Assembly (NCBI GenBank): GCA_018806915.1
Contig: JAGKQI010000048.1
Span: 248,001 to 312,000, forward strand
Reading direction: 5' to 3'
DNA length: 64,000 nt
Source of the DNA: Phytophthora colocasiae
Taxonomy: Eukaryota > Oomycota > Peronosporomycetes > Peronosporales > Peronosporaceae
Part shown: piece by piece, positions 1 to 64,000 of the stretch
How the letters are laid out: every line of letters starts with the position of its first letter
How positions within the stretch are numbered: position 1 is the stretch's first letter
Notes under the pieces: generated by a model
The model's database searches: none
What the model saw: only the letters and a program-made list of their open reading frames with translations
Told to the model about the DNA's origin: nothing
Position numbers and translations under genes: made by a program

Positions 1-59
1 AGTGTGTCAAGCTGTCGGATGTCCTGTACATCCCAGAAGTTGAAGGAAGCCTCATCTCG

Positions 60-3000
60 GTGTCGAAGCTGGCCGAGAAAGGAGTCGTCGCCCAGTTCAG
101 CAAGGACAAGTGTACCTTTCGCTACGGGGACGCTACTGTGATGGAAGCTAAGCGCTGTGGAAATGTCTACAAGCTGAAGACAGTGGGGACGAGGTGTGTC
201 ATGCTGCAACGACCACTCGTAAGGAGCCATGGGCTGTTGTGCACGCCCGACTCGGCCACATCCCGTTCAAGCGTTATGAGAAACTACTTACCATGGCAGA
301 AGGAGTGCCTCGCATTACAAAATGGAGTCCCTGGGGACGACGTATGCGCTGGCTGCTGCATGGGCAAGATGAAAGCTGACGACTATCCAAGGCATCCGGA
401 GAAGGTCGTCAAGAGTGCAGGTGTGTTGAACTGGTGCATACGGACGTGATGGGTCCGATGCAGACGAGGACACCTGGTGGTTGCACGTACGTTGTGACAT
501 TCATTGACGACTACTCACGTCACGTGACCGTCCACTTCATGAAAGCGAAGTCGGAGGTGCTGTCCAAGTTCAAAATCTACAAGGCAGCGATGGAGAACGC
601 TACGGGCAAGAGTATCAAGCGTCTGCGTTCGGACAATGGTGGTGAATACACCGGTCGCCAGTTCAAGGCGTTCCTCAACCAGCATGGCATCAAGCATGAG
701 AAGACGGTGCCATACACGCCTCAGCAGAACGGTCTGGCTGAGCGCATGAACCGGAGCCTCGTGGAGATGGCTCGTTGTCTGCTCTACCATGAGAGCGTCA
801 ACAAGAAGTGGTGGGCCGAGGCGGTCAACACTGCTGCGTGGATCATCAATCGGATCCCCAACTCGGTGACTGTGAAGACACCGTTCGAGATTGTGCACAA
901 ATCGAAGCCACAGCTCAGGAACGTCAAGGTGTTTGGTGCTCTTGGCTACGCTCACATCTCCGACGAGAAGCGTCGCAAGTTGGATGCCAAAGCGTTCACA
1001 TGTCGTTTCCTTGGATACGAGGATGGTGTGAAGGGCTACCGAGTCCTCAATGTGTCAACGGGTAAGGTGCAAATCGTTCGCACTGTGAAGTTCATCGAAA
1101 CGACCAATCCCCAGCACCTCATGGTACAGGATGAAGATGAACCAGCAAACCAACGTGCCTGTCGCGAGTGGACAACCGTCCAAGGGTTCAATGGAGATTG
1201 TTCCGGTCGTTGTTGAAGGTGCTGACGTCATTCCACTTCAACGTGACGTGAACAGTCAAATCATCCCTTACGAGTCCACCCATCCCATGATTACTCGTTC
1301 GCGTACTCGTAACATCGACGAAATTGACGATCCTGAAGAGGCTGGCGCAACCAAGAAGCAGATTATCCTGCCGTCAACCACGGGGACCAAGCGTCAGAAG
1401 ATGACACAAGAAAGGGTTAAACCAAGTGGCGAACTGCTCGCACTTGAAGGTGGCCAAGCTATGGCTGCATCGGAGGAAGTCCCCAAGATGTGTACAGAGG
1501 CGACGTCAGGCGAGGACAGCGATGAATGGAAGAAGGCAATTGCAAGTGAATTGGAGTCACTTACTGCAAACAAGACATGGAAGCTGGTACCAAGACCGGC
1601 TCACCAGCGCCCGATCGGATGTCGGTGGGTGTTCGCGTTGAAGCGCAACGAGAAAGGAGAAGTGACCCGGCACAAGGCTCGTCTCGTCGCCAAGGGGTAC
1701 TCTCAGCGTCACGGGATTGACTATGAAGAGACGTACGCGCCAGTGGCATACCTGAATTCGATCCGTGCTGTGCTGGCTAAGTGCTGTGCTGAAGGATTTG
1801 AGATCGAGCAATGCGACGTGGACACGGCGTTCCTGTATGGAAAGCTCGACGAAGAGATTTACATGGAATTGCCTGAAGGTCTGCGTGAGCTCCTGACGAT
1901 GGCCGATGCTGAAGGTGAAGAAGACGTCGTCTGCCTACTCCTGCAAAGTTTGTATGGCCTGAAGCAAGCATCTCGTGTTTGGAACGAGACGATCGATGGT
2001 CACTTAAAAGACATGGGTTTCAAGGCGGCTGATGCTGATCCCTGTGTATACACCCGAGGTGATGGTGACGATGAATGTATCGTGTGTCTTTACGTCGACG
2101 ACATGCTGATTGCTTCAGCGACAAGGGTGTCATCGCGTCAGTGAAGGCTGGCATCGCGGACAAATTCCGGATCAAGGACCTCGGACGCGCTCGATTTATT
2201 CTCGGGATTGAGATCGACTACGATATGGACAATAAAACATTGGCCATCTCTCAACGCGCATATACAGAGTCGATCATCAAGAAATTCGGTCAAGAAAACG
2301 CGAAGCCAAGCCTGATGCCACTGGATCCAAGTCTTCACTTGACCAAGGACGACGGCACGCAGACAGAGGAGTACAAGGCCAAGATGAAGTCAAGGCCCTA
2401 CCGATCGCTCATCGGTAGCCTCATGTATCTGACATGCGGAACACGACCTGACATTGCGGTTGCTGTTGCCAAGTTGAGTCGCTTCCTGGAAAACCCAGGT
2501 GAGGCGCATTGGAATGCGGGAGTCAAGGTGGTGCGCTACCTGCTGAAGACCAAGGAAGTGGGTATCATGTACGATGGCCTACTGGGAACTGAGATGACGG
2601 CTTACTCGGATGCTGACTGGGCCGGTAACCGTGACGACAGACGCTCAGTGAGCGGAATGATGCTCATGATGTGTGGTGCTCCGGTGGTGTGGCGTTCGAC
2701 GTTCCAGAAGACGGTCGCACTGAGTTCTACTGAGGCAGAGTACATGGCTCTGAGTGAGTGCATCAAAGAAGTAGTGTGGCTGCGTCGACTACTCAAGGAC
2801 ATTGGTGCAAAGCAAGTGGACCCTACGGTGATCTACGAGGACAACCAGGGTGCCATGGCTTTGGCGAAGAATGTCGGTTATCAAGCTCGCACCAAGCACA
2901 TCGACATTCGCTACCATTTCATCCGAGAGAAGATTGCCAGTGGCGAGGTTGAGCTGACCTACCAGGAGTCTAAGAACCAACTAGCGGACTACTTGACCAA

Positions 3001-3076
3001 GGGCCTCTCTTCCAAGACGTTGCGCTACTTGATGGAACGCAGCAACGTCATTCCCAAGTTCGAGACGTCGAATTGA
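60..3076 (+). pseudogene. Copia pol polyprotein, frameshifted
   Basis: Four overlapping open segments in shifting frames together cover a Copia pol. The GAG-pre-integrase finger (HARLGH, then CAGC) is at about 225-365 but sits in two frames. The integrase core (434-1216) has the acidic residues of TDVMGP, SDNGGEY and LAERMNR. Reverse transcriptase spans 1500-2300, with FLYGKLDEEIYMELPEG and the catalytic YVDDM. RNase H (about 2590-2990) has SDADWAG, SSTEAEYMAL and EDNQGAM. The last segment ends in TGA at 3074-3076, directly before the polypurine tract. In a live element these domains would be cut from one polyprotein. Here three frameshifts prevent that, so it is called a pseudogene, although single-base sequencing errors could mimic some of them. 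Confidence 0.92.
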
Positions 3077-3082
3077 GTGGGG
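3075..3082 (+). other. Copia polypurine tract
   Basis: GAGTGGGG lies between the pol stop codon and the TGTTGAG that opens the 3' LTR. This is the position where plus-strand DNA synthesis is primed in LTR elements. Confidence 0.75.
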
Positions 3083-3471
3083 TGTTGAGATTGCACTTCG
3101 CCGTCTCCTATACTGGGTCCCTACCTCGAAGCACGCAGCTTTCACGCGCACAACGCGTGCCAAGTGAGGACAACAGTGGAAGACGCGTGGATGCTGCAAT
3201 ACGATTGGCGGTCTACCTTGGATACACTATTCTGATTGGACGAGAACTTCAATTTGCTGATCTCAAGATGTGCACAAATCGTTCCCGTTACATCAATCGT
3301 TCCCGTTACATCAAGCGTTCCCGTTTCACAAGGCGTTCCCGTTACATCAAGCGTTCCCGTTTCACAAAGGTCTACAAGGGGAGCTCAAGGAGAGCAAGGG
3401 TAGATTAGTGAATGCGGGCTAACTCAATAAACTTACTTTTGGATTTACTTCCTCCTACTCACTTCACTATC
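3083..3471 (+). repeat. Copia 3' LTR (right end approximate)
   Basis: The segment starts TGTTGAG after the purine tract and contains a short tandem repeat and an AATAAA-type signal (AATAAACTT near 3425). A plausible CA end is at 3470-3471. The partner LTR is outside the window, so the end is not proved. Confidence 0.6.
3278..3368 (+). repeat. Minisatellite inside the Copia LTR, about 5 units of 17-18 bp
   Basis: Five consecutive units resembling CGTTCCCGTTACATCAA, alternating with CGTTCCCGTTTCACAA, run in direct orientation. Spacing is constant and there are no unique spacers. Confidence 0.85.
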
Positions 3472-4883
3472 AAGCCTCGATTCGCTATACTCTCAATTCT
3501 GGAGCAGAACGGTGTCATGGCTAAATGGCGTTACTCAGTCCCCATTAGCGTTTCGGACATTCTTTTTGAGAATTTGGTGGTCCAGTGCTATCGGCCTTAC
3601 GCCCACCGCGAAGTTCGAGCGTCCTACTTGGAGCTTTCGGTCTCTGATGAGTTCAAAGCTGTCATCTACCTCGAAAGTAACAATATGAAGCGGCTCAATG
3701 ACATCACAATTGAAGTCGTGGCGGCGACAGAGGAGAACGCGTGGGCGGAGATGAGGCACATTATTGTTTCGATGGAAAAGATCCTGCACAAGAACTACCA
3801 CGGGCTCTCCAAGGTCAACCGATGTATTGTTGAAGTTATTGGTGAACTTCACGAAAAGAACCACGAAGTAAACCATTTAATGGGCAATGATGAAGATGAG
3901 TCGCTACTTCGACGGAAAGCTTCTTGGTTACCGCAGAATTTCAACTGGTTCCGCCAACGAGTGTGGATAAACCCCGGTCAAACGCTCGTAGCACTTGACA
4001 TGATACATCGTCTTGAAGTGTTGAAGAGGCTTTTGATCACAGGTGACAAGCGCTACTATCCAGCAACGTGGACAATTTCGTATCCTAAAGAGGGATCGCC
4101 AATTGAGCTGCGTTTCCACAGTGACTTGACCGGCAAGTGCTTCCACAAACCTTTGCTGATCCCAGTGACCCACAACTTCCTAACAAAACATTCCACAGTA
4201 GTGAAGGTACGGTACTCTCTGTTGAGTTTTCTTTTCAGAAGTGGAGAATGTTCGTGCTGACATTTGATTTTTATGCAGATTGGAATCACTTTACTTTCCA
4301 TTGCATCTTCAACCATTCCCATACCAGTGATTGGTGCTGCTGTAGACCAAGCTCTATCAGGTTTGCACTGTTAAGGTCACTCAGCACCCGTTAGTGTTTT
4401 TTTACTAAGCCATCTGCGTGTGCTACATGTAGAATCCAGAAATGCTGTTGAAGCTCGAGTAGAACAAGCAAACGCTACCAAGGCAACAGTTAACAAAGCT
4501 CAATTGAACCCGGGCGACAAGAAATACCACGACCAGTTGAGTTTGGGACCAAAAGCTACCATGGGCTTCTTGCGGGAGTTGCTTAAACGCCATGACCCAT
4601 CATACGACGAATTCACTATCGGCGAAGCCTGCAACTTGCACTGTGCGGTCACGACGAATGGCTACTACGTCTGGGTAGGTATTTCAGAGATGGAAACGAT
4701 GAAGGAGCAGCTCACCCTCTGCGAACCAGAGACCAGGCCACTGATTGACCTCCAGCCATCCCCGTCATCGCTGGAATCAGTTTCGTTTGCCATCACTGAC
4801 ATGACAAAGTCAAATGATGCTGGTTGCTTACCACTCATCGCGAATACTTACTGCTGTGAGTGGGCGATTGTGCACAGCTCGAG

Positions 4884-4891
4884 TCAAAAGG
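4884..4891. repeat. hAT target-site duplication, left copy
   Basis: TCAAAAGG, identical to 6998-7005 on the far side of the element. Confidence 0.92.
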
Positions 4892-6997
4892 CAGGGGTCT
4901 ACAAAAATGTATTGTTATTGAAAAAGGGTTATTATTGTAGGGGGACAATAAGGGAGGGAGCGGCCATCTCAATATTTGGCACTTACGCAATTATTGAAAA
5001 GGGGGTCTCTATCTACTTCTTCCAGATTAAGAACTACGGTTTTAGAGATCTGCTTCTTCTTCGTTGTCGTCCTCAACTGCGCGTTTCACGGCGTTCGAAA
5101 TCACTTCGTCCGTCACTAAGTCCCAGTTCATCTTCAGGTAAAGTAAGGTCTCGAGCGTCTCATGACTGATGCTTTTCCAAAGATACCCCAGCATGCACTT
5201 AATCTTGGAGAAAAGACGCTCTACTTGTACCGAAGTGGCTGGCAGCCACGTGAGATCCGAGTATATTGATGCCTCCTTTACGCGCATTGCAGCTCGAATG
5301 TTGATCGACTCCATCACTTCTTTTCCTGTACGCCGTCGTTTTTTGCCTGATGTCTCCAAGTTGGTTTCCGGTTCTTCTTGGATACGGCGCCGTTTTGCCT
5401 TCTTACTGGCAGATTTTGCAGCGCGTGCTGCTACAATTTCTGGGCGGATGAGTCTAGCCAGCGTTGCGGCTTCTTTGGTGGTTAGGACAGAATCCTGATT
5501 ATTTTGTACCTTCACGACAGCTCTTTCAAAGTCCAATAATGGTGGCTTCGGTTGATAGGCGTGTCTTCATCTCTGGAAACTCTAACAACAGCTCGTCAAA
5601 AATATCACGTACCAGGCTCAAAGAGATTTTGTCGGTTTGTAGCTTCTGCGTTGTCGAATCTAGTATCTTCAGGTCCTCCAAGAGCTGCATGATCTGAACG
5701 TGTTCCTCTGCGGATGGCAAGAAGTCGACAATGGGTTTGCGCCGATAGTCTGAATCCGGTACGTCCTTGGGAAGATCCCGTTCGACTTGCGTGTCGTTGA
5801 CGAAAAGATGTAGATACGGCTGGAGTTCTTCGTACCGACGCAGAAGTCGGAACACCCCACTCCATCGGATTTCATGGAGCGGAACAGGCTTGAGTTTGCA
5901 ACCGTTCCTTCTCAAAATGGCTATGCGCTTGACCGTCTTGAGTTTGCGCTGAAGCGTCGCGATTTTTTTTATTAAAGGCATGGAAGCTTTAATGTGAACT
6001 TGCACAGCAAGGTTGAATCTGTGTGAGGCACAACCAATCATGGGAACTCCCGTCCGCTTCGAGATAGCACAGTTAGTGTTCATGTTGTCACACACAACCG
6101 CCACTAGGTTGCTCAGGTCTAATTTGTAGTGGTCCAGAATCATATCCAAGAACTGAATGTGCTCGTCAGCTGACATTGATGTTTCGTCCACGAAAGTAGA
6201 AAGAGCCAAGAAACGAGTCATCGTCTTAGTAGCCACAAATAAGGCTAGTGAATGCTGGGCAGAGTCCGTCAAACCGTCAAATATCAGCACGTATTGCTGA
6301 CTTTTGAGCTCTTCTATAATAGCAGGTTCCATTAATTCCACGCAGCTTTTCATTCGCGCGAGAAGTGTTTTCGAGTTGATCTTGTTGTACTTAACCGCCT
6401 CTCGAAACACGTCGTCATCGACTGACGAAAATGAAAGATCCTTAAGCACCACAAATTTCATCCAACCATGCGTAGTACGGGAGTCCTTATCGACAAACAT
6501 GTCCATAGTGACGGGGATTCGTTGTCGAACGCAACGCTCCAGCACTCGCTCATAGTCTGGGTGGCGCCGCAGATGCGAGATGAGGTTATGATAGCCGCGA
6601 CTTCGGTCCTGAAAGATGAAGGTGTTGCATCCGTTGCAGGTTCTTCCTCTGCTTGTTTGGTCTCGATACATCAACGAACAGATCTCCTTGTTCGAGAGAC
6701 CAGGGTCTAAGGTAGCCATGGATGACGAGGGTGAACAAGTTGAGTGTTGAGTGTTGGACTTGGTTCGCAAATCGGAAATGCCAGCATGAGAGTGGCTGTG
6801 GTCCCCGGCACGGTATAACGCCCACCGGGAGAGGTTTCGAGGACTGCTTTACTCCTCGACTCTTACCGGATCTTTATAGTATCTTATAAGTTGAAGTTGA
6901 CAATAATATTGTCAATTAAGGGTACGTTCATCAATAAGGGATTGAGACGCCTCCAGCCCCGTCAATCCCTAATCCCTACTTATTTGGAGAGCCCTGG
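4892..6997 (-). mobile_element. hAT DNA transposon, about 2.1 kb, with 8-bp target duplication
   Basis: The element starts CAGGGGTCTAC and its other end reads CAGGGCTCTCC on the opposite strand, typical hAT termini. The flanks carry the direct repeat TCAAAAGG at 4884-4891 and 6998-7005. One extra matching G makes the exact border ambiguous by 1 bp. It sits inside an exon of the host gene. The transposase runs on the minus strand. Confidence 0.93.
5042..6716 (-). pseudogene. hAT transposase with one frameshift
   Basis: The N-terminal part (6716 to about 5530) begins with a BED-type zinc finger (CNGC ... HLRRH) that binds transposon ends. The DDE-type core follows, with aspartates in IFDGLTDS and VVCDNMN and a CASHRFNLAV segment typical of hAT proteins. 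The C-terminal part (5536-5042) is in another frame and holds the hAT dimerisation domain (SVQVERLFSK and the following leucine-rich helix), then an acidic tail. The two parts join near 5526-5536 by a single-base frame change. The whole length is near 550 residues, somewhat short for the family. ATG 6716 was preferred over 6770 because it starts just before the BED region. The frameshift suggests an inactive copy that moved with help in trans or broke after insertion. Confidence 0.88.
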
Positions 6998-7005
6998 TCA
7001 AAAGG
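6998..7005. repeat. hAT target-site duplication, right copy
   Basis: TCAAAAGG, identical to 4884-4891. The host-gene reading frame resumes immediately here. Confidence 0.92.
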
Positions 7006-7397
7006 CCATTGCAGGAGATAGAACCGAGAAATTTAAGATCACAGACGCAGGTTTGTCGCTGAAAGCATCATCGACGGTGGTGGAATCCGTGGACTCGATC
7101 GAAATGCTGCGTGATTGCACGTTGAGGGTCTACCTGAAGAAGGCTCGTCGACTCACACGATACATCAGGTTTGTCTGTATGAGTACTTTATTTGTTCCTA
7201 CACAGACTCACTCACCCCCTTTGTGTACTCTTCACGACAGAGGTGACAAAGAGATTGGAGAGGGTAAGAAGCTTCTCTCTGCTCATATCCCCACAGACTG
7301 CTTCACCTCCCAAACGATCCGCATCCCAATCAGTGTCAACCCTGCAAAGGTGTCCCACACCGTCACCTGTGAGCTCAACGTCAAGTTCTCTACCTAG

Positions 7398-8747
7398 TGA
7401 TGAAGTCAACCGCCCACTGCCGCAGGCTACCTGCTCCATACTAATCGCATTGAATTTTCCTTCAACTGCTGACATTTTGTTGGATTTTCGAACCAGCGGA
7501 ACGTATCACAGAAGGTTGGCAAGTACAAGGCGAAGTTCTACCTGATCAACAGGAAGAATGTCATGCCCACTACCTCTGTTTCGAAGCGACACAATGTACA
7601 CGGCCAACGACTTCAGTCTCACATCCTCAACACTGTCGTCTTCGTCTTGGCTTCATTTGTCGACATCGTCTCAGTCAAGCACGGACACTCGATGCCGTCA
7701 AACGCCAGATTCGCCGTGATCTTCCACGTACACGTCGACAGCAACGTCGTTGCGTTACAGACCGACCACGATGCGAAGTCGCCAATCTGGTCATTCGCAC
7801 GGCGTCGTATCCCTTACGGCGATCCATCAGAAAGAGAGGTGGTTGTCACTGTGCGGTGCCACGTCCTCACTGTGTAGGTGGTTTATGTCATTTTCGTCTT
7901 CGAACTGCTTCTTCCTCTTCCGAACCTTCTTGTTTGATGCGGTGAATGAGAATGGTGGAAACAGAAAGTAGGACCCAATTTCTCGAGATCTTCTACAACA
8001 CAAGCCCTTGTGTCACAGTACCTGCAAATCTGTATTGAAGTGGAACTCGCGCATGATAGTCGTGATGTACCTGATAGCACAGCTTCTTCCCACCGTCACT
8101 TGAAACTCACCGACATTCGCCATCCACGCGTGAACGGCAGCGGAATTCGGTGTCCTTGGCACGAACAGTTGATTGGACTGTTGGTCTCTCTTCACACAGC
8201 CCACAACTTGTCGATCTTATGGCCCTGGGTTGCTCGATTCCGTTTCTCCGCCGTCTAAACTATACGCGTTTGCGTTTTAAAGTACTCTGCATTCGCATTT
8301 CAACGACAGACCACAGCTTTCGGTATACGAAAGTCCCGCCACATTCCAACAATTCCATCGCGAATATCTTGAAAGTGGTTTCTCACACTCTTTTTGAGGC
8401 CCAGTGCTATCGGCCTTACGTCCACCTCCAAGTTCGAGCGTCCTACTTTGTCTTTGAGGAGTTCAAAGCACCTTTGCACCTCAGTGTCCTTGGGTTCCGG
8501 CTGATGGAGCCGTACGGGAGTTGTTACTTGTTGGATCTATCTCTACGAGGCTTTGTGTCCACAGCATTTGATGTATTAGTTTTCCCATGTGCTGCTGCAC
8601 ACGGTCACGCCCTGAAGCCTGATATGAATACTGTCTCTACTTCAGAGAGCTAAGATGAACGAAACGAAATGAATTGATTAAACCAAGTCAGAAGAAACGC
8701 AGTCGATTATTGTCTTCTTGGACAATACTACCTTGTGCCTCATCAAC
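7398..8747. other. Intergenic stretch with repeat debris
   Basis: No convincing intact gene. It holds the left edge of a duplicated unit (7820-7924, copied at 11681-11760), a second shared block (about 7951-8365, copied at 19731-20121), and a fragment at about 8375-8480 resembling exon 1 of the gene at 3517. Open frames between 7560 and 8650 on the plus strand show no family motif. Confidence 0.6.
8375..8480 (+). pseudogene. Fragment related to the gene at 3517
   Basis: The translation carries QCYRPYVHLQVRASY, matching QCYRPYAHREVRASY in exon 1 at about 3582-3628, and the DNA is clearly related on both sides. Flanking sequence is not alignable by eye, so this is a truncated paralogous scrap. 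Confidence 0.65.
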
Positions 8748-11423
8748 TCAGTTGTGTCGACGTTTTTTCGTTTGCTTCACACTTGCACTTGCACCCGCAG
8801 TGGCGCGACGTTTAGTGGCGGTTGTTTCCTTTTCCGGCGCTTTTGCTACCGGTGCTTTCATCACCTTCATGCCTTTCATCATGATGCCAAGTTGTTCGTC
8901 TTTCGGCATGGCGCGAGAGAGCCTCCACAGCTTACCAGTTTTGGCACGGTCACGCTGTAAATCCAGGTCGCCATCAACTAGAGCCTCGGCCGGCCCCGCG
9001 GACTTCACAATTCTAGCTAGATTTTTAGCCACCTCCTCATCCAGAAATGGGAACGATTTGGGCGTAAGTGATCGAAAGCAAACCGTGTACAGCTTCTTCT
9101 CCAGAACAGCGACATCCTTCACTTCAGTGTTCATCGTCTTTTTCGTACCCTTCACCTGCACCGATTTTGCTGTCACTGCTTCAACTGTTGACGTGGGAGG
9201 ACTGTTCACCGTTGATGCTCGCGTCTTCTTAGGAGGAAAGTTATCAACCAGAGTACTGGCATAGATAAACTTAAACCGGTTTTCACTTTGCGGGATTTCT
9301 CGCTCACTGAGGTCCATCCGGATGACGTCGTCAACATCTCTGTTGCCCAGGCGATTTCCAGCAACCTTAAAGATGAATGGGCAGGTACATTTCGCCGTCG
9401 CCGCCCGCGAAAACCCTTGAATCGGGATCAGTGACACCTCCCCTGTCCCCTTCTTAAATATCGGAATCAGCAGATCCGCTCCACGCTGGTTTGGTGGGAA
9501 AACGCCAGCAGCCCGACGCCCAAGCAAAAACCACAGAGTCTCCTCATTCGGCTCACCTATCAACGGCACGAAGTGAGTGTACCCCACGTACCACCCCTCC
9601 CACTTCGTTAGCCATTCCGCAAAAGCTATTGTTTCATCGTTTGTAGGCTTCGAATCCCCTTTTCCGATGATGGACATATCACCAACTCCTAGCACTTTCA
9701 AAAATTTCTTAAGCGGCACAAATTCACCGATAGATCCTTTCTGTAGACGGCCGTTGCTATCAGTCTCCACACACTTGTCCATGGCGAGTAACATCACAAT
9801 ACGAGCAACCATTCCTCCAATCCCACCTGTATCCAGTATTTCGCTTAAGATCAGCTTGCTGAGCTGGGGTAACATGTACTTGGCTAGTGCACCATCGAGC
9901 GCGTGCCACACTTTAGTCGCTCCGAAGGTAAGGACGGGATCCGAGTCGTAGTTACTTAAGAAACCATCACGCTCATAGTTCACATACGCCAAAATCGCCA
10001 TGAAATCTGCAACCACACGGGATGACAACGTCGACGTCAAGTACGGCCGCACACCCAATCGGCACAACATGGCTGCGACACCAAACATCGTGTCAGCGGT
10101 GTAGCTCGTCTTAAGGTCGGGGTCCTTCCCCAGCATCAGCTTTGTAGCGGCAACATTGATCACTCCCATCTTATCATTTAGAGGTGAGCAGTACCATAAC
10201 GGACGTCCCATGCGCCTCAACGACTGCCAAGCATCGCTATCGTCTCTTACTGCTCGTTTGTACACAATCATCTCGTCATCCATCGAAAGCTCAGTCTCCC
10301 CTTGTATCTTGGATGCGCCGCTGCTCTCCTTTTGCTCTTCCTCCTCCTGCAATCTTGGACGCTTTTCTCGGCAGTATTGTTCCCAAATTGCGTCCATCGT
10401 ATGCGTTAGCACAAATGGTGAAAACAATATTTTGTTCCCAGTCTTTCCATCTCCTCGAGAAGATCGGTCGAACGCTTCAGGAGGAGACAAGTCGACAATT
10501 CGCGAGTTTGTGTCGACTACTACCCCGAAGATTCCACCCTCCGTGCTGATACTTTTGTTTGCCAAACAAAGCCCATGCCGCAATTTATGAAAATTGTCCA
10601 ACTCGTTGTTGTTGAAGAGGCTCCTCGCCTCGTCGAACACTATCACCACCATCCTTTTTCGCTGCTGGTTCGTCTTATGGTTGCAGGATTTAAAAGTCTC
10701 GAGCTTTTCTGTCACAATACCATCCGTTGTCATATCCGTGAAAAGTCCCAACCATTCTGTCTGCACAGTGTCCCAGTTCTCCATTGCATAGTAAAATATC
10801 GCCTTCAACTTGTTGGCAATGCTCGCATCACTAGCTTCGTTCGGAAACAGCCAATCACACAGTTTGGGTGTAGCCTTGGGATACCCCGTCGAGTTCAGCC
10901 CACACATACACATGTACAGCACTTTCATGTCCAAGATTTGATCGTCTTGTGCCTTGATCGCGAGCTCCTGAAGCATCCGACTCTTTCCGAAGCCGGAGCT
11001 CTGCGCGACCGCCACATACGGAGCCACAAAATCGTCTGGCGCTTCAGTGTACTCATGGAAGCACCTCCAAAGATACTCCGAAAACTTGATATGCGCATCA
11101 CCAACGTACTTGATCTGGGTGAACGCATACTTGAGCTGTTGAACTTCTTCCGGCGTCTGGACTCGAGATCGAGCGACTTTTGACTCGTATTTGTCAATGA
11201 GCGCTCGAGCCGCTGCGGCTGCGACAATAACGTCTTGATCTTTCTGAAGGTCGTAGACCTCGAGTTTTGTCTTGATAGCGCTCGTGATTGCAACCTTGTT
11301 GTCTTGAAGCTTGCTTGCGTCGATGTAATCTATCATGGTTTTCGGCGTAACGACCACCTCCATCGTGCTGCCAACCTCCAATTGTAATCGCTCGTAGATC
11401 GTTTCGTTCACGAAATCTGCCAT
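8748..11423 (-). CDS. Crinkler/RHS-type P-loop NTPase with nuclease-like domain (copy 1)
   Basis: An uninterrupted 891-aa protein. A Walker A-like SSGFGKSRM lies at about residues 142-150 and a Walker B-like MVVIVFDEA at about 258-266, with an NTPase core to about 500. From about 540 to 700 the layout fits a PD-(D/E)xK nuclease (IVMLLAMD, GRRAAGVFPPNQ, GADLLIPIF, SLIPIQ), as in Crinkler and trypanosome RHS families. The C-tail is Lys/Arg-rich (KKRR), possibly nuclear. There is no signal peptide or LxLFLAK header, so secretion as an effector is not supported. Compared with the second copy, 27 bases (9 codons) are missing right after IPIQ. They include the lysine expected in the QxK catalytic motif, so nuclease activity is probably lost. 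The start ATG is shared with copy 2. The function as a mobile-element-derived or effector-like protein is inferred. Confidence 0.8.
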   Translation of the reverse strand: MADFVNETIYERLQLEVGSTMEVVVTPKTMIDYIDASKLQDNKVAITSAIKTKLEVYDLQKDQDVIVAAAAARALIDKYESKVARSRVQTPEEVQQLKYAFTQIKYVGDAHIKFSEYLWRCFHEYTEAPDDFVAPYVAVAQSSGFGKSRMLQELAIKAQDDQILDMKVLYMCMCGLNSTGYPKATPKLCDWLFPNEASDASIANKLKAIFYYAMENWDTVQTEWLGLFTDMTTDGIVTEKLETFKSCNHKTNQQRKRMVVIVFDEARSLFNNNELDNFHKLRHGLCLANKSISTEGGIFGVVVDTNSRIVDLSPPEAFDRSSRGDGKTGNKILFSPFVLTHTMDAIWEQYCREKRPRLQEEEEQKESSGASKIQGETELSMDDEMIVYKRAVRDDSDAWQSLRRMGRPLWYCSPLNDKMGVINVAATKLMLGKDPDLKTSYTADTMFGVAAMLCRLGVRPYLTSTLSSRVVADFMAILAYVNYERDGFLSNYDSDPVLTFGATKVWHALDGALAKYMLPQLSKLILSEILDTGGIGGMVARIVMLLAMDKCVETDSNGRLQKGSIGEFVPLKKFLKVLGVGDMSIIGKGDSKPTNDETIAFAEWLTKWEGWYVGYTHFVPLIGEPNEETLWFLLGRRAAGVFPPNQRGADLLIPIFKKGTGEVSLIPIQGFSRAATAKCTCPFIFKVAGNRLGNRDVDDVIRMDLSEREIPQSENRFKFIYASTLVDNFPPKKTRASTVNSPPTSTVEAVTAKSVQVKGTKKTMNTEVKDVAVLEKKLYTVCFRSLTPKSFPFLDEEVAKNLARIVKSAGPAEALVDGDLDLQRDRAKTGKLWRLSRAMPKDEQLGIMMKGMKVMKAPVAKAPEKETTATKRRATAGASASVKQTKKRRHN

Positions 11424-11680
11424 CGCCTGCGGGTCAAGCTGACCCTGTCTAGGGTCCTATACCAACACACACACAACAACAACAGAGGTTACCAGACGAA
11501 GTTAGCAGGGAGAAAAGAACCAACCGCAAATAGCAAACCTGTGTGGATGCAGGAGAGATCATATCATTGTCTTCCATTTCTACGGCCGCCTTCTTCTTCG
11601 GCTAGTGATTCCTTTTTGTGATTGAACAGGACATTGGAAAAGCGGGTATTGGTTTGAACTAAATACTGAGTTATCTCTTT
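11424..11680. promoter_or_regulatory. 5' flank of the NTPase gene, shared by both copies
   Basis: The 200 bases upstream of both NTPase genes (11424-11640 and 25870-26065) are closely alike, including GTTACCAGACGAAGTTAGC and TGATTGAACAGGACATTG. The promoter was therefore duplicated with the gene. No clear core motif was identified. Confidence 0.5.
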
Positions 11681-11975
11681 CGATCCATCAGAAAGAGGGG
11701 TGGTTGTCGGTGCATGTCCTGGTGGTTTATGTCTTCGAACTGCTTATTCCTCTTCCGGAAGACTAGCTGCGCCGGCATACTGCTATAGCACCACATGCTC
11801 AGGTTTGTCACCGTCTGCGAGTGAACTGAGATCGGGAAGTGGAGACTCAACATCAACTTCAAGTACACTCGCCGGAGCGACATCGCAGTACAACCAGCAC
11901 GGACAGTCTCCTCACTTTCAAATTTACAAGTTCGAGTTCAAGTATCAACCAACAAAAAAAATCAACTTTCCTTGC

Positions 11976-14050
11976 ATGACCATCATGCCCGCTCAAGTCG
12001 CCCTACTGTTTCCTGAGGATGTACCCCAAGAAGCAAACAGTCAACTAGCGGCGCCGACCTACGCCGAAATATTCGACGACTCTGAACCCGAACGGGTTTG
12101 CGTACGCACCCTTGCAACATCAAATGAGGACGACTTGCAACCGCAGTGGGAGGCCTGGCTACCTCGCTCCATCGCATTCCGTCGTCTGGTGTGGTCGGCT
12201 GAGCCGTCGTCCGGCGGTGCAGGGAACCTCCTCTGGAGAGCGGTGGTTCTCCAGGGACCAAGTGGGCCGATTTACGGCCAGGTCATCGAGTACAAGGGAT
12301 CAACTGTGTCGATCCGTTCGATGTCAGGGATCACCTCGTCGCCAGCCGCCACTGTCGACGAGATTGCTCCAGTCATCGCAATCCTGCTCTTCAAGGCCAA
12401 ACTCACCCGTCGTGCACGAGCCGATACCAGCAGCGCTCATGGATTGATTCTTGACCGCCTCTTGGGTCAAAACGGAACGACTGCAACTCGTTCGGTGCGC
12501 CAATTGCTAGCCGGTATCGTGCCAATCGCATCGCTTCCTCGTCCGTCTGACAATATCCTCTGGCGCTGCCCACGTACGGGGTCGGATAAGACGTCCAAAT
12601 TGAGCATGTGGTGAACTTTGGGTATTACCATGACGGAGAAAAAGTACCTCCTCCTTCGGTGCGCCTTGGTAGCAACTTTTGCGATGAACCCGTGCACTCA
12701 CCACCAAGGCATGAAGAGCGTCAAGAAACTACCTCGGGCACAAGTACGAGAGACGATACTACCGACCGTGCTCCTCTGGCAGAGCTGCTCGACACGTTAG
12801 ACCGGGCGGAGGAAACTCAGTATCCGAGTTTTGTGCGCAACCAACTCCATGACCATGATGAGACCTGCAGTAAGTCGGATGACGAGACCTACGCGAGACC
12901 GACTATATCAGACACGACAGCAAGAAATAGCACCGCTCCATCAGCCCCGGTGCGCATTATGTCGGTCCTCGCAAATTACCCCGATCTACTGGAGACATAC
13001 GCATCACAACTGCAACAGCTTGGCCCAGAACGGAAGCGACCTCGCCTGCACGCTATTTCAGACTCAGTCCCAGTGTTTACGCGCTATGAGGATGCAGCAG
13101 AACGCCGGCATAACTTCCGACCTTCTCAAGGACAACAGGTAGTGCACGAGGCAATTACGGCTAGCGAACACAGAGGTAAGTCCCCTGCACTTTTCGTGGA
13201 GTATGTCAGGTCGTCCCATGCAACCAAGTTCCTACCTCATCCTGCTATCCTGAGTCGACTGTACGACTTTCAATTTGGCGTTTGTGGACTTTCAGTACTT
13301 CACTTTCAGCGTTTCGACCTCAGTGCCAAGCTTGAACACGCCAGGTCAAACTCCGTGAACCTCAGAAATTTTTCGGTAAAAGTGGCACTTCCAAGCTTGC
13401 CGACGAATCCAAGCCACAGTAGCTTGTGCAACTCGCTCAGCATTCTCGGGACGTACGCCGAAGAATTCTTTGATGCGCCGACGCGACGTCTGCTTACTTC
13501 GGCAAAGTCATTTGCAGAAGAGCTGACTGACTATGCGCCGTGGTCCCCTGACGAAGTGAAGGCCATTGCCTTCTGGTTCAGCAATGTGCTAGGGGCCTAC
13601 CGACGGGCTATGGAGTTTGATATCAGCCAAGGAACGTCGACACGGTCTGAGCTCACGTGCCGATTTTGTATGCAAGATGCTGAGCTTAATGGAATGCTGT
13701 TGAAACTCTCGCGAGGTCGTGACCAAGGAATACGACGTGGTAAGAGAGACAGTCATGAGACTCAACTGGATACATCAGACCGACCTCAGTACCGAAGCAA
13801 CCGTCCTAATGGCCACCAAGCTTCACGGCGCCAAGTCCCGATCGCGGTGACACAGGCTGCACGTCGCCTGAATGGCAAGCAGCTCTGCCTTCGATACATA
13901 TCCATCAAAGGCTGTCCGTCAAAGGCCCCTGACCGCTGTACGTATGAGTTTCTCGGGCATTTCAATCCGGAGACGCTAGACCCGGTTGTTCGAGAGTACG
14001 TCGTGGAGAAATACGGCGGCCTCAGCTCTGAAATGAGCGATCGAGTCTGA
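11976..14050 (+). pseudogene. DIRS1 gag-like protein, one frameshift
   Basis: Two open segments, 11976-12614 and 12608-14050, overlap by a few bases in different frames. Together they equal the single 622-aa gag-like protein of DIRS2 in size and layout. The C-terminus has a CCCH-like finger (CLRYISIKGC...C...H) and ends with a KYGGLSSE motif. DIRS2 ends in the same way (CLKFLSKSGC...WGGLST). The middle segment is disordered and Ser/Thr/Arg-rich. It probably binds the element RNA. The ATG at 11976 (or 11985) was chosen because the frame upstream is duplicated host sequence. Confidence 0.75.
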
Positions 14051-14104
14051 AAAAAGGGGTGTACCCGGACACCATCATTCAGAATAAGCCTCGCCGTTGT
14101 TACA

Positions 14105-16140
14105 GTGGTTCAAGCTTGCCTCGAAGCACTGCTGCGTGCGGACGAGTCGAAGATCAAGGCACACCGGGTGGCCGCCTTTAAGAAGGCCGGTGTTCCATTT
14201 CCTGAGTTATCAACATCGTCAATCACAGCTAGGCTACAGCCAAACTCTACCATCAATGCACAAATTCAAACCGGGTTATCAGAAGTGGTGCGCAGATTGC
14301 ATCTGTCCCTCCGAGACACGATCCGACTTTGGAGGGGTCAATGCGAAGCAGATCCATGACCGAATAAAGCGCTGCGATGTGATCATCTGTCGTGGCTTCT
14401 CGAAGGGTTCACTCAGCTACCACTGCTTCTGGATATGATTCGAAATGGAGTAACGCATGACTTTCGGCCGATCAAGACATCTAATCAGAGTGCATCGACA
14501 GCCAACCACAAGTCTGCTCGGATATGGAGCAATGCACTGAGACGAAGTATTCGTGAAGGTCAAGATGCGGGAACATACCTAGTTGTGGACATCAATGCCG
14601 CTGAAGTATGGAAGGAGGTCCATATTAGCCCGTTCGGGTGTGTTCCAAAAGCTGACGCGGACCCCACAGTCGAAGCGAGGGTTATTCACGATCTATCGTA
14701 CCCGGCAGGTCAGTCGATCAATAGCTCGTCCGATACCAACACTCTACCGCGTCTACAGTATGAGCACGTACACAAACTGGCGCGACGGATTGAAGAGCTG
14801 AAGACTCGTCGTTATACAAGTAGAGTTAAACTCAAGCGCGGGGATGTCAAATCTGCTTTTAGGAATGTCTACGGGAGCACCGAAGTTTGCGGTCGATTTG
14901 CAGGAAAACTTCCTGACGAAGGCGCTTTGGTAATCGACCTTGCACTCCCGTTTGGATGGACCGGATCCCCCGCTCATTACGGTGTATTTGGGTCAGCTAT
15001 CACACACCTCGTGAAAAATGAAAGCCCGGCCACTCTTGATCCGTGTGCTACGGACTCTGAACCATTTTTCTGCTATACATGGGTTGATGACCATGTCTTA
15101 GTCGAAGAAGACCGGGGCAATCGATTGGAACTATGCGAGTCAGCACTTCGTCTCGCAATGTTGGCGGTCCTCGGTCCCCGCTCCATCAACGAAAAGAAAT
15201 TCTCTAGCTGGTCTACCCGACTTCGGGCATTAGGATTGGACTGGGACACCGAACTACGCTCTGTCTCGATGCCTGAGGAGAAGATCACGAAAGCATTACT
15301 CCGCGTGCACGCCATGCTCCAACACAAGTCGGCGACACGGACACAGCTGTGCAAACTATTGGGATCTCTACGTCACGCGTGTTCGTGTATCCATTCCGCA
15401 AAACCGCTGTTCCAACGTATTGCAGCTCTCCATCGACGTGCTCCTCGTTTGGGGTCGATTGCAGTGTCTTAGGGTGCTATTCTCGATTTGCAATGGTTTC
15501 AGCATGTTCTACGACATGGTCAGCTTCGGAGTATCCCCCTCAAGTTCTTTGGAGAATTTGCGGCTCCAGACGTGCACTTGTATATGGATGCCAGCGACAC
15601 AGGCCTCTGTACACTCCATCCAGCACGTCGCGAATATATTCGCCTAAAGTTTGACGAAGAAGAACGCACTCGTATTCGACAAGGGGGATTTTCAATTAAT
15701 ATCAGGGAACAACTTGGTGCTGTACTTGCCACCCTCTGCTGGGGTCGCGAGTGGTGTTGCCGTGCTACTTCGGAAATGACGCACGTACGCTGCTGGATTG
15801 ATAATCGGTCAGCAGTAGCCTGGTGCAACAATCTCAACAGTCGGGAACCCAGTGCGCAGGAGCTGAATCGAGTGCTGGGTGCCATCGAAGCACAATGGGC
15901 TTTATATGTTTCTGCTAAGCATTTACCTGGCGCAATCAACACGATGGCTGACCTGGGATCTCGTGCATGGGACGAACCTCGACTGACAAATTGGCGATCA
16001 CTAACTAACGGTTGGACGCAGATATCAATTCCCAACGCTATACGCAAGATTTACTCGGCGAGATGGTCCGCCTTCAGCAGTGCTCCCTCGCTGAATCATC
16101 CAGACGTCAGTACAAGGGAACCTGGCAGCAATGGAGAAAG
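14105..16140 (+). pseudogene. DIRS1 reverse transcriptase-RNase H
   Basis: An N-terminal helical part (14105-14359) is followed in another frame by RT from 14435. RT motifs include a YLVVDINAAEVW segment, RGDVKSAFRNV, LPFGWTGSPAHYG and the catalytic WVDDH, the DIRS-type variant of YxDD. An in-frame TAG at 15470-15472 separates RT from RNase H, which continues in the same frame (YMDASDTGL ... INIREQLGAVLA ... WIDNRSAVAW ... HLPGAINTMADLGSR). The frameshift and the stop make it a pseudogene. The reading beyond about 16140 is the recombinase overlap and then MULE sequence. Confidence 0.85.
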
Positions 16141-16410
16141 TTTTGTGAGCGCCTCGGAGTGTCAAGGTGGCTCCCGCAACACGACTTGGACACGCAATCC
16201 TTACTGCTGGTTATCTTCGCCATTCACTGCTGGACCGGAGGAAATCAACACGGTAGAGCCTCTGCAAGGGAAGATGTTTTTTTGGTTCAGATACGGAACG
16301 GTTCTGGTTTTTGGAACGGGCATCTGTTTTGTAATGAAGTGCTGGATTGGATTTTGGATGGCGATGCCCGTACAGGAGCACTCACCGTTTGACGATCACT
16401 TCAGAACAAG

Positions 16411-17823
16411 ATGACAGAGGCACAAGGAGTACCGACGTTTGACACCGGAGAACGATCTACATGCCATTACCTGGGTTTCAAGTATGCGCGTTCGTGGACA
16501 TCGTCAAAGAAGATCGTGTATCGCTGTTCTCATTATCGCCGCGGTTGTCGGGGGGCGCTGGAGTTTACAATCGCTGTTATGGAATGGCGTCCTACTCGCT
16601 CTCACTCTTGCCGCAACAATGTGGTCGCTGGCACGATTGTCGATGTCACGGAGGACATGAGAAGCGCTACCGATAGTCTTGCGATAGCTAGTGTAGCGCG
16701 GCCGGCTCTTCAAATATGGGAAGAGCTACGAAGTCTGTACTACGCCGACGACAACCCCTCCGTTGTCCGCGGCCTTTCCGAAACACAAGTTGTGTCGCGC
16801 ATTTACCGAGCTCGGAGGCTACACTACAGCGGAAACGTACATGGTGCCATCGAGATACCACCACTCTCACTGGTTCTCAACGAGCCTGTGTCCTTCTTCC
16901 AGTTTCATTTTGTGACAGCAAACTCTCAAGACGTGAGCAGTCCAAATAGACTGATCGGCTGGGCTCATCCAGCGCTTCTCAATTTGCTCCGTTATAAAAA
17001 CACCACTCTCTTTGTTGATGGCACGTTTCGGTGCGTCCCACAAGGATTCGTACAATGTGTTATTCTAATGGTGCATGATCGAGCGTCAGGAATATTTGTG
17101 CCGGCATTCTACGTTCTGAGTACCTCTCGCACGTCGGACAGCTACTGGGACATTATACACCATGTTGTCCAGGCAACAGACCAACAGCTTAGCCCTGCAG
17201 AAGTGATATGTGACTTTGAAGCTGGTTTGATGGATGCAGTGCAGACCCAGTTCCCTGATGCTATGGTGGTGGTTTGCTTGTTCCATATGAAACAAGCGCT
17301 TCGACGCGCAATGCGCCGCTACATGATTACCGAGGCGGAGTGTAGTGTAGCTATGACACCGGGTGTTATTGATATGCTTACTGTGGTCGAGCCACAGTAC
17401 GTTGAAAAGCGTGGTATTCCGTGGGTGAAAATTGAAGTCAAACGCCGTTGTGCTGAGGCAAGTATTGAGTACTCCAGCGCAAAGTGGGAGTTGTTCTGGG
17501 GATATTTCCACCGTACTTGGATAACTAAGTACTCGATCGATGTCTGGAATGTTCGTGGTATGGATAACACACTTGTAGCACGCACGAATAATCCGTTGGA
17601 GCGTTTAAATCGCGAGCTTAACACGCGGTTTCCGACACCTCATCCATCCATGGCGACATTCGTTAGTACGATTAACCAGTTGTCTACTGAATACGCCCAA
17701 AGACTAGCGGACATTCCGCGAGGTCGAGCGCAAAGAGTGCTGCGCGAAGTCATCCAGCTTCCAACTGCTGTGGAGCTGCCAGCTAGTCTGGAGGTCGAGG
17801 AGGAAACTACGAAGACCACGTAG
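16411..17823 (+). CDS. MULE transposase (FLYWCH/WRKY-like finger plus MULE domain)
   Basis: An intact 470-aa frame inside the TIRs. The N-terminus has a CHYLGFKYA...YRCSHYRRGCRG...HSC pattern, a FLYWCH/GCM1-like zinc finger that likely binds the TIRs. The MULE catalytic domain follows at about residues 195-330 (FVDGTFRC, VICDFEAGLMDA, VCLFHMKQALRR). The two Asp and CxFH segments fit the family DDE layout. NNPLERLNRELNTRF near residue 395 matches the usual C-terminal region. No introns are needed. Because TIRs, target duplication and ORF are all preserved, this is the best candidate for a recently active DNA transposon here. Confidence 0.9.
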   Translation: MTEAQGVPTFDTGERSTCHYLGFKYARSWTSSKKIVYRCSHYRRGCRGALEFTIAVMEWRPTRSHSCRNNVVAGTIVDVTEDMRSATDSLAIASVARPALQIWEELRSLYYADDNPSVVRGLSETQVVSRIYRARRLHYSGNVHGAIEIPPLSLVLNEPVSFFQFHFVTANSQDVSSPNRLIGWAHPALLNLLRYKNTTLFVDGTFRCVPQGFVQCVILMVHDRASGIFVPAFYVLSTSRTSDSYWDIIHHVVQATDQQLSPAEVICDFEAGLMDAVQTQFPDAMVVVCLFHMKQALRRAMRRYMITEAECSVAMTPGVIDMLTVVEPQYVEKRGIPWVKIEVKRRCAEASIEYSSAKWELFWGYFHRTWITKYSIDVWNVRGMDNTLVARTNNPLERLNRELNTRFPTPHPSMATFVSTINQLSTEYAQRLADIPRGRAQRVLREVIQLPTAVELPASLEVEEETTKTT

Positions 17824-18176
17824 AGGCCATGTACACTCTGTAGAACGTTGTAGAGAGTTATTGGCAGTCAGTGGAACGTTGACAACCTAGTTAGACCCTT
17901 TAATCCACAACACATCTGCTAACAACACATAGTTAGTCTTTTCGTACAGCATCAACACGTAACCTCAAGAGTGGTAATTATGACGAAGAACTTACCCTTG
18001 CCTGCAGCAACGCCCCGTTATATAGAGGCTGTAACGATAGCTTTTTATATATGCACCAGACGCCAACGCACGAAGCAGCCGTAGGCATACTGCTAGCGGG
18101 TAATGTACGATCTGGGCAAAAAATCCCCGTTCCAAAAACCAGAACCGTTCCGTATCTGAACACAAAAAAAGCTAAC
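17824..18176. other. MULE 3' non-coding region
   Basis: Contains AT-rich sequence and the right TIR only. No further gene seen. Confidence 0.7.
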
Positions 18177-18999
18177 CTCTGCAAGTACCATTCAGTCTAA
18201 AATCTGCCATATCAATTGGTATCATCGGGCATTTGCCGGATTCGAACCTCGACTCCGTCCAAATCATGCCCTCGCTCTCGCCGGAATGCGTCGAACAAGT
18301 CCAGCAACAAGGCGAAGGGGTGCCGTCACGAGAACAATGCTGCAGTGGATTATCCGCCACCTCGACTTCCAACAAGCCCAGCACCGCGTTATCGCAGGGG
18401 CTGCACTACTGGGCTTCTTTTTTCTACTCCGAAGCGCAGAATACCTAGCGGTAAAAGGCCGAAGGCGTGTATACACTCTGCAAGTGCGTGACGTTAGCTT
18501 CCGAGACGAGCTCGGGTTCAAAACATCAAACCCTATGCGAGCGGTACACTGCGAGGGCAGAAGAATGACCAACAAGGTCAGGGAGAGAAACGAGTTCTTT
18601 CACGTTCAAGTCATCAGACTCTCTGTCCAGTATATGCTGCACGGCTGCTCATGGATAACGCAAGAAGCTTACAACTCCAGCCTGAAGAACCAATCTGCTC
18701 AATCAAGGCGTCGACAATGTTGTCCGCCGAAATCATGTCAAAAGTGCTCCAAGCCGCAGCCAAAGCGACAGGAGAAGATGCCACGCTCTTCTCGTGCCAC
18801 TCCTTACGACGCGGAGGCGCGACCGCCCTCCTGTCAGCCGGAGTGGACAGTACCGCGGTAATGCTGCATGGAAGGTGGAAGTCTGACTCATACCAGCGAT
18901 ACACGTCGTACACAAACGAGACGGGCCGATTCCTGACAACGCGAATGGCATTCGGGGGTTCATACACCTCGCAGCAACCTGTGCATCGGCAATGAGCTC

Positions 19000-19730
19000 A
19001 TAGGGCACACGCTCCTCAGCGTGGCTCATAAGCCGATACTACAACGCACTTGCTGCTGCAATACACTACAGTTTGAATCCCCACGCCATGCTTACCAGGT
19101 ACTAACACTCCAGATCTGCTAGTACTGACGTTGAAAAGTGCGTGCGAACTTAGCACCGCGGCGCCAGGCGCGTCTGTTACATTTTGAACTGCAAAATCCC
19201 AAATTGCTGCAGTGCAGCAATTTGGGATTTTAGTACGGATTCGATTCATTCATTTTGACTCAAAATGCAGCCGGAAAGGGCGGGAAAAGGCGCGTCACCG
19301 CGGTGCGTCACACGGGGTGAGTGCGAAATGAATGTTTTTGAGGCGTCCACGCTTAACAAGCAATCCTAGTCCTCACCGTCAAGTCCACGGAGCGCATCAA
19401 CGACATACGTCCGATAAGGCAGCGTCTGCAGTACGGATGCTGTTAGCGGGCTACAGAACGAACGATATATGTATCTATAGGACTACTATCGAGCAGGGAG
19501 CCCCGCGCACGCCTTGTCTGGAGCAATCCGTTTTGCTCAAGGTAATGTAGAGTGTTTGTAGGACATCAAATTCAAATTCAATTTGCTCTTATCGCGCTTC
19601 CATTTTGAACTGCAATTTGGGTGCGAACCTTGAGTCTACCGAGAAAAGTCACCGCCCCCGGAAAGGCGCGAGTAAAGTGCGATTCAAAACTGCCTTCAAA
19701 TTCAGGACTCAACTCTCTCTTATTCGCTGT
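19000..19730. other. Non-coding tail between DIRS1 and block B'
   Basis: No gene. It holds a perfect hairpin (19193-19231) and three related stretches with CATTTTGA(A)CT...CAAAAT or CAATTTGGG and CCGGAAAGG at about 19180, 19255 and 19610-19665. These suggest a small repeat or a MITE remnant, or the DIRS terminal region. Confidence 0.5.
19193..19231. repeat. Perfect 19-bp inverted repeat with 1-nt centre
   Basis: Arms 19193-19211 and 19213-19231 are exact complements (AAAATCCCAAATTGCTGCA and its reverse complement). This could form a cruciform or an RNA hairpin. Confidence 0.9.
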
Positions 19731-20045
19731 AATGGAAGCAGAAAGTAGGGTCGATTGCCGTTCGATCCCTATTCCTCGAAATCTTCTACAACACAAGCCC
19801 TTGTGTCACATAGTCGTGATGTACCTGATAGCACAGCTTCTTCCCACCGTCACTTGAAACTCACCGACATTCGCCATCCACGCGTGAACGGCAGCGGAAT
19901 TCGGTGTTCTTGGCACGAACAGTTGATTGGTCTCTCTTCACACAGCCCGCAACTTGTCGATCTTATGACCCTGGGTTGCTCGATTCCGTTTCTCCGCTGT
20001 CTAAACTATACGCGTTTGCGTTTTAAAGTACTCTGCATTCGCATT

Positions 20046-20285
20046 TCAACGACAGACCGCAGCTTTCGGTATACGAAAGTCCCGCCACATTCCAACAATT
20101 CCATCGCGAATATCTTGAAAGTTGGAAACGCAGTTACCATTAAGATCCCATAGCTTGCAAAGTCCATCCTCGCTCGCCGTCACCACACCGCGTTCCCAAA
20201 ACGAAACATCCCAAATGCGCGCCGTGTGACCCCAAGATCGGAACACAGGAGAGTATTCACTCGCAAGCAACTCAGCGTGTGCGGT
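20046..20285 (-). pseudogene. WD40-repeat gene fragment joined to the NTPase tail
   Basis: Minus-strand frame open from the NTPase C-terminal region into GHTARIWDVSFW...GVVTASEDGLCKLWDLNG, a textbook WD40 blade, then about 25 more residues. The copy-1 tail instead ends in a KKRR-rich segment and a stop. Part of the same fragment, without the full blade, is at about 8290-8370 in unit 1. WDR6-like proteins have a similar SWGH...RIW start, but the assignment is only suggestive. Confidence 0.65.
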
Positions 20286-20637
20286 GGCGCAACGTTTAGT
20301 GGCGGTTGTTTCCTTTTCCGGCGCTTTTGCTACCGGTGCTTTCATCACCTTCATGCCTTTCATCATGATGCGAAGTTGTTCGTCTTTCGGCATGGCGCGA
20401 GAGAGCCTCCACAGCTTACCAGTTTCGGCACAGTCACGCTGTTCCAGGTCGCCATCAACCATAGCCTCGGCCGGCCACGCGTACTTCGCAATCCTAGCTA
20501 GACTTTTAGCCACCTCCTCATCCAGAAATGGGAACGCTTTGGGAGTAAGTGATCGAAAGCAAACCGTGTACAGCTTCTTCTCCAGAACAGCCACATCCTT
20601 CACTTCAGTGTTCATCGTCTTTTACGTACCCTTCACC

Positions 20638-21193
20638 CAGGGTTTGGTAATTTTCCGTAACTATTGCCGATATTGGCAATATCATATTGCCATAATTTAT
20701 TGCTCCTCAACCCCAATAACATGCAATTTTTTACACAGGTCAATCTTGGCTATAGCCAAATGTCGTTGACATGTGTGGTTGTTTTGGCAATGGATGGTAG
20801 CGAGAACTATCGCCAAACGGGTGGTGTGGCCATGTTTGCACACAGGGCACACGGGTTATTACAGTTGCTTGTCATTTCCTAACTGAAATATATTATATCA
20901 GTTGATTTGTGTGTTGTATGTATGATGTCGAGGAATTCGGACTATGACTTGTGTGTGTTGGTTGGAGAGGTTGGACGCGGTGGGAGTGGTTCTCGAGGTA
21001 ACCTCCTGAATCCAGGCGCATCGACAGCAACCAACTCGTTCAAAAACTCATGAGAAAAGACGACATAGTGTCACATATTCATGTGACCTACTGACTTGGT
21101 TGACATTGTCGAAAAAATTGGCAATAACTCAATTATTTATTGGCTTGGATGAAGGCCTCCAATCCGTATGATATTGTATTTTTCCTATCCCTG
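20638..21193. mobile_element. Non-autonomous hAT-type MITE, 556 bp
   Basis: Starts CAGGGTTTGG, and its other end reads CAGGGATAGG on the opposite strand. Flanked by CCTTCACC at 20630-20637 and 21194-21201 (8 bp). Copy 1 of the host gene has a single uninterrupted CCTTCACC site at the matching place. There is no coding capacity; the interior is AT-rich. Confidence 0.92.
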
Positions 21194-21415
21194 CCTTCAC
21201 CTGCACCGATTTTGCTGCCACTGGACTGGTCGCCGTTGATGCTCCCGTCTTCTTAGGAGGAAAGTTATCAACCAGGGTACTGGCATAGATAAACTTAAAC
21301 CGGTTTTCACTTTGCGGGATTTCTCGCTCGCTGAGGTCCATCCGGATGACGTCGTCAACATCTCTGCTACCCAGGCGATTTCCAGCAACCTTCAAAATGA
21401 ATGGGCAGGTACATT

Positions 21416-23806
21416 CTCCAGAATTTGCAGGACGTTGAACCCATCGGTCAGGTTTCTACAGGACGAAATGTCCTGCAAAATCCAAATGGAAAGCAGCACA
21501 ATCAGAAATAAGCAGGCGCTCACTATTGGTCTGATTCATAAACACTTTCGACAACTTTTGCAGGACAACCGTCCAGTGATTTCTGTATACAGTTTTCTAT
21601 ACAAGTTCATTTTATTATTAGCAACGCGATGACAAGTGTTGACTGGGAGGATCTGACACGGCAAGTCACGGAGATACAGCGGAACACCGTCAGTACTCGA
21701 TCGCGCGCAGTGTACCAGAACTCGTACTGCAGATTCATCGCGTGGATTGTTCTCTACAAGCCGGTACTCATCCCTCGCGTTTTCTGAGAGCCTTGAGACG
21801 TGTCAGGCTTTCTCCATCAAACAACCTGAGAACGCATAAAACCTCTGCTGAACAGGGACGAATTAAACCCTCCACTTATCTTTGACAGCCTAGACATCGA
21901 CATCATTGGCGCTTGGTTATTGACACTTGAGAAGGCGGATGGGACTGCTCTCAGCTACGCAGCACTGAACACACACAGAGCGGGACTTTTTAATTTGTTT
22001 CGCGACTACGGTCGAGAAATTCCGGCTGCATTAGAGAAAAAGTTACAGAAGTACTTCAAAGGCTTGAAGCGAGATCGAGCCACCGCTGCTGCTCGTGGAG
22101 AAATCCAAGCGAAAACCGGCAAGGACCCACTCTCATTTCAGCTTTACTCCTTTTGTGTGAGGAATTGTTCAAGCACCCGTCCAAAGACATGATTTTTGCG
22201 CGAACATACATGATTATTGCTTGGAATCTAATGTGCAGGTCCGCTAATGCGTTTGGCGTTCGGCACGGTCACATGGAGTGGAGTGGCGATGCTCTTTGTA
22301 TTTACTTTGCTCACCAAAAGAATGACCAGGAAGGATCCAGACCTCGAGACCCAAGACACATTTACGCCAATCCGTTCGAGCCAAACAATTTGCCCGGTTC
22401 TTGCTATTGCCATGTTTTGGGGCGACTTCTACGTTTGATGGTGGCGACCTGCTAGTTTCCTGGTTCTAATCAATATGAGCGTTTCCGCAAATGCCTACGG
22501 CGATTACTAGAAGGTGGTGAAGCGGCAAAGGAATTACACCGGCGTGGTGTGAACGCGGATGATCTCGGTACCCATTCAATGCGGAAAGGAGCCGCAACGT
22601 ACTGCGCTTCCGGGTCGACAGCATGTCCATCGTCGACTGCTGTACATTTAAGAGCAGGATGGTCACTAGGTGGTGTTCAAAACACATATCTACGCTACGA
22701 AGCGGCTGGAGACATGCATGTAGGAAGGACTGTGGCGGGACTTCCTACTGGAAGTCATGGATTTGCTGTTCTCCCACCGCATTTCGCTGAACGAAACGAG
22801 CTTATCGAACGTGCTGTTGCGTGCGTTTTTCCTGAGCTTCCCTCTCACTTAGTATACGTTGGAGAATTTTGTTTAGCTTCACTGGTTTATCATGCGCCGT
22901 ATCTACGAAGGACGTTAACGCCGAAGCACCCGCTATTGGAGACACCATTATTCCAGCATCCATCTCTTGTTGCAAATCTGACCGATAAAGTTTGCGGTGT
23001 AGACGATATGAGTTATCGTCTACAGGCAACGGGTGTACCGCCTCATGTTGCTATATTACGTGAAATGAAGTCACTACTGGAAGTAACTCTTAAAACCGTC
23101 GAGCATATTGATGCCTCACGAACTGCGACTGTAGAAGGATATTATGGGCGAACTGGAGCAACGGGCAATTGGAGCAGGTGTCGTGACATTTGACGGACTC
23201 GATAGTGCATTGAAACGATGTCTAGAAGCAGCAGGGGTTTCCACTTTGGTTGAGAAGTTGACGACAAAACCACAACAGAACGATCTCCACACGGATAGCA
23301 TCTCTTCTACTCCTACATACTTCTGGGAGGCTGTTTCCGGCGAGTTCCGTCGGACTTCAAACTTCCGGACTGCACGGTTGCAATGCTGTGGGTCCTGTGG
23401 CAATGTGGTAACGCCATCAAAAGAATACCTCCTCTGCGGGTGCTTGATGGACGCGATATGCCAAACAGAAATCAACAGAAACGACTTAGTGATGCTCGAT
23501 ACCTAATGCGCAAAGTAGAGGATGAAGCAAAGCGTACCGGGACCTGGCGCTCTCACCAGAGCGTAGAGGAAGCCGTTGAAACCTTCGCTGCGTGTGCGAA
23601 GAGCGTCACTGTCCCAGAACTGACGGGAAGAAGCCGTAAACGCCGCCGAGGCCAGCTCACCTGGATTACCGTCGTGGCACTGCAACGCAGAGCTCAACTA
23701 CATCACTGATGTGATTGGATGAAAACTACTCCATATAACAATAGCATTGGTTAAAATAACACATTCTCCATGTCCTGCAACTGTCCTGCAAATTCCGTCT
23801 AACAAT
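21416..23806 (+). mobile_element. Crypton-like tyrosine recombinase element, about 2.4 kb
   Basis: Present in NTPase copy 2 and absent at the matching point of copy 1, which gives the borders to within a few bases. CATT occurs at both junctions (21412-21415, 23807-23810). The motif TTTGCAGGAC is found at the left end and inverted at the right end. It encodes a tyrosine recombinase and no reverse transcriptase, which points to Crypton rather than DIRS. Confidence 0.85.
21629..23709 (+). pseudogene. Crypton-type tyrosine recombinase, decayed
   Basis: The N-terminal core-binding region (STRSRAVYQNSYCRFIAWI) starts at 21629. The next pieces are 21920-22192 (SYAALNTHRAGLFNLFRDYG), 22153-22455 and 22456-23193. 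Catalytic residues are recognisable: Arg in NLMCRSANAFGVRHGH, HxxR in GTHSMRKGAATYC, Trp in RAGWSLGGVQ and Tyr in NTYLRYE. The C-terminus (23383-23709) holds a MLWVLWQCGNAIKRIPPLR segment like the GCR1-type DNA-binding domain found in Cryptons. In-frame stops (21788, 22453) and frame changes (near 22160, 23150, 23440) show it is dead. A short intron around 21760-21880 is possible but not proved. Confidence 0.8.
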
Positions 23807-26080
23807 CATTTCGCTGTCGCCGCCCGCGAAAACCCGCAATCTTCTGGAAACCGATTCTTCACTTGGATCGGGATCAGTGACACCTCCCCTGTCCCCTTCT
23901 TAAATATCGGAATCAGCAGATCCGCGCCATGCTGGTTCGGTGGGAAAACGCCAGCGGCCCGACGCCCAAGCAAAAACCACAGAGTCTCCTCATTCGGCTC
24001 ACCTATCAACGGCACGAAGTGAGTGTACCCCACGTACCACCCCTCCCACTTCGTTAGCCATTCCGCAAAAGCTTTTGTTTCATCGTTTGTAGACTTCGAA
24101 TCCCCTTTGTTGATGATTGGCATATCCCCAACTCCTAGCACTTTCAAAAACTTCTGTAGCGGCACAAATTCACCGATAAATGCTTTCTGTAGATGGCCCA
24201 TGCTATCAGACTCCACACACTTGTCCATGGCGAGTAACATCACAATACGAGCAACCATGTCACCAATCCCACCCGTATCCAGTGTTTCACTTAAGATCAG
24301 CTTGCTGAGCTGGGGTAACATGTACTTGGCTAGTGCACCATCGAGCGCGTGCCACACTTTAGTCGCTCCGAAGGTAAGGACGGGATCCGAGTCGTAGTTA
24401 CTTAAGAAACCATCACGCTCATAGTTCACATACGCCAAAATCGCCATGAAATCTGCAACCACACGGGATGACAACGTCGACGTCAAGTACGGCCGCACAC
24501 CCAATCGGCACAACATGGCTGCGACACCAAACATCGTGTCAGCGGTGTAGCTCGTCTCAAGGTCGGGGTCCTTCCCCAGCATCAGCTTTGTAGCGGCAAC
24601 ATTGATCACTCCCATCTTATCATTTAGAGGTGAGCAGTACCATAACGGACGTCCCATGCGCCTCAACGACTGCCAAGCATCGCTATCGTCTCTTACTGCT
24701 CGTTTGTACACAATCATCTCGTCATCCATCGAAAGCTCAGTCTCCCCTTGTATCTTGGATGCGCCGCTGCTCTCCTTTTGCTCTTCCTCCTCCTGCAATC
24801 TTGGACGCTTTTCTCGGCAGTATTGTTCCCAAATTGCGTCCATCGTATGCGTTAGCACAAATGGTGAAAACAATATTTTGTTCCCAGTCTTTCCATCTCC
24901 TCGAGAAGATCGGTCGAACGCTTCAGGAGGAGACAAGTCGACAATTCGCGAGTTTGTGTCGACTACTACCCCGAAGATTCCACCCTCCGTGCTGATACTT
25001 TTGTTTGCCAAACAAAGCCCATGCCGCAATTTATGAAAATTGTCCAACTCGTTGTTGTTGAAGAGGCTCCTCGCCTCGTCGAACACTATCACCACCATCC
25101 TTTTTCGCTGCTGGTTCGTCTTATGGTTGCAGGATTTAAAAGTCTCGAGCTTTTCTGTCACAATACCATCCGTTGTCATATCCGTGAAAAGTCCCAACCA
25201 TTCCGTCTGTACAGTGTTCCAGTTCACCATCGCATAGTAAAATATCGCCTTCAACTTGTTGGCAATGCTCGCATCACTAGCTTCGTTCGGAAACAGCCAA
25301 TCACACAGTTTGGGTGTAGCCTTGGGATACCTCGTCGAGTTCAGCCCACACATACACATGTACAGCACTTTCATGTCCAAGATTTGATCGTCTTGTGCCT
25401 TGATCGCGAGCTCCTGAAGCATCCGACTCTTTCCGAAGCCGGAGCTCTGCGCGACCGCCACATATGGAGCCACAAAATCGCCTGGCGCTTCAGTGTACTC
25501 ATGGAAGCACCTCCGAAGATACTCAGAAAACTTGATGTGCGCATCACCAACGTACGCATACTTGAGCTGTTTAATTTCTTCTGGCGTCTGGACTCGAGAT
25601 CGAGCGACTTTTGACTTGTATTTGTCAATGAGCGCTCGAGCCGCTGCGGCTGCGACAATAACGTCTTGATCTTTCTGAAGGTCGTAGACATCCTCGAGTT
25701 TTGTCTTGATAGTGATCGTGATTTCAACCTTGTTGTCTTGAAGCTTGTTTGCGTCGATGTAATCTCTCATGTTTTTCGGCGTAACGACCACTGCCTGTTT
25801 CACCTCCATCGTGCTGCCAACCTCCAATTGTAATCGCTCGTAGATCGTTTTGTTCACGAAATCTGCCATCGCCTGCGGGTCAAGCTGACCCTGTCTAGAG
25901 TCCTATACCCATAAACACACACAACAGAGGTTACCAGACGAAGTTAGCAGGGAGAAAAGCAAATATATAGCAAACCTGTTCGGATGCAGGAGGGATCATC
26001 TCGTTTCCACGACCTTCTTCTTCTTTGACTAGTTGATTTTTGTGATTGAACAGGACATTGAATATTGAGTTTAACCCTGC

Positions 26081-26160
26081 CTATTTTCCTGGAATTTATT
26101 CAAGAGATTGTGATCATCTCCTCAATAGATTGGAAATTGCCCAGATTGAGTTACACAGAC
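26081..26160. other. Short spacer
   Basis: Between the promoter flank of NTPase copy 2 and the 3' end of the transporter pseudogene. Nothing recognised. Confidence 0.5.
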
Positions 26161-27844
26161 TTAAGACGCGTTGTCAACACTAGCAGCCCTTGCCTCCAGC
26201 GATGATAAGACACGACGTGCTGTCGACATGGCCATGATGTTGGTCATAAGAGACCACACAAAGGCGAACGTAAGGTAAGCCACCGTAAGAGCTCCCATGA
26301 TCTTGCTGCTGCCTCCCGTCCGTAGAAGCTCCTGCGTCTCTTCCTTCTGCTTAGGTAGGAAGATCAGGAAGACCCACGAGAAGGCCGTCATAGCGTACAT
26401 GATGATCACCGCGTACGTGATGTCCGTACGGATCGACTTGTCATCCTCTTGAATACGTTCCGTAGTCAGATCGAACGGTTGATCGATCACCAAAGTCATA
26501 GCAGTAGCAAAGGGCGTCGACAGGTTGGAAACCATCGTGATGAGACCGGACTACACGGATGAGATCCGAGCACGTATCAACTCGGACGCATCGTCACCTG
26601 CCGGCAAATACGTTATGCTCATGTTCGTTGCTGCTGTGGGTTACGTGCTGTCGGACGTCTGTGCTGATAGTATTGTGGTGGATTTCGCTCAACGTGAGCC
26701 CCTTGAGACCCGTGGCAAGACCCAGTCTGCAATTTATGCTACCCGCACGGCGTTTGTCATTGTGGGTGAGCTGTTCACCGGTTTTTGCTTCAATGGTGAA
26801 GAATATGGCGGTGACTTCGACTTCTCCATCACTTTTTCTCAATTGATGATCATCCTGGCTGTCCTAACAGCACCAGTGATTCCTATGACCTGGTTCTTCA
26901 TCAAGGAAGAGAAGAAGCCTCGTGTCAACCTCAAGGAATACATGAAGGAACTCTGGGAGTTGATCCAGAAGCGCGCGATGTACCAAGTCATTTTCTTCAA
27001 CTTCTTTCAGGGTATGTTCTCCAGTATCTCGTACACTGCCAGTTCTCCTGTATATGGTCAGTGTCACGCCGATCAACAGTACACTCAGTGATATCTTCGG
27101 TAATTTGCTCTTTATGGCCGGTATCACGGTGACATCCAAATGGGAGCTACACTGGAACTGGCGTTGGATGATCGTCTTCACTGGAGTGTTTGTCATGGTT
27201 GTAGATGGTATTACCACGTTCATCACGGTCTGGGACGTCTTCCGTAGTCAATGGTTCTGGCTCGGTCTGCCTGTGGCGGTACAACTCCCGTACGGTGTTG
27301 GCTGGATCATCGTTGAGCTGTCGGGTATCGGCAATGACGCCGGTTTGACGTCACGGTCGGAAGAAACCGTGTAGTACGGATCATCGGGCATACACGCCAT
27401 GATGAGCAGTGCAATAAGGCAGATGACCCAACCGACAACCATCCACGGACGACGACGGTATCCCCATAGAGGAACACAGTCGGACAGGATACCGTAGAAG
27501 CACTTGAAGCTCCAGGGAAGCACCACCAACGTTTGCGCAGTCGTCACTTGAGTACCAGAAGCATTGAGGAAGTTCTGCAGGAACGGGTAGATCGTAGCCG
27601 GTAGAACGCCGTAGTTGAGGCCGACGGCAGCGTACTGGACCAGTAGACCGAGACTGTCCTTGCTCTTGAGGTCTGGAGCGCCACCTTCACGCAGAGCTCC
27701 TCCTTCAATGCCGGTCGGGTCGGGTGTCTTGACCGTCGAGTAGTGGTTGCCGTCCTCAATGTCCTTGGGCTGTGAGGTGCCGCTAACGAACGACAATCGA
27801 CCGGGTAGATCAGCTTTGGCAGCGCCGTGGAGTGGAGTTGTCAT
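26161..27844 (-). pseudogene. BT1-family transporter A, middle third inverted
   Basis: The N-terminal part (27844-27338, minus) runs from the ATG to about SSDRDVKPA. The middle (26539-27337) lies on the plus strand, from DYTDEIRARI to VELSGIGN. The C-terminal part (26538-26161) is minus again, from LITMVSNL. The order matches transporter B (46630) exactly, except that the middle piece is flipped and 13-14 bp are missing at one junction. The plus-strand middle also has an 8-bp deletion (near 27055) that shifts the frame, and the tail after IMAM is shifted. BT1 proteins are 12-helix MFS-type carriers for folate or pterins at the plasma membrane. This copy cannot make one. Confidence 0.9.
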
Positions 27845-28795
27845 GCTTTATTGTTGGGAACGACTTAAGCTGCTGAGATGAAATTGCGAAGTAGGTGGCC
27901 GTGCAGAAGACGTCTCGTAGCTGCCGAAGGGGGCGTTGGAGGTTCGAGAACAGGCTTGCGGAAACGTTGCAGTGCATGATGGGCGTTGCCCGCAGATCCA
28001 GCGATAAAGATTGAGGAACCGCACGCTGTGGACAACACTTTGGCCGGATAATGTGAGGATGCAGGCCGCATCATGCGGGAATGATTGGTTTGCCCCAAAA
28101 TTGTGCTACAGTGTATTAGTCACTCCTTCAAAGTACATGTACGTAGATTGAATAAGTTTGCAGCCTTCAAGTGAAAGGTAGATAGATAGTCATGTTATTG
28201 TGCACTATGGTTGAAGATGGATTTTAATCAAACAGACGTGATACCCGTGACCCTGACATATCGTGGGGCGTTGCCTGATGTCAAAGCTGTGACTCACATA
28301 ACCTTGCACTCATCTAGAGCCTGAAGACAACCTCCTTCTGCGTTGTGCTGGGACGAAGGATGCGCGAGTGGCATGATGAATGATCACTGGTTCCATTCAC
28401 TTTCATTCGCATGGTGCACATCTCCAACTCTGCGTGCATTAAATACAAAATCAATCGAATGCGCGGAACTACGAGGTTGCTAAAACGATTGCTGTGAATG
28501 CGAAGGGTGCTTTTAAAACGCGTGCTGGTCTAGCCAGGTGTAGCAATAAGTCAGAGCATTGAGTGAATGAATCTAAACTTATTTCTTCTAAAATGTTGTG
28601 TAAACCGCCGACATGTAAATGAATGCAAAAGGTATCAGAACCAAATCCTGGTACCTGTAGTACAGGAGCCTGGAGTGAAGGCCCTTGACAGCTCGAATTT
28701 CGGTCGCCTGTACCAAGTCGGCCGATCCGTGGAGAACGGCGTGGCTGTGAAGTTTGCATTGCCCTGGCGTAGTATACGTAGGTCGTTTGTACTGG
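27845..28795. other. Intergenic, no gene seen
   Basis: Short frames only, without motifs. Probably promoter remains of transporter A near 27850-28100, then unique AT-richer sequence up to the MULE target site. Confidence 0.55.
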
Positions 28796-28804
28796 TTATT
28801 CTAT
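28796..28804. repeat. MULE 2 target-site duplication, left copy
   Basis: TTATTCTAT, identical to 33018-33026. Confidence 0.9.
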
Positions 28805-29002
28805 GGAAATGCCTACTGTCACAAATTATTTGTGCCGTAAAACGGCCTGATTTGGAATACCGCCAACACCGGTATTTCAGTTTTTAAAATTCTGATTTTT
28901 TCAAATTTCGATCGGCCAGCAACCACTGGCTTTCATTTGTTCGATCCCCCCCGATAGCACCGTTAAATTGCGCGCTTCTCGGCCCCTTGCTACAAGTCCA
29001 CG

Positions 29003-31010
29003 ATGGCCACGACAAAGCCCAAGAAGCGGAAGTATAGTAGTGAGAACGATGACAGAGATCATCAGGAGCCTGTCCAGTCGTTTGACACTTTCGATGGCGT
29101 GTTTTCGTCGTGGGAAGCGTTTCAGTCTGCGTTTGACAAGTACGTTTTGGCCTTATATGATTCCAGCTGCTTTCAATAGTACGAGGTTTAAGACAATACT
29201 TGTTTGCTACAGGTACAAAGAGGACACTCACCAGCTCTACAAGATCCGGTCGACGATATCCGTCAAGACCGGAATAGGTCGCGAGCTGCACAGGCAGCAA
29301 AGAGGGGTACCAGAGCGGAACTTTGGGGCGAGGAACTTGGCTCTTACGCAAAGTACTTCATCTGCACACATGGCTGGGAGTTTAAGCCACGTGGAAAAGG
29401 GACGCGGACAAACCATCGTATTCGATCAACGGGGTGTCCGGCGAAGCTGAATGCAAATCTATTCAAGGACAAGGATGATAATACTTTTAAGGTGCGAGTC
29501 ACAGTCCATAACGCCGGTCACAACCACGACGTCAACGGGAACGTCTATTACTCTTATCCGGAGGCGCGGAAAATCAATTCCCCTGGCACACAAAGCGTCG
29601 TGAAGACCCTTATTCAAGGTACATTGTGAATGCTCTGAACGTCGTCGGTATCTAATAGTTTATTTTGGATTACAGGAGGCTCAAAGAAGAAGAAGATTTT
29701 ACGTTATCTAAAGGAGGTCTCCGGTAAGCCTATTTTACCAAAGGACGTGAAAAATCTTATTGCCAAGATGCGGCGTGAAACCTACACTTCGGAAAATGAC
29801 AACGTTCGAGTCTCGCAATTGCTTCGTGATTTTAGCGAAGGTCCAGGCAATGCTGTCAACGTATTCAGAGATTCTACAACAGGGTTGACCTCGTGTATCA
29901 CCTTTCAGACTGCATTTATGCGTAGGATGACTCGAAAGTTTCCTGAAGCCCTCTGTGTTGATGCTACGTACGGCACCAACATCAATCGGTAATAATTGGT
30001 GTAGCTTTCACAAGGTTATCGGATCACCAACTAATTTATATGTTGAATTTGTAGTTACCGCTTGTTCAGCTTCATGGTCACCGATAAATTTGGCTGTGGC
30101 AAATTTTCACAGCATTCTTTGGTGGATGGAGAAAGCAGATCGAATATGGAGTGCGCTGTTTCTGCATTCAAAGAAAACAATCCGGCTTGGCGTGAGGTGA
30201 AGGTAATTATCATCGACAAAGATTTCACTGAGCTGGCTCTGCTGAAAGATGAATTCCCGAATGTTACGGTTATTCTTTGTCAATTTCACGTTATTGATTA
30301 CTTGAAGCGGGAGGTGAGCAAGAAGAACTATGGATTTTCGAACTTTGAGAAGACACATGTGAAGAACCTGCTGACGCTAATGGTTTGTGCGGCAACTGAG
30401 GAGTCATTCGGTCACTACCTTTCTGCACTACAGAAGCTATGTGAAACAAGACCTGTATTCATGGATTATTTGGAGAAAAATTGGTTGAAATGCAAGGGGT
30501 TATGGTGCACTTTTAAGCGTGGCAATATTCCGCATCTTGATAACAATACGAACAATCGTTTGGAAGCGAGCTGGGGTGCAGCAAAGGACATTTTGCACAG
30601 ACACATGGCAATGGATGAGTGCATCGACCACTTGCTCTTCCTGCAGCAGTCCGCAGAGGATGAATATAGCGCCAAAGTGAAACGTGTCGGATTTCGATTC
30701 AACCAGCGCTATGACGCCGAAATGAGCGTGTTAGCAAAGCTCGCCACTCACCACGCCTGTGATTTGGTAGAAGGCCAGTACACAGCCTGTCGTGCGGAAA
30801 GCTACTCTATCTCCGCGCTGATGAAGTCAGTCCCAGTTACGTCACCCTGACAAGTCATAAAATCCACGGTGCAACATTCGCTGTCAGTGTGCTGGAAAAC
30901 AAGTGTAGCTGCAGTTTTCACCAGACGGTGCTACTACCGTGCTGCCACATCATGTTTTTTGAGGCTCCAAATGAAGAATTTCGGTCTGTCATACTGCAAT
31001 ACGATTGTAT
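29003..31010 (+). pseudogene. MULE 2 transposase with SWIM finger, introns and frameshifts
   Basis: Starts ATG 29003 with a Lys-rich NLS-like KPKKRKY. Introns fit at 29140-29212, 29619-29675 and 29989-30054 (all GT-AG) and the joined frame makes sense each time. A FAR1/ZSWIM-like N-domain (IRSTGCPAKLNANLF, HNHDVNG) is followed by the MULE core: CVDATYGTN, VIIIDKDFTE and LCQFHVIDYLK, then NNRLEASWGAAK. A C-terminal SWIM finger (CSCSFHQTVLLPCCHIM, about 30910-30960) is one frame off after 30835, and another frame change is near 29270. At least two single-base lesions are present unless they are sequence errors. It would cut and paste the element via the TIRs. Confidence 0.85.
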
Positions 31011-31529
31011 CCCCGGAGAGATGGCTAATTGGTGACAAGGACTCCGATGACGAAGGCACAATTTCTATCTTTACTGTCAGAGACGTCGACGCTTCTACTA
31101 CACGTACTCTCGGGCACAATGAAAAGTATCGGGCTGGGTTTGCTGTTTGCCAAAAACTTGCCGAAGTTATCGCTGATAAAGGCACTCGGAGTTTCAACAA
31201 GTGGCTGAGTTACCTTACTAAGGTCGAAAGCATCGCAAGACTCGACAATGTGGTCCCTCTGTCCTCCACAAGTGTCCACAGTGATCAATAGTACTGGTGG
31301 TTTGTGGACCTACAACCAACACTGTTAGAGTTTGTGACCCTAACACCAACTCTCCCGGTGTTTGTGATCAAGTCACCAACTCTTATAGTATTTGTGACCC
31401 AGTTGCTTGTGTTTCCAATGTTGATGAAACTGAACCCGGTCCACCACTGTCACTACTTCAGCATTAGCTAGTGGAAATGTTGGCGACCAAGTACCAGACA
31501 CGCAAACCAATCGTGAAGAGACTCACGTA

Positions 31530-32056
31530 ATGGATCCTACACTAGGTTCCCCAAGTGATAAAGGTGGCGCTACCGAGACCAATTCTGAGCGAGTTTGTGA
31601 TGCGATCACCAATTCAGCTCGAGTTCGTGAATCAATCACCAACTCAATCCCATTGTCCAGACAAGTGAAACAGGCTACCCCAGAACAGCAAGCCGGCGCT
31701 CAAATTTACGTGACAGCAGATATGAGGATAACGGGAACAGTACGGACGAAGATTTGACTGTTAAACTTAATCCGGCCAGCAAACCATCGGGACGGCCTAA
31801 AATCAGGCGAGCAACTAAAAGGGCTAAAGTACGGAAGGAATTTGAAAACACCAAGGCATTAGCTGACCAACTCAACACTGTGGGTGATATTACGTTAGTA
31901 ACCCTTCGAGACTACGTTGATGAGAAGAAATTATCGCTTGCAGCAGTGGGGCCGATATTCTCTGCGATTCAAGTCAGGCATCAAGAGGCAAAGTTTAAGC
32001 GGCCTAAAGCGCGAGTTCAAGTTGGCAGCGAAAAATTGGCAGCGTGCGCAAATTGA
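31530..32056 (+). other. Region between MULE transposase and protease
   Basis: Frames 31530-31757 and 31754-32056 are open and Ser/Thr/Asn-rich, then basic (KIRRATKRAKVRKEFENTK). Upstream, 31290-31480 has repeated phrases encoding or resembling TNS...FVTQ (GTTTGTGA...ACCAACTC, several times). They may be a low-complexity linker of one long MULE protein ending in the protease. Confidence 0.45.
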
Positions 32057-32792
32057 CGCGATGGGTGGAGAAGAGATCTGACACAGAGGAAAGAAGCACT
32101 ATTTTGACAAGACTGCCACTGTTGAACATGTATTCGGCATTTAAATCGAGGATTGGTGAAACAATTATTCAATTTGATGACCTTACGAAATTTGCTGGAG
32201 AAGGATGGCTCTCGGACGGGTGCGTCTTTGTAGCGTCGCTTCATACAGCCTCAAAAGCAAAAATGACTGGAAAATAGAGGTGGTGTCAACGAGATCATTG
32301 CGGTGGATCCTGTATTTCTAGGCTTTCAACAAGAAGAAGACCGAAAAGACTGCTGGATACCAATCGCCAAATATTCAGTAAAGGTGCCAAGGGCGAGTGG
32401 TTTTTCTTCCGGTAAATATCGAAGTGGACATTTCGCACTGGTGTGCAGTAATTTTTGACTTTCGCAGTGAAATACTGTGGATTTACGATCCGATGCACAG
32501 GATCGACTACATCTCTAAAGTGGAAAAGATAATGACCGATTACGTCATTCCGTTTGTAGATCCTGGTTATAAGTTCACGCCGAAGACGTCGACCGCTTGG
32601 AAGCAAAATGACGGTTACAATTGCGGCGTGTTGATTGTAAAGTGGTTTGAAGTATTTCTGAACGTGGCAATGCACACAGATGCAACGGAAGACCTACAAA
32701 CATTGACGCAACAGCGAATCACCGCAAAAGACGTAGACGAATGCAGATACAACATGTTCGCCACAGTTTTCTTAGATGCTTGCAATAATTAG
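32044..32792 (+). pseudogene. Ulp1/C48-type cysteine protease domain carried by MULE 2
   Basis: An upstream part (32044-32277, with KFAGEGWLSDGCV) and a main part (32397-32792) form a C48-type fold. The catalytic triad candidates are His in ISHWCAVIF, Asp in IYDPMH and Cys in KQNDGYNCGV (with the oxyanion Gln). The two parts are in different frames around 32275-32400, so the copy is damaged. C48 enzymes process or remove SUMO-like modifiers, and plant MULEs of the Kaonashi type also carry such domains. A role in transposition is unknown. Confidence 0.8.
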
Positions 32793-33017
32793 GGAGCTAA
32801 AGTCAATACATACGTTCATATGAATCAATTCACGTAGAATAACAAGTCCTCGACATGTACAATAGATCAAAGTGTAGCCAACCGAGATTGTAGAGATTTT
32901 TTCACAAATACTTCAATGTACTCCTGAGATACCGGTACATTTTCTTGCTTTAGTATTCGGAATTAAAAGAATTTGTGCCCCTTTCTTACCCGATAATTTG
33001 TGACAGTAGGGTGAGCC

Positions 33018-33026
33018 TTATTCTAT
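33018..33026. repeat. MULE 2 target-site duplication, right copy
   Basis: TTATTCTAT, matches 28796-28804. Confidence 0.9.
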
Positions 33027-33400
33027 TGGCCTTGACGCAGCATAGGTCGCGTTGTCGCTGACTGTCCACTCGCAAATCAATACATTGTCACCTTCGGCCC
33101 TGGTTTCTCTGTCGGTGTCACGTGACCACTACATCGTCGATACTGTGTACCGACACCTTTTTGTAAGTTGCTCGATAAAGTGCCTCAGTCTCTCGTCATG
33201 GCCAAAGTTCCCAGTGCTACGGGCAAAACTGGTAAGATCGAAGCTGTAGGCCCAGGTTGCAACCAGCACAATACCGGTAGGTATCAGTTCAGGTAGCAGC
33301 GGGGAGTTCTTCTCGACCAGCAGAGCGTGGCCTGCTGCTGGACAGCGATTTATTAAAACCTGCCCATAAACACGCGCTGATTTAACAATTGATCGTTGAC
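33027..33400. other. Intergenic, no gene seen
   Basis: Short frames only. This is the pre-insertion sequence left of the Gypsy element. Confidence 0.55.
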
Positions 33401-33404
33401 CCTC

Positions 33405-33981
33405 TGTCGCGAGTCGGTCTTGGGCGGGACGGTAGACGCTGCGGGTTACAAGTAGAACGGAACGGTAGAGCTATAAAAGCGCACCACAAAAAGTAAAGAA
33501 AAATATAAAAAGCGATTATTCTTTGACTTGGGGCTTGTGCTGCGGTGCCCAAGGTAAATTCACGACTGACCTCCACCAGCACGCCCTTCCTTCACTGTTT
33601 TCCAACGTCTCACGTCCTCCAGAGTCCTCTTCCTTGTCCTTCCCGGGTCCGTACCTCCTCGACGGTACCACTCACCCCTTCCTCACGCATACTCGGGGCG
33701 CTGTTAAGCCCAGCGTAGTTCTAGTCCGTGTCTTCCGTCCTTGGCATCAGCTTACACGCAACCTGGCGCACGCTCCACGCTCTTTCTTGGCTGCGCAGAT
33801 CTCGTTTCCTTAGCAATAGCGGCGCGCACTCACCCTCGTGCTGGCTGCGACCGGGGCCGGCTCGAACAACTCCTCGCCATACATATGGTCTTCCGCAATG
33901 CGACGGGTCGTGGATCGGGTTTGAGAGGGGGAACGGTCGGGACCGTACCCGAGACGGTGGCCACCGTTCTCACTCGGGACA
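33405..33981 (-). repeat. Gypsy LTR, 3' copy (577 bp)
   Basis: Near-identical to 45555-46131. One difference was seen (G at about 33468 versus A). The plus strand carries TATAAAAG at 33472-33479, a second TATAAAA is at about 33504-33510, and a TATATTTT reads on the minus strand. Confidence 0.95.
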
Positions 33982-34451
33982 TCCTCCCCGACTGAAACTC
34001 GACGCCCACGTCGAGCGGCTCGCTCTCGAGCAGCAGCAGCGAGCTCGTCCCTTTGCACTTGTTCCTTCAGCTCCTGTCTCTCGGCTTCCCACTTCCGACC
34101 GAGATTCACGCGAGGTCTAGGACCTACGCAACCGTCTTGACGCCAGAACGCTTCACTCAGACGCTCGGCCTGCTCTTGATCTTTCAGATCCTTGACCCAC
34201 TGGGCGTAACGGTCCCCAGCCATTTCAAAAGGCGTCAGACCTCCTGAAGACGCTTCGTAATAACGGAGAGCCCTACTCGCAAAACCCACGACGACGACAG
34301 CACCGCTCACTCTTATTGTATCATAGTCGAACACGAACCCGTCCTCGGACGCTAAGCCACCGTCCACCAAGGCGTAGTTCAGGACGGTTAGGAGCACCTG
34401 ACCCCGACACTCCATAACAGGCCCACTCCAACAGTTCGTATACGTACACAA
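33810..34451 (-). CDS. Second part of the Gypsy 3' accessory ORF
   Basis: 213 codons, running into the LTR. It begins inside the overlapping membrane-protein frame. Contents: a hydrophobic patch (VSGAVVVVGFASRALRYY), a charged helical stretch (AQWVKDLKDQEQAERLSEAF, then KWEAERQELKEQVQRDELAAAARER) likely to coil, and a basic disordered tail. It probably continues the ORF at 34321-35028 after a frameshift near 34400, giving one protein with a membrane part and a cytoplasmic coiled tail. No family recognised. Confidence 0.5.
   Translation of the reverse strand: MCTYTNCWSGPVMECRGQVLLTVLNYALVDGGLASEDGFVFDYDTIRVSGAVVVVGFASRALRYYEASSGGLTPFEMAGDRYAQWVKDLKDQEQAERLSEAFWRQDGCVGPRPRVNLGRKWEAERQELKEQVQRDELAAAARERAARRGRRVSVGEDVPSENGGHRLGYGPDRSPSQTRSTTRRIAEDHMYGEELFEPAPVAASTRVSARRYC
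33982..33989 (-). other. Gypsy polypurine tract
   Basis: On the minus strand GGGGAGGA directly precedes the LTR's TGTCCC, which confirms the minus orientation. Confidence 0.8.
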
Positions 34452-35028
34452 CCGTGTAAAACACAGCGTATAGCGTCAGCGACGTAAAAGCCCAGAACCC
34501 ACGACCGGCACAGCACGCTCTATCAACCGTTCTCCGGCACTCCACTTGCGAACCGTTCCAGTATTTCACGGAGGAACGGCAGCCTAGTTCCAAGACGTCC
34601 GGTACGAACACGCACCACAGGGCATGGAAAGCCTCCAACCACTTGTACAGCAGGCGTCCCAGGCCGTGTAAATGTTCATCTCTAACTTCCAGTATAGTCA
34701 ATGGTGCCAGCCACAAAGCTTCGTACATCTTCCACCGACGCTCGGACGGAGAGTTGTGAAGAAGCACGCTCCGACTAACAACCCGGCGGTAGCTCTTGAT
34801 GCTTTCCTTGGCGATATCGGCCCACTTGTACGAGAAACAGAAAGCCGTCCATCCCAACCGCGCCACTATGTTCCAAAGGGGCTTGGTAATCAACCAGAGG
34901 AGCACACCCCCGAGCGCCCACAGCAATCCTAACCAGTGGTAGCGAACGAGGTGCCACACCAGCACAGTAGACGAGCGTACCATCCACAGACACCATTCCA
35001 TAACTTCCTCAGTCGAGTCGTCCTCCAT
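34321..35028 (-). CDS. Membrane-protein ORF at the env position of the Gypsy element
   Basis: 235 codons between pol and the 3' LTR. There are two or three strongly hydrophobic segments: about residues 24-45 (LVRYHWLGLLWALGGVLLWLI), 45-70, and about 175-200 (FWAFTSLTLYAVFYTVVYVY). The segment between has several Cys and a possible N-glycosylation site. The position is that of env in errantiviruses and some plant Gypsy elements, but there is no signal peptide or furin-like site and no sequence likeness to any envelope was seen. So env is only a positional name. It may equally be an unrelated accessory protein. Confidence 0.55.
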   Translation of the reverse strand: MEDDSTEEVMEWCLWMVRSSTVLVWHLVRYHWLGLLWALGGVLLWLITKPLWNIVARLGWTAFCFSYKWADIAKESIKSYRRVVSRSVLLHNSPSERRWKMYEALWLAPLTILEVRDEHLHGLGRLLYKWLEAFHALWCVFVPDVLELGCRSSVKYWNGSQVECRRTVDRACCAGRGFWAFTSLTLYAVFYTVVYVYELLEWACYGVSGSGAPNRPELRLGGRWLSVRGRVRVRL

Positions 35029-35285
35029 GCCGACACCAATTGCAAAGTGCTTAGCAGTTCCATATAGCTTCTCCGTTCCGCTAGTCCGTGGTCAACAATC
35101 TCAATTAGATGTGTACCGTGTCCCACATCACTCAATTGTCAGATCCGGTTCTTTCCTCTAAATTTCTGGTCCTCAACTGGCGTATCAACCGCAGTCTCGC
35201 GACATCAATCACAGAGGCAGGGCATCAGGCGTCTCACTCGTCAGTCCCGCATTCGCCTCCAGTCTCCAAAGTTACCCCCGCCACC

Positions 35286-36942
35286 ATGCCGAAATCCCCA
35301 GAATCAAACAAGGACGCCATCGTTGGTCGTCTCCGCGCCCGCCTGGACACCATGGCCAAGTCCAGCGGCGCCGACAAGTCTCTCGCCGCCCAAGTGGACT
35401 TCTACACGCAGTTCCGTTCCCTCCTAGCCATCAACGACGCTTCCACAGGCCTTGAAGCCCTCGACAACCTCGCTCTCTCCATTGTTACTGCTGACGGGAC
35501 GGTTCCTTCCGTTCTTAGTGAAGTAGTAACGCTCCTACCCGCTCCGGACTCCATGCGTTCAGGCAGTCCTCCGCCACATTCTCTCTTCAATCCGTCCTCC
35601 TCGTCCAAGCGTCCAGCCACCCGAGGCTCCTCCAAGTCCAGCCCTCCAGCCAAGAAGCAACGCACCAGCAGCTCGTCATCTCCATCTCCCGCGCCCAGCA
35701 AACTGGCTTACAAGTTTGAGTTGCCGCGCGACATTCCCAAGCCCATCAAGAACGACATTAACAAGATCCTCACGGAGGCTACCGAGCGTGGCAAGGCTCC
35801 GTTCCGTCTCGCGTATCCATGGTCCCAGCAGCGCGCCTGGTACGACCCCAGCGAGTACCCCGACCTCTACCTCTCGCACTACCGTTTCTGGATGAGACAC
35901 CGCTCCGTCTTCTTCGACTGCGCGCTGTACGCGCCCACCGACAAGGCCGGCGCCCGGCGCAAACAGAAATCCGCCGCCGTTCAAGCTCGGCTTTGTTTCA
36001 TCAGCAAGAACATCGAGACCTTCGGCTACTACGACTTCCTCGACCGTCTTGAGAACGGCACCCACGACACGCTCATGTGGTACGGGGGCAAGGCCGCCAC
36101 TCACTCAGCTGCAGCCGCCAAGGCCCAGTCCGACTCCTCCGCCCCAGCTCAATCCGACCTCGCAACACTCTTCCGCCGTGACCGTTCGCGATATGAGCGT
36201 ACCGTCGCCCGCGCCCTCGACCCTCTCTCTGTGGACGAAGACGGCTACTCATCCGTCCCTGATCTTCTCGAGCAGACTCAAGCACTGGACCCCACTCGCC
36301 GACCCCATCTCCGCCTCTCCGACGTTGCCTTGGCTCGCATCGTGCTTGACGTCAACGGAGGATCTCCTCCGACCGCAAGTTGGGTCGGCAACCGGTCCAG
36401 CGGCGTCTGGAAGCGCCTCCTCTCCGACCGTACCCTCCGTCCCGTCCAGATCGACGTGGTCAAGCGTGTCCTGAACGGTACGCACACCGTGGACTTTGAC
36501 GACAAGCCGTTCAAGCTCTCCGATCTAGGTGACGACGACCTGATTACGAAGACGAAGACACTGGAGCGCCCACGATTCTTCCTCCGTCCCCGCCCATCGA
36601 CGGATCTTACCCAGCCGAAGACTCCGACCAAGAAGAAGGCTCCGACGAAGAACAAGAGGACCCTTCCCAAGAAGACGAAGAAGAAGACGAAGAAGAAGAT
36701 AAGGAGACAAGCGACGGCCCCGACGACGACAAGTCCAGCGATTACCACGGCTCCGACGAAGACAAGCCTCGCTCCACCAAGAAGGATGACAAGTCCAAGA
36801 AGACTTCCCCCGACAAGAAGGAAGACAAGCCCAAGAAGTCGTCCCCCGAAGACAAGAAGCCCTCGTCCGAGTCGAAGAAGACGGGTGGCTCACCATCTAG
36901 CGCCACCGCCGCTTCCCCCGCAGCCTCGCCTTCCACCAAGTA
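35286..36942 (+). pseudogene. Large antisense ORF of the Gypsy element
   Basis: Runs against gag-pol. ATG 35286 has a strong GCCACC context. About 415 codons stay open with high third-position C. Layout: an N-domain (RLRARLDTMAKSSGADKSL), a Ser/Pro-rich linker with an NLS-like PPAKKQR, a compact domain (FELPRDIPKPIKNDINKIL ... YPWSQQRAWYDPSEYPDL ... RHRSVFFDCALY), and a KLSDLGDDD end. The natural tail is in the next frame from about 36545: Asp/Glu-rich, then Lys/Ser/Pro-rich, stop at 36940-36942. So one base seems lost near 36540. Read in the original frame, an unnatural Arg/Lys/Pro tail continues to 36998. No known domain recognised; it may be a nuclear, RNA- or chromatin-binding accessory protein. 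Plant Grande elements also carry an antisense gene at this place. Confidence 0.65.
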
Positions 36943-36998
36943 ACATCCACATTTCGCGCGCGCCATTCAGCTCTCTCTCTTTGGGCTTTTTTCCATAA

Positions 36999-37123
36999 CA
37001 GCGCGTCACTAATCTCATAATCCAACATGCAATTTCACCTTCCAACCGTTCCCTTCAAGCGTTCTGTTCTCTTCATTGCCCTTAGCGTCCATTTCACTTA
37101 GGGTATTGCAGGTGTGAGGTCTG
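36999..37123. other. Short spacer between the antisense ORF and pol
   Basis: Convergent ends of the two coding directions. Nothing recognised. Confidence 0.5.
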
Positions 37124-38215
37124 CTAAGCCAGCAGCAAGTCGTCCTCGTTGGCTTCAGCATTAGCCTCCTCCAACCGAGGACTCCGGCGCCACTCTGGCA
37201 AACCCTTCTTTCTTCTTTCTGCCTGCTCATAGGCGTCCACTAGGGGACGGTACTCAGGCATGAGCTCCGACCTAGGGACCCAAAACGTCTCGTAGCTCGC
37301 CGTCAACACCAAGTACTCGACCACTCTGTCCACTGTACGCTTTGCCACCACTTCGAGTAACGGAGAATCTACTCCTGCGAGAACGGTATCGCTCCCGGCG
37401 ACAGTTAATCGTTCCGCAAAGCTAGAATGGGGCAAATCTTCTTCCTCCAGCGGTCCGTCCTCCGCAGTTTCTCCGTCCCCTCCTAGCCCTTCGGGGACCT
37501 CGTCCAGGAACGGACGCGTCCACTTGCCACGGTACTTCTTCAAGCGGTTCACATTGACCGTGACTACCCGGCTCGGATGAGTAGGGATAGCAACCCGGTA
37601 CGCATTGTCATTCACTTTCTCGACAACACGGTACGGTCCGTGCCATGCAAACGCTAGTTTCTTCGCTCGTGCCTCACCTCGCTTCGCCCTAAACAACTGG
37701 AACACCCACACTGGGTCGCCGTCCTCGTAAACCACCGGCACTTGACCGCCTAACCGACGCTCATGACGGTCCTGGGCCTTCACCAACTGACGCTCCACCA
37801 GGAGCCGCGAGTTTCTCAGAGAACGGTGGAGTTCCCGACGGTACAGTGCCACCTCGTCACTTTTCCATTTCTTCCCCAAATTCAAAAATGCCACATCCAG
37901 AGGCAACACAGGGTCACGACCATACAACGAGAAGAAAGGAGAGTCGCCCAACGCCTCATGGTAGGCCGTTCTATAGGCGAACAGCACTCTAGGGAGGTAC
38001 AGATCCCAGTCCGTCTGTGCCTCGTTGACATGCATCCTTAGCATGCCCAGTAGTGTTCCGTTGAACCGTTCCACTAACCCCTGAGTCTGGGGATGGTACG
38101 CAGCCCCAAACAACTTCTTAATCCCCAAAATCTGGTAGAAGGACTTCGCGATCTCCGACGTGAAATTCGACCCTTGGTCACTCAGCAACCGTACCGTGCC
38201 GCGCGACCACTCCAT
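37124..38215 (-). pseudogene. Gypsy integrase C-terminal part
   Basis: Continues the integrase from 38178-39854 after a one-base frame change at about 38190-38200. Contains the second catalytic Asp (SDQGSNF) and the Glu (GLVERFNG), an SH3-like/GPY region (YRVVEKVNDNAYRVAIP ... VNVNRLKKYRGKW), an acidic linker, and a C-terminal stretch (VVEYLVLTASYETFWVPRSEL) that resembles a degenerate chromodomain. A chromodomain would target insertion to marked chromatin. 363 codons. Confidence 0.88.
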
Positions 38216-39854
38216 TAATCATTGCTTCCACAAAAGTCATCGAGTCCAACCGTTCTACCGCGAACGCTTCCGCCCAACGCGTGAAGTAGTCCACAAACAC
38301 TAGGATATACTTGTTCCTTCTCTCGGTCCTTGGTAACGGTCCCACGGCGTCGACCACTAACAGCGAGAACGGTCCGTTAAGGTCCGTTACCGGCATCCTT
38401 TGCATCTGGCCAGCTCTCCACGGTCTAGCCCCTTTACCGCTCCCACAAGTATTGCATTCCCGCACGTACTCCGCTACATCCTTCCTCCATCCTGGCCAGA
38501 ACGCGTGTCTCCTCACCTTCTCTAGCGTCTTCGTCAGGCCCAAGTGCGACGACAAGACGTCCGCATGACAGTAGTGGAGGACGGTTTCCATGTAAGGCAC
38601 GGGGACCACTGGCACGGTCAACGACCGTGCTGGCCCCACCCGGGCGGGTAAATTAACACGCCGTGTCAACATGCCGTCCTCGACAGCGTATCTAGGCCCC
38701 ATCTGTACTACACGAGCACGCAGGTACGGATCAAGCGGAAGCGCTCCGTCCTTCAGGTAGGCCACCAAAGCTCGCACCCACGAAATTTTCTGCTGTTCGG
38801 CCACGAACTGGTCGCGGTTCAGACCGAACCTATCCAAAGAAGACCTCGCGCGTTCCCCATCCTGCTCAACCTCAGCTTCCTCCCTCAACTCCTCGTGCGG
38901 CGGATCGTCTACGTGTCCGTCCGCCTGCTCTCCTACGGCCGCTCCGTCCATTTCATCAAAATCCGGCTCACCGTCCTTCTGCTCACCGTCCTCTGTCCCC
39001 CCGTAGTCAACATCACCGTCCAATTCGTACGGCTCCCCGACTGAAGGCGGAAGCCCGTCTCCGTCTTTCGGATTCAGCAGGTCCTGTATCGTCAGAGCAG
39101 CCACTCGTCCCCTTGGCAGCCTCGAGAGACCATCCACGTGACCTAGCGACGTTCCAGGCTTGTGATGAACCTGGAACTGCAGGCTCGACAGCTCCATCGC
39201 CCACCGTGCCAACTTAGCGTTTGAGGTACGGTTCCCAGGACTGAAGATCCACTTCAGGGCCTGGTGGTCCGTGAACAGATCAAACTCGCGCCGATCCAGG
39301 TAGCAGCGGAACTTCCTAGTCGCCCACACTACTCCCCAGCACTCGATCTCAGAGATGCCATCTTGGTTGTTTATCCAGTTCTTTTGCGACCCCGTGAGCA
39401 ACTTGCTCGCGTAGGAGACGGCACGGTCACGACCGTCCACTTCTTGCATGAGGCAAGCTCCAACAGCGTACCGTGACGAGTCGACATACAACTTGAACCT
39501 CTTCTGACTGTCCGGGTACACCAGAATCGGTGGCTTCATAAGGGCACGTTTGAGCTGCCTAAAGGCAGACTCACAGTCCTCCGTCCACACGAACGGTGCA
39601 TCTTTTACTTTCAACCGTTCCAAGGGCGCCGAAATCGAGGCGTACCCCGGGATGTAGCGTCGAAAGTAGCTAGTCAGTCCGAGAAACGAGCGAATCCCAT
39701 GTAAGTCCACTGGTCTCCTCACATTCAGCACAGCCTTCACCTTCTCGGGGTTAGGAAGGACGCCCGAGGGCGTGACGATGTGTCCTAGGAACGCCACTTG
39801 GCTCCGTCCCCAGTGACACTTCTTCATTTTGAGCTTGAAGCCCGCCTCCCTCAA
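38178..39854 (-). pseudogene. Gypsy RT end, RNase H and integrase N-terminal part
   Basis: Same frame as the protease-RT segment but separated from it by a single TAA at 39867-39869. Contains the RT thumb (FLGHIVTPSGV), RNase H (LYVDSSRYAVGACL, ECWGVVWATRKFRCYL, DLFTDHQALKWI), an acidic spacer, the integrase HHCC finger (HADVLSSHLG...CNTCG) and the first catalytic Asp (LLVVDAVGPLP). 558 codons, ending by frameshift inside the integrase core. Confidence 0.9.
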
Positions 39855-39866
39855 CCTCGTCAGGAC

Positions 39867-41411
39867 TTAACGAACGCGTAACAGGTGCGTCGGGAAGTCC
39901 TTGCTGAACACTACGCAATCGTCCAAATAAACTAGGCACACTCGCCACTTCAAATCCACTAGAACCGTCTCCATCAACCGTTCGAACGCGGGTACAGCGT
40001 TACAGAGGCCAAAAGGCATAACGAGCCATTCGAAGAGGCCGTATTTGCACGTGAAAGCCGTCTTTGATACACTGTCCCGCGCCATCGGTACGTTCCAATA
40101 CCCGGATGCGATGTCCATGGTCGAAAACAACTGGGCACCCCCGAGCACGTCCAAAATGTCATCGATCAACGGCATCGGGTAACAGTCCTTCACCGTTACT
40201 GCGTTCAACTTGCGGTAATCTATACAGAATCGGATACCACCGTCCGGTTTCCTTATCATGAGAACGGGGCTAGCCCACGGACTGTTCGATGGACGGATCA
40301 GTCCCGCGTCCAAATACTGCTGTATCTCCGCTTCCATCACTTCTCCTTCCGCTACGGATACACGGTACGGTTGCTGTTTGATGGGCCGACTATCGCCCGT
40401 GTCAATCTCGAAGTGTAGCAGTTCCGTCCGTCCCGGCATCGCCGAAGACTCGACAAACAGGTCACTGAAATTGTCCAGCTCTGCTTCAAATATCCGCTTC
40501 TGTTCCTCCGTCAACCTCGACTGCGAAAAGTCAGCCTTGACCGTGGCTTTGTCAGGCGGCACTTCCGGCCGAGACTTCCGTTCCTTCTCAGCAATCTGTT
40601 CTTTAGGCGCTCCTGTCGCGGACTGCACTCGACCGTCCGTTTCCGTTGTCTCCGGGTTCCTCGGTACCGCTCCATCCTTCGTCTGCATCTGGCCGAAAGC
40701 CGACTCCGGAACGACCGAAGCGCACGCAACCGGCGTACCACGGCGAATCCACCGTTCCTCTGTAGATGCGTTACAGACTTCAACTATGACTTGACTGTCC
40801 TCCACAGTACTCAACGAGTGCGCCACACACAGTGTGGGCGGAAGGGATACAGCGCCTTCAATGAGCACCGTAGCCTTCTCCTCCGGTGTCCCTACCAACT
40901 TTGCCATGACTAAAGCTTGTCCTTTAGGCGGCAGGCGTATTGACTTCACCATCGTCGCCATGTAAGCGTCCTGTACAACCATACCCCCAAGGGGCAACAC
41001 CTCGCCTGAGTCTTTAAGCAGGAGCTGACGCTCAGCCACATCAATGACCGCTCCGAACGCTCCAAGAGCGTCTACCCCCAGGATGGCGTCCACATGCAAC
41101 TGATCCGCGACTACCAAACTCAGCGAAATCTCTGCACTTCCCATTCGTAACGACAAACTCGCCCACCCTCGGATCTTCAACTGAAGTCCGGAGGAGCTCT
41201 TGACCGATCCTTCGTACGGCTTCAGCGTCTTCGTCGACCGTCCTAGCCGCTTCAGCACACGGCTATCTACCAAACTCAGTGTAGCTCCCGTATCCACGAG
41301 TAAACGAGAATGCAAACACTCAATAAAACCCACTTGATAACGCTTCGAAGTTCCCAACAGCACACACCACGCGTCGACCGTCTTCAACCACAGTACATAC
41401 TTCCATTTCAT
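39867..41411 (-). pseudogene. Gypsy protease and RT palm
   Basis: The aspartic protease motif LLVDTGATLSLVD lies near residue 35 and ILGVDALGAFG near 115. RT fingers and palm follow (RPSNSPWASPVLMIRKPDGGIRF..., MDIASGYWNV, FGLCNAVPAFERLM) with the catalytic YLDDCVVFS. The frame ends in an in-frame TAA just after the YLDD block, and the next base triplets stay open in the same frame, so this is one nonsense change. 514 codons. Confidence 0.92.
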
Positions 41412-42806
41412 CCATGTCTCCCTCCGACACGCCGAAACCGTCCGGCATTTCTACCGTGACAACCTCAACAAGGCCCGGACGAGGGGGAGGCGCAACCGTT
41501 CCAGGCGGCGGTCCCACCACGTCCACATAGCTTATCACATCTTCATCACTCAGCAACAGTTCAGCATTCATCAACACCTCCGCGTACGGTCTAAACATGG
41601 CCTCGAAGTCAATCTCGGGCCGCTGTCGACCTCGTCTCTTAGCAGCAATCTCCGGGTCCTCTCTTACTTCTCTCCGTTCTATCAGTTTCTCCCAAATGAT
41701 CGTCGCGTTCTCGTCGTAATATCTCCAAAGCCGTCGCCTCCAACCGTCCCCAATCCAAATTCCGAACGTTCCTGGAGGCAGCGACTTCCTTCGCTAGTTT
41801 CCCAGTTTGGTCAGGTCCGCCTTCGGAACTTTATCACGCAACGGGAGTGATTTCCTGTTGGAACGCTTCCTCAGGAACAAGTACACTGCGCGTTGGACCA
41901 CGGTCCTCGCCAAAGTAGGTGAAACAACGACACGGTTCCCAGGACGGATTCTGGCTCCGTAGCAACAGTCCCACACGGCACTTGGATGGACGCCGCGAAG
42001 TCCTCTAGCTGCGACAAGATGTTAGCACTGACTTCCTCTTCCGTAGTAGATCCTTCCTTTGGACTCGCGTCTCGCTCTCTAAATGGTTTAGGTTTCCGCG
42101 CGCTGGGTTCCTTTAACACCGTTCGTCCCACTACCTGCACAACTGACGACTTGAAATCGCGGTTAGCACGCTTGGCTTCTTCAGTCTTCTCGAGCGTCTC
42201 GCGGAACCATCCTAGCCAGTACTCGGGCGAGTCGGCTCCATCTGTGGACGCTCGCCGAGTACGCTCGACTACTTCGAGCGGGACGTCCAACAGAGAGGAC
42301 AGTTCCTCATTAGAGGGCTCTCGTAAAGATGCTGCGTTCAACCGTATCCGTTCCATAGTATCAGCTTCATCCAAAGGGTGCAAACGATCCTCAATTTCTT
42401 TTTCGTATTCTTCTGACTCGCTGAAAACCTCCGTTCCATCCAGGTCACCAGGTGTCCCTTCACAATCCCTGGACTTGAGAGCCTCAAGCTCCGCGTCCGT
42501 GAACAAGCAGTCTGTAGGGTGTTCCGCGGGTGACACGACGTCCGCTCCGTCCCCTACTTTGGTCCGTTCCGTTACTGAATCCGCTCGCCCCTCAACTTCG
42601 GTACCAGAGGCGTCGAAGATGTCGAACGACAACTCCTCCTCCGACAGCTCGTCATCCTCGAGTACTTCCTCCTCTAGTAGGCCGTCTTCGACCGCCTCTA
42701 CCAGCGTGGAGGCGGGCTCCGCCAACTCACGAGTCGCTTTACTACCCGCCTCTACTTCATCGACGAACCGTACTGTCTTCTGTCGACGTTCACCGTTCTC
42801 TTCCAC
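41320..42806 (-). pseudogene. Gypsy acidic region between gag and protease
   Basis: From 42806 to about 41960 a 311-codon acidic frame (many E/D runs, e.g. EEEVLEDDELSEEEL) leads into a second frame (41976-41320) that is interrupted by a TAG at 41794-41796 and contains a compact region (IWIGDGWRRRLWRYYDENATIIWEKL by position 41770-41690). It then overlaps the protease frame near 41340-41400. A Lys-rich stretch (KKKKKKKPRG at about 42930) precedes it. Such acidic inserts are not part of the usual Gypsy gag-pol. The function is unknown. Confidence 0.6.
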
Positions 42807-43069
42807 ACGGGCGTCTTCCTTTCTTTCCGTTCCTTTTCTTCAATCTTCTTTTTCTTCTTTTGTCTCTTTTCTTCAGCCTTCCGCGCGGTTTTCACCGTCC
42901 CTCGCGGCTTCTTCTTTTTCTTCTTTTTCTCGTTCATCCCACTCTCCGTCACCACGGCAACCGTCTTCTCTTTCCCGAATTCCTCCTCAGCACGGTCACC
43001 GTTCGAGCCATTCGCCAGACAAGAGGAAGGAGTGGCTCGCTCCTCCCTTCCTCACGTCCCCGTCAATTC

Positions 43070-45229
43070 CTAGGCCGCAGGCTGGGCCGTCGATCCAGCC
43101 GCCAATCCTTTCAAGGCAGCGATCGTCGGACACTGGGCCACTGGATGACCGTTTTCCCCACAGAAGTAGCACCTGAACCCTTGAGCGTTAGAGGGAGCTC
43201 CGTTCCGTCCTCCTAGTTGACCTCCATTATAAGGGAGCTCACACTCAGCTGCAACGTGGCCATACTGATTACACCTCCGGCAAGTCATCGTCCTTCTCAT
43301 ACATGTAGCACGACCATGTCCCCTGTAGTAACATCGGCCACACACCGGTTCACCTTCCTGCGTACGGGTATCTTCCGCCATCCTGATTCCACGATAGCTT
43401 CTGTTTCCGTCCCCAGTCGCAGGAGCGTTCCCTGCGGTAGTGGCAGCTACGGTCAGTGACCGTCCTCGAGGTGACGAAGGTCTAGCCTTGCGCTCGTCCA
43501 TGAGTTGCTGCTGCCAAAGCTGCTGCTGGGCCATGAACGTCTGCAACTGCTGAGTCAATGCGTCCACCGTGGACGACGTATGACCGTTCTTGTTACTTTC
43601 TGGAGCTCCGTCCGAGAACTCCTCGTCTTCCTCACTAGGCCGATGCATGTCCTTCGACATCAACCACTCACACGCCTCGGGAATGTCGCGAGCCGGGCTA
43701 GAATCCAAAGCAGCCAGCATCCGACGGTTCCTGAGACCTCGACGGAACAGTTTGTACCGCATCTGCGGGTTCGGATAGTCGAGCGAGTCGCACAAGTCCG
43801 TGACTCGATCGCCCCACTCTTCCACCGATTCGCCCCTCTGTCTCTTGGTAGTATGCAACCGATCCCAAAGCTCGTCAGCCGTCCTGCTCAGGAATTGGTT
43901 GTGAAAGCGAACCCTGAGAGTAGCAAATGTTTTGATCCTGGAGTTGCTCCACCACCGTTCCGCCTCTCTTCCTTTCAGCTTCTGACGGAACACCAACAAC
44001 CGTTCTCGGTCGGGCAACTGTCCCGTGTGCGCCTCGAACAGCTCCCAGAAGTCACGCGCCTTCTCCACAGTGGCCGTGTCTGAATAGAACATAGGCAACA
44101 CCTTCATCACGTTTGACATCTTCTGCGTTAGGTCGTAGATCCTGGGCGGCGGAGGCGGTCTAGGAACGCCATACCCACCACCGTACTGTCCATAAGCTCC
44201 AGGGGGAGGTCCAACTAACACTCTTTGCCCTCCCAGCACAGTCCTCGTCGGCACAGGTGGGACAGTAGGCTGTCTCCATCCTTGCGTCGGCGCAGCGTAC
44301 GCTGTCCGAGGGACGCTCGTCTGGGTTCCTGCCAGGGATGGCCCCCGAGACACGCTCGTACGAAGAGGCGCTTGTCTAGGTGTACCCACTGGTTGGGTCG
44401 CAGGCGACTGAACGCCTATAGGAGTCGTTATTCCGGGCAGCGGTTCGGTCATCGGCGGGGCCGACGACGCAGCAGTCACCGCAGACCGGAGCGGTACGTC
44501 CTGCTGATCCCACGCGAACGGCGCAGCCGTCTCCGTCTTCACCTCATACGGGTCCTCGCTCAGTGTTCCCCAACCCCATCCAAGGGGACGGTCCGTGCGA
44601 CGCTTCTCCGTTCCCGTGTATCTCGAGATAAACCCTGTAGGCGTCCTCATAGGGACTTCTTCGACTACTTCCTCCTTCATCATCGGTTCTTCCGTAGGGT
44701 ACATCATGTGCGCTCGTTCATAGGCGTCGTAGTCCGGGTAACCTTCGTACATCTGCTGACCAGCGTACAGAGCGGCCAGCCGTGCCGAACCGTACACCGG
44801 ATCCATCAATGGAGCGCTCGGGACCGTACTCTCCACGGTCGGCTCCTCCGTTACTTCTTCCTTCTCGTCTTCCTCGTCGGCGGGTTCCGGCTCGTCCGGC
44901 TTCTCCTCCTCATCGCCGGCCTCAGCACCAGCCGTCAGGAGATCATCTCTCAACTCCTGCCTCAACGTCTCGCGACCAGCGGCCGTGCTGACTCCCACCG
45001 ACGGTTCATCATCTTCCTCTGCTTCTGCTCTCTTCTCCAGGCTAAGCGGGGCATCTCCACCGCCACTACGCGAAGCCTCTGCTTGGCGCGACCGTTCTTC
45101 CTCTTCCAGTCGCTCCACTTCGGACAGGACCCGGACCGTCTTCTGACCTCCGGCCCGTCCACCCCCACGACCACTGTTTCCTCGGCCTGGGGTACCTTTC
45201 CCTCCATCTCTTCTTCCAATCCCGGACAT
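43070..45229 (-). CDS. Gypsy gag polyprotein
   Basis: 719 codons, open. The N-terminus is Gly/Arg-rich (GRGNSGRGGGRAGG), then acidic, then Pro/Tyr-rich. The capsid-like retrotransposon gag domain spans about residues 370-500 (FYSDTATVEKARDFWELFEAHTG, RFHNQFLSRTADELWDRLHTTKRQRGESVEEW). Three CCHC zinc knuckles lie near the C-terminus: CGRCYYRGHGRATC, CRRCNQYGHVAAEC and CYFCGENGHPVAQC. It packages the RNA. It starts about 325 bases inside the 5' LTR and ends in TAG. The pol frames follow in other phases. Confidence 0.92.
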   Translation of the reverse strand: MSGIGRRDGGKGTPGRGNSGRGGGRAGGQKTVRVLSEVERLEEEERSRQAEASRSGGGDAPLSLEKRAEAEEDDEPSVGVSTAAGRETLRQELRDDLLTAGAEAGDEEEKPDEPEPADEEDEKEEVTEEPTVESTVPSAPLMDPVYGSARLAALYAGQQMYEGYPDYDAYERAHMMYPTEEPMMKEEVVEEVPMRTPTGFISRYTGTEKRRTDRPLGWGWGTLSEDPYEVKTETAAPFAWDQQDVPLRSAVTAASSAPPMTEPLPGITTPIGVQSPATQPVGTPRQAPLRTSVSRGPSLAGTQTSVPRTAYAAPTQGWRQPTVPPVPTRTVLGGQRVLVGPPPGAYGQYGGGYGVPRPPPPPRIYDLTQKMSNVMKVLPMFYSDTATVEKARDFWELFEAHTGQLPDRERLLVFRQKLKGREAERWWSNSRIKTFATLRVRFHNQFLSRTADELWDRLHTTKRQRGESVEEWGDRVTDLCDSLDYPNPQMRYKLFRRGLRNRRMLAALDSSPARDIPEACEWLMSKDMHRPSEEDEEFSDGAPESNKNGHTSSTVDALTQQLQTFMAQQQLWQQQLMDERKARPSSPRGRSLTVAATTAGNAPATGDGNRSYRGIRMAEDTRTQEGEPVCGRCYYRGHGRATCMRRTMTCRRCNQYGHVAAECELPYNGGQLGGRNGAPSNAQGFRCYFCGENGHPVAQCPTIAALKGLAAGSTAQPAA

Positions 45230-45554
45230 TCTTCAAACTTCCAATACCTCCAAACTCCAATTCCCCAATACTTCACTTCCAATACTTCAACGCTTCACTT
45301 CCAACTCTTCCGGACCGTCTTCTACTTCTGACCTTGACTCTTCCGACCAATACTCCCGATACTCCAACTTCTGTTCCGTGGGAACTCACAAACTCGGGAA
45401 TTCCGCGCTCCCTGCGCCCCCGAGACTTTGCTTCTCAACCGTGACCGTCTGGACTCGATACCAGACCGCGTACACGCCGGGTTCTTCGACTCCACGGGCT
45501 CTTCCGACTTGCTCTTACTTGACAACGAATGCCGTACCCTGCTTCTCCACCACG
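45230..45554 (-). other. Gypsy 5' untranslated leader
   Basis: Lies between the 5' LTR and gag (read on minus). A TGGTGGAGAAGC begins 3 bases after the LTR end, the place of a tRNA primer-binding site. The cognate tRNA was not identified. Confidence 0.55.
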
Positions 45555-46131
45555 TGTCGCGAGTCGGTCTTGGGCGGGACGGTAGACGCTGCGGGTTACA
45601 AGTAGAACGGAACGGTAAAGCTATAAAAGCGCACCACAAAAAGTAAAGAAAAATATAAAAAGCGATTATTCTTTGACTTGGGGCTTGTGCTGCGGTGCCC
45701 AAGGTAAATTCACGACTGACCTCCACCAGCACGCCCTTCCTTCACTGTTTTCCAACGTCTCACGTCCTCCAGAGTCCTCTTCCTTGTCCTTCCCGGGTCC
45801 GTACCTCCTCGACGGTACCACTCACCCCTTCCTCACGCATACTCGGGGCGCTGTTAAGCCCAGCGTAGTTCTAGTCCGTGTCTTCCGTCCTTGGCATCAG
45901 CTTACACGCAACCTGGCGCACGCTCCACGCTCTTTCTTGGCTGCGCAGATCTCGTTTCCTTAGCAATAGCGGCGCGCACTCACCCTCGTGCTGGCTGCGA
46001 CCGGGGCCGGCTCGAACAACTCCTCGCCATACATATGGTCTTCCGCAATGCGACGGGTCGTGGATCGGGTTTGAGAGGGGGAACGGTCGGGACCGTACCC
46101 GAGACGGTGGCCACCGTTCTCACTCGGGACA
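45555..46131 (-). repeat. Gypsy LTR, 5' copy (577 bp)
   Basis: Partner of 33405-33981, same length, TG...CA, followed by the CCTC target copy at 46132-46135. TATAAAAG on the plus strand at 45622-45629. Confidence 0.95.
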
Positions 46132-46183
46132 CCTCGTGTTGTTCATCATCCATCAGCCACAGTATCCACTTGTCCTTGACCTT

Positions 46184-46215
46184 CAGTTAATCAGTTAATC
46201 AGTTAATCAGTTAAT
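46184..46215 (+). repeat. Microsatellite (CAGTTAAT) x4
   Basis: Four perfect 8-bp units just right of the Gypsy element, upstream of transporter B. Confidence 0.95.
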
Positions 46216-46581
46216 GTTAATCGCACTTGCACTCATTGCACACACTACTTTATCTTGTCTCTCTGTCTCGTGAAGAATCCCCCACGTGCGTGTCGTTCTG
46301 GTATATTCACTCGCTCTTCTTGAGACTCATCCCTATCGGTGCCCGCGCAGCGTCGTCCGGCAGCAAATCGCGCACGTCGTGGGCGTGTGGGCGTTCATAA
46401 ATCGACAATTCAGGCGGTACTTCAAACTTTCTTGCAGTATGGCAACGCCGCGTAGCTACGAAGTGCCCAAACTCAAAGTCTCTTCTGAGCAAAACGTCTG
46501 CTCTCTGGGGTGACCGACCCGTTAGCTTCCAGCAGTTGGTTGCCTGGCTGTCAACTAGCGGCTGCCTTCGCCACAAGCATG

Positions 46582-46595
46582 TCATTCCTGGATTC
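46582..46595 (+). promoter_or_regulatory. Initiator-like element of transporter B
   Basis: TCATTCCTGGATTC resembles the oomycete Inr/FPR (TCATTYY...ATTT) and lies about 48 bp before ATG 46630. It argues against the upstream ATG at 46510 being the start. Confidence 0.55.
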
Positions 46596-46629
46596 CTGCT
46601 CTGCTGCGCACCCGAGAACCGACTTTAGG

Positions 46630-48333
46630 ATGTCAACGACACACCCAGACCCCAGCAAGGCGGACATCGCCGCTAAACTGTCGTTCGTTAGCGGCACCTC
46701 ACAGCCCAAGGACATTGAGGACGGCAACCACTACTCGACGGTCAAGACACCGGACCCGACCGGCATTGAAGGAGGAGCTCTGCGTGAAGGTGGCGCTCCA
46801 GACCTCAAGAGCAAGGACAGTCTCGGTCTACTGGTCCAGTACGCTGCCGTCGGCCTCAACTACGGCGTTCTACCGGCTACGATCTACCCATTCCTGCAGA
46901 ACTTCCTCAATGCTTCTGGTACTCAAGTGACGACTGCGCAAACGTTGGTGGTGCTTCCATGGAGCTTCAAGTGCTTCTACGGTATCCTGTCCGACTGTGT
47001 TCCTCTATGGGGATACCGTCGTCGTCCGTGGATGGTTGTCGGTTGGGTCATCTGCCTTATTGCACTGCTTATCATGGCGTGTATGCCCGAAGGTGATCCG
47101 TACTACACGGTTTCTTCCGACCGTGACGTCAAACCGGCGGACTACACGGATGAGATCCGGGCACGTATCAACTCGGACGCATCGTCGCAGGCCGGCAAGT
47201 ACGTTATGCTCATGTTCGTTGCTGCTGTGGGTTACGTGCTGTCGGACGTCTGTGCCGATAGTATCGTGGTGGATTTCGCTCAACGTGAGCCCCTTGAGAC
47301 CCGTGGCAAGACCCAGTCGGCTATCTACGCTGTGCGTACGGTGTTTGTTATTATCGGCGAACTCCTTACTGGTTTCTGCTTTAACGGTGACCAGTACGGC
47401 GGAGACTTCGACTTCTCCATCAGTTTTCCTCAATTGATGATCATCCTGGCTGTCCTGACGGTACCGGTGATCCCTATGACCTGGTTCTTCATCAAGGAAG
47501 AGAAGAAGCCTCGTGTCAACTTCACTGACTACATGAAGGAATTCTGGGAGTTGATCCAGAAGCGCGTCATGTACCAAGTGGTGTTCTTCAACTTCTTCCA
47601 GGGTATGTTCTCCAGTATCTCGTACACTGCCAGTTCTCCTGTGCAGTCGTACATGGTCGGTGTCACGCCGATCAACAGTACACTCAGTGACATCTTCGGT
47701 AACTGTCTGTTCTTCGCCGGTATCATGGTCACGTCCAAGTGGGGACTGCACTGGAACTGGCGTTGGATGATCCTCTTCACAGGAGTGTTTGTCATGGTTG
47801 TGGACGGTATTGCCACGCTCATTACGGTCTGGGATGTCTTCCGTAGCCAGTGGTTCTGGCTCGGTCTGCCCGTTGCAGTCCAACTCCCGTACGGTGTCGG
47901 TTTTATGATCTCGACGTTCGTCATCGTTGAGCTGTCGGGTATCGGCAATGAAGGAGTCGTGTACGGTCTCATCACGATGGTTTCCAACCTGTCAACGCCC
48001 TTTGCTACTGCTATGACTTTGGTGATCGATCAGCCGTTCGATCTGACTACGGAACGTATTCAAGAGGATGACAAGTCGATCCGTACGGACATCACGTACG
48101 CGGTGATCATCATGTACGCTATGACAGCTTTCTCGTGGGTCTTCTTGATCTTCCTTCCTAAGCAGAAGGAAGAGACGCAGGAGCTTCTACGGACGGGAGG
48201 CAGCAGCAAGATCATGGGAGCTCTTACAGTGGCTTACCTTACGTTCGCCTTTGTGTGGTCACTTATGACCAACATCATGGCCATGTTCGACAGCACGTCC
48301 TGCTTGATGATCGCTGGAGGCAGCGGCTGCTAA
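46630..48333 (+). CDS. BT1-family (folate/biopterin-type) transporter B, intact
   Basis: 567 aa. A polar N-terminus (to about 70) is followed by about 12 hydrophobic helices. Family features include the YAAVGLNYGVLPATIYPFLQ opening, the FYGILSDCVPLWGYRRRPW motif of BT1/MFS loop 2-3, DVCADSIVVDFAQREP, and SSISYTASSPVQSYMVGVTP. It probably carries folate, pterin or a related compound across a membrane; the substrate is not deducible. The start at 46630 is chosen because the paralogs begin just before the same KLSFVSGT motif and because of the initiator at 46582; an in-frame ATG at 46510 would add 40 residues. The Cys-rich C-terminus (GGSGC) is shared by the family. It is intact while two neighbours are broken. 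Confidence 0.93.
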   Translation: MSTTHPDPSKADIAAKLSFVSGTSQPKDIEDGNHYSTVKTPDPTGIEGGALREGGAPDLKSKDSLGLLVQYAAVGLNYGVLPATIYPFLQNFLNASGTQVTTAQTLVVLPWSFKCFYGILSDCVPLWGYRRRPWMVVGWVICLIALLIMACMPEGDPYYTVSSDRDVKPADYTDEIRARINSDASSQAGKYVMLMFVAAVGYVLSDVCADSIVVDFAQREPLETRGKTQSAIYAVRTVFVIIGELLTGFCFNGDQYGGDFDFSISFPQLMIILAVLTVPVIPMTWFFIKEEKKPRVNFTDYMKEFWELIQKRVMYQVVFFNFFQGMFSSISYTASSPVQSYMVGVTPINSTLSDIFGNCLFFAGIMVTSKWGLHWNWRWMILFTGVFVMVVDGIATLITVWDVFRSQWFWLGLPVAVQLPYGVGFMISTFVIVELSGIGNEGVVYGLITMVSNLSTPFATAMTLVIDQPFDLTTERIQEDDKSIRTDITYAVIIMYAMTAFSWVFLIFLPKQKEETQELLRTGGSSKIMGALTVAYLTFAFVWSLMTNIMAMFDSTSCLMIAGGSGC

Positions 48334-48866
48334 ATGTAACAGCTAGTTCCTTTCACTACTTTTTGTTTGTAAACCGTACGAAAGAAGGCGGTTAAACTAG
48401 TGCACATTCTTGTTTTTTCAATGATTTAAATTCTTTAAAAAGAGAAGAACGACTAAGAGCTTCTATCGCTCAGGAACAGAACCAAAATTGAGAATATTTC
48501 TACTGCTTAGCAGCCCTTGCCACCAGCAATGATCAAACACGACGTGGACTCGTACATGGCCATAATGTTGGTCATGAGCGACCAGACGAAGGCGAAGAGA
48601 ACGTAGAAGACCGTAAGACCACCCAAAATCTTGCTGCTACCACCGGTACGTAAAAGCTCCTGCGTCTCCTCCTTCTGCTTGGGTAAAAAGACCAAGAACG
48701 ACCACGAGAAGATCGTCATTCCGTACATAATGAGCACCGCGTACGTGAGGTCCGTTCGGATCGAGGTATCGTCAGCCTGAATTCGCTCTGTGGTCAGGTT
48801 GAACGGTTGGTCGATAACCAGAGTCAGGGCCTGAGCAAAGGGGGACGCGAGGTTGCCCACCAATGG

Positions 48867-48915
48867 TTTACGGTCTCATTACGATGGTGGGCCACCATCG
48901 TAATGAGACCGTAAA
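48867..48915. repeat. Perfect 24-bp palindrome arms inside transporter C
   Basis: Arms 48867-48890 and 48892-48915 are exact complements around one G. One arm is native coding sequence for the YGLITMV region and the other is an inverted extra copy. Confidence 0.95.
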
Positions 48916-50134
48916 TCGCTCCCTCGTTACCAATGCCAGAGAGCTCCACAATGACGAAGTTACCGATCATCCAACCAACACCGTACGGGAGCTGAACGGC
49001 CATTGGCAGACCAAGCCAGAACCACTGACTACGGAAGACGTCCCAGAGCGTCAAGAAGGTGGTAAACCCGTCCACAATAATAACGAAAATGCCCGTGAAG
49101 AGGATCATCTTCCGCCAACTCCAGTGCAATCCCCACTTGGATGTAGCCATGATACCGGCCATGAACAAGACGTTACTGAAGATCTCACTGATAGTGTTGT
49201 TGATAGGGGTAACACCCACCATGTACGACTGAACGGGAGAGCTGGCAGTGTATGAGATACTGGAGAAAACGTTCTGGAAGAACTGGTAGAAGATAACCTG
49301 ATACACTGCGCGCTTCTGAATAAGCTTCCAGAGCTCAGCCATGTAATGTTTGAACGGCACTCGCGCCTGCTTCTCTTCCTTAATGAAGAACCACGTGATC
49401 GGGATGATCGGAGCTGTGATCACCGCGACGATAGACATCAACTCCGGGAAGTTTAAGGAGAAATCGAATTGACCTCCGTACTCTTCACCATTGAAGCAGA
49501 AGCCAACCAACAGCTGGCCAATGATGACGAACACCGTGCGAACTGCGTAAATTGCCGACTGGGTCTTACCACGCTGCTCAATTGGCTCACGTTGTGCGAA
49601 ATCGACCACAATACTGTCGGCGCAAACGTCGGCTAGGACGTACCCGATAGCAGCGAAGAACATAAGCATGACGTACTTGCCGGCCTGGTTACCGGCGTCG
49701 AAGTTGATGCGAGCTTCAATCTCTGGCGTGTAGTTGGCCGGATCGAGATGGGACCGTGTAGTACGGCTGACCGGCAGGAGAAGCAGCCATTACGATCAGC
49801 ATGATCAGGCATTTCCATCACGCAACAGAACAGTGGGGCACAATACGTAGATTTGCTGAGGTCAAGTCGGAGGGCGAGGTGAGGCGGGTTCGTTCTCGCC
49901 GAACTGAGTAAAAGCGAAAGTGAGGCCTCCGAGTCTATCTACAGTAGTTCTCTACCGAGTCCTTGTGTTCTTGTCGCGCGCTGCCGTTAGCGTCTCCTGT
50001 TCTTATGCTTCCGGAAATAGGAGTATCCTTCCTGGATACTTCCGCTTTCCATCACGCAACAGAACAGTGGGGCACAATACGTAGATTTGCTGAGGTCAAG
50101 TCGGAGGGCGAGGTGAGCGGCCCCCAAGCGTAGG

Positions 50135-51177
50135 TTATTTGCTTGCAGCGCTTGACGACTTGATTGGCTGCACCATTTGCCGCGATAGTCCCTTTGATGC
50201 TGCGGCAGCATGTCGTGGATAGTCTTCATAGCAGTTGGACAGCCAGCGACCTAGGAACTTGATAGAGAGTTTATCCGCACCACTGGCCGCCAAGGCTGTG
50301 GCTCCACCGATTCGAATAGAGTGCGACGAGTAGTTCGAGGCTGGTACACCGATCCTCTTCGCTGTTCTTTTGATAGTCGCGACAACTTCTTGAGATGAAA
50401 GCACAGGTGCCGATCCGCTTGGCACTTTAGCAACTTGCGGGCTCTCAGAATATGTTGTAAGCCTCGAGGTGGGCATAACAACTTGTCACCCGATCTGTTC
50501 ATCGTTCGCCAGGCTCCACGGCCGAATTGGTCATTCTTCGCTCCTTCCAGGCCGATGGTGACTGATGTAGCCTTGTTTCGTGTCACTCGTTTGCCGTTGT
50601 CATCCGAGAAGAACGCGTTTCTTGTTTTCAGGCAGAAGAAGCGTCGGGTTTTGCCGATTTGGAGAAATTCGGACCGTCGAAGTAGGAAGAAATAACCGAT
50701 GACGATGCTCCCCCAGAGCAGGCGCTGCCTCGGGTTTGACATATCGAGGGAGCGGTAGAGCAGCCGTAGAAAAGGCGGAGTCAGTGGTTGTTTCTTCCGT
50801 CTAGGGGCCGATAAACGCTTGATTCCTTTGAGTAGAAGCTCGAGTCTCGGACTTGTTGTAAGTGATAAATTTTTGTATCGGCGATGAAACCAGCGGATGC
50901 TGGCGAGTTTTAGCTGGATGGTTGAGTGTTGATTTCCGATGTTGCTGTTGTTCCAGCCGCCTGCCCAGCAAAGTGTAGCGAAGTATCCGAGTCTTCTAGA
51001 AGCCGTAGACTGGGTGAGCCATTTAGACCATCCCATCTGCCTGGTGAATTGACACCATTGGCTCCAGTGGCGGCTGTAGGTGGTAGAGGTAGACTGAGCC
51101 AAGGCGTTTTGACGCAGCATCGTTCCCATAAGGACGAGAGATTGTCGAAAGGCTCTTCTAGAGGAACCTGTATCCAT
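50135..51177 (-). pseudogene. DIRS2 tyrosine recombinase, one frameshift
   Basis: N-terminal core-binding part from 51177 (STSTTYSRHWSQWCQF), first catalytic Arg in LLRRSEFL. The frame switches between about 50400 and 50476 into the C-terminal part with HSIRIGGATA (HxxR), LGRWLSNC and YEDYPRH (probable nucleophile). The start overlaps the RT-RNase H frame by about 270 bp, usual for DIRS. One base lesion is the only visible damage. Confidence 0.85.
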
Positions 51178-53009
51178 GATGACGACATGTTAGTCCAGGT
51201 ATTAGCGAGATGATGATCAGCTGTCCACACGCGAGATCCGGCATCCGCCATCACATTGAGTTTTCCGGGAATATGTGATGCGGTAAATACCAAGTTATAC
51301 TGGAATTCAGCAAGTGAAAGTAGTCGATTGTACATTTGTGCGACCGGATTTCGACTTGCTCGGCTGTTAGCCCAGGCGACCGCGCTTGTATTGTCGATGT
51401 GAAACTCCACATGCGTCCGGGCTTTTCGATCTGGAGTAGACCAATACGGTCCCCAATGCAACGCTGCCAACACTGCGCTTCTCAGCTCCCGGACGTTGAT
51501 CGACGTGAGTTGAAGATCGCCTTCTGAAAAATGCTGACGAATGAAGCATTTTAACGAAGGCTCAAGAGCACATAGTCCGTCTCCACTGGCATCCATAAAG
51601 ACGTGGAATTCCGGAACAGAGACGTCTGCGAAGTGAATGACAGGAATCCTGTTGAACCGATCTGGATTTTGGAGAACAGCTTGGAACCAGCGAAGGTCAT
51701 CCAGTGCCGAATTCGGAATTGCGTAGCGACCGTACTTTGGACTACGTGAAGCTGTTTCTTGTAACCTCTGTAGGAAAGCCCGAGCTGGTGGAAAGCAACT
51801 TGCGACGTGTCGGAGGCTTCCGAGTGCTTCCAGCAGTGTTGTGCGAGACGTAGTACCCGCTAGAAGCAGGTTCTGGATTCGGGTCAACGCCTTGGCGAGT
51901 TTGTCTGACGGAATAGACACCGTAGCGTCCTTGGTGTTCCAGAGTAGGCCTAGGGCTTTGCACTCCGAAGTCCACTTCGTAAATTTTTGTTCGTTGATGG
52001 CTGTGGGTCCGAGTACAGTAGCCATTGCACGTCGTAGCGATATGTTGGCATCAAAACATTTTGGACCCTCGTCGATTTCGATGCACGTGTGATCGTCACA
52101 CCACACGTTTCCGGTGAACTGACGATTGAAACTGTTGCCGTGTTCGTACAGGTAGTTGATTATTTTGCCAGCGAGCGAATAAAATGCTGGTGATCCACAC
52201 CAGCCGAACCCACATGCGAGATCGATGACGAGTAGGTTTTCGAACACGAAACCGAACATGTGAACCGAGTCAGCATGTACTGGGATGTGGCGGAACGCCC
52301 CGGACACATCCCCGAGCATGATCAGAATGCGTTTTCCGACATGAGATATAGCGAGAGCGTGAATACGCTTAGCGAGATCCCGAGGTGGATTATAAACGAT
52401 CGAGGGGAAGTTTTCACGATCAGTAAAGTCATTCACCGATTGACCTTCTGGAATCGAGTAGTCGTTGATTAAACGAATATCAACCGAAGTACCGACTTTA
52501 GCAACGGCACCCAGAGGACTGATGAACACTTCTGGCCACAGGTCTACGAGACTAGCATCGACGATGAGGTACCGTCCTTCAAATTGTCCTGCTCGTAGAT
52601 GCCGACGTATTTGTGTAGATAACCTTCGTATGCCAGCATGGTTGCGAGGGCGGCGTGACTGCCTGGGAGGACGTCCAGTGGTCCATTTCGGTATGACGCC
52701 GTGCTGCACGATCTTGTTCCACTCGCAGATCGTTGGTGCAAGTGTTGGATCGATTGACGTTGCTATCTCAAAGAGATCTTTGTTGGGTCTAGGATCTGAG
52801 AGGGTTTGCCCCCTAAGGCATCGAACGATGTCGGGTAGAGTCTGTGTACCCTCACGAGCAACACTCGTCCAGAACCGAACCTGGTCCATGTCCACTTCGG
52901 CCAGCATGTTCGGACGAGGCGGCGGTGGTTGCAATCCAGCAATGTTGTTTTCATGAATCTCAGAAATGGTGGCTTGATGTAAGTCACGAACGCGATGCAA
53001 AGTCGACAT
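50910..53009 (-). CDS. DIRS2 reverse transcriptase-RNase H
   Basis: 699 codons, open. RT motifs: RYLIVDASLVDLWPEVFISPLG, LGDVSGAFRHIPVH, CGFGWCGSPAFYSLAG and the catalytic VWCDDH. RNase H-like: FMDASGDGLCALEP, INVRELRSAVLAAL, HIDNTSAVAWANS, HIPGKLNVMADAGSR. The protein copies the element RNA. It begins shortly after gag on the same strand. Confidence 0.92.
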   Translation of the reverse strand: MSTLHRVRDLHQATISEIHENNIAGLQPPPPRPNMLAEVDMDQVRFWTSVAREGTQTLPDIVRCLRGQTLSDPRPNKDLFEIATSIDPTLAPTICEWNKIVQHGVIPKWTTGRPPRQSRRPRNHAGIRRLSTQIRRHLRAGQFEGRYLIVDASLVDLWPEVFISPLGAVAKVGTSVDIRLINDYSIPEGQSVNDFTDRENFPSIVYNPPRDLAKRIHALAISHVGKRILIMLGDVSGAFRHIPVHADSVHMFGFVFENLLVIDLACGFGWCGSPAFYSLAGKIINYLYEHGNSFNRQFTGNVWCDDHTCIEIDEGPKCFDANISLRRAMATVLGPTAINEQKFTKWTSECKALGLLWNTKDATVSIPSDKLAKALTRIQNLLLAGTTSRTTLLEALGSLRHVASCFPPARAFLQRLQETASRSPKYGRYAIPNSALDDLRWFQAVLQNPDRFNRIPVIHFADVSVPEFHVFMDASGDGLCALEPSLKCFIRQHFSEGDLQLTSINVRELRSAVLAALHWGPYWSTPDRKARTHVEFHIDNTSAVAWANSRASRNPVAQMYNRLLSLAEFQYNLVFTASHIPGKLNVMADAGSRVWTADHHLANTWTNMSSSWIQVPLEEPFDNLSSLWERCCVKTPWLSLPLPPTAATGANGVNSPGRWDGLNGSPSLRLLEDSDTSLHFAGQAAGTTATSEINTQPSS

Positions 53010-53093
53010 GAATAATTTGTGACGCTTGACTTCATTCTCCTCGTGACTCGATTGAAGCCTCGCGGAAGTTGCGACGTCAGCGTCGTAGGCGTG

Positions 53094-54962
53094 TCATGAA
53101 TCAGTTGACTGCGTGCTAAGACCTCCCCAGCGCTCCTCAATGATCTTGCGTGCTCCATCCGGTAACGATTCAGGTCGAAAATGGGAACTCGAGCAATTAG
53201 CAAACTGGCAGCCCGATTTAGAAAGGAACTTCAGGCAGACTCGTCGACCGTCCTCACCTTTAGGCAACTGCGAAAATACCTCGGAAGGGATGCGCGATGT
53301 CATTGGTGCGCGTTGTCCGCGTGAACCTTTATCTCTGTCACTGGTGCGAAGCCGAACGGATGTTGATAACGGTTTCCAGCTCTGACTCGAGTCTCGAAGA
53401 GCCGCTAGCTTGTCATCACTTCGGCAGAACTGTGACGACACCTTTGTCGCTTCACTTAGACCCTCGGCGAGGATTGTGCTACGAAACAAGCTGAACTTGC
53501 AGTTGATCCAGTAAGCGAGAAGACGCGACATCGCAGGATCCGGTCGAGCGTGGTCCATAATAATAATAATAATATTAATAATGAAGTCTTTCGCCGCAGA
53601 AATGAACTCCACTGTCTCGTTGTTGTAGAAGTACTGACCGAATTTGTGAAGTGCCGAAAGTGAACTGATCAAGTCGGCGAAGTTAGATGCCTTTGGAGGC
53701 GTCGGAAATCCGTTCTTTGCTGAGAAATCCCACAGGTTAGCGCCCTTTTCACTGGTCAGTACCTCGTCGTCCCAGTGTGTCCGTCTACAATGCATGATAG
53801 ACAACCCCAATCTGAATCCAAATGAATACAAACCGCGTAGGGTAGCCGGACTTGCCACGAACTCCACGTGTGGTGACTGCTGAACAGATTGAAGCAAAGT
53901 CTGAGGTTCCTTACCTGTATGTTGCCTGTTGACTATTGCCGCATGTATACGGCGGTCTGTCGGGGACGGATGAAGAACTATTCCGCGTTGAGGTCTCTGA
54001 TGACGGTCTGGATTTGACGTGTCAGAGTCACATTCACTAACATAGTCGGTGCGTCTGCGTTTGGATAATGGAGCGTTCATGTGCTTTACTTCTCTGATGT
54101 CATCGTCGTCGTCGTCTGAAGGGCTGTAGTGTTGCTCATCGTCAGAACTGGCCGAACCCATCGACTGTAGTGCGGCCTGGGCGAGGTCACTGCGTCTGTT
54201 CGTTGGAGGAGCTGTATGGACCCTGCGAGTGGCCTGTTCACTAAGTGGATGGTCAGTTATAGTCGCTACCCCGCAGTCTTGATATAGGTCCTGCGGTCGG
54301 TTAGAGCGACTAGCCGTTGAGAAGTCCACAATGTGCTGCCGGCGAACGTGCACTAGGGCAAGCGTTGAAGGTTTCACAAGGGGTACCAACTCTTCGGGGT
54401 GGTATGGCACCGACAAATTGGTCATGACAGAGTCTGGAATACCGTTCTTTTTCTTTCTGCAGGTCGCTAGGAGAGTATCTTGGCGATGAAGAAGTTCCAT
54501 TGGACTTACAGCCGCCACGTTTGAACCCTGCCCAGGTCGTAGAGCGTAGTTGAGCGGGTCTACCTTGATAATTGACTCCACATTCGTTAACGGGAAACGT
54601 GCGGGCCCGTCAGAACTAGAGATATGGAGGGTGTCCGTTGTATCCGATGCGGTATAGCCAGTGACAACACCGTATGACCACTCGTCGACACCAGCATCCG
54701 AAGTACGCACGAATGCAACCGGGAAGGATACATACGACCCTGGCCATTGCTTGCGTTCCGATTCTGGTACTAATCGAAAGCCAACGATTGCCGTGGGAAT
54801 TTCGAACGTAGTGTTTTCCGTGTCCTCGTCAGGGCCCACCACCTTCACTTCAGCCGTGTCATCCATGATGCTGACAACTTCAACGTACTGGAAATCTGCC
54901 AGTTCACTAGCGTGACTGGGACCAAGGAATGCAAGGGCGCCAACTTGGACTGGTCTCGACAT
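53094..54962 (-). CDS. DIRS2 gag-like protein
   Basis: 622 codons, open. An N-terminal beta-rich region (LADFQYVEVVSIMDDTAEVKVV...) could fold as a small barrel; a disordered Asp-rich middle follows; then a helical region (LLAYWINCKFSLFRSTIL) and a CCCH-like finger (CLKFLSKSGC-x4-C-x4-H), ending WGGLSTQSTDS. The paralogous DIRS1 protein has the same ending. Probably RNA-binding/packaging. A run of ATT/ATA (53555-53580) encodes an isoleucine tract, an odd replication-slippage patch. Confidence 0.8.
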   Translation of the reverse strand: MSRPVQVGALAFLGPSHASELADFQYVEVVSIMDDTAEVKVVGPDEDTENTTFEIPTAIVGFRLVPESERKQWPGSYVSFPVAFVRTSDAGVDEWSYGVVTGYTASDTTDTLHISSSDGPARFPLTNVESIIKVDPLNYALRPGQGSNVAAVSPMELLHRQDTLLATCRKKKNGIPDSVMTNLSVPYHPEELVPLVKPSTLALVHVRRQHIVDFSTASRSNRPQDLYQDCGVATITDHPLSEQATRRVHTAPPTNRRSDLAQAALQSMGSASSDDEQHYSPSDDDDDDIREVKHMNAPLSKRRRTDYVSECDSDTSNPDRHQRPQRGIVLHPSPTDRRIHAAIVNRQHTGKEPQTLLQSVQQSPHVEFVASPATLRGLYSFGFRLGLSIMHCRRTHWDDEVLTSEKGANLWDFSAKNGFPTPPKASNFADLISSLSALHKFGQYFYNNETVEFISAAKDFIINIIIIIMDHARPDPAMSRLLAYWINCKFSLFRSTILAEGLSEATKVSSQFCRSDDKLAALRDSSQSWKPLSTSVRLRTSDRDKGSRGQRAPMTSRIPSEVFSQLPKGEDGRRVCLKFLSKSGCQFANCSSSHFRPESLPDGARKIIEERWGGLSTQSTDS

Positions 54963-55168
54963 TGGTTGTACCTTCGCTCGGAGACTTCCCGATAGTTTGT
55001 TCCGTAGACCGTTCGTTCTCGCCGAACTGAGTAAAAGCGAAAGTGAGGCCTCCGAGTCTATCTACAGTAGTTCTCTATCGAGTCCTTGTGTTCTTGTCGC
55101 GCGCTGCCGTTAGCGTCTCCTGTTCTTATGCTTCCGGAAATAGGAGTATCCTTCCTGGATACTTCCGC

Positions 55169-55210
55169 CATGGCCCAACCGACGAGCATCCAGATCTTCC
55201 GACGGTAGCC
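55169..55210. other. DIRS2 right insertion junction
   Basis: Repeat B ends ...TTCCGC at 55168 and transporter sequence starts CATGGCCC. On the left, ...GATCAGGCA precedes repeat A. Confidence 0.8.
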
Positions 55211-55634
55211 CCACAACGGCACGCAGTCGGACAGGATACCGTAGAATACCTTGAAACTCCAGGGTAGAATGACTAGCGTAGAAGCTGTAGTGACTTGAGA
55301 ACCTGTTGCATTGAGGTATTGTTGAAGGAATGGGTACACTGTAGCTGGTAGGAGTCCATAGTTGATTCCGACTGCAGCGTACTGGAACAATAGATCGATA
55401 CTGTCCCGACTCGTAAGACTGGGGGTTCCACCCTCACGAAGAGCACCACCTTCAAGACTGGCGGGGTCCGGGGTCTTGACATGCGTGTAACTAGCGTTAG
55501 GAGTTCCATCCGGGTCTTTAGCTTGAGAGGGAGTTCCACTCACAAAAGATAGTCGAACAGGGATGTCGAGCTTGCTGGGGCCAGCAGGCCCGTGTTGTGA
55601 TGCCATGAGTCTATCGACTAGTGGGGTGGAGTGC

Positions 55635-55648
55635 AAATTTCGGAATGA
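55635..55648 (-). promoter_or_regulatory. Initiator-like element of transporter C
   Basis: On minus TCATTCCGAAATTT, close to the oomycete Inr plus flanking promoter region consensus, about 30 bp before ATG 55606. Retained although the gene is broken. Confidence 0.6.
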
Positions 55649-55659
55649 AAGTTGCTGTC

Positions 55660-56345
55660 GGTCTCAAAACGAACTGGAAATTAAAATCGACAATAAAAAC
55701 CTACTAACGAACTTGACTCAGCAGTGTTGGCTTGACTCAAAGGATCCAGACTCGTTCATTTGCTCGTGATGTACAGGAAGGGCCCTGTGTAAGAACATAC
55801 TACAGTAGTATTTAGAGCGTCTCCACCATCACAGCAGCACAAAAGCCGGTAGGGAGATGTGTAGATTTGTCCGTTCGGCGATGCTTTTCATGCCAGCTGT
55901 ACGATGAATCGGTGACGTCCTGAAACCGCACACAGGCATTCGCTGCCACTCGGTGATGCAGGGCTCGTACAGGAGGGATGGAAATGCTGCACTCGGTGAC
56001 AGGAAGCGCTACCGCTCGGGAATTCATGTTCGTTTGCACCGTATGTGCCTGCAGTCGACGACTATGCGGATATGGTGGGAAAACCATGGACATTCGGACA
56101 TGGAGAGGATCCACGCAACGCGGCCGCGTGAGACCAATGTACCTCTGCAGGATCACTCTACTGTAACATGGGACGTTTTATGATCTCAAATTCGATTGAA
56201 AATTAAAATTAATCGATCAAAAGTGGGATATTGATTGCCCATGATTTCATTAACCTGTTTGCTTTATTTCCCAACTCACACTGTACGCAATTGCTGCAGG
56301 GAGCACTTATAGCTCCATTTACTGTAGATATTACCCACAAAATTA
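55660..56345. other. Intergenic, no gene seen
   Basis: Short frames without motifs. It lies upstream of transporter C and may hold its distal promoter. Confidence 0.5.
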
Positions 56346-56347
56346 TA

Positions 56348-57408
56348 CTACCTCCGTGCGGAAAATGATGAGCATTTTAAAAAAAAATTGCGCAGCGCTC
56401 CGCCTCGTTGTTTTGGGGAGTTATTAAATTTGCAGAGGAGCTATGCGTTTTTGTTGAGCTGCTGACAAAACCAAAAGAAATTTGTGAGCGTACGTGCTCC
56501 GCCACATTAGAAGAATTACTAGTAGTAAAACGGATCAAACTTCAGACGTCGTTGACGTCTCACGAGCAGTTAATGCGTCTGGAATATCAACAGAGTTGTC
56601 AATACAGAAAAAGGAGTGCCATAGCGCTTGCTTTGAACAGCCTGGCACGGGAGGATCTTCTGTAGGGCACCCATCTTTCCCTGTGAGCAGGCTGGTTCAC
56701 AAGCTTGTCCAACCACCAGAGCATCCTGCCGCAGCTACCACGGGATCGTCCTCCAGGGCATGAGGGCGAGCAATATCACGTCGTGCATTGCGTCGAACTT
56801 GTAGGTTCCATCAAACTGAGAGGTCACATGATCCATGCAGAACTGGAGCCTCTTGAGGCGATGCAAAGGGGTGAGCAGTGGACGAGTTTGTCTTGGCGCA
56901 CGGCGTAGGAAGCCCTCCTTCACGAGTTGTTGCACGAGATATGAGCTCACGCCAGACCCCTGTTGTATAGCACGCTGGTGCTCACGGTCATTTACTGGCA
57001 CTTCGGCGAGGCACTTGCACAACTCCACGCGGTTCTTCTTCTTCGCCCTTGGGAGTGTTTTCTTGACTTGACTACCGCTCCTACCCGGTCTCCCATTGAC
57101 CGGATACCCTGCTCCCAAATGCGAGAAACAGCGCAGCGGTTTAGATCAAAGTAGGCAGCTGTCCGCCCGATATCGCCGTGCCTGAGCACCCCTCAATTGC
57201 TGTGAAGAAGCAGCATCTCCCACACTGCTTGGCGCTCTTCGTCAGACGCTGCTCATCGCCGCTCCGGTTTGAAAGTGATGGGGGGAGGTCCAGCGGGAAG
57301 ATTGGGCGGGAGATTCGAAATTCAAAATTTGATCGGATTTGCAAGGTATAGATTCTGAACAGGATGTAATACAATTGGAAATGCTCATCATTTTCCGCAC
57401 GGAGGTAG
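56348..57408 (-). mobile_element. Tc1/mariner-derived element, unit 1 (1,061 bp)
   Basis: 30-bp perfect TIRs at 56348-56377 and 57379-57408 and TA on both sides. On minus it encodes pieces of a Tc1/mariner-like transposase (HTH LRHGDIGRTAAYFDLNRCAVSRIWEQG; LTPLHRLKRLQFCMDHV) but lacks the catalytic DDE region, so it is non-autonomous. Confidence 0.88.
56735..57189 (-). pseudogene. Truncated Tc1/mariner-like transposase, unit 1
   Basis: Two overlapping frames (57189-56992, 57118-56735). The first has the HTH domain and a VVKSRKHSQGRRRR basic stretch. The second has QLVKEGFLRRAPRQTRPLLTPLHRLKRLQFCMDHV and DGTYKFDAMHDVI, where family members continue with the first catalytic Asp, but here it stops soon. 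Degraded. Confidence 0.75.
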
Positions 57409-58367
57409 TATTAGATTTGCAGAGGAGCTATGCGTTTGTGTTGAGCTGCTGACAAAACCAAAAGAAATTTGTGAGCGTACGTGCTCCGCCACATTATAAG
57501 TACTACTAGTAGTAAAACGGATCAAACTCAGACGTCGTTGACGTCTCACGAGCAGTTAATGCGTCTGGAACATCAACAGGAGTTGTCAATACAGAAAAGG
57601 AGAGTGCCATAGCTGCCTGCTGTGCTATGGCAAGGGTTAATCCGTCGCAAGGCAGCTTGGGGCTTTGAGCAGGCTGGTTCACAAGCTTGTCCAACCACCA
57701 GAGCATCCTGCCGCAGCTACCACGGGATCGTCCTCCAGGGCATGAGGGCGAGCAATATCACGTCGTGCATTGCGTCGAACTTGTAGGTTCCATCAAGCTG
57801 AGGGGTCACATGATCCATGCAGAACTGGAGCCTCTTGAGGCGATGCAAAGGGGTCAGCAGTGGATGAGTTTGTCTTAGCGCACGGCATAGGAAGCCCTCC
57901 TTCACGAGTTGTTGCACGATCTATGACCCCTGTTGTATAGCACGCTGGTGCTCACGGTCATTTACTGGCACTTCGGCGAGGCACTTGCACAACTCCACGC
58001 GGTTCTTCATCTTTCGCCCTCGGGATGTTTTCTCGACTTGACTACCACTGCTACCCCCGGATACCCTGCTCCCAAATGCGAGAAACAGTTTAGATCAAAG
58101 TAGGCAGCTGTCCGGTTGATATCGCCGTGCCTGACTCAGGCCCTGAGCACCCCTCCGTTGCTGTGAAGAAGCAGCATCTCCCACACTGTTTGGCGCTCTT
58201 CGTCAGACGCCTCCGATCCGCTCCGGTTTGAAAGTGATGGGGGGAGGTCCAGCGGGAAGATTGGGCGGGAGATTCCAAATTCAAAATATGATCAGATTTG
58301 CAAGGTATAGATTCTGAACAGGATGTAATACAATTGGAAATGCTCATCATTTTCCGCACGGAGGTAG
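57409..58367 (-). mobile_element. Tc1/mariner-derived element, tandem unit 2 (959 bp)
   Basis: Repeats the interior and right TIR of unit 1 (about 56421-57408) with scattered differences, and ends in another 30-bp TIR copy (58338-58367) followed by TA. It has no left TIR of its own; the right TIR of unit 1 lies there in the wrong orientation. A head-to-tail partial duplication. Confidence 0.85.
57717..58160 (-). pseudogene. Truncated Tc1/mariner-like transposase, unit 2
   Basis: Same segments as unit 1 (QLVKEGFLCRALRQTHPLLTPLHRL...), with extra deletions around 57920 and 58040 that break the joining frames. Confidence 0.7.
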
Positions 58368-58411
58368 TATCATGTATTGCAATTTCAGAACAACTACTGC
58401 TACTATCTCGT

Positions 58412-60121
58412 CTAGCATCCCTTGCCTCCAGCGATGATCAGACACGACGTACTCTCGTACATGGCCATAATGTTAGTCATAAGCGACCAGATGAAGGCGA
58501 ACATGACGTAGAAAATGGTAATCGCACCCATGATCTTGCTGCTACCACCGGTACGCAAAAGCTCCTGTGTCTCCTCCTTCTGTCTCGGCAGGAAAACCAG
58601 GAACGACCACGAGAATATCGTCATTCCGTACATGATGAGCACTGCGTACGTGAGGTCCGTTTTGATCGAGTTGTCATCGGCCTGAATTCGCTCTGTGGTC
58701 AGATTGAACGGCTGATCAATCACCAGCGTCAGAGCCTGAGCGAAGGGCATGGCAAGGTTACCCACCATCGTCATGAGACCGTAGATAACACCTTCGTTAC
58801 CCACACCGGACAGCTCGACGATCACGAAGAAACCAATCATCCAACCAACACCGTACGGAAGCTGAACAGCCATGGGGATACCGAGCCAGAACCACTGACT
58901 ACGGAAGACGTCCCAAATAGTAAGGAGTGTCGTCAAGCCATCTGCAATGATAACGAAAATGCCGGTTAAGAGGATCATTGTGCGCCAGTTCCAGTGCAGT
59001 CCCCACTTGGATGTAGCCATGATACCAGCCATTAGCAGCACGTTACTGATGATCTCACTGATGGTGTTGTTGATAGGGGTAACACCCACCATGTACGATT
59101 GAACCGGAGAGCTGGCAGTGTACGAAATACTGGAGAAAACGTTCTGGAAGAACTGGTAGAAGAGAACCTGGTACACCGCACGCTTCTGGAGCAATTCCCA
59201 TAGGTCAGTCATGTACACTTTGAAATCCACTCGGGGTTTCTTCTCTTCGTTGACGAAAAACCACGTAATAGGAAGGATCGGAGCTGTCATAACTGCCACA
59301 ATAGCCATGAGCTCTGGGAAGCTCAGCGAAAAGTTGAAGTCACCGCCGTAGTCCTCGCCGTTGAAGCAGAAACCCACCAACAATTGTCCAATGATCACAA
59401 ATACCGTTCGCACAGCGTAGATAGCGGACTGCGTCTTGCCTCGACGCTCAATCGGCTCACGTTGAGCATAGTCCACCACGATACTGTCGGAGCACACGAC
59501 TGCAAGCACGTAGCCAACTGCAGTGAAGAACATGAGCATGACGAATTTACCGGCCTGGTTACTGGCGGCAGTGTTGAGACGAGCCTCAATTTCAGGAGTG
59601 TAGTCTGCGGGTTTAATGTCACGGTCGGAAGGGTTCAAGTAGTATGGATCTCCGGGGGATGAAGTCGCCATAACCACTAGCATCACCAGACAAATAACCC
59701 ATCCAACCAACATCCAGGACTTCCGGCGGTACCCGCAGATAGGTACGCAATCCGACAAAATGCCGTAGAAAGCCTTGAAACTCCATGGCATGATGACCAA
59801 AGTGGACGCAGTTGTTACTTGGGAACCCGTAGCGTTGAGGTATTGCTGCAGGAATGGGTAGATCGTCGCAGGAAGCAAACCATAGTTCAGTCCAACAGCA
59901 CAATACTGGAAGAGCAGACCCAAACCGTCTCTGCTTGTGAGACTCGGTGCTTCTCCTTCTCGAAGAGCTCCACCTTCGAGATTAACTCTATCATTGCCTC
60001 CATCGGGGGTCTTCACTGTCGAGTAGCCATTTTCGTTGTTGATAACCTTCGCCTCAGAGGCTCCGCTCACGTACGATAGACGGAGGGGAACGTCGAGCTT
60101 GTTGACACCGTGCGAGGCCAT
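58412..60121 (-). CDS. BT1-family (folate/biopterin-type) transporter D, intact
   Basis: 569 aa, about 12 hydrophobic helices. BT1 features: YCAVGLNYGLLPATIYPFLQ, FYGILSDCVPICGYRRKSW, VVCSDSIVVDYAQREPIERRG, SSISYTASSPVQSYMVGVTP, C-terminus GGKGC. Closest in the window to the broken copy C and more distant to A and B, so the cluster has two sub-pairs. ATG 60121 chosen: paralogs start at the same distance from the RLSYVSG motif, and an Inr lies about 35 bp upstream; the in-frame ATG 60196 is less likely. The mariner element ends about 40 bp beyond its stop, in the 3' UTR. Likely a membrane carrier for folate/pterin-like compounds. Confidence 0.93.
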   Translation of the reverse strand: MASHGVNKLDVPLRLSYVSGASEAKVINNENGYSTVKTPDGGNDRVNLEGGALREGEAPSLTSRDGLGLLFQYCAVGLNYGLLPATIYPFLQQYLNATGSQVTTASTLVIMPWSFKAFYGILSDCVPICGYRRKSWMLVGWVICLVMLVVMATSSPGDPYYLNPSDRDIKPADYTPEIEARLNTAASNQAGKFVMLMFFTAVGYVLAVVCSDSIVVDYAQREPIERRGKTQSAIYAVRTVFVIIGQLLVGFCFNGEDYGGDFNFSLSFPELMAIVAVMTAPILPITWFFVNEEKKPRVDFKVYMTDLWELLQKRAVYQVLFYQFFQNVFSSISYTASSPVQSYMVGVTPINNTISEIISNVLLMAGIMATSKWGLHWNWRTMILLTGIFVIIADGLTTLLTIWDVFRSQWFWLGIPMAVQLPYGVGWMIGFFVIVELSGVGNEGVIYGLMTMVGNLAMPFAQALTLVIDQPFNLTTERIQADDNSIKTDLTYAVLIMYGMTIFSWSFLVFLPRQKEETQELLRTGGSSKIMGAITIFYVMFAFIWSLMTNIMAMYESTSCLIIAGGKGC

Positions 60122-60153
60122 CTTGCGGTTGGTTGATGTGCTCGAGAGCGCGC

Positions 60154-60167
60154 AAATTCCGGAATGA
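60154..60167 (-). promoter_or_regulatory. Initiator-like element of transporter D
   Basis: On minus TCATTCCGGAATTT, followed by TGCGCGC, at about 33-46 bp before ATG 60121. Matches the same motif of C and B. Confidence 0.65.
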
Positions 60168-60439
60168 AAGGCTACGACCTGCTCCAACCAAGTCAAGAGG
60201 CGGAACCGTTCGTTGGTAAACTATTTCTTCTCGGAGCAGTTTACTAAAGCTGATCCTGTAGGCGGTGCTGGGGTTATTTCGTCGCTGTAGGTTATCCAGG
60301 ATAGGATCTCTGTGAAAAGTTTGAAAATTCGACCGTTCCATGCTCGAGACACGGTGCGTACAGGCAGCAGCTGGTCGTGAACATTGTGACGCTGATGAAT
60401 TCTACGTTTGCATTCGCTCGTACCGGCACACGGGACGAG

Positions 60440-60530
60440 TTTTAATCGGGGGGGGGAAGGGAGGACTCGAACCCCTTATATTAGGTACTTATTTCGAAGC
60501 CTGTTCGAAACAGGCGCATTGACGTCTAAG
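60440..60530 (-). repeat. tRNA-like segment (SINE-like), class II shape
   Basis: On minus GGGGTTCGAGTCC (B-box-like) lies near the 3' side, and a hairpin with GCCTG/CAGGC stem and 7-nt loop TTTCGAA lies in anticodon position, followed by a long variable region as in tRNA-Leu/Ser. A C-run follows. The acceptor stem does not pair well, so it is not called a functional tRNA. Confidence 0.5.
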
Positions 60531-60807
60531 CAAGGTTACTCCTAACTAATTTCCTACGGCTACTCGGTTACCCTTAGTCTATGACCGGTACGCTTGAATT
60601 TCTTGGGAATTTTTGCCCAATGGCCGCCGTTGATGAGCCCCCAGCTGGTGCCTGGCCGGGTAGAGTACTGCGACCGCGCCAACTCCTTGAGTCTTGTCTC
60701 CGTGTAGTTGTGCCTTGATTGGTCCCGATGTCTTAGAGAAGAGCTTGTGAGTGATGGGAAATGAACAGAGAAGGGCAGCGGTGAGAGAGGAGAGCAGAAG
60801 TCGAAAA

Positions 60808-60890
60808 GGGCGACGGAGGCGGGGCTCGAACCCTCGGTCAGTTCGTGGATCAGCGGATGCTAACCCACTGGGCCACCGGCGAGCCCTGAG
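60808..60890 (-). repeat. tRNA-like segment with A and B boxes (SINE-like)
   Basis: On minus TGGCCCAGTGG (A box) and GGGTTCGAGCCCC (B box) at tRNA spacing. The acceptor arms do not pair, which suits a tRNA-derived SINE head better than a tRNA gene. Confidence 0.55.
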
Positions 60891-61242
60891 TTTTAATCAT
60901 TTTAGTCGACGATGGCGATTAATCCTAAAGATTTCGCGCTGTATCTTCAGTTGTTGCACAACCTGTACATGTTGTACCGTACCATCAACACATCAAACGT
61001 ATGCTTACAGATACTACATGTACCGGTACCACTGGACAACGAGCAATACCAACTTAGGCGCGTTCTCAACCGAGGCGTAAATCTCACGCGTGCGTGCTAA
61101 ATGAACACTTTGCATTCTCATTGGACGATTCTGTCTACCATAAACAGTACCACAGCTTTTGGATACGACGCGTGCGTTGCCAAGTGTTTTTTTTAGTTTT
61201 ACCCAATAATATTCCAGTAAGTTCAATTGAGCCCAAGAGGAT
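60891..61242. other. Leader of the Harbinger element, borders not found
   Basis: Short frames only. The transposon's left TIR should lie here, but no matching partner was spotted in 62725-63100. Confidence 0.4.
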
Positions 61243-62724
61243 ATGACGGTGGTCTCCCCCCAAGCCAAGCAACCAAACTCACGCAGGTGTATCTCCGCAG
61301 CACGTCAAGAGCGGAGTTTGAAAGTAGACGATGAATTGTGCAGTCTCATCATTTGTTTGGTCGCGTTTAAGAGACTTCAAGGAGCAAAGAAAACGGATCC
61401 GGTGGTGCGAGAACGGCTATCCTGGCGAGTCCATGCGTCTACGTTGTTGAAAGAGAAGGCATTTAATAGGTACTACCGCATGAGCGTTTCAACCTTTCAA
61501 GAGCTTTTGTGTATTGTGGGTCCCTACTTGGTAGTTGACTACTACCAGTCTCTTCGGCGTTCTCGAGGGATCCCTCCGCCTTCCCCAGCAACGATGTTGC
61601 AGTGTGCACTGTCCTGGCTCGCTGGAGGCAGTTATCATCACATTCGCGTGATCACGGGAGTTAGCACTGCCACATTTTACCGTATCGTGTATCGTGTTAT
61701 GTTCGCGATCAACGATTCCGACAAGCTAGCCCCACAGTTCCCGTCAACTCCACAAGAATTGAGTGCTTCGGCTGCTGCTTTTCGATCCTGCAGTAGTCAT
61801 GGCGTCATAGAGAACTGTATTGGTGTTATCGATGGTTGGCTTTGCCCAGTACGTGTTCCCAGAAAAGATGAGTGTGGACGAGTATTATCTTTTTTTTCTG
61901 GACACTATCAGAAGTATGGATTAAATGTTCAAGCCTGCTCAGATCACCTCTCACGATTTACGGCATTTTCGATTAGCTCACCTGGAGGAATGAACGATTC
62001 CTATGCATTTCAGCGTTGGCAACTGAGCAAAGCCCTTCGTGAAATTTCAGGTCCGTATTTTGTAATCGGAGATAATGCTTATGTTCAGAGCAGAAGAGTG
62101 ATGACACCATTTAATAAGGCGGAGCTGGTGAACCGCCCTGATCGTGATAGCTACAATTTTCACGTCAGCCAACTCAGAATAAGGATCGAAATGGCATTCG
62201 GACTTCTTGTCAACAAGTGGAGAATCCTGAAGCAGCCTCTGTTCGTCAGACTTCGTCACTGTCGGATTGTGATATCTGCGTGCATGCGTCTGCATAATTT
62301 CTGCATTACTCAAAGGCTCATGACCACCAACACTTCTCCACAACAAATGCTGCAGTCAATGGCAAGAGATGTTCGATCTTGGAACAACCAAGACCCTTTA
62401 CATTATGACGCATCGGACGTGGATGTAAACTGTTTTGAAGAAGATCAAATTGGGTCACACGTGGATCCATTAGAGGTTGAACTCGATGATGGGTCTCGAG
62501 TGAATTTGCTGGACGAAAAGATTCGTTCTGATCTTGTCGCTCGAATTGCTAGCAGAAACCTGCATCGCCCAGAACGGAACCTGTTGAGGCGGCAAAATGA
62601 ACGAAGGGAGGCAGGTAATAACGAGGAGAAAGATGATAGAACGATTGCATTTGAGCGAGACGTTGGAGTGTCAGACGCATCTGCTGACGTACCGCAACGA
62701 GACTCATACATATTCAGATGCTAA
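61243..62724 (+). CDS. PIF/Harbinger transposase (DDE superfamily 4)
   Basis: 493 aa, one exon. The N-terminal helical part has YRMSVSTFQELL and an HTH-like SWLAGGSYHHIRVITGVSTATFYRIV. The catalytic residues sit in GVIDGWLCPVR (Asp), FVIGDNAYV (Asp) and RIRIEMAFGLLVNKWRIL (Glu), exact HARBI1-type positions. A polar C-terminal tail follows (about 380-493). PIF/Harbinger elements normally need a second Myb-like protein; none is visible next to it. The element might be complete, but borders were not found. Alternatively it is a domesticated HARBI1-like gene. Confidence 0.9.
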   Translation: MTVVSPQAKQPNSRRCISAARQERSLKVDDELCSLIICLVAFKRLQGAKKTDPVVRERLSWRVHASTLLKEKAFNRYYRMSVSTFQELLCIVGPYLVVDYYQSLRRSRGIPPPSPATMLQCALSWLAGGSYHHIRVITGVSTATFYRIVYRVMFAINDSDKLAPQFPSTPQELSASAAAFRSCSSHGVIENCIGVIDGWLCPVRVPRKDECGRVLSFFSGHYQKYGLNVQACSDHLSRFTAFSISSPGGMNDSYAFQRWQLSKALREISGPYFVIGDNAYVQSRRVMTPFNKAELVNRPDRDSYNFHVSQLRIRIEMAFGLLVNKWRILKQPLFVRLRHCRIVISACMRLHNFCITQRLMTTNTSPQQMLQSMARDVRSWNNQDPLHYDASDVDVNCFEEDQIGSHVDPLEVELDDGSRVNLLDEKIRSDLVARIASRNLHRPERNLLRRQNERREAGNNEEKDDRTIAFERDVGVSDASADVPQRDSYIFRC

Positions 62725-63022
62725 TTCGTTTCGAAGACTCGAGCGATATCAATTCCACAAGCTGCTTGCAACAAACAAATATGATCCGTTCGTCGGGACG
62801 ACGTGTCGAACATTCGCTCATACACTTTCTGGTGATACCGCAGCAGTACCTCCTGCTAGTGTTTGATACTGCGGTAGGTGGGCCTTGCTGTCTGGCGGGC
62901 GTTCTTGCTGAACCGTATCCACTGAGAGAAAGTTCAGGGTTGGTAGCAATTTCGCCATTGCTTTACCATCAGGAGCTCAGGACTGTGCTGCTCAGTGTCG
63001 AGAAAAATGCGTACCGAAATAT
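62725..63022. other. Downstream of the Harbinger ORF
   Basis: Open frames continue for 100-300 bases on the plus strand without motifs. Possibly element 3' sequence. Confidence 0.45.
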
Positions 63023-63109
63023 TCACACGTCAGCCTGGTTTTCCACAAAATGAAGGCAAACTCCGTGGCGTTGACTTGTTATAGCAAAATGAAGGCTACA
63101 CTTTGTCAG

Positions 63110-63560
63110 TAAGTTATTTACCGGTGTGATAGCTACAGCAATACGTACGGGGTTTCTCCTGATTTGTTTTGAGCGTTGATGTTTGCACCATTTGCCAGCA
63201 AGAGATTGGACAGGGTAAGATGACCTCCTTCTGCAGCGTAATGAAGTGGCGTGCTTCCTGCCGCATCTCTCGAAAGAACGAGTGGAAGACCACCGATTTG
63301 AAGAAGATCTTGCAGAGTAATGGCTTCTTCGCGCAGTTTGTCGAGAGAATCCGAGAATCGAGCGACGAGACACCAGCTCCGCTATCAGAGCTCGCATTTC
63401 CGGAACGAGCTCCAGTAGATGCCTCAGCTGCATAAAGCTGTATTTCTGATACGGAGAGTTCATCGGGCACTCGTTCCAATGCATGATCGGTTCGTTAGCC
63501 AGATCTGTGTATCCACGCTGTGCTGTAGCGTGCATGACTGGTATCTGAATAGCAGACAAC
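63110..63560 (-). CDS. Ankyrin-repeat protein, C-terminal exon(s), incomplete
   Basis: On minus, after a likely acceptor site (ATTCAG at about 63545-63550), the reading passes IPVMHATAQRGYTDLAN (ankyrin-like), a helical linker (LRHLLELVPEMRALIAELVS) and then, after one frame change near 63350, a clear repeat GSTPLHYAAEGGHLTLSNLLLANGANINAQNKSGETPY. Upstream exons probably reach beyond 63600 and out of the window. The frame change could be an unrecognised intron or an error. Partners are unknown. Confidence 0.6.
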
Positions 63561-63599
63561 AATTAGCACTTGCTTACCAAAGGAATATCATCAAGCGTA

Positions 63600-64000
63600 C
63601 TGGTCTAAACCGTGTGGCTGTAAAGGATCCAGACTTCGTTCTGCAGGATCCGAAGGATTTTAGGTACGTTTGGCTATGCAAGTCGAAGAAATCCACTCTC
63701 TGGTGTCATTGGACCGGGAACAAGAGGCCTGCACTTGTAGCATCGTCGAAGGGCAGCTTCCTCTGCAGAGCAAGGTACTGCTCGTCTCGATTCTCGAGTA
63801 ATAGGTGCATCCGGAAGTATCTACGCATTGCACGGTTGATCTTGGCTGCTTCCGGGCGTTCAGTGGCGTTACGAAATAGGAACATTTTTAAGTCGTTCCT
63901 ACCCTCCAAAAGGCGAGTCCGATTCTCCTTTTTCTTCTGCGTATCATGATGGAGATGAACATGTTGCACTCGAAGTGGCTCCTGTCATAAATGAAGCTGT
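63600..64000 (-). other. Possible upstream exon of the ankyrin gene
   Basis: A basic, Glu/Arg-rich minus frame at 63969-63706 (MRRYFRMHLLLENRDEQYLALQ) is open but has no recognised domain. It could be an exon of the same gene. Confidence 0.35.

Follow-up and report, generated by a model that had tools for sequence, protein, structure and literature searches.

A conserved antisense accessory gene in a Ty3/Gypsy retrotransposon lineage of Phytophthora

The element and its genes

The window, the whole stretch of 64,000 nucleotides of Phytophthora colocasiae DNA analysed here, contains a Ty3/Gypsy LTR retrotransposon on the minus strand. The 3.1 kb between its integrase end (37124) and its 3' LTR, 33982-37123, hold two further genes, an antisense accessory gene (AS) and a sense membrane ORF (MEM). 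The features are listed below, with the basis of each in parentheses.

33405..46131, minus strand: Ty3/Gypsy LTR retrotransposon, 12.7 kb (LTR alignment; terminal TG...CA and TSD visible in the sequence)
33405..33981, minus strand: 3' LTR (LTR alignment)
33810..34451, minus strand: frame with the remainder of MEM in the window copy, running into the LTR (copy comparison)
34321..35028, minus strand: sense membrane ORF, MEM, 235 aa in the window copy (open frames, hydropathy)
35029..35285, no strand: MEM-AS divergent spacer, the AS-proximal part of which (35109-35285) is conserved and is not an open frame in other copies
35286..36998, plus strand: antisense accessory gene (AS); the window copy has 570 codons (open frames; copy comparison)
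35286..35585, plus strand: AS N-terminal helical part, about residues 1-100 (structure model, block pLDDT 62-89)
35607..35663, plus strand: disordered linker with bipartite NLS-like motif KRPATRGSSKSSPPAKKQR (loose pattern search)
35706..36515, plus strand: AS helical core, about residues 141-410 (structure model, most blocks with pLDDT above 90, one stretch near 65)
36542..36943, plus strand: acidic Ser/Pro/Lys-rich tail region, coding in intact copies (copy comparison)
37124..38215, minus strand: integrase C-terminal frame, convergent with AS (Pfam SH3_Tf2-1, Integrase_p58_C)
38178..41411, minus strand: pol, which in the window copy occupies two frames, with domains of protease, RT, RNase H and integrase (Pfam)
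41871..42806, minus strand: probable gag frame (position only)
45555..46131, minus strand: 5' LTR (LTR alignment; 576/577 identical to the 3' LTR, one mismatch)

The TSD CCTC, read from the sequence, flanks the element at 33401-33404 and 46132-46135. Because its 577-bp LTRs differ at a single base, the element is young, in agreement with a first-pass annotation of this DNA. The same annotation had described the 3.1-kb module and had placed the antisense gene between the integrase and the 3' LTR, and both descriptions hold. It had further described AS as running against gag-pol. AS does lie on the opposite strand, but it overlaps neither gag nor pol, being convergent with pol and divergent from MEM across a spacer of 257 bp. 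Pfam gave no match for the gag frame. The end of the integrase frame (37124-37400), which by eye looks chromodomain-like, gave no Pfam match to a chromodomain at E up to 1. Directly to the left of the element, at 30062-32792, a MULE / ZSWIM1-3-like transposase frame is followed by an Ulp1-type (Peptidase_C48) frame.

Compared with other copies, the window copy lacks single bases at six sites in 33405-38300 and has no extra bases, a site being counted where the base is present in at least 8 of 10 compared copies. Considering that the LTRs are nearly identical and that the pattern is one-sided, the missing bases may reflect assembly error.

Copies of the antisense gene

The plus-strand open frame around AS spans 35109-36998, and the gene begins at the ATG at 35286 in the context GCCACCATG, just as first annotated. 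From this ATG the window frame extends for 570 codons rather than for the 415 originally assigned. The figure of 415 corresponds to the part shared with other copies, because at about this residue the window copy leaves their frame: residues 1 to ~415 are shared with them, while the remainder is read in a different frame in the window. Over 35286-36524 the window has 5, 12, 7, 11 and 14 stops in the five remaining frames, and overlapping antisense coding was rejected.

Twenty copies were fetched for comparison, the window's own place included. AS is intact as one frame of 536-552 aa in nine of them, the window copy carries another tail, and the remaining ten are broken or truncated. The first 415 residues of the intact copies are 97.3-99.5% identical to the window protein. 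Past residue 415 these copies continue into an acidic tail rich in Ser, Pro and Lys, for which the match extends over 74-133 residues; in one of them (L040) it contains 46 acidic and 19 basic residues among 137, a net charge of −27. The first-pass annotation had asked whether the frame is broken at random in most copies. Breakage or truncation affects 10/20, but nine copies are intact, codons 1-413 are free of indels in 10 of the 12 copies covering this part of the element, and the changes found there are mostly synonymous.

Selection on the antisense gene and its neighbours

Pooled pN/pS values were calculated from 12 of the 20 copies, excluding eight in which the AS region is truncated or broken (L049, L051, L052, L054-L058) and retaining two with small gaps (L050 and L053). 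The ratio was 0.088 in AS over codons 1-413, 0.120 in MEM over 211 codons and 0.164 in integrase over 355 codons. A ratio near 1, the neutral outcome considered in the first-pass annotation, is excluded for AS. That the AS ratio lies below that of integrase is largely because pS is higher in AS (0.073 versus 0.045), pN being similar (0.0064 versus 0.0075); purifying selection on AS thus appears at least comparable to that on the adjoining integrase, and calling it stronger is unsupported. Judged in the same way from its sequence, MEM is under selection too.

Given that pairwise pools are not independent, counts of variable sites are a better test. Among the 12 copies, variable AS sites were distributed 11/15/60 over the three codon positions, with 60 of 86 at the third (binomial p 6e-12), and sites variable in at least two copies were distributed 4/2/44 (binomial p 2e-15). 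A second subfamily (L031-L034), about 36% identical to the window protein, gave 11/11/34. Between subfamilies dN/dS is uninformative, synonymous sites being near saturation. The codon-position and cross-subfamily evidence rules out a chance ORF, and AS is almost certainly a genuine accessory gene encoded by an oomycete Gypsy lineage.

Age and placement of the family

The same genome contains relatives of AS with protein identity as low as about 30%, and open frames of 500-770 codons are found in many of them. An integrase match lies within 4 kb 3' of AS at 51 of 57 AS places, and in 51/51 of these it is on the opposite strand. The arrangement was also counted from the integrase side, using AS places merged from two own-genome protein searches (n=89) and integrase matches obtained by scoring 112 of 2968 first-look candidates. 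Past the integrase C-terminal end, among the best 66 of 116 integrase matches, AS was found on the opposite strand in 56/66 and on the same strand in 0/66, with no AS match beside the other 10/66. Because the place and strand of AS are constant beside integrase matches while its relatives are highly diverged, the antisense layout is, on sequence grounds, long established in its element lineage, which comprises several subfamilies in a tree of 40 rows. The fixed place and strand also rule out a nested recent insertion.

Three database searches yielded 85 distinct homologous proteins, and all rows naming a species are Phytophthora, covering 13 species. The Phytophthora homologues are annotated as “hypothetical”, “uncharacterized” or “unnamed”, one of them also as an effector in UniRef. 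This one (P0063, P. oleae V7S43_010193, “RxLR effector protein”) is 76% identical to AS over 17% of the query, and its effector label is probably a mis-annotation or the result of a chimera.

The predicted protein

A structure model built from a 66-sequence alignment (mean pLDDT 82, pTM 0.64) begins with N-terminal helices, followed by a linker modelled at low confidence (105-139) and by a helical core at ~141-410 that is mostly above 90. Net charge is positive in the linker (+8) and in residues 141-415 (+7). A bipartite basic NLS-like pattern ahead of the core is present in 47 of the 66 family rows, compared with 10.8% of shuffled controls, the pattern being loose and doubtful matches having been accepted in some rows (e.g. 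P0068, P0073). The NLS-like patch of the first-pass annotation is present and recurs across much of the family, and from the sequence the product is likely nuclear.

A Pfam search with the window protein found nothing at E up to 1, and the 66 family members gave scattered weak Pfam matches only. The AS profile found no solved structure at E up to 1, while comparison of the predicted fold gave no convincing match and found no known DNA- or RNA-binding fold. The model, Pfam and structure searches therefore agree with the ordered domain of no recognised family that had been described, and the fold search recommended at that time returned a predicted helical core without a convincing counterpart. 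Kinship with Transposase_28 was rejected, none of the 66 members matching PF04195 at E up to 1. A tRNA-phosphotransferase-like winged helix, suspected from the stretch DEDGYxSIPELLEQ, found no support in the fold or Pfam results. As far as searched, the AS protein family looks new.

The membrane ORF and the divergent spacer

The membrane ORF noted earlier beside AS is present, but it is shortened in the window, where it has 235 aa, compared with one frame of 391-406 aa in 9/20 copies. Hydropathy analysis of L050 gave two hydrophobic stretches at KD 1.6 and five at KD 1.2; in MEM of L033, which is cut by the locus end, four stretches have a mean KD of at least 1.2 over 19 residues. A MEM relative occurs in a diverged subfamily (23% over 175 aa, E 2e-9), and Pfam gave no match to MEM. 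As a sense ORF downstream of pol with hydropathy-predicted transmembrane segments, MEM corresponds in these respects to an env-like aORF-3S. Its hydropathy makes it look like a multi-pass protein rather than a classical envelope glycoprotein.

Between the two genes, pairwise difference per site among 12 copies was 0.010 in the AS-proximal part of the spacer (35109-35285) and 0.032 in the MEM-proximal part (35029-35108), which shows no special conservation. For comparison, AS third positions gave 0.055, the spacer between AS and integrase 0.088 and the LTR 0.012. Since all 15 other spacer-holding copies carry an extra base relative to the window, 35109-35285 holds no conserved frame. Divergence varies along the element, and for this reason recombination between copies could partly explain the low divergence of the spacer.

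Upstream regions were searched for the oomycete core-promoter motifs INR, FPR and DPEP (PMC3599244, as described there). An INR+FPR-like block lies 68 nt upstream of the L062 ATG with one mismatch, equalled by 0/300 shuffles. In the window, a weak block with 2 mismatches of 16 lies 45 nt upstream of the ATG (22/300 shuffles equal). Blocks upstream of L031, L033, L059 and L064 were no better than chance; as single exact motifs, INR and DPEP occur in L031 and L033, and FPR occurs in L064. The test of L063 covered 26 upstream bases only. At MEM starts, shuffles were as good in 29/300 (window) and 48/300 (L033). Taken from sequence features of this kind, a promoter of its own for AS in the spacer is plausible.

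A free-standing relative

About 52 kb to the left of the window lies an intact 498-codon relative of AS (L059; C43:194258-195751, L059:459-1955). The surrounding 9.2 kb contain no protein match to integrase, RT, MEM or gag below E 0.02 and no DNA match to the window element, and comparison of its two flanks for a repeat gave one 21-bp match only. Its neighbours are genes for a BIG2_C protein and a BT1 transporter (flanks L060 and L061). L059 is single in its own genome, where the next best sequences are 63-66% identical, and P. citrophthora P3T76_007615 is 87% identical to it over the full length.

In the 40-row tree (midpoint root), L059 and P3T76_007615 fall in a clade with the element-borne L062 and L063 with support of 100/100, while placement of L059 directly beside L062 has support of 82/65 only. 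The pN between L059 and L062 is a modest 0.23, with synonymous sites saturated. From these sequence features L059 is a candidate domesticated host gene. Because it sits within a clade of element-borne copies, its tree position would fit element-to-host transfer better than capture of a host gene.

Several further observations were made by eye. A short transposase-like stretch lies to the left of L059, and a frame by the BT1 gene (L060:3457-3999) resembles the start of a tyrosine recombinase of Crypton type. Window positions 26161-27844 hold fragments similar to the BT1-type transporter of L060; those for its N- and C-terminal parts lie on the minus strand and the one for its middle part on the plus strand, which looks like an internal inversion or an error of assembly.

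Proposed function

We propose that AS is an accessory gene with its own promoter and that its protein regulates the element in trans from within the nucleus, a reading we consider probable. AS would be transcribed from a promoter in the spacer that separates it from MEM, so that its expression would not depend on the LTR promoter. The protein would enter the nucleus through its bipartite signal. There the core would bind to a host factor or to the element's RNA or chromatin, and the acidic tail might recruit or displace host transcription or chromatin proteins. By analogy, its action may resemble that of the antisense nuclear proteins of Grande and HTLV (HBZ). That the regulated step is transcription or silencing rather than another nuclear step is a narrower proposal, to which we give slightly under an even chance.

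Two other roles would keep the protein as the active product. The core might join the pre-integration complex and bring it into the nucleus or to chromatin, making AS a nuclear-import or integration co-factor; the bipartite NLS-like pattern and the retention of AS beside integrase in the AS subfamilies seen are consistent with this, and such a role has been discussed for plant antisense proteins in a review of these genes (PMC7264820). For a structural cofactor, however, sense expression with gag-pol would be simpler and an antisense gene an odd route, and we regard this role as unlikely. AS could instead act on RNA, as a Rev-like exporter, a packaging factor for full-length RNA or a suppressor of host RNA silencing. 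Transcription of both strands would yield double-stranded RNA, provoking host silencing; small RNAs from both strands of P. infestans Gypsy elements have been reported (PMC3522703), although the report does not present those elements as the same family as the window element. The net basic linker and residues 141-415 would suit RNA binding, yet no known RNA-binding domain was found in the AS family, and an RNA factor likewise seems an improbable answer.

Other explanations deny the protein a role for the element. Other LTR elements are known to produce antisense transcripts that do not code for protein (PMC7264820), and the AS transcript rather than its protein could be the functional product. 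The pN/pS of 0.088 and the third-position excess argue against this, as do the retention of frames at 30-40% protein identity and the intact 498 codons of the free-standing homologue; codon constraint largely refutes antisense RNA alone as the product, leaving it an exceedingly small chance. AS might also be a recently captured host gene, or belong to a different element inserted into this one, and do nothing for its carrier. The position of L059 between host genes would be in keeping with such an origin, but AS is under selection at a constant place and strand in the subfamilies seen, and L059 falls in a clade with the element-borne L062 and L063 (100/100), which makes capture or nesting very unlikely. 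Building on the trans-acting nuclear regulator that we prefer, a wider and decidedly tentative reading is that such a regulator with a new fold evolved independently of those in plants, fungi and retroviruses, together with a multi-pass MEM and a shared bidirectional promoter, and that the regulator also became a host gene (L059, P3T76_007615). As part of that reading, the host-gene relative perhaps controls the same elements.

Relation to known antisense genes

Antisense ORFs between pol and the 3' LTR are described in Grande, RIRE2, Retand, PvRetro13 and the fungal Boty, and the function of conserved antisense accessory genes of LTR retrotransposons is given as unknown in the same review (PMC7264820). 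By layout, the window element belongs with these aORF-3R-bearing retrotransposons: AS is an additional ORF, located after pol and before the 3' LTR on the strand opposite to gag-pol, lies beside 56/66 of the best 66 of 116 integrase matches and is conserved like other element proteins. The layout is therefore known, whereas the protein looks new. The first-pass annotation had seen an undescribed function in the module; of this the unmatched protein family stands as far as searched, while the arrangement is of a described kind, found also in fungi.

Grande of maize likewise is a Gypsy element with an antisense gene, gene23, between pol and the 3' LTR that is kept in many copies. This aORF-3R gene encodes a nuclear protein and has its own promoter (PMC7264820), so that nuclear location is observed in Grande and predicted for AS, and a promoter is reported in the one and proposed in the other. 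This comparison is one of layout, and AS differs in its oomycete host. The antisense ORFs of Retand share place, strand and lineage-wide occurrence with AS, 97% of Retand clusters carrying Transposase_28 in the region between pol and the 3' LTR (PMC11963269); their function is unknown, with DNA binding suggested. They differ from AS in their PF04195 domain (0/66 AS members at E up to 1). A PF04195 search of the whole P. colocasiae genome gave no match, and control genomes gave none either. The 0/66 count fits the earlier suggestion that the layout arose more than once, without proving it. A divergent, selected MEM adjoins AS, whereas the sense ORFs of the Retand region are described as being without putative transmembrane regions (PMC11963269).

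Boty / BcGypsy1 of Botrytis, likewise an LTR element from a filamentous plant pathogen, carries an additional antisense gene, brtn, likened to AS by its description. HTLV-1 HBZ and HTLV-2 APH-2 are antisense-encoded nuclear regulators of an LTR element, a likeness by analogy only. HBZ is a bZIP protein, unlike the AS core, a helical domain of no recognised family. The HTLV antisense promoter lies in the 3' LTR (PMC7264820), whereas that of AS is proposed in the spacer. Among oomycete elements, Chronos is, like the window element, Ty3/Gypsy and found in Phytophthora. Its pol ends in a chromodomain and includes, next to the Gypsy RNase H, another RNase H of archaeal type. In the window pol frames, a single degraded copy, the only RNase H models matched at E up to 1 were RT_RNaseH and RT_RNaseH_2, so that the archaeal-type enzyme of Chronos has no Pfam match there. 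The word “antisense” is absent from the main text of the Chronos paper, and among the titles and abstract openings surveyed no description of an antisense gene in an oomycete retrotransposon was found.

AS thus represents another antisense-gene lineage, carried in an oomycete, with a confidently predicted core and no Transposase_28 match. The homologues suggest that many public Phytophthora “hypothetical proteins” may be element gene products. If antisense genes have separate origins in plants, fungi and oomycetes, long Gypsy elements may repeatedly face a problem that is solved by a nuclear protein encoded on the opposite strand.
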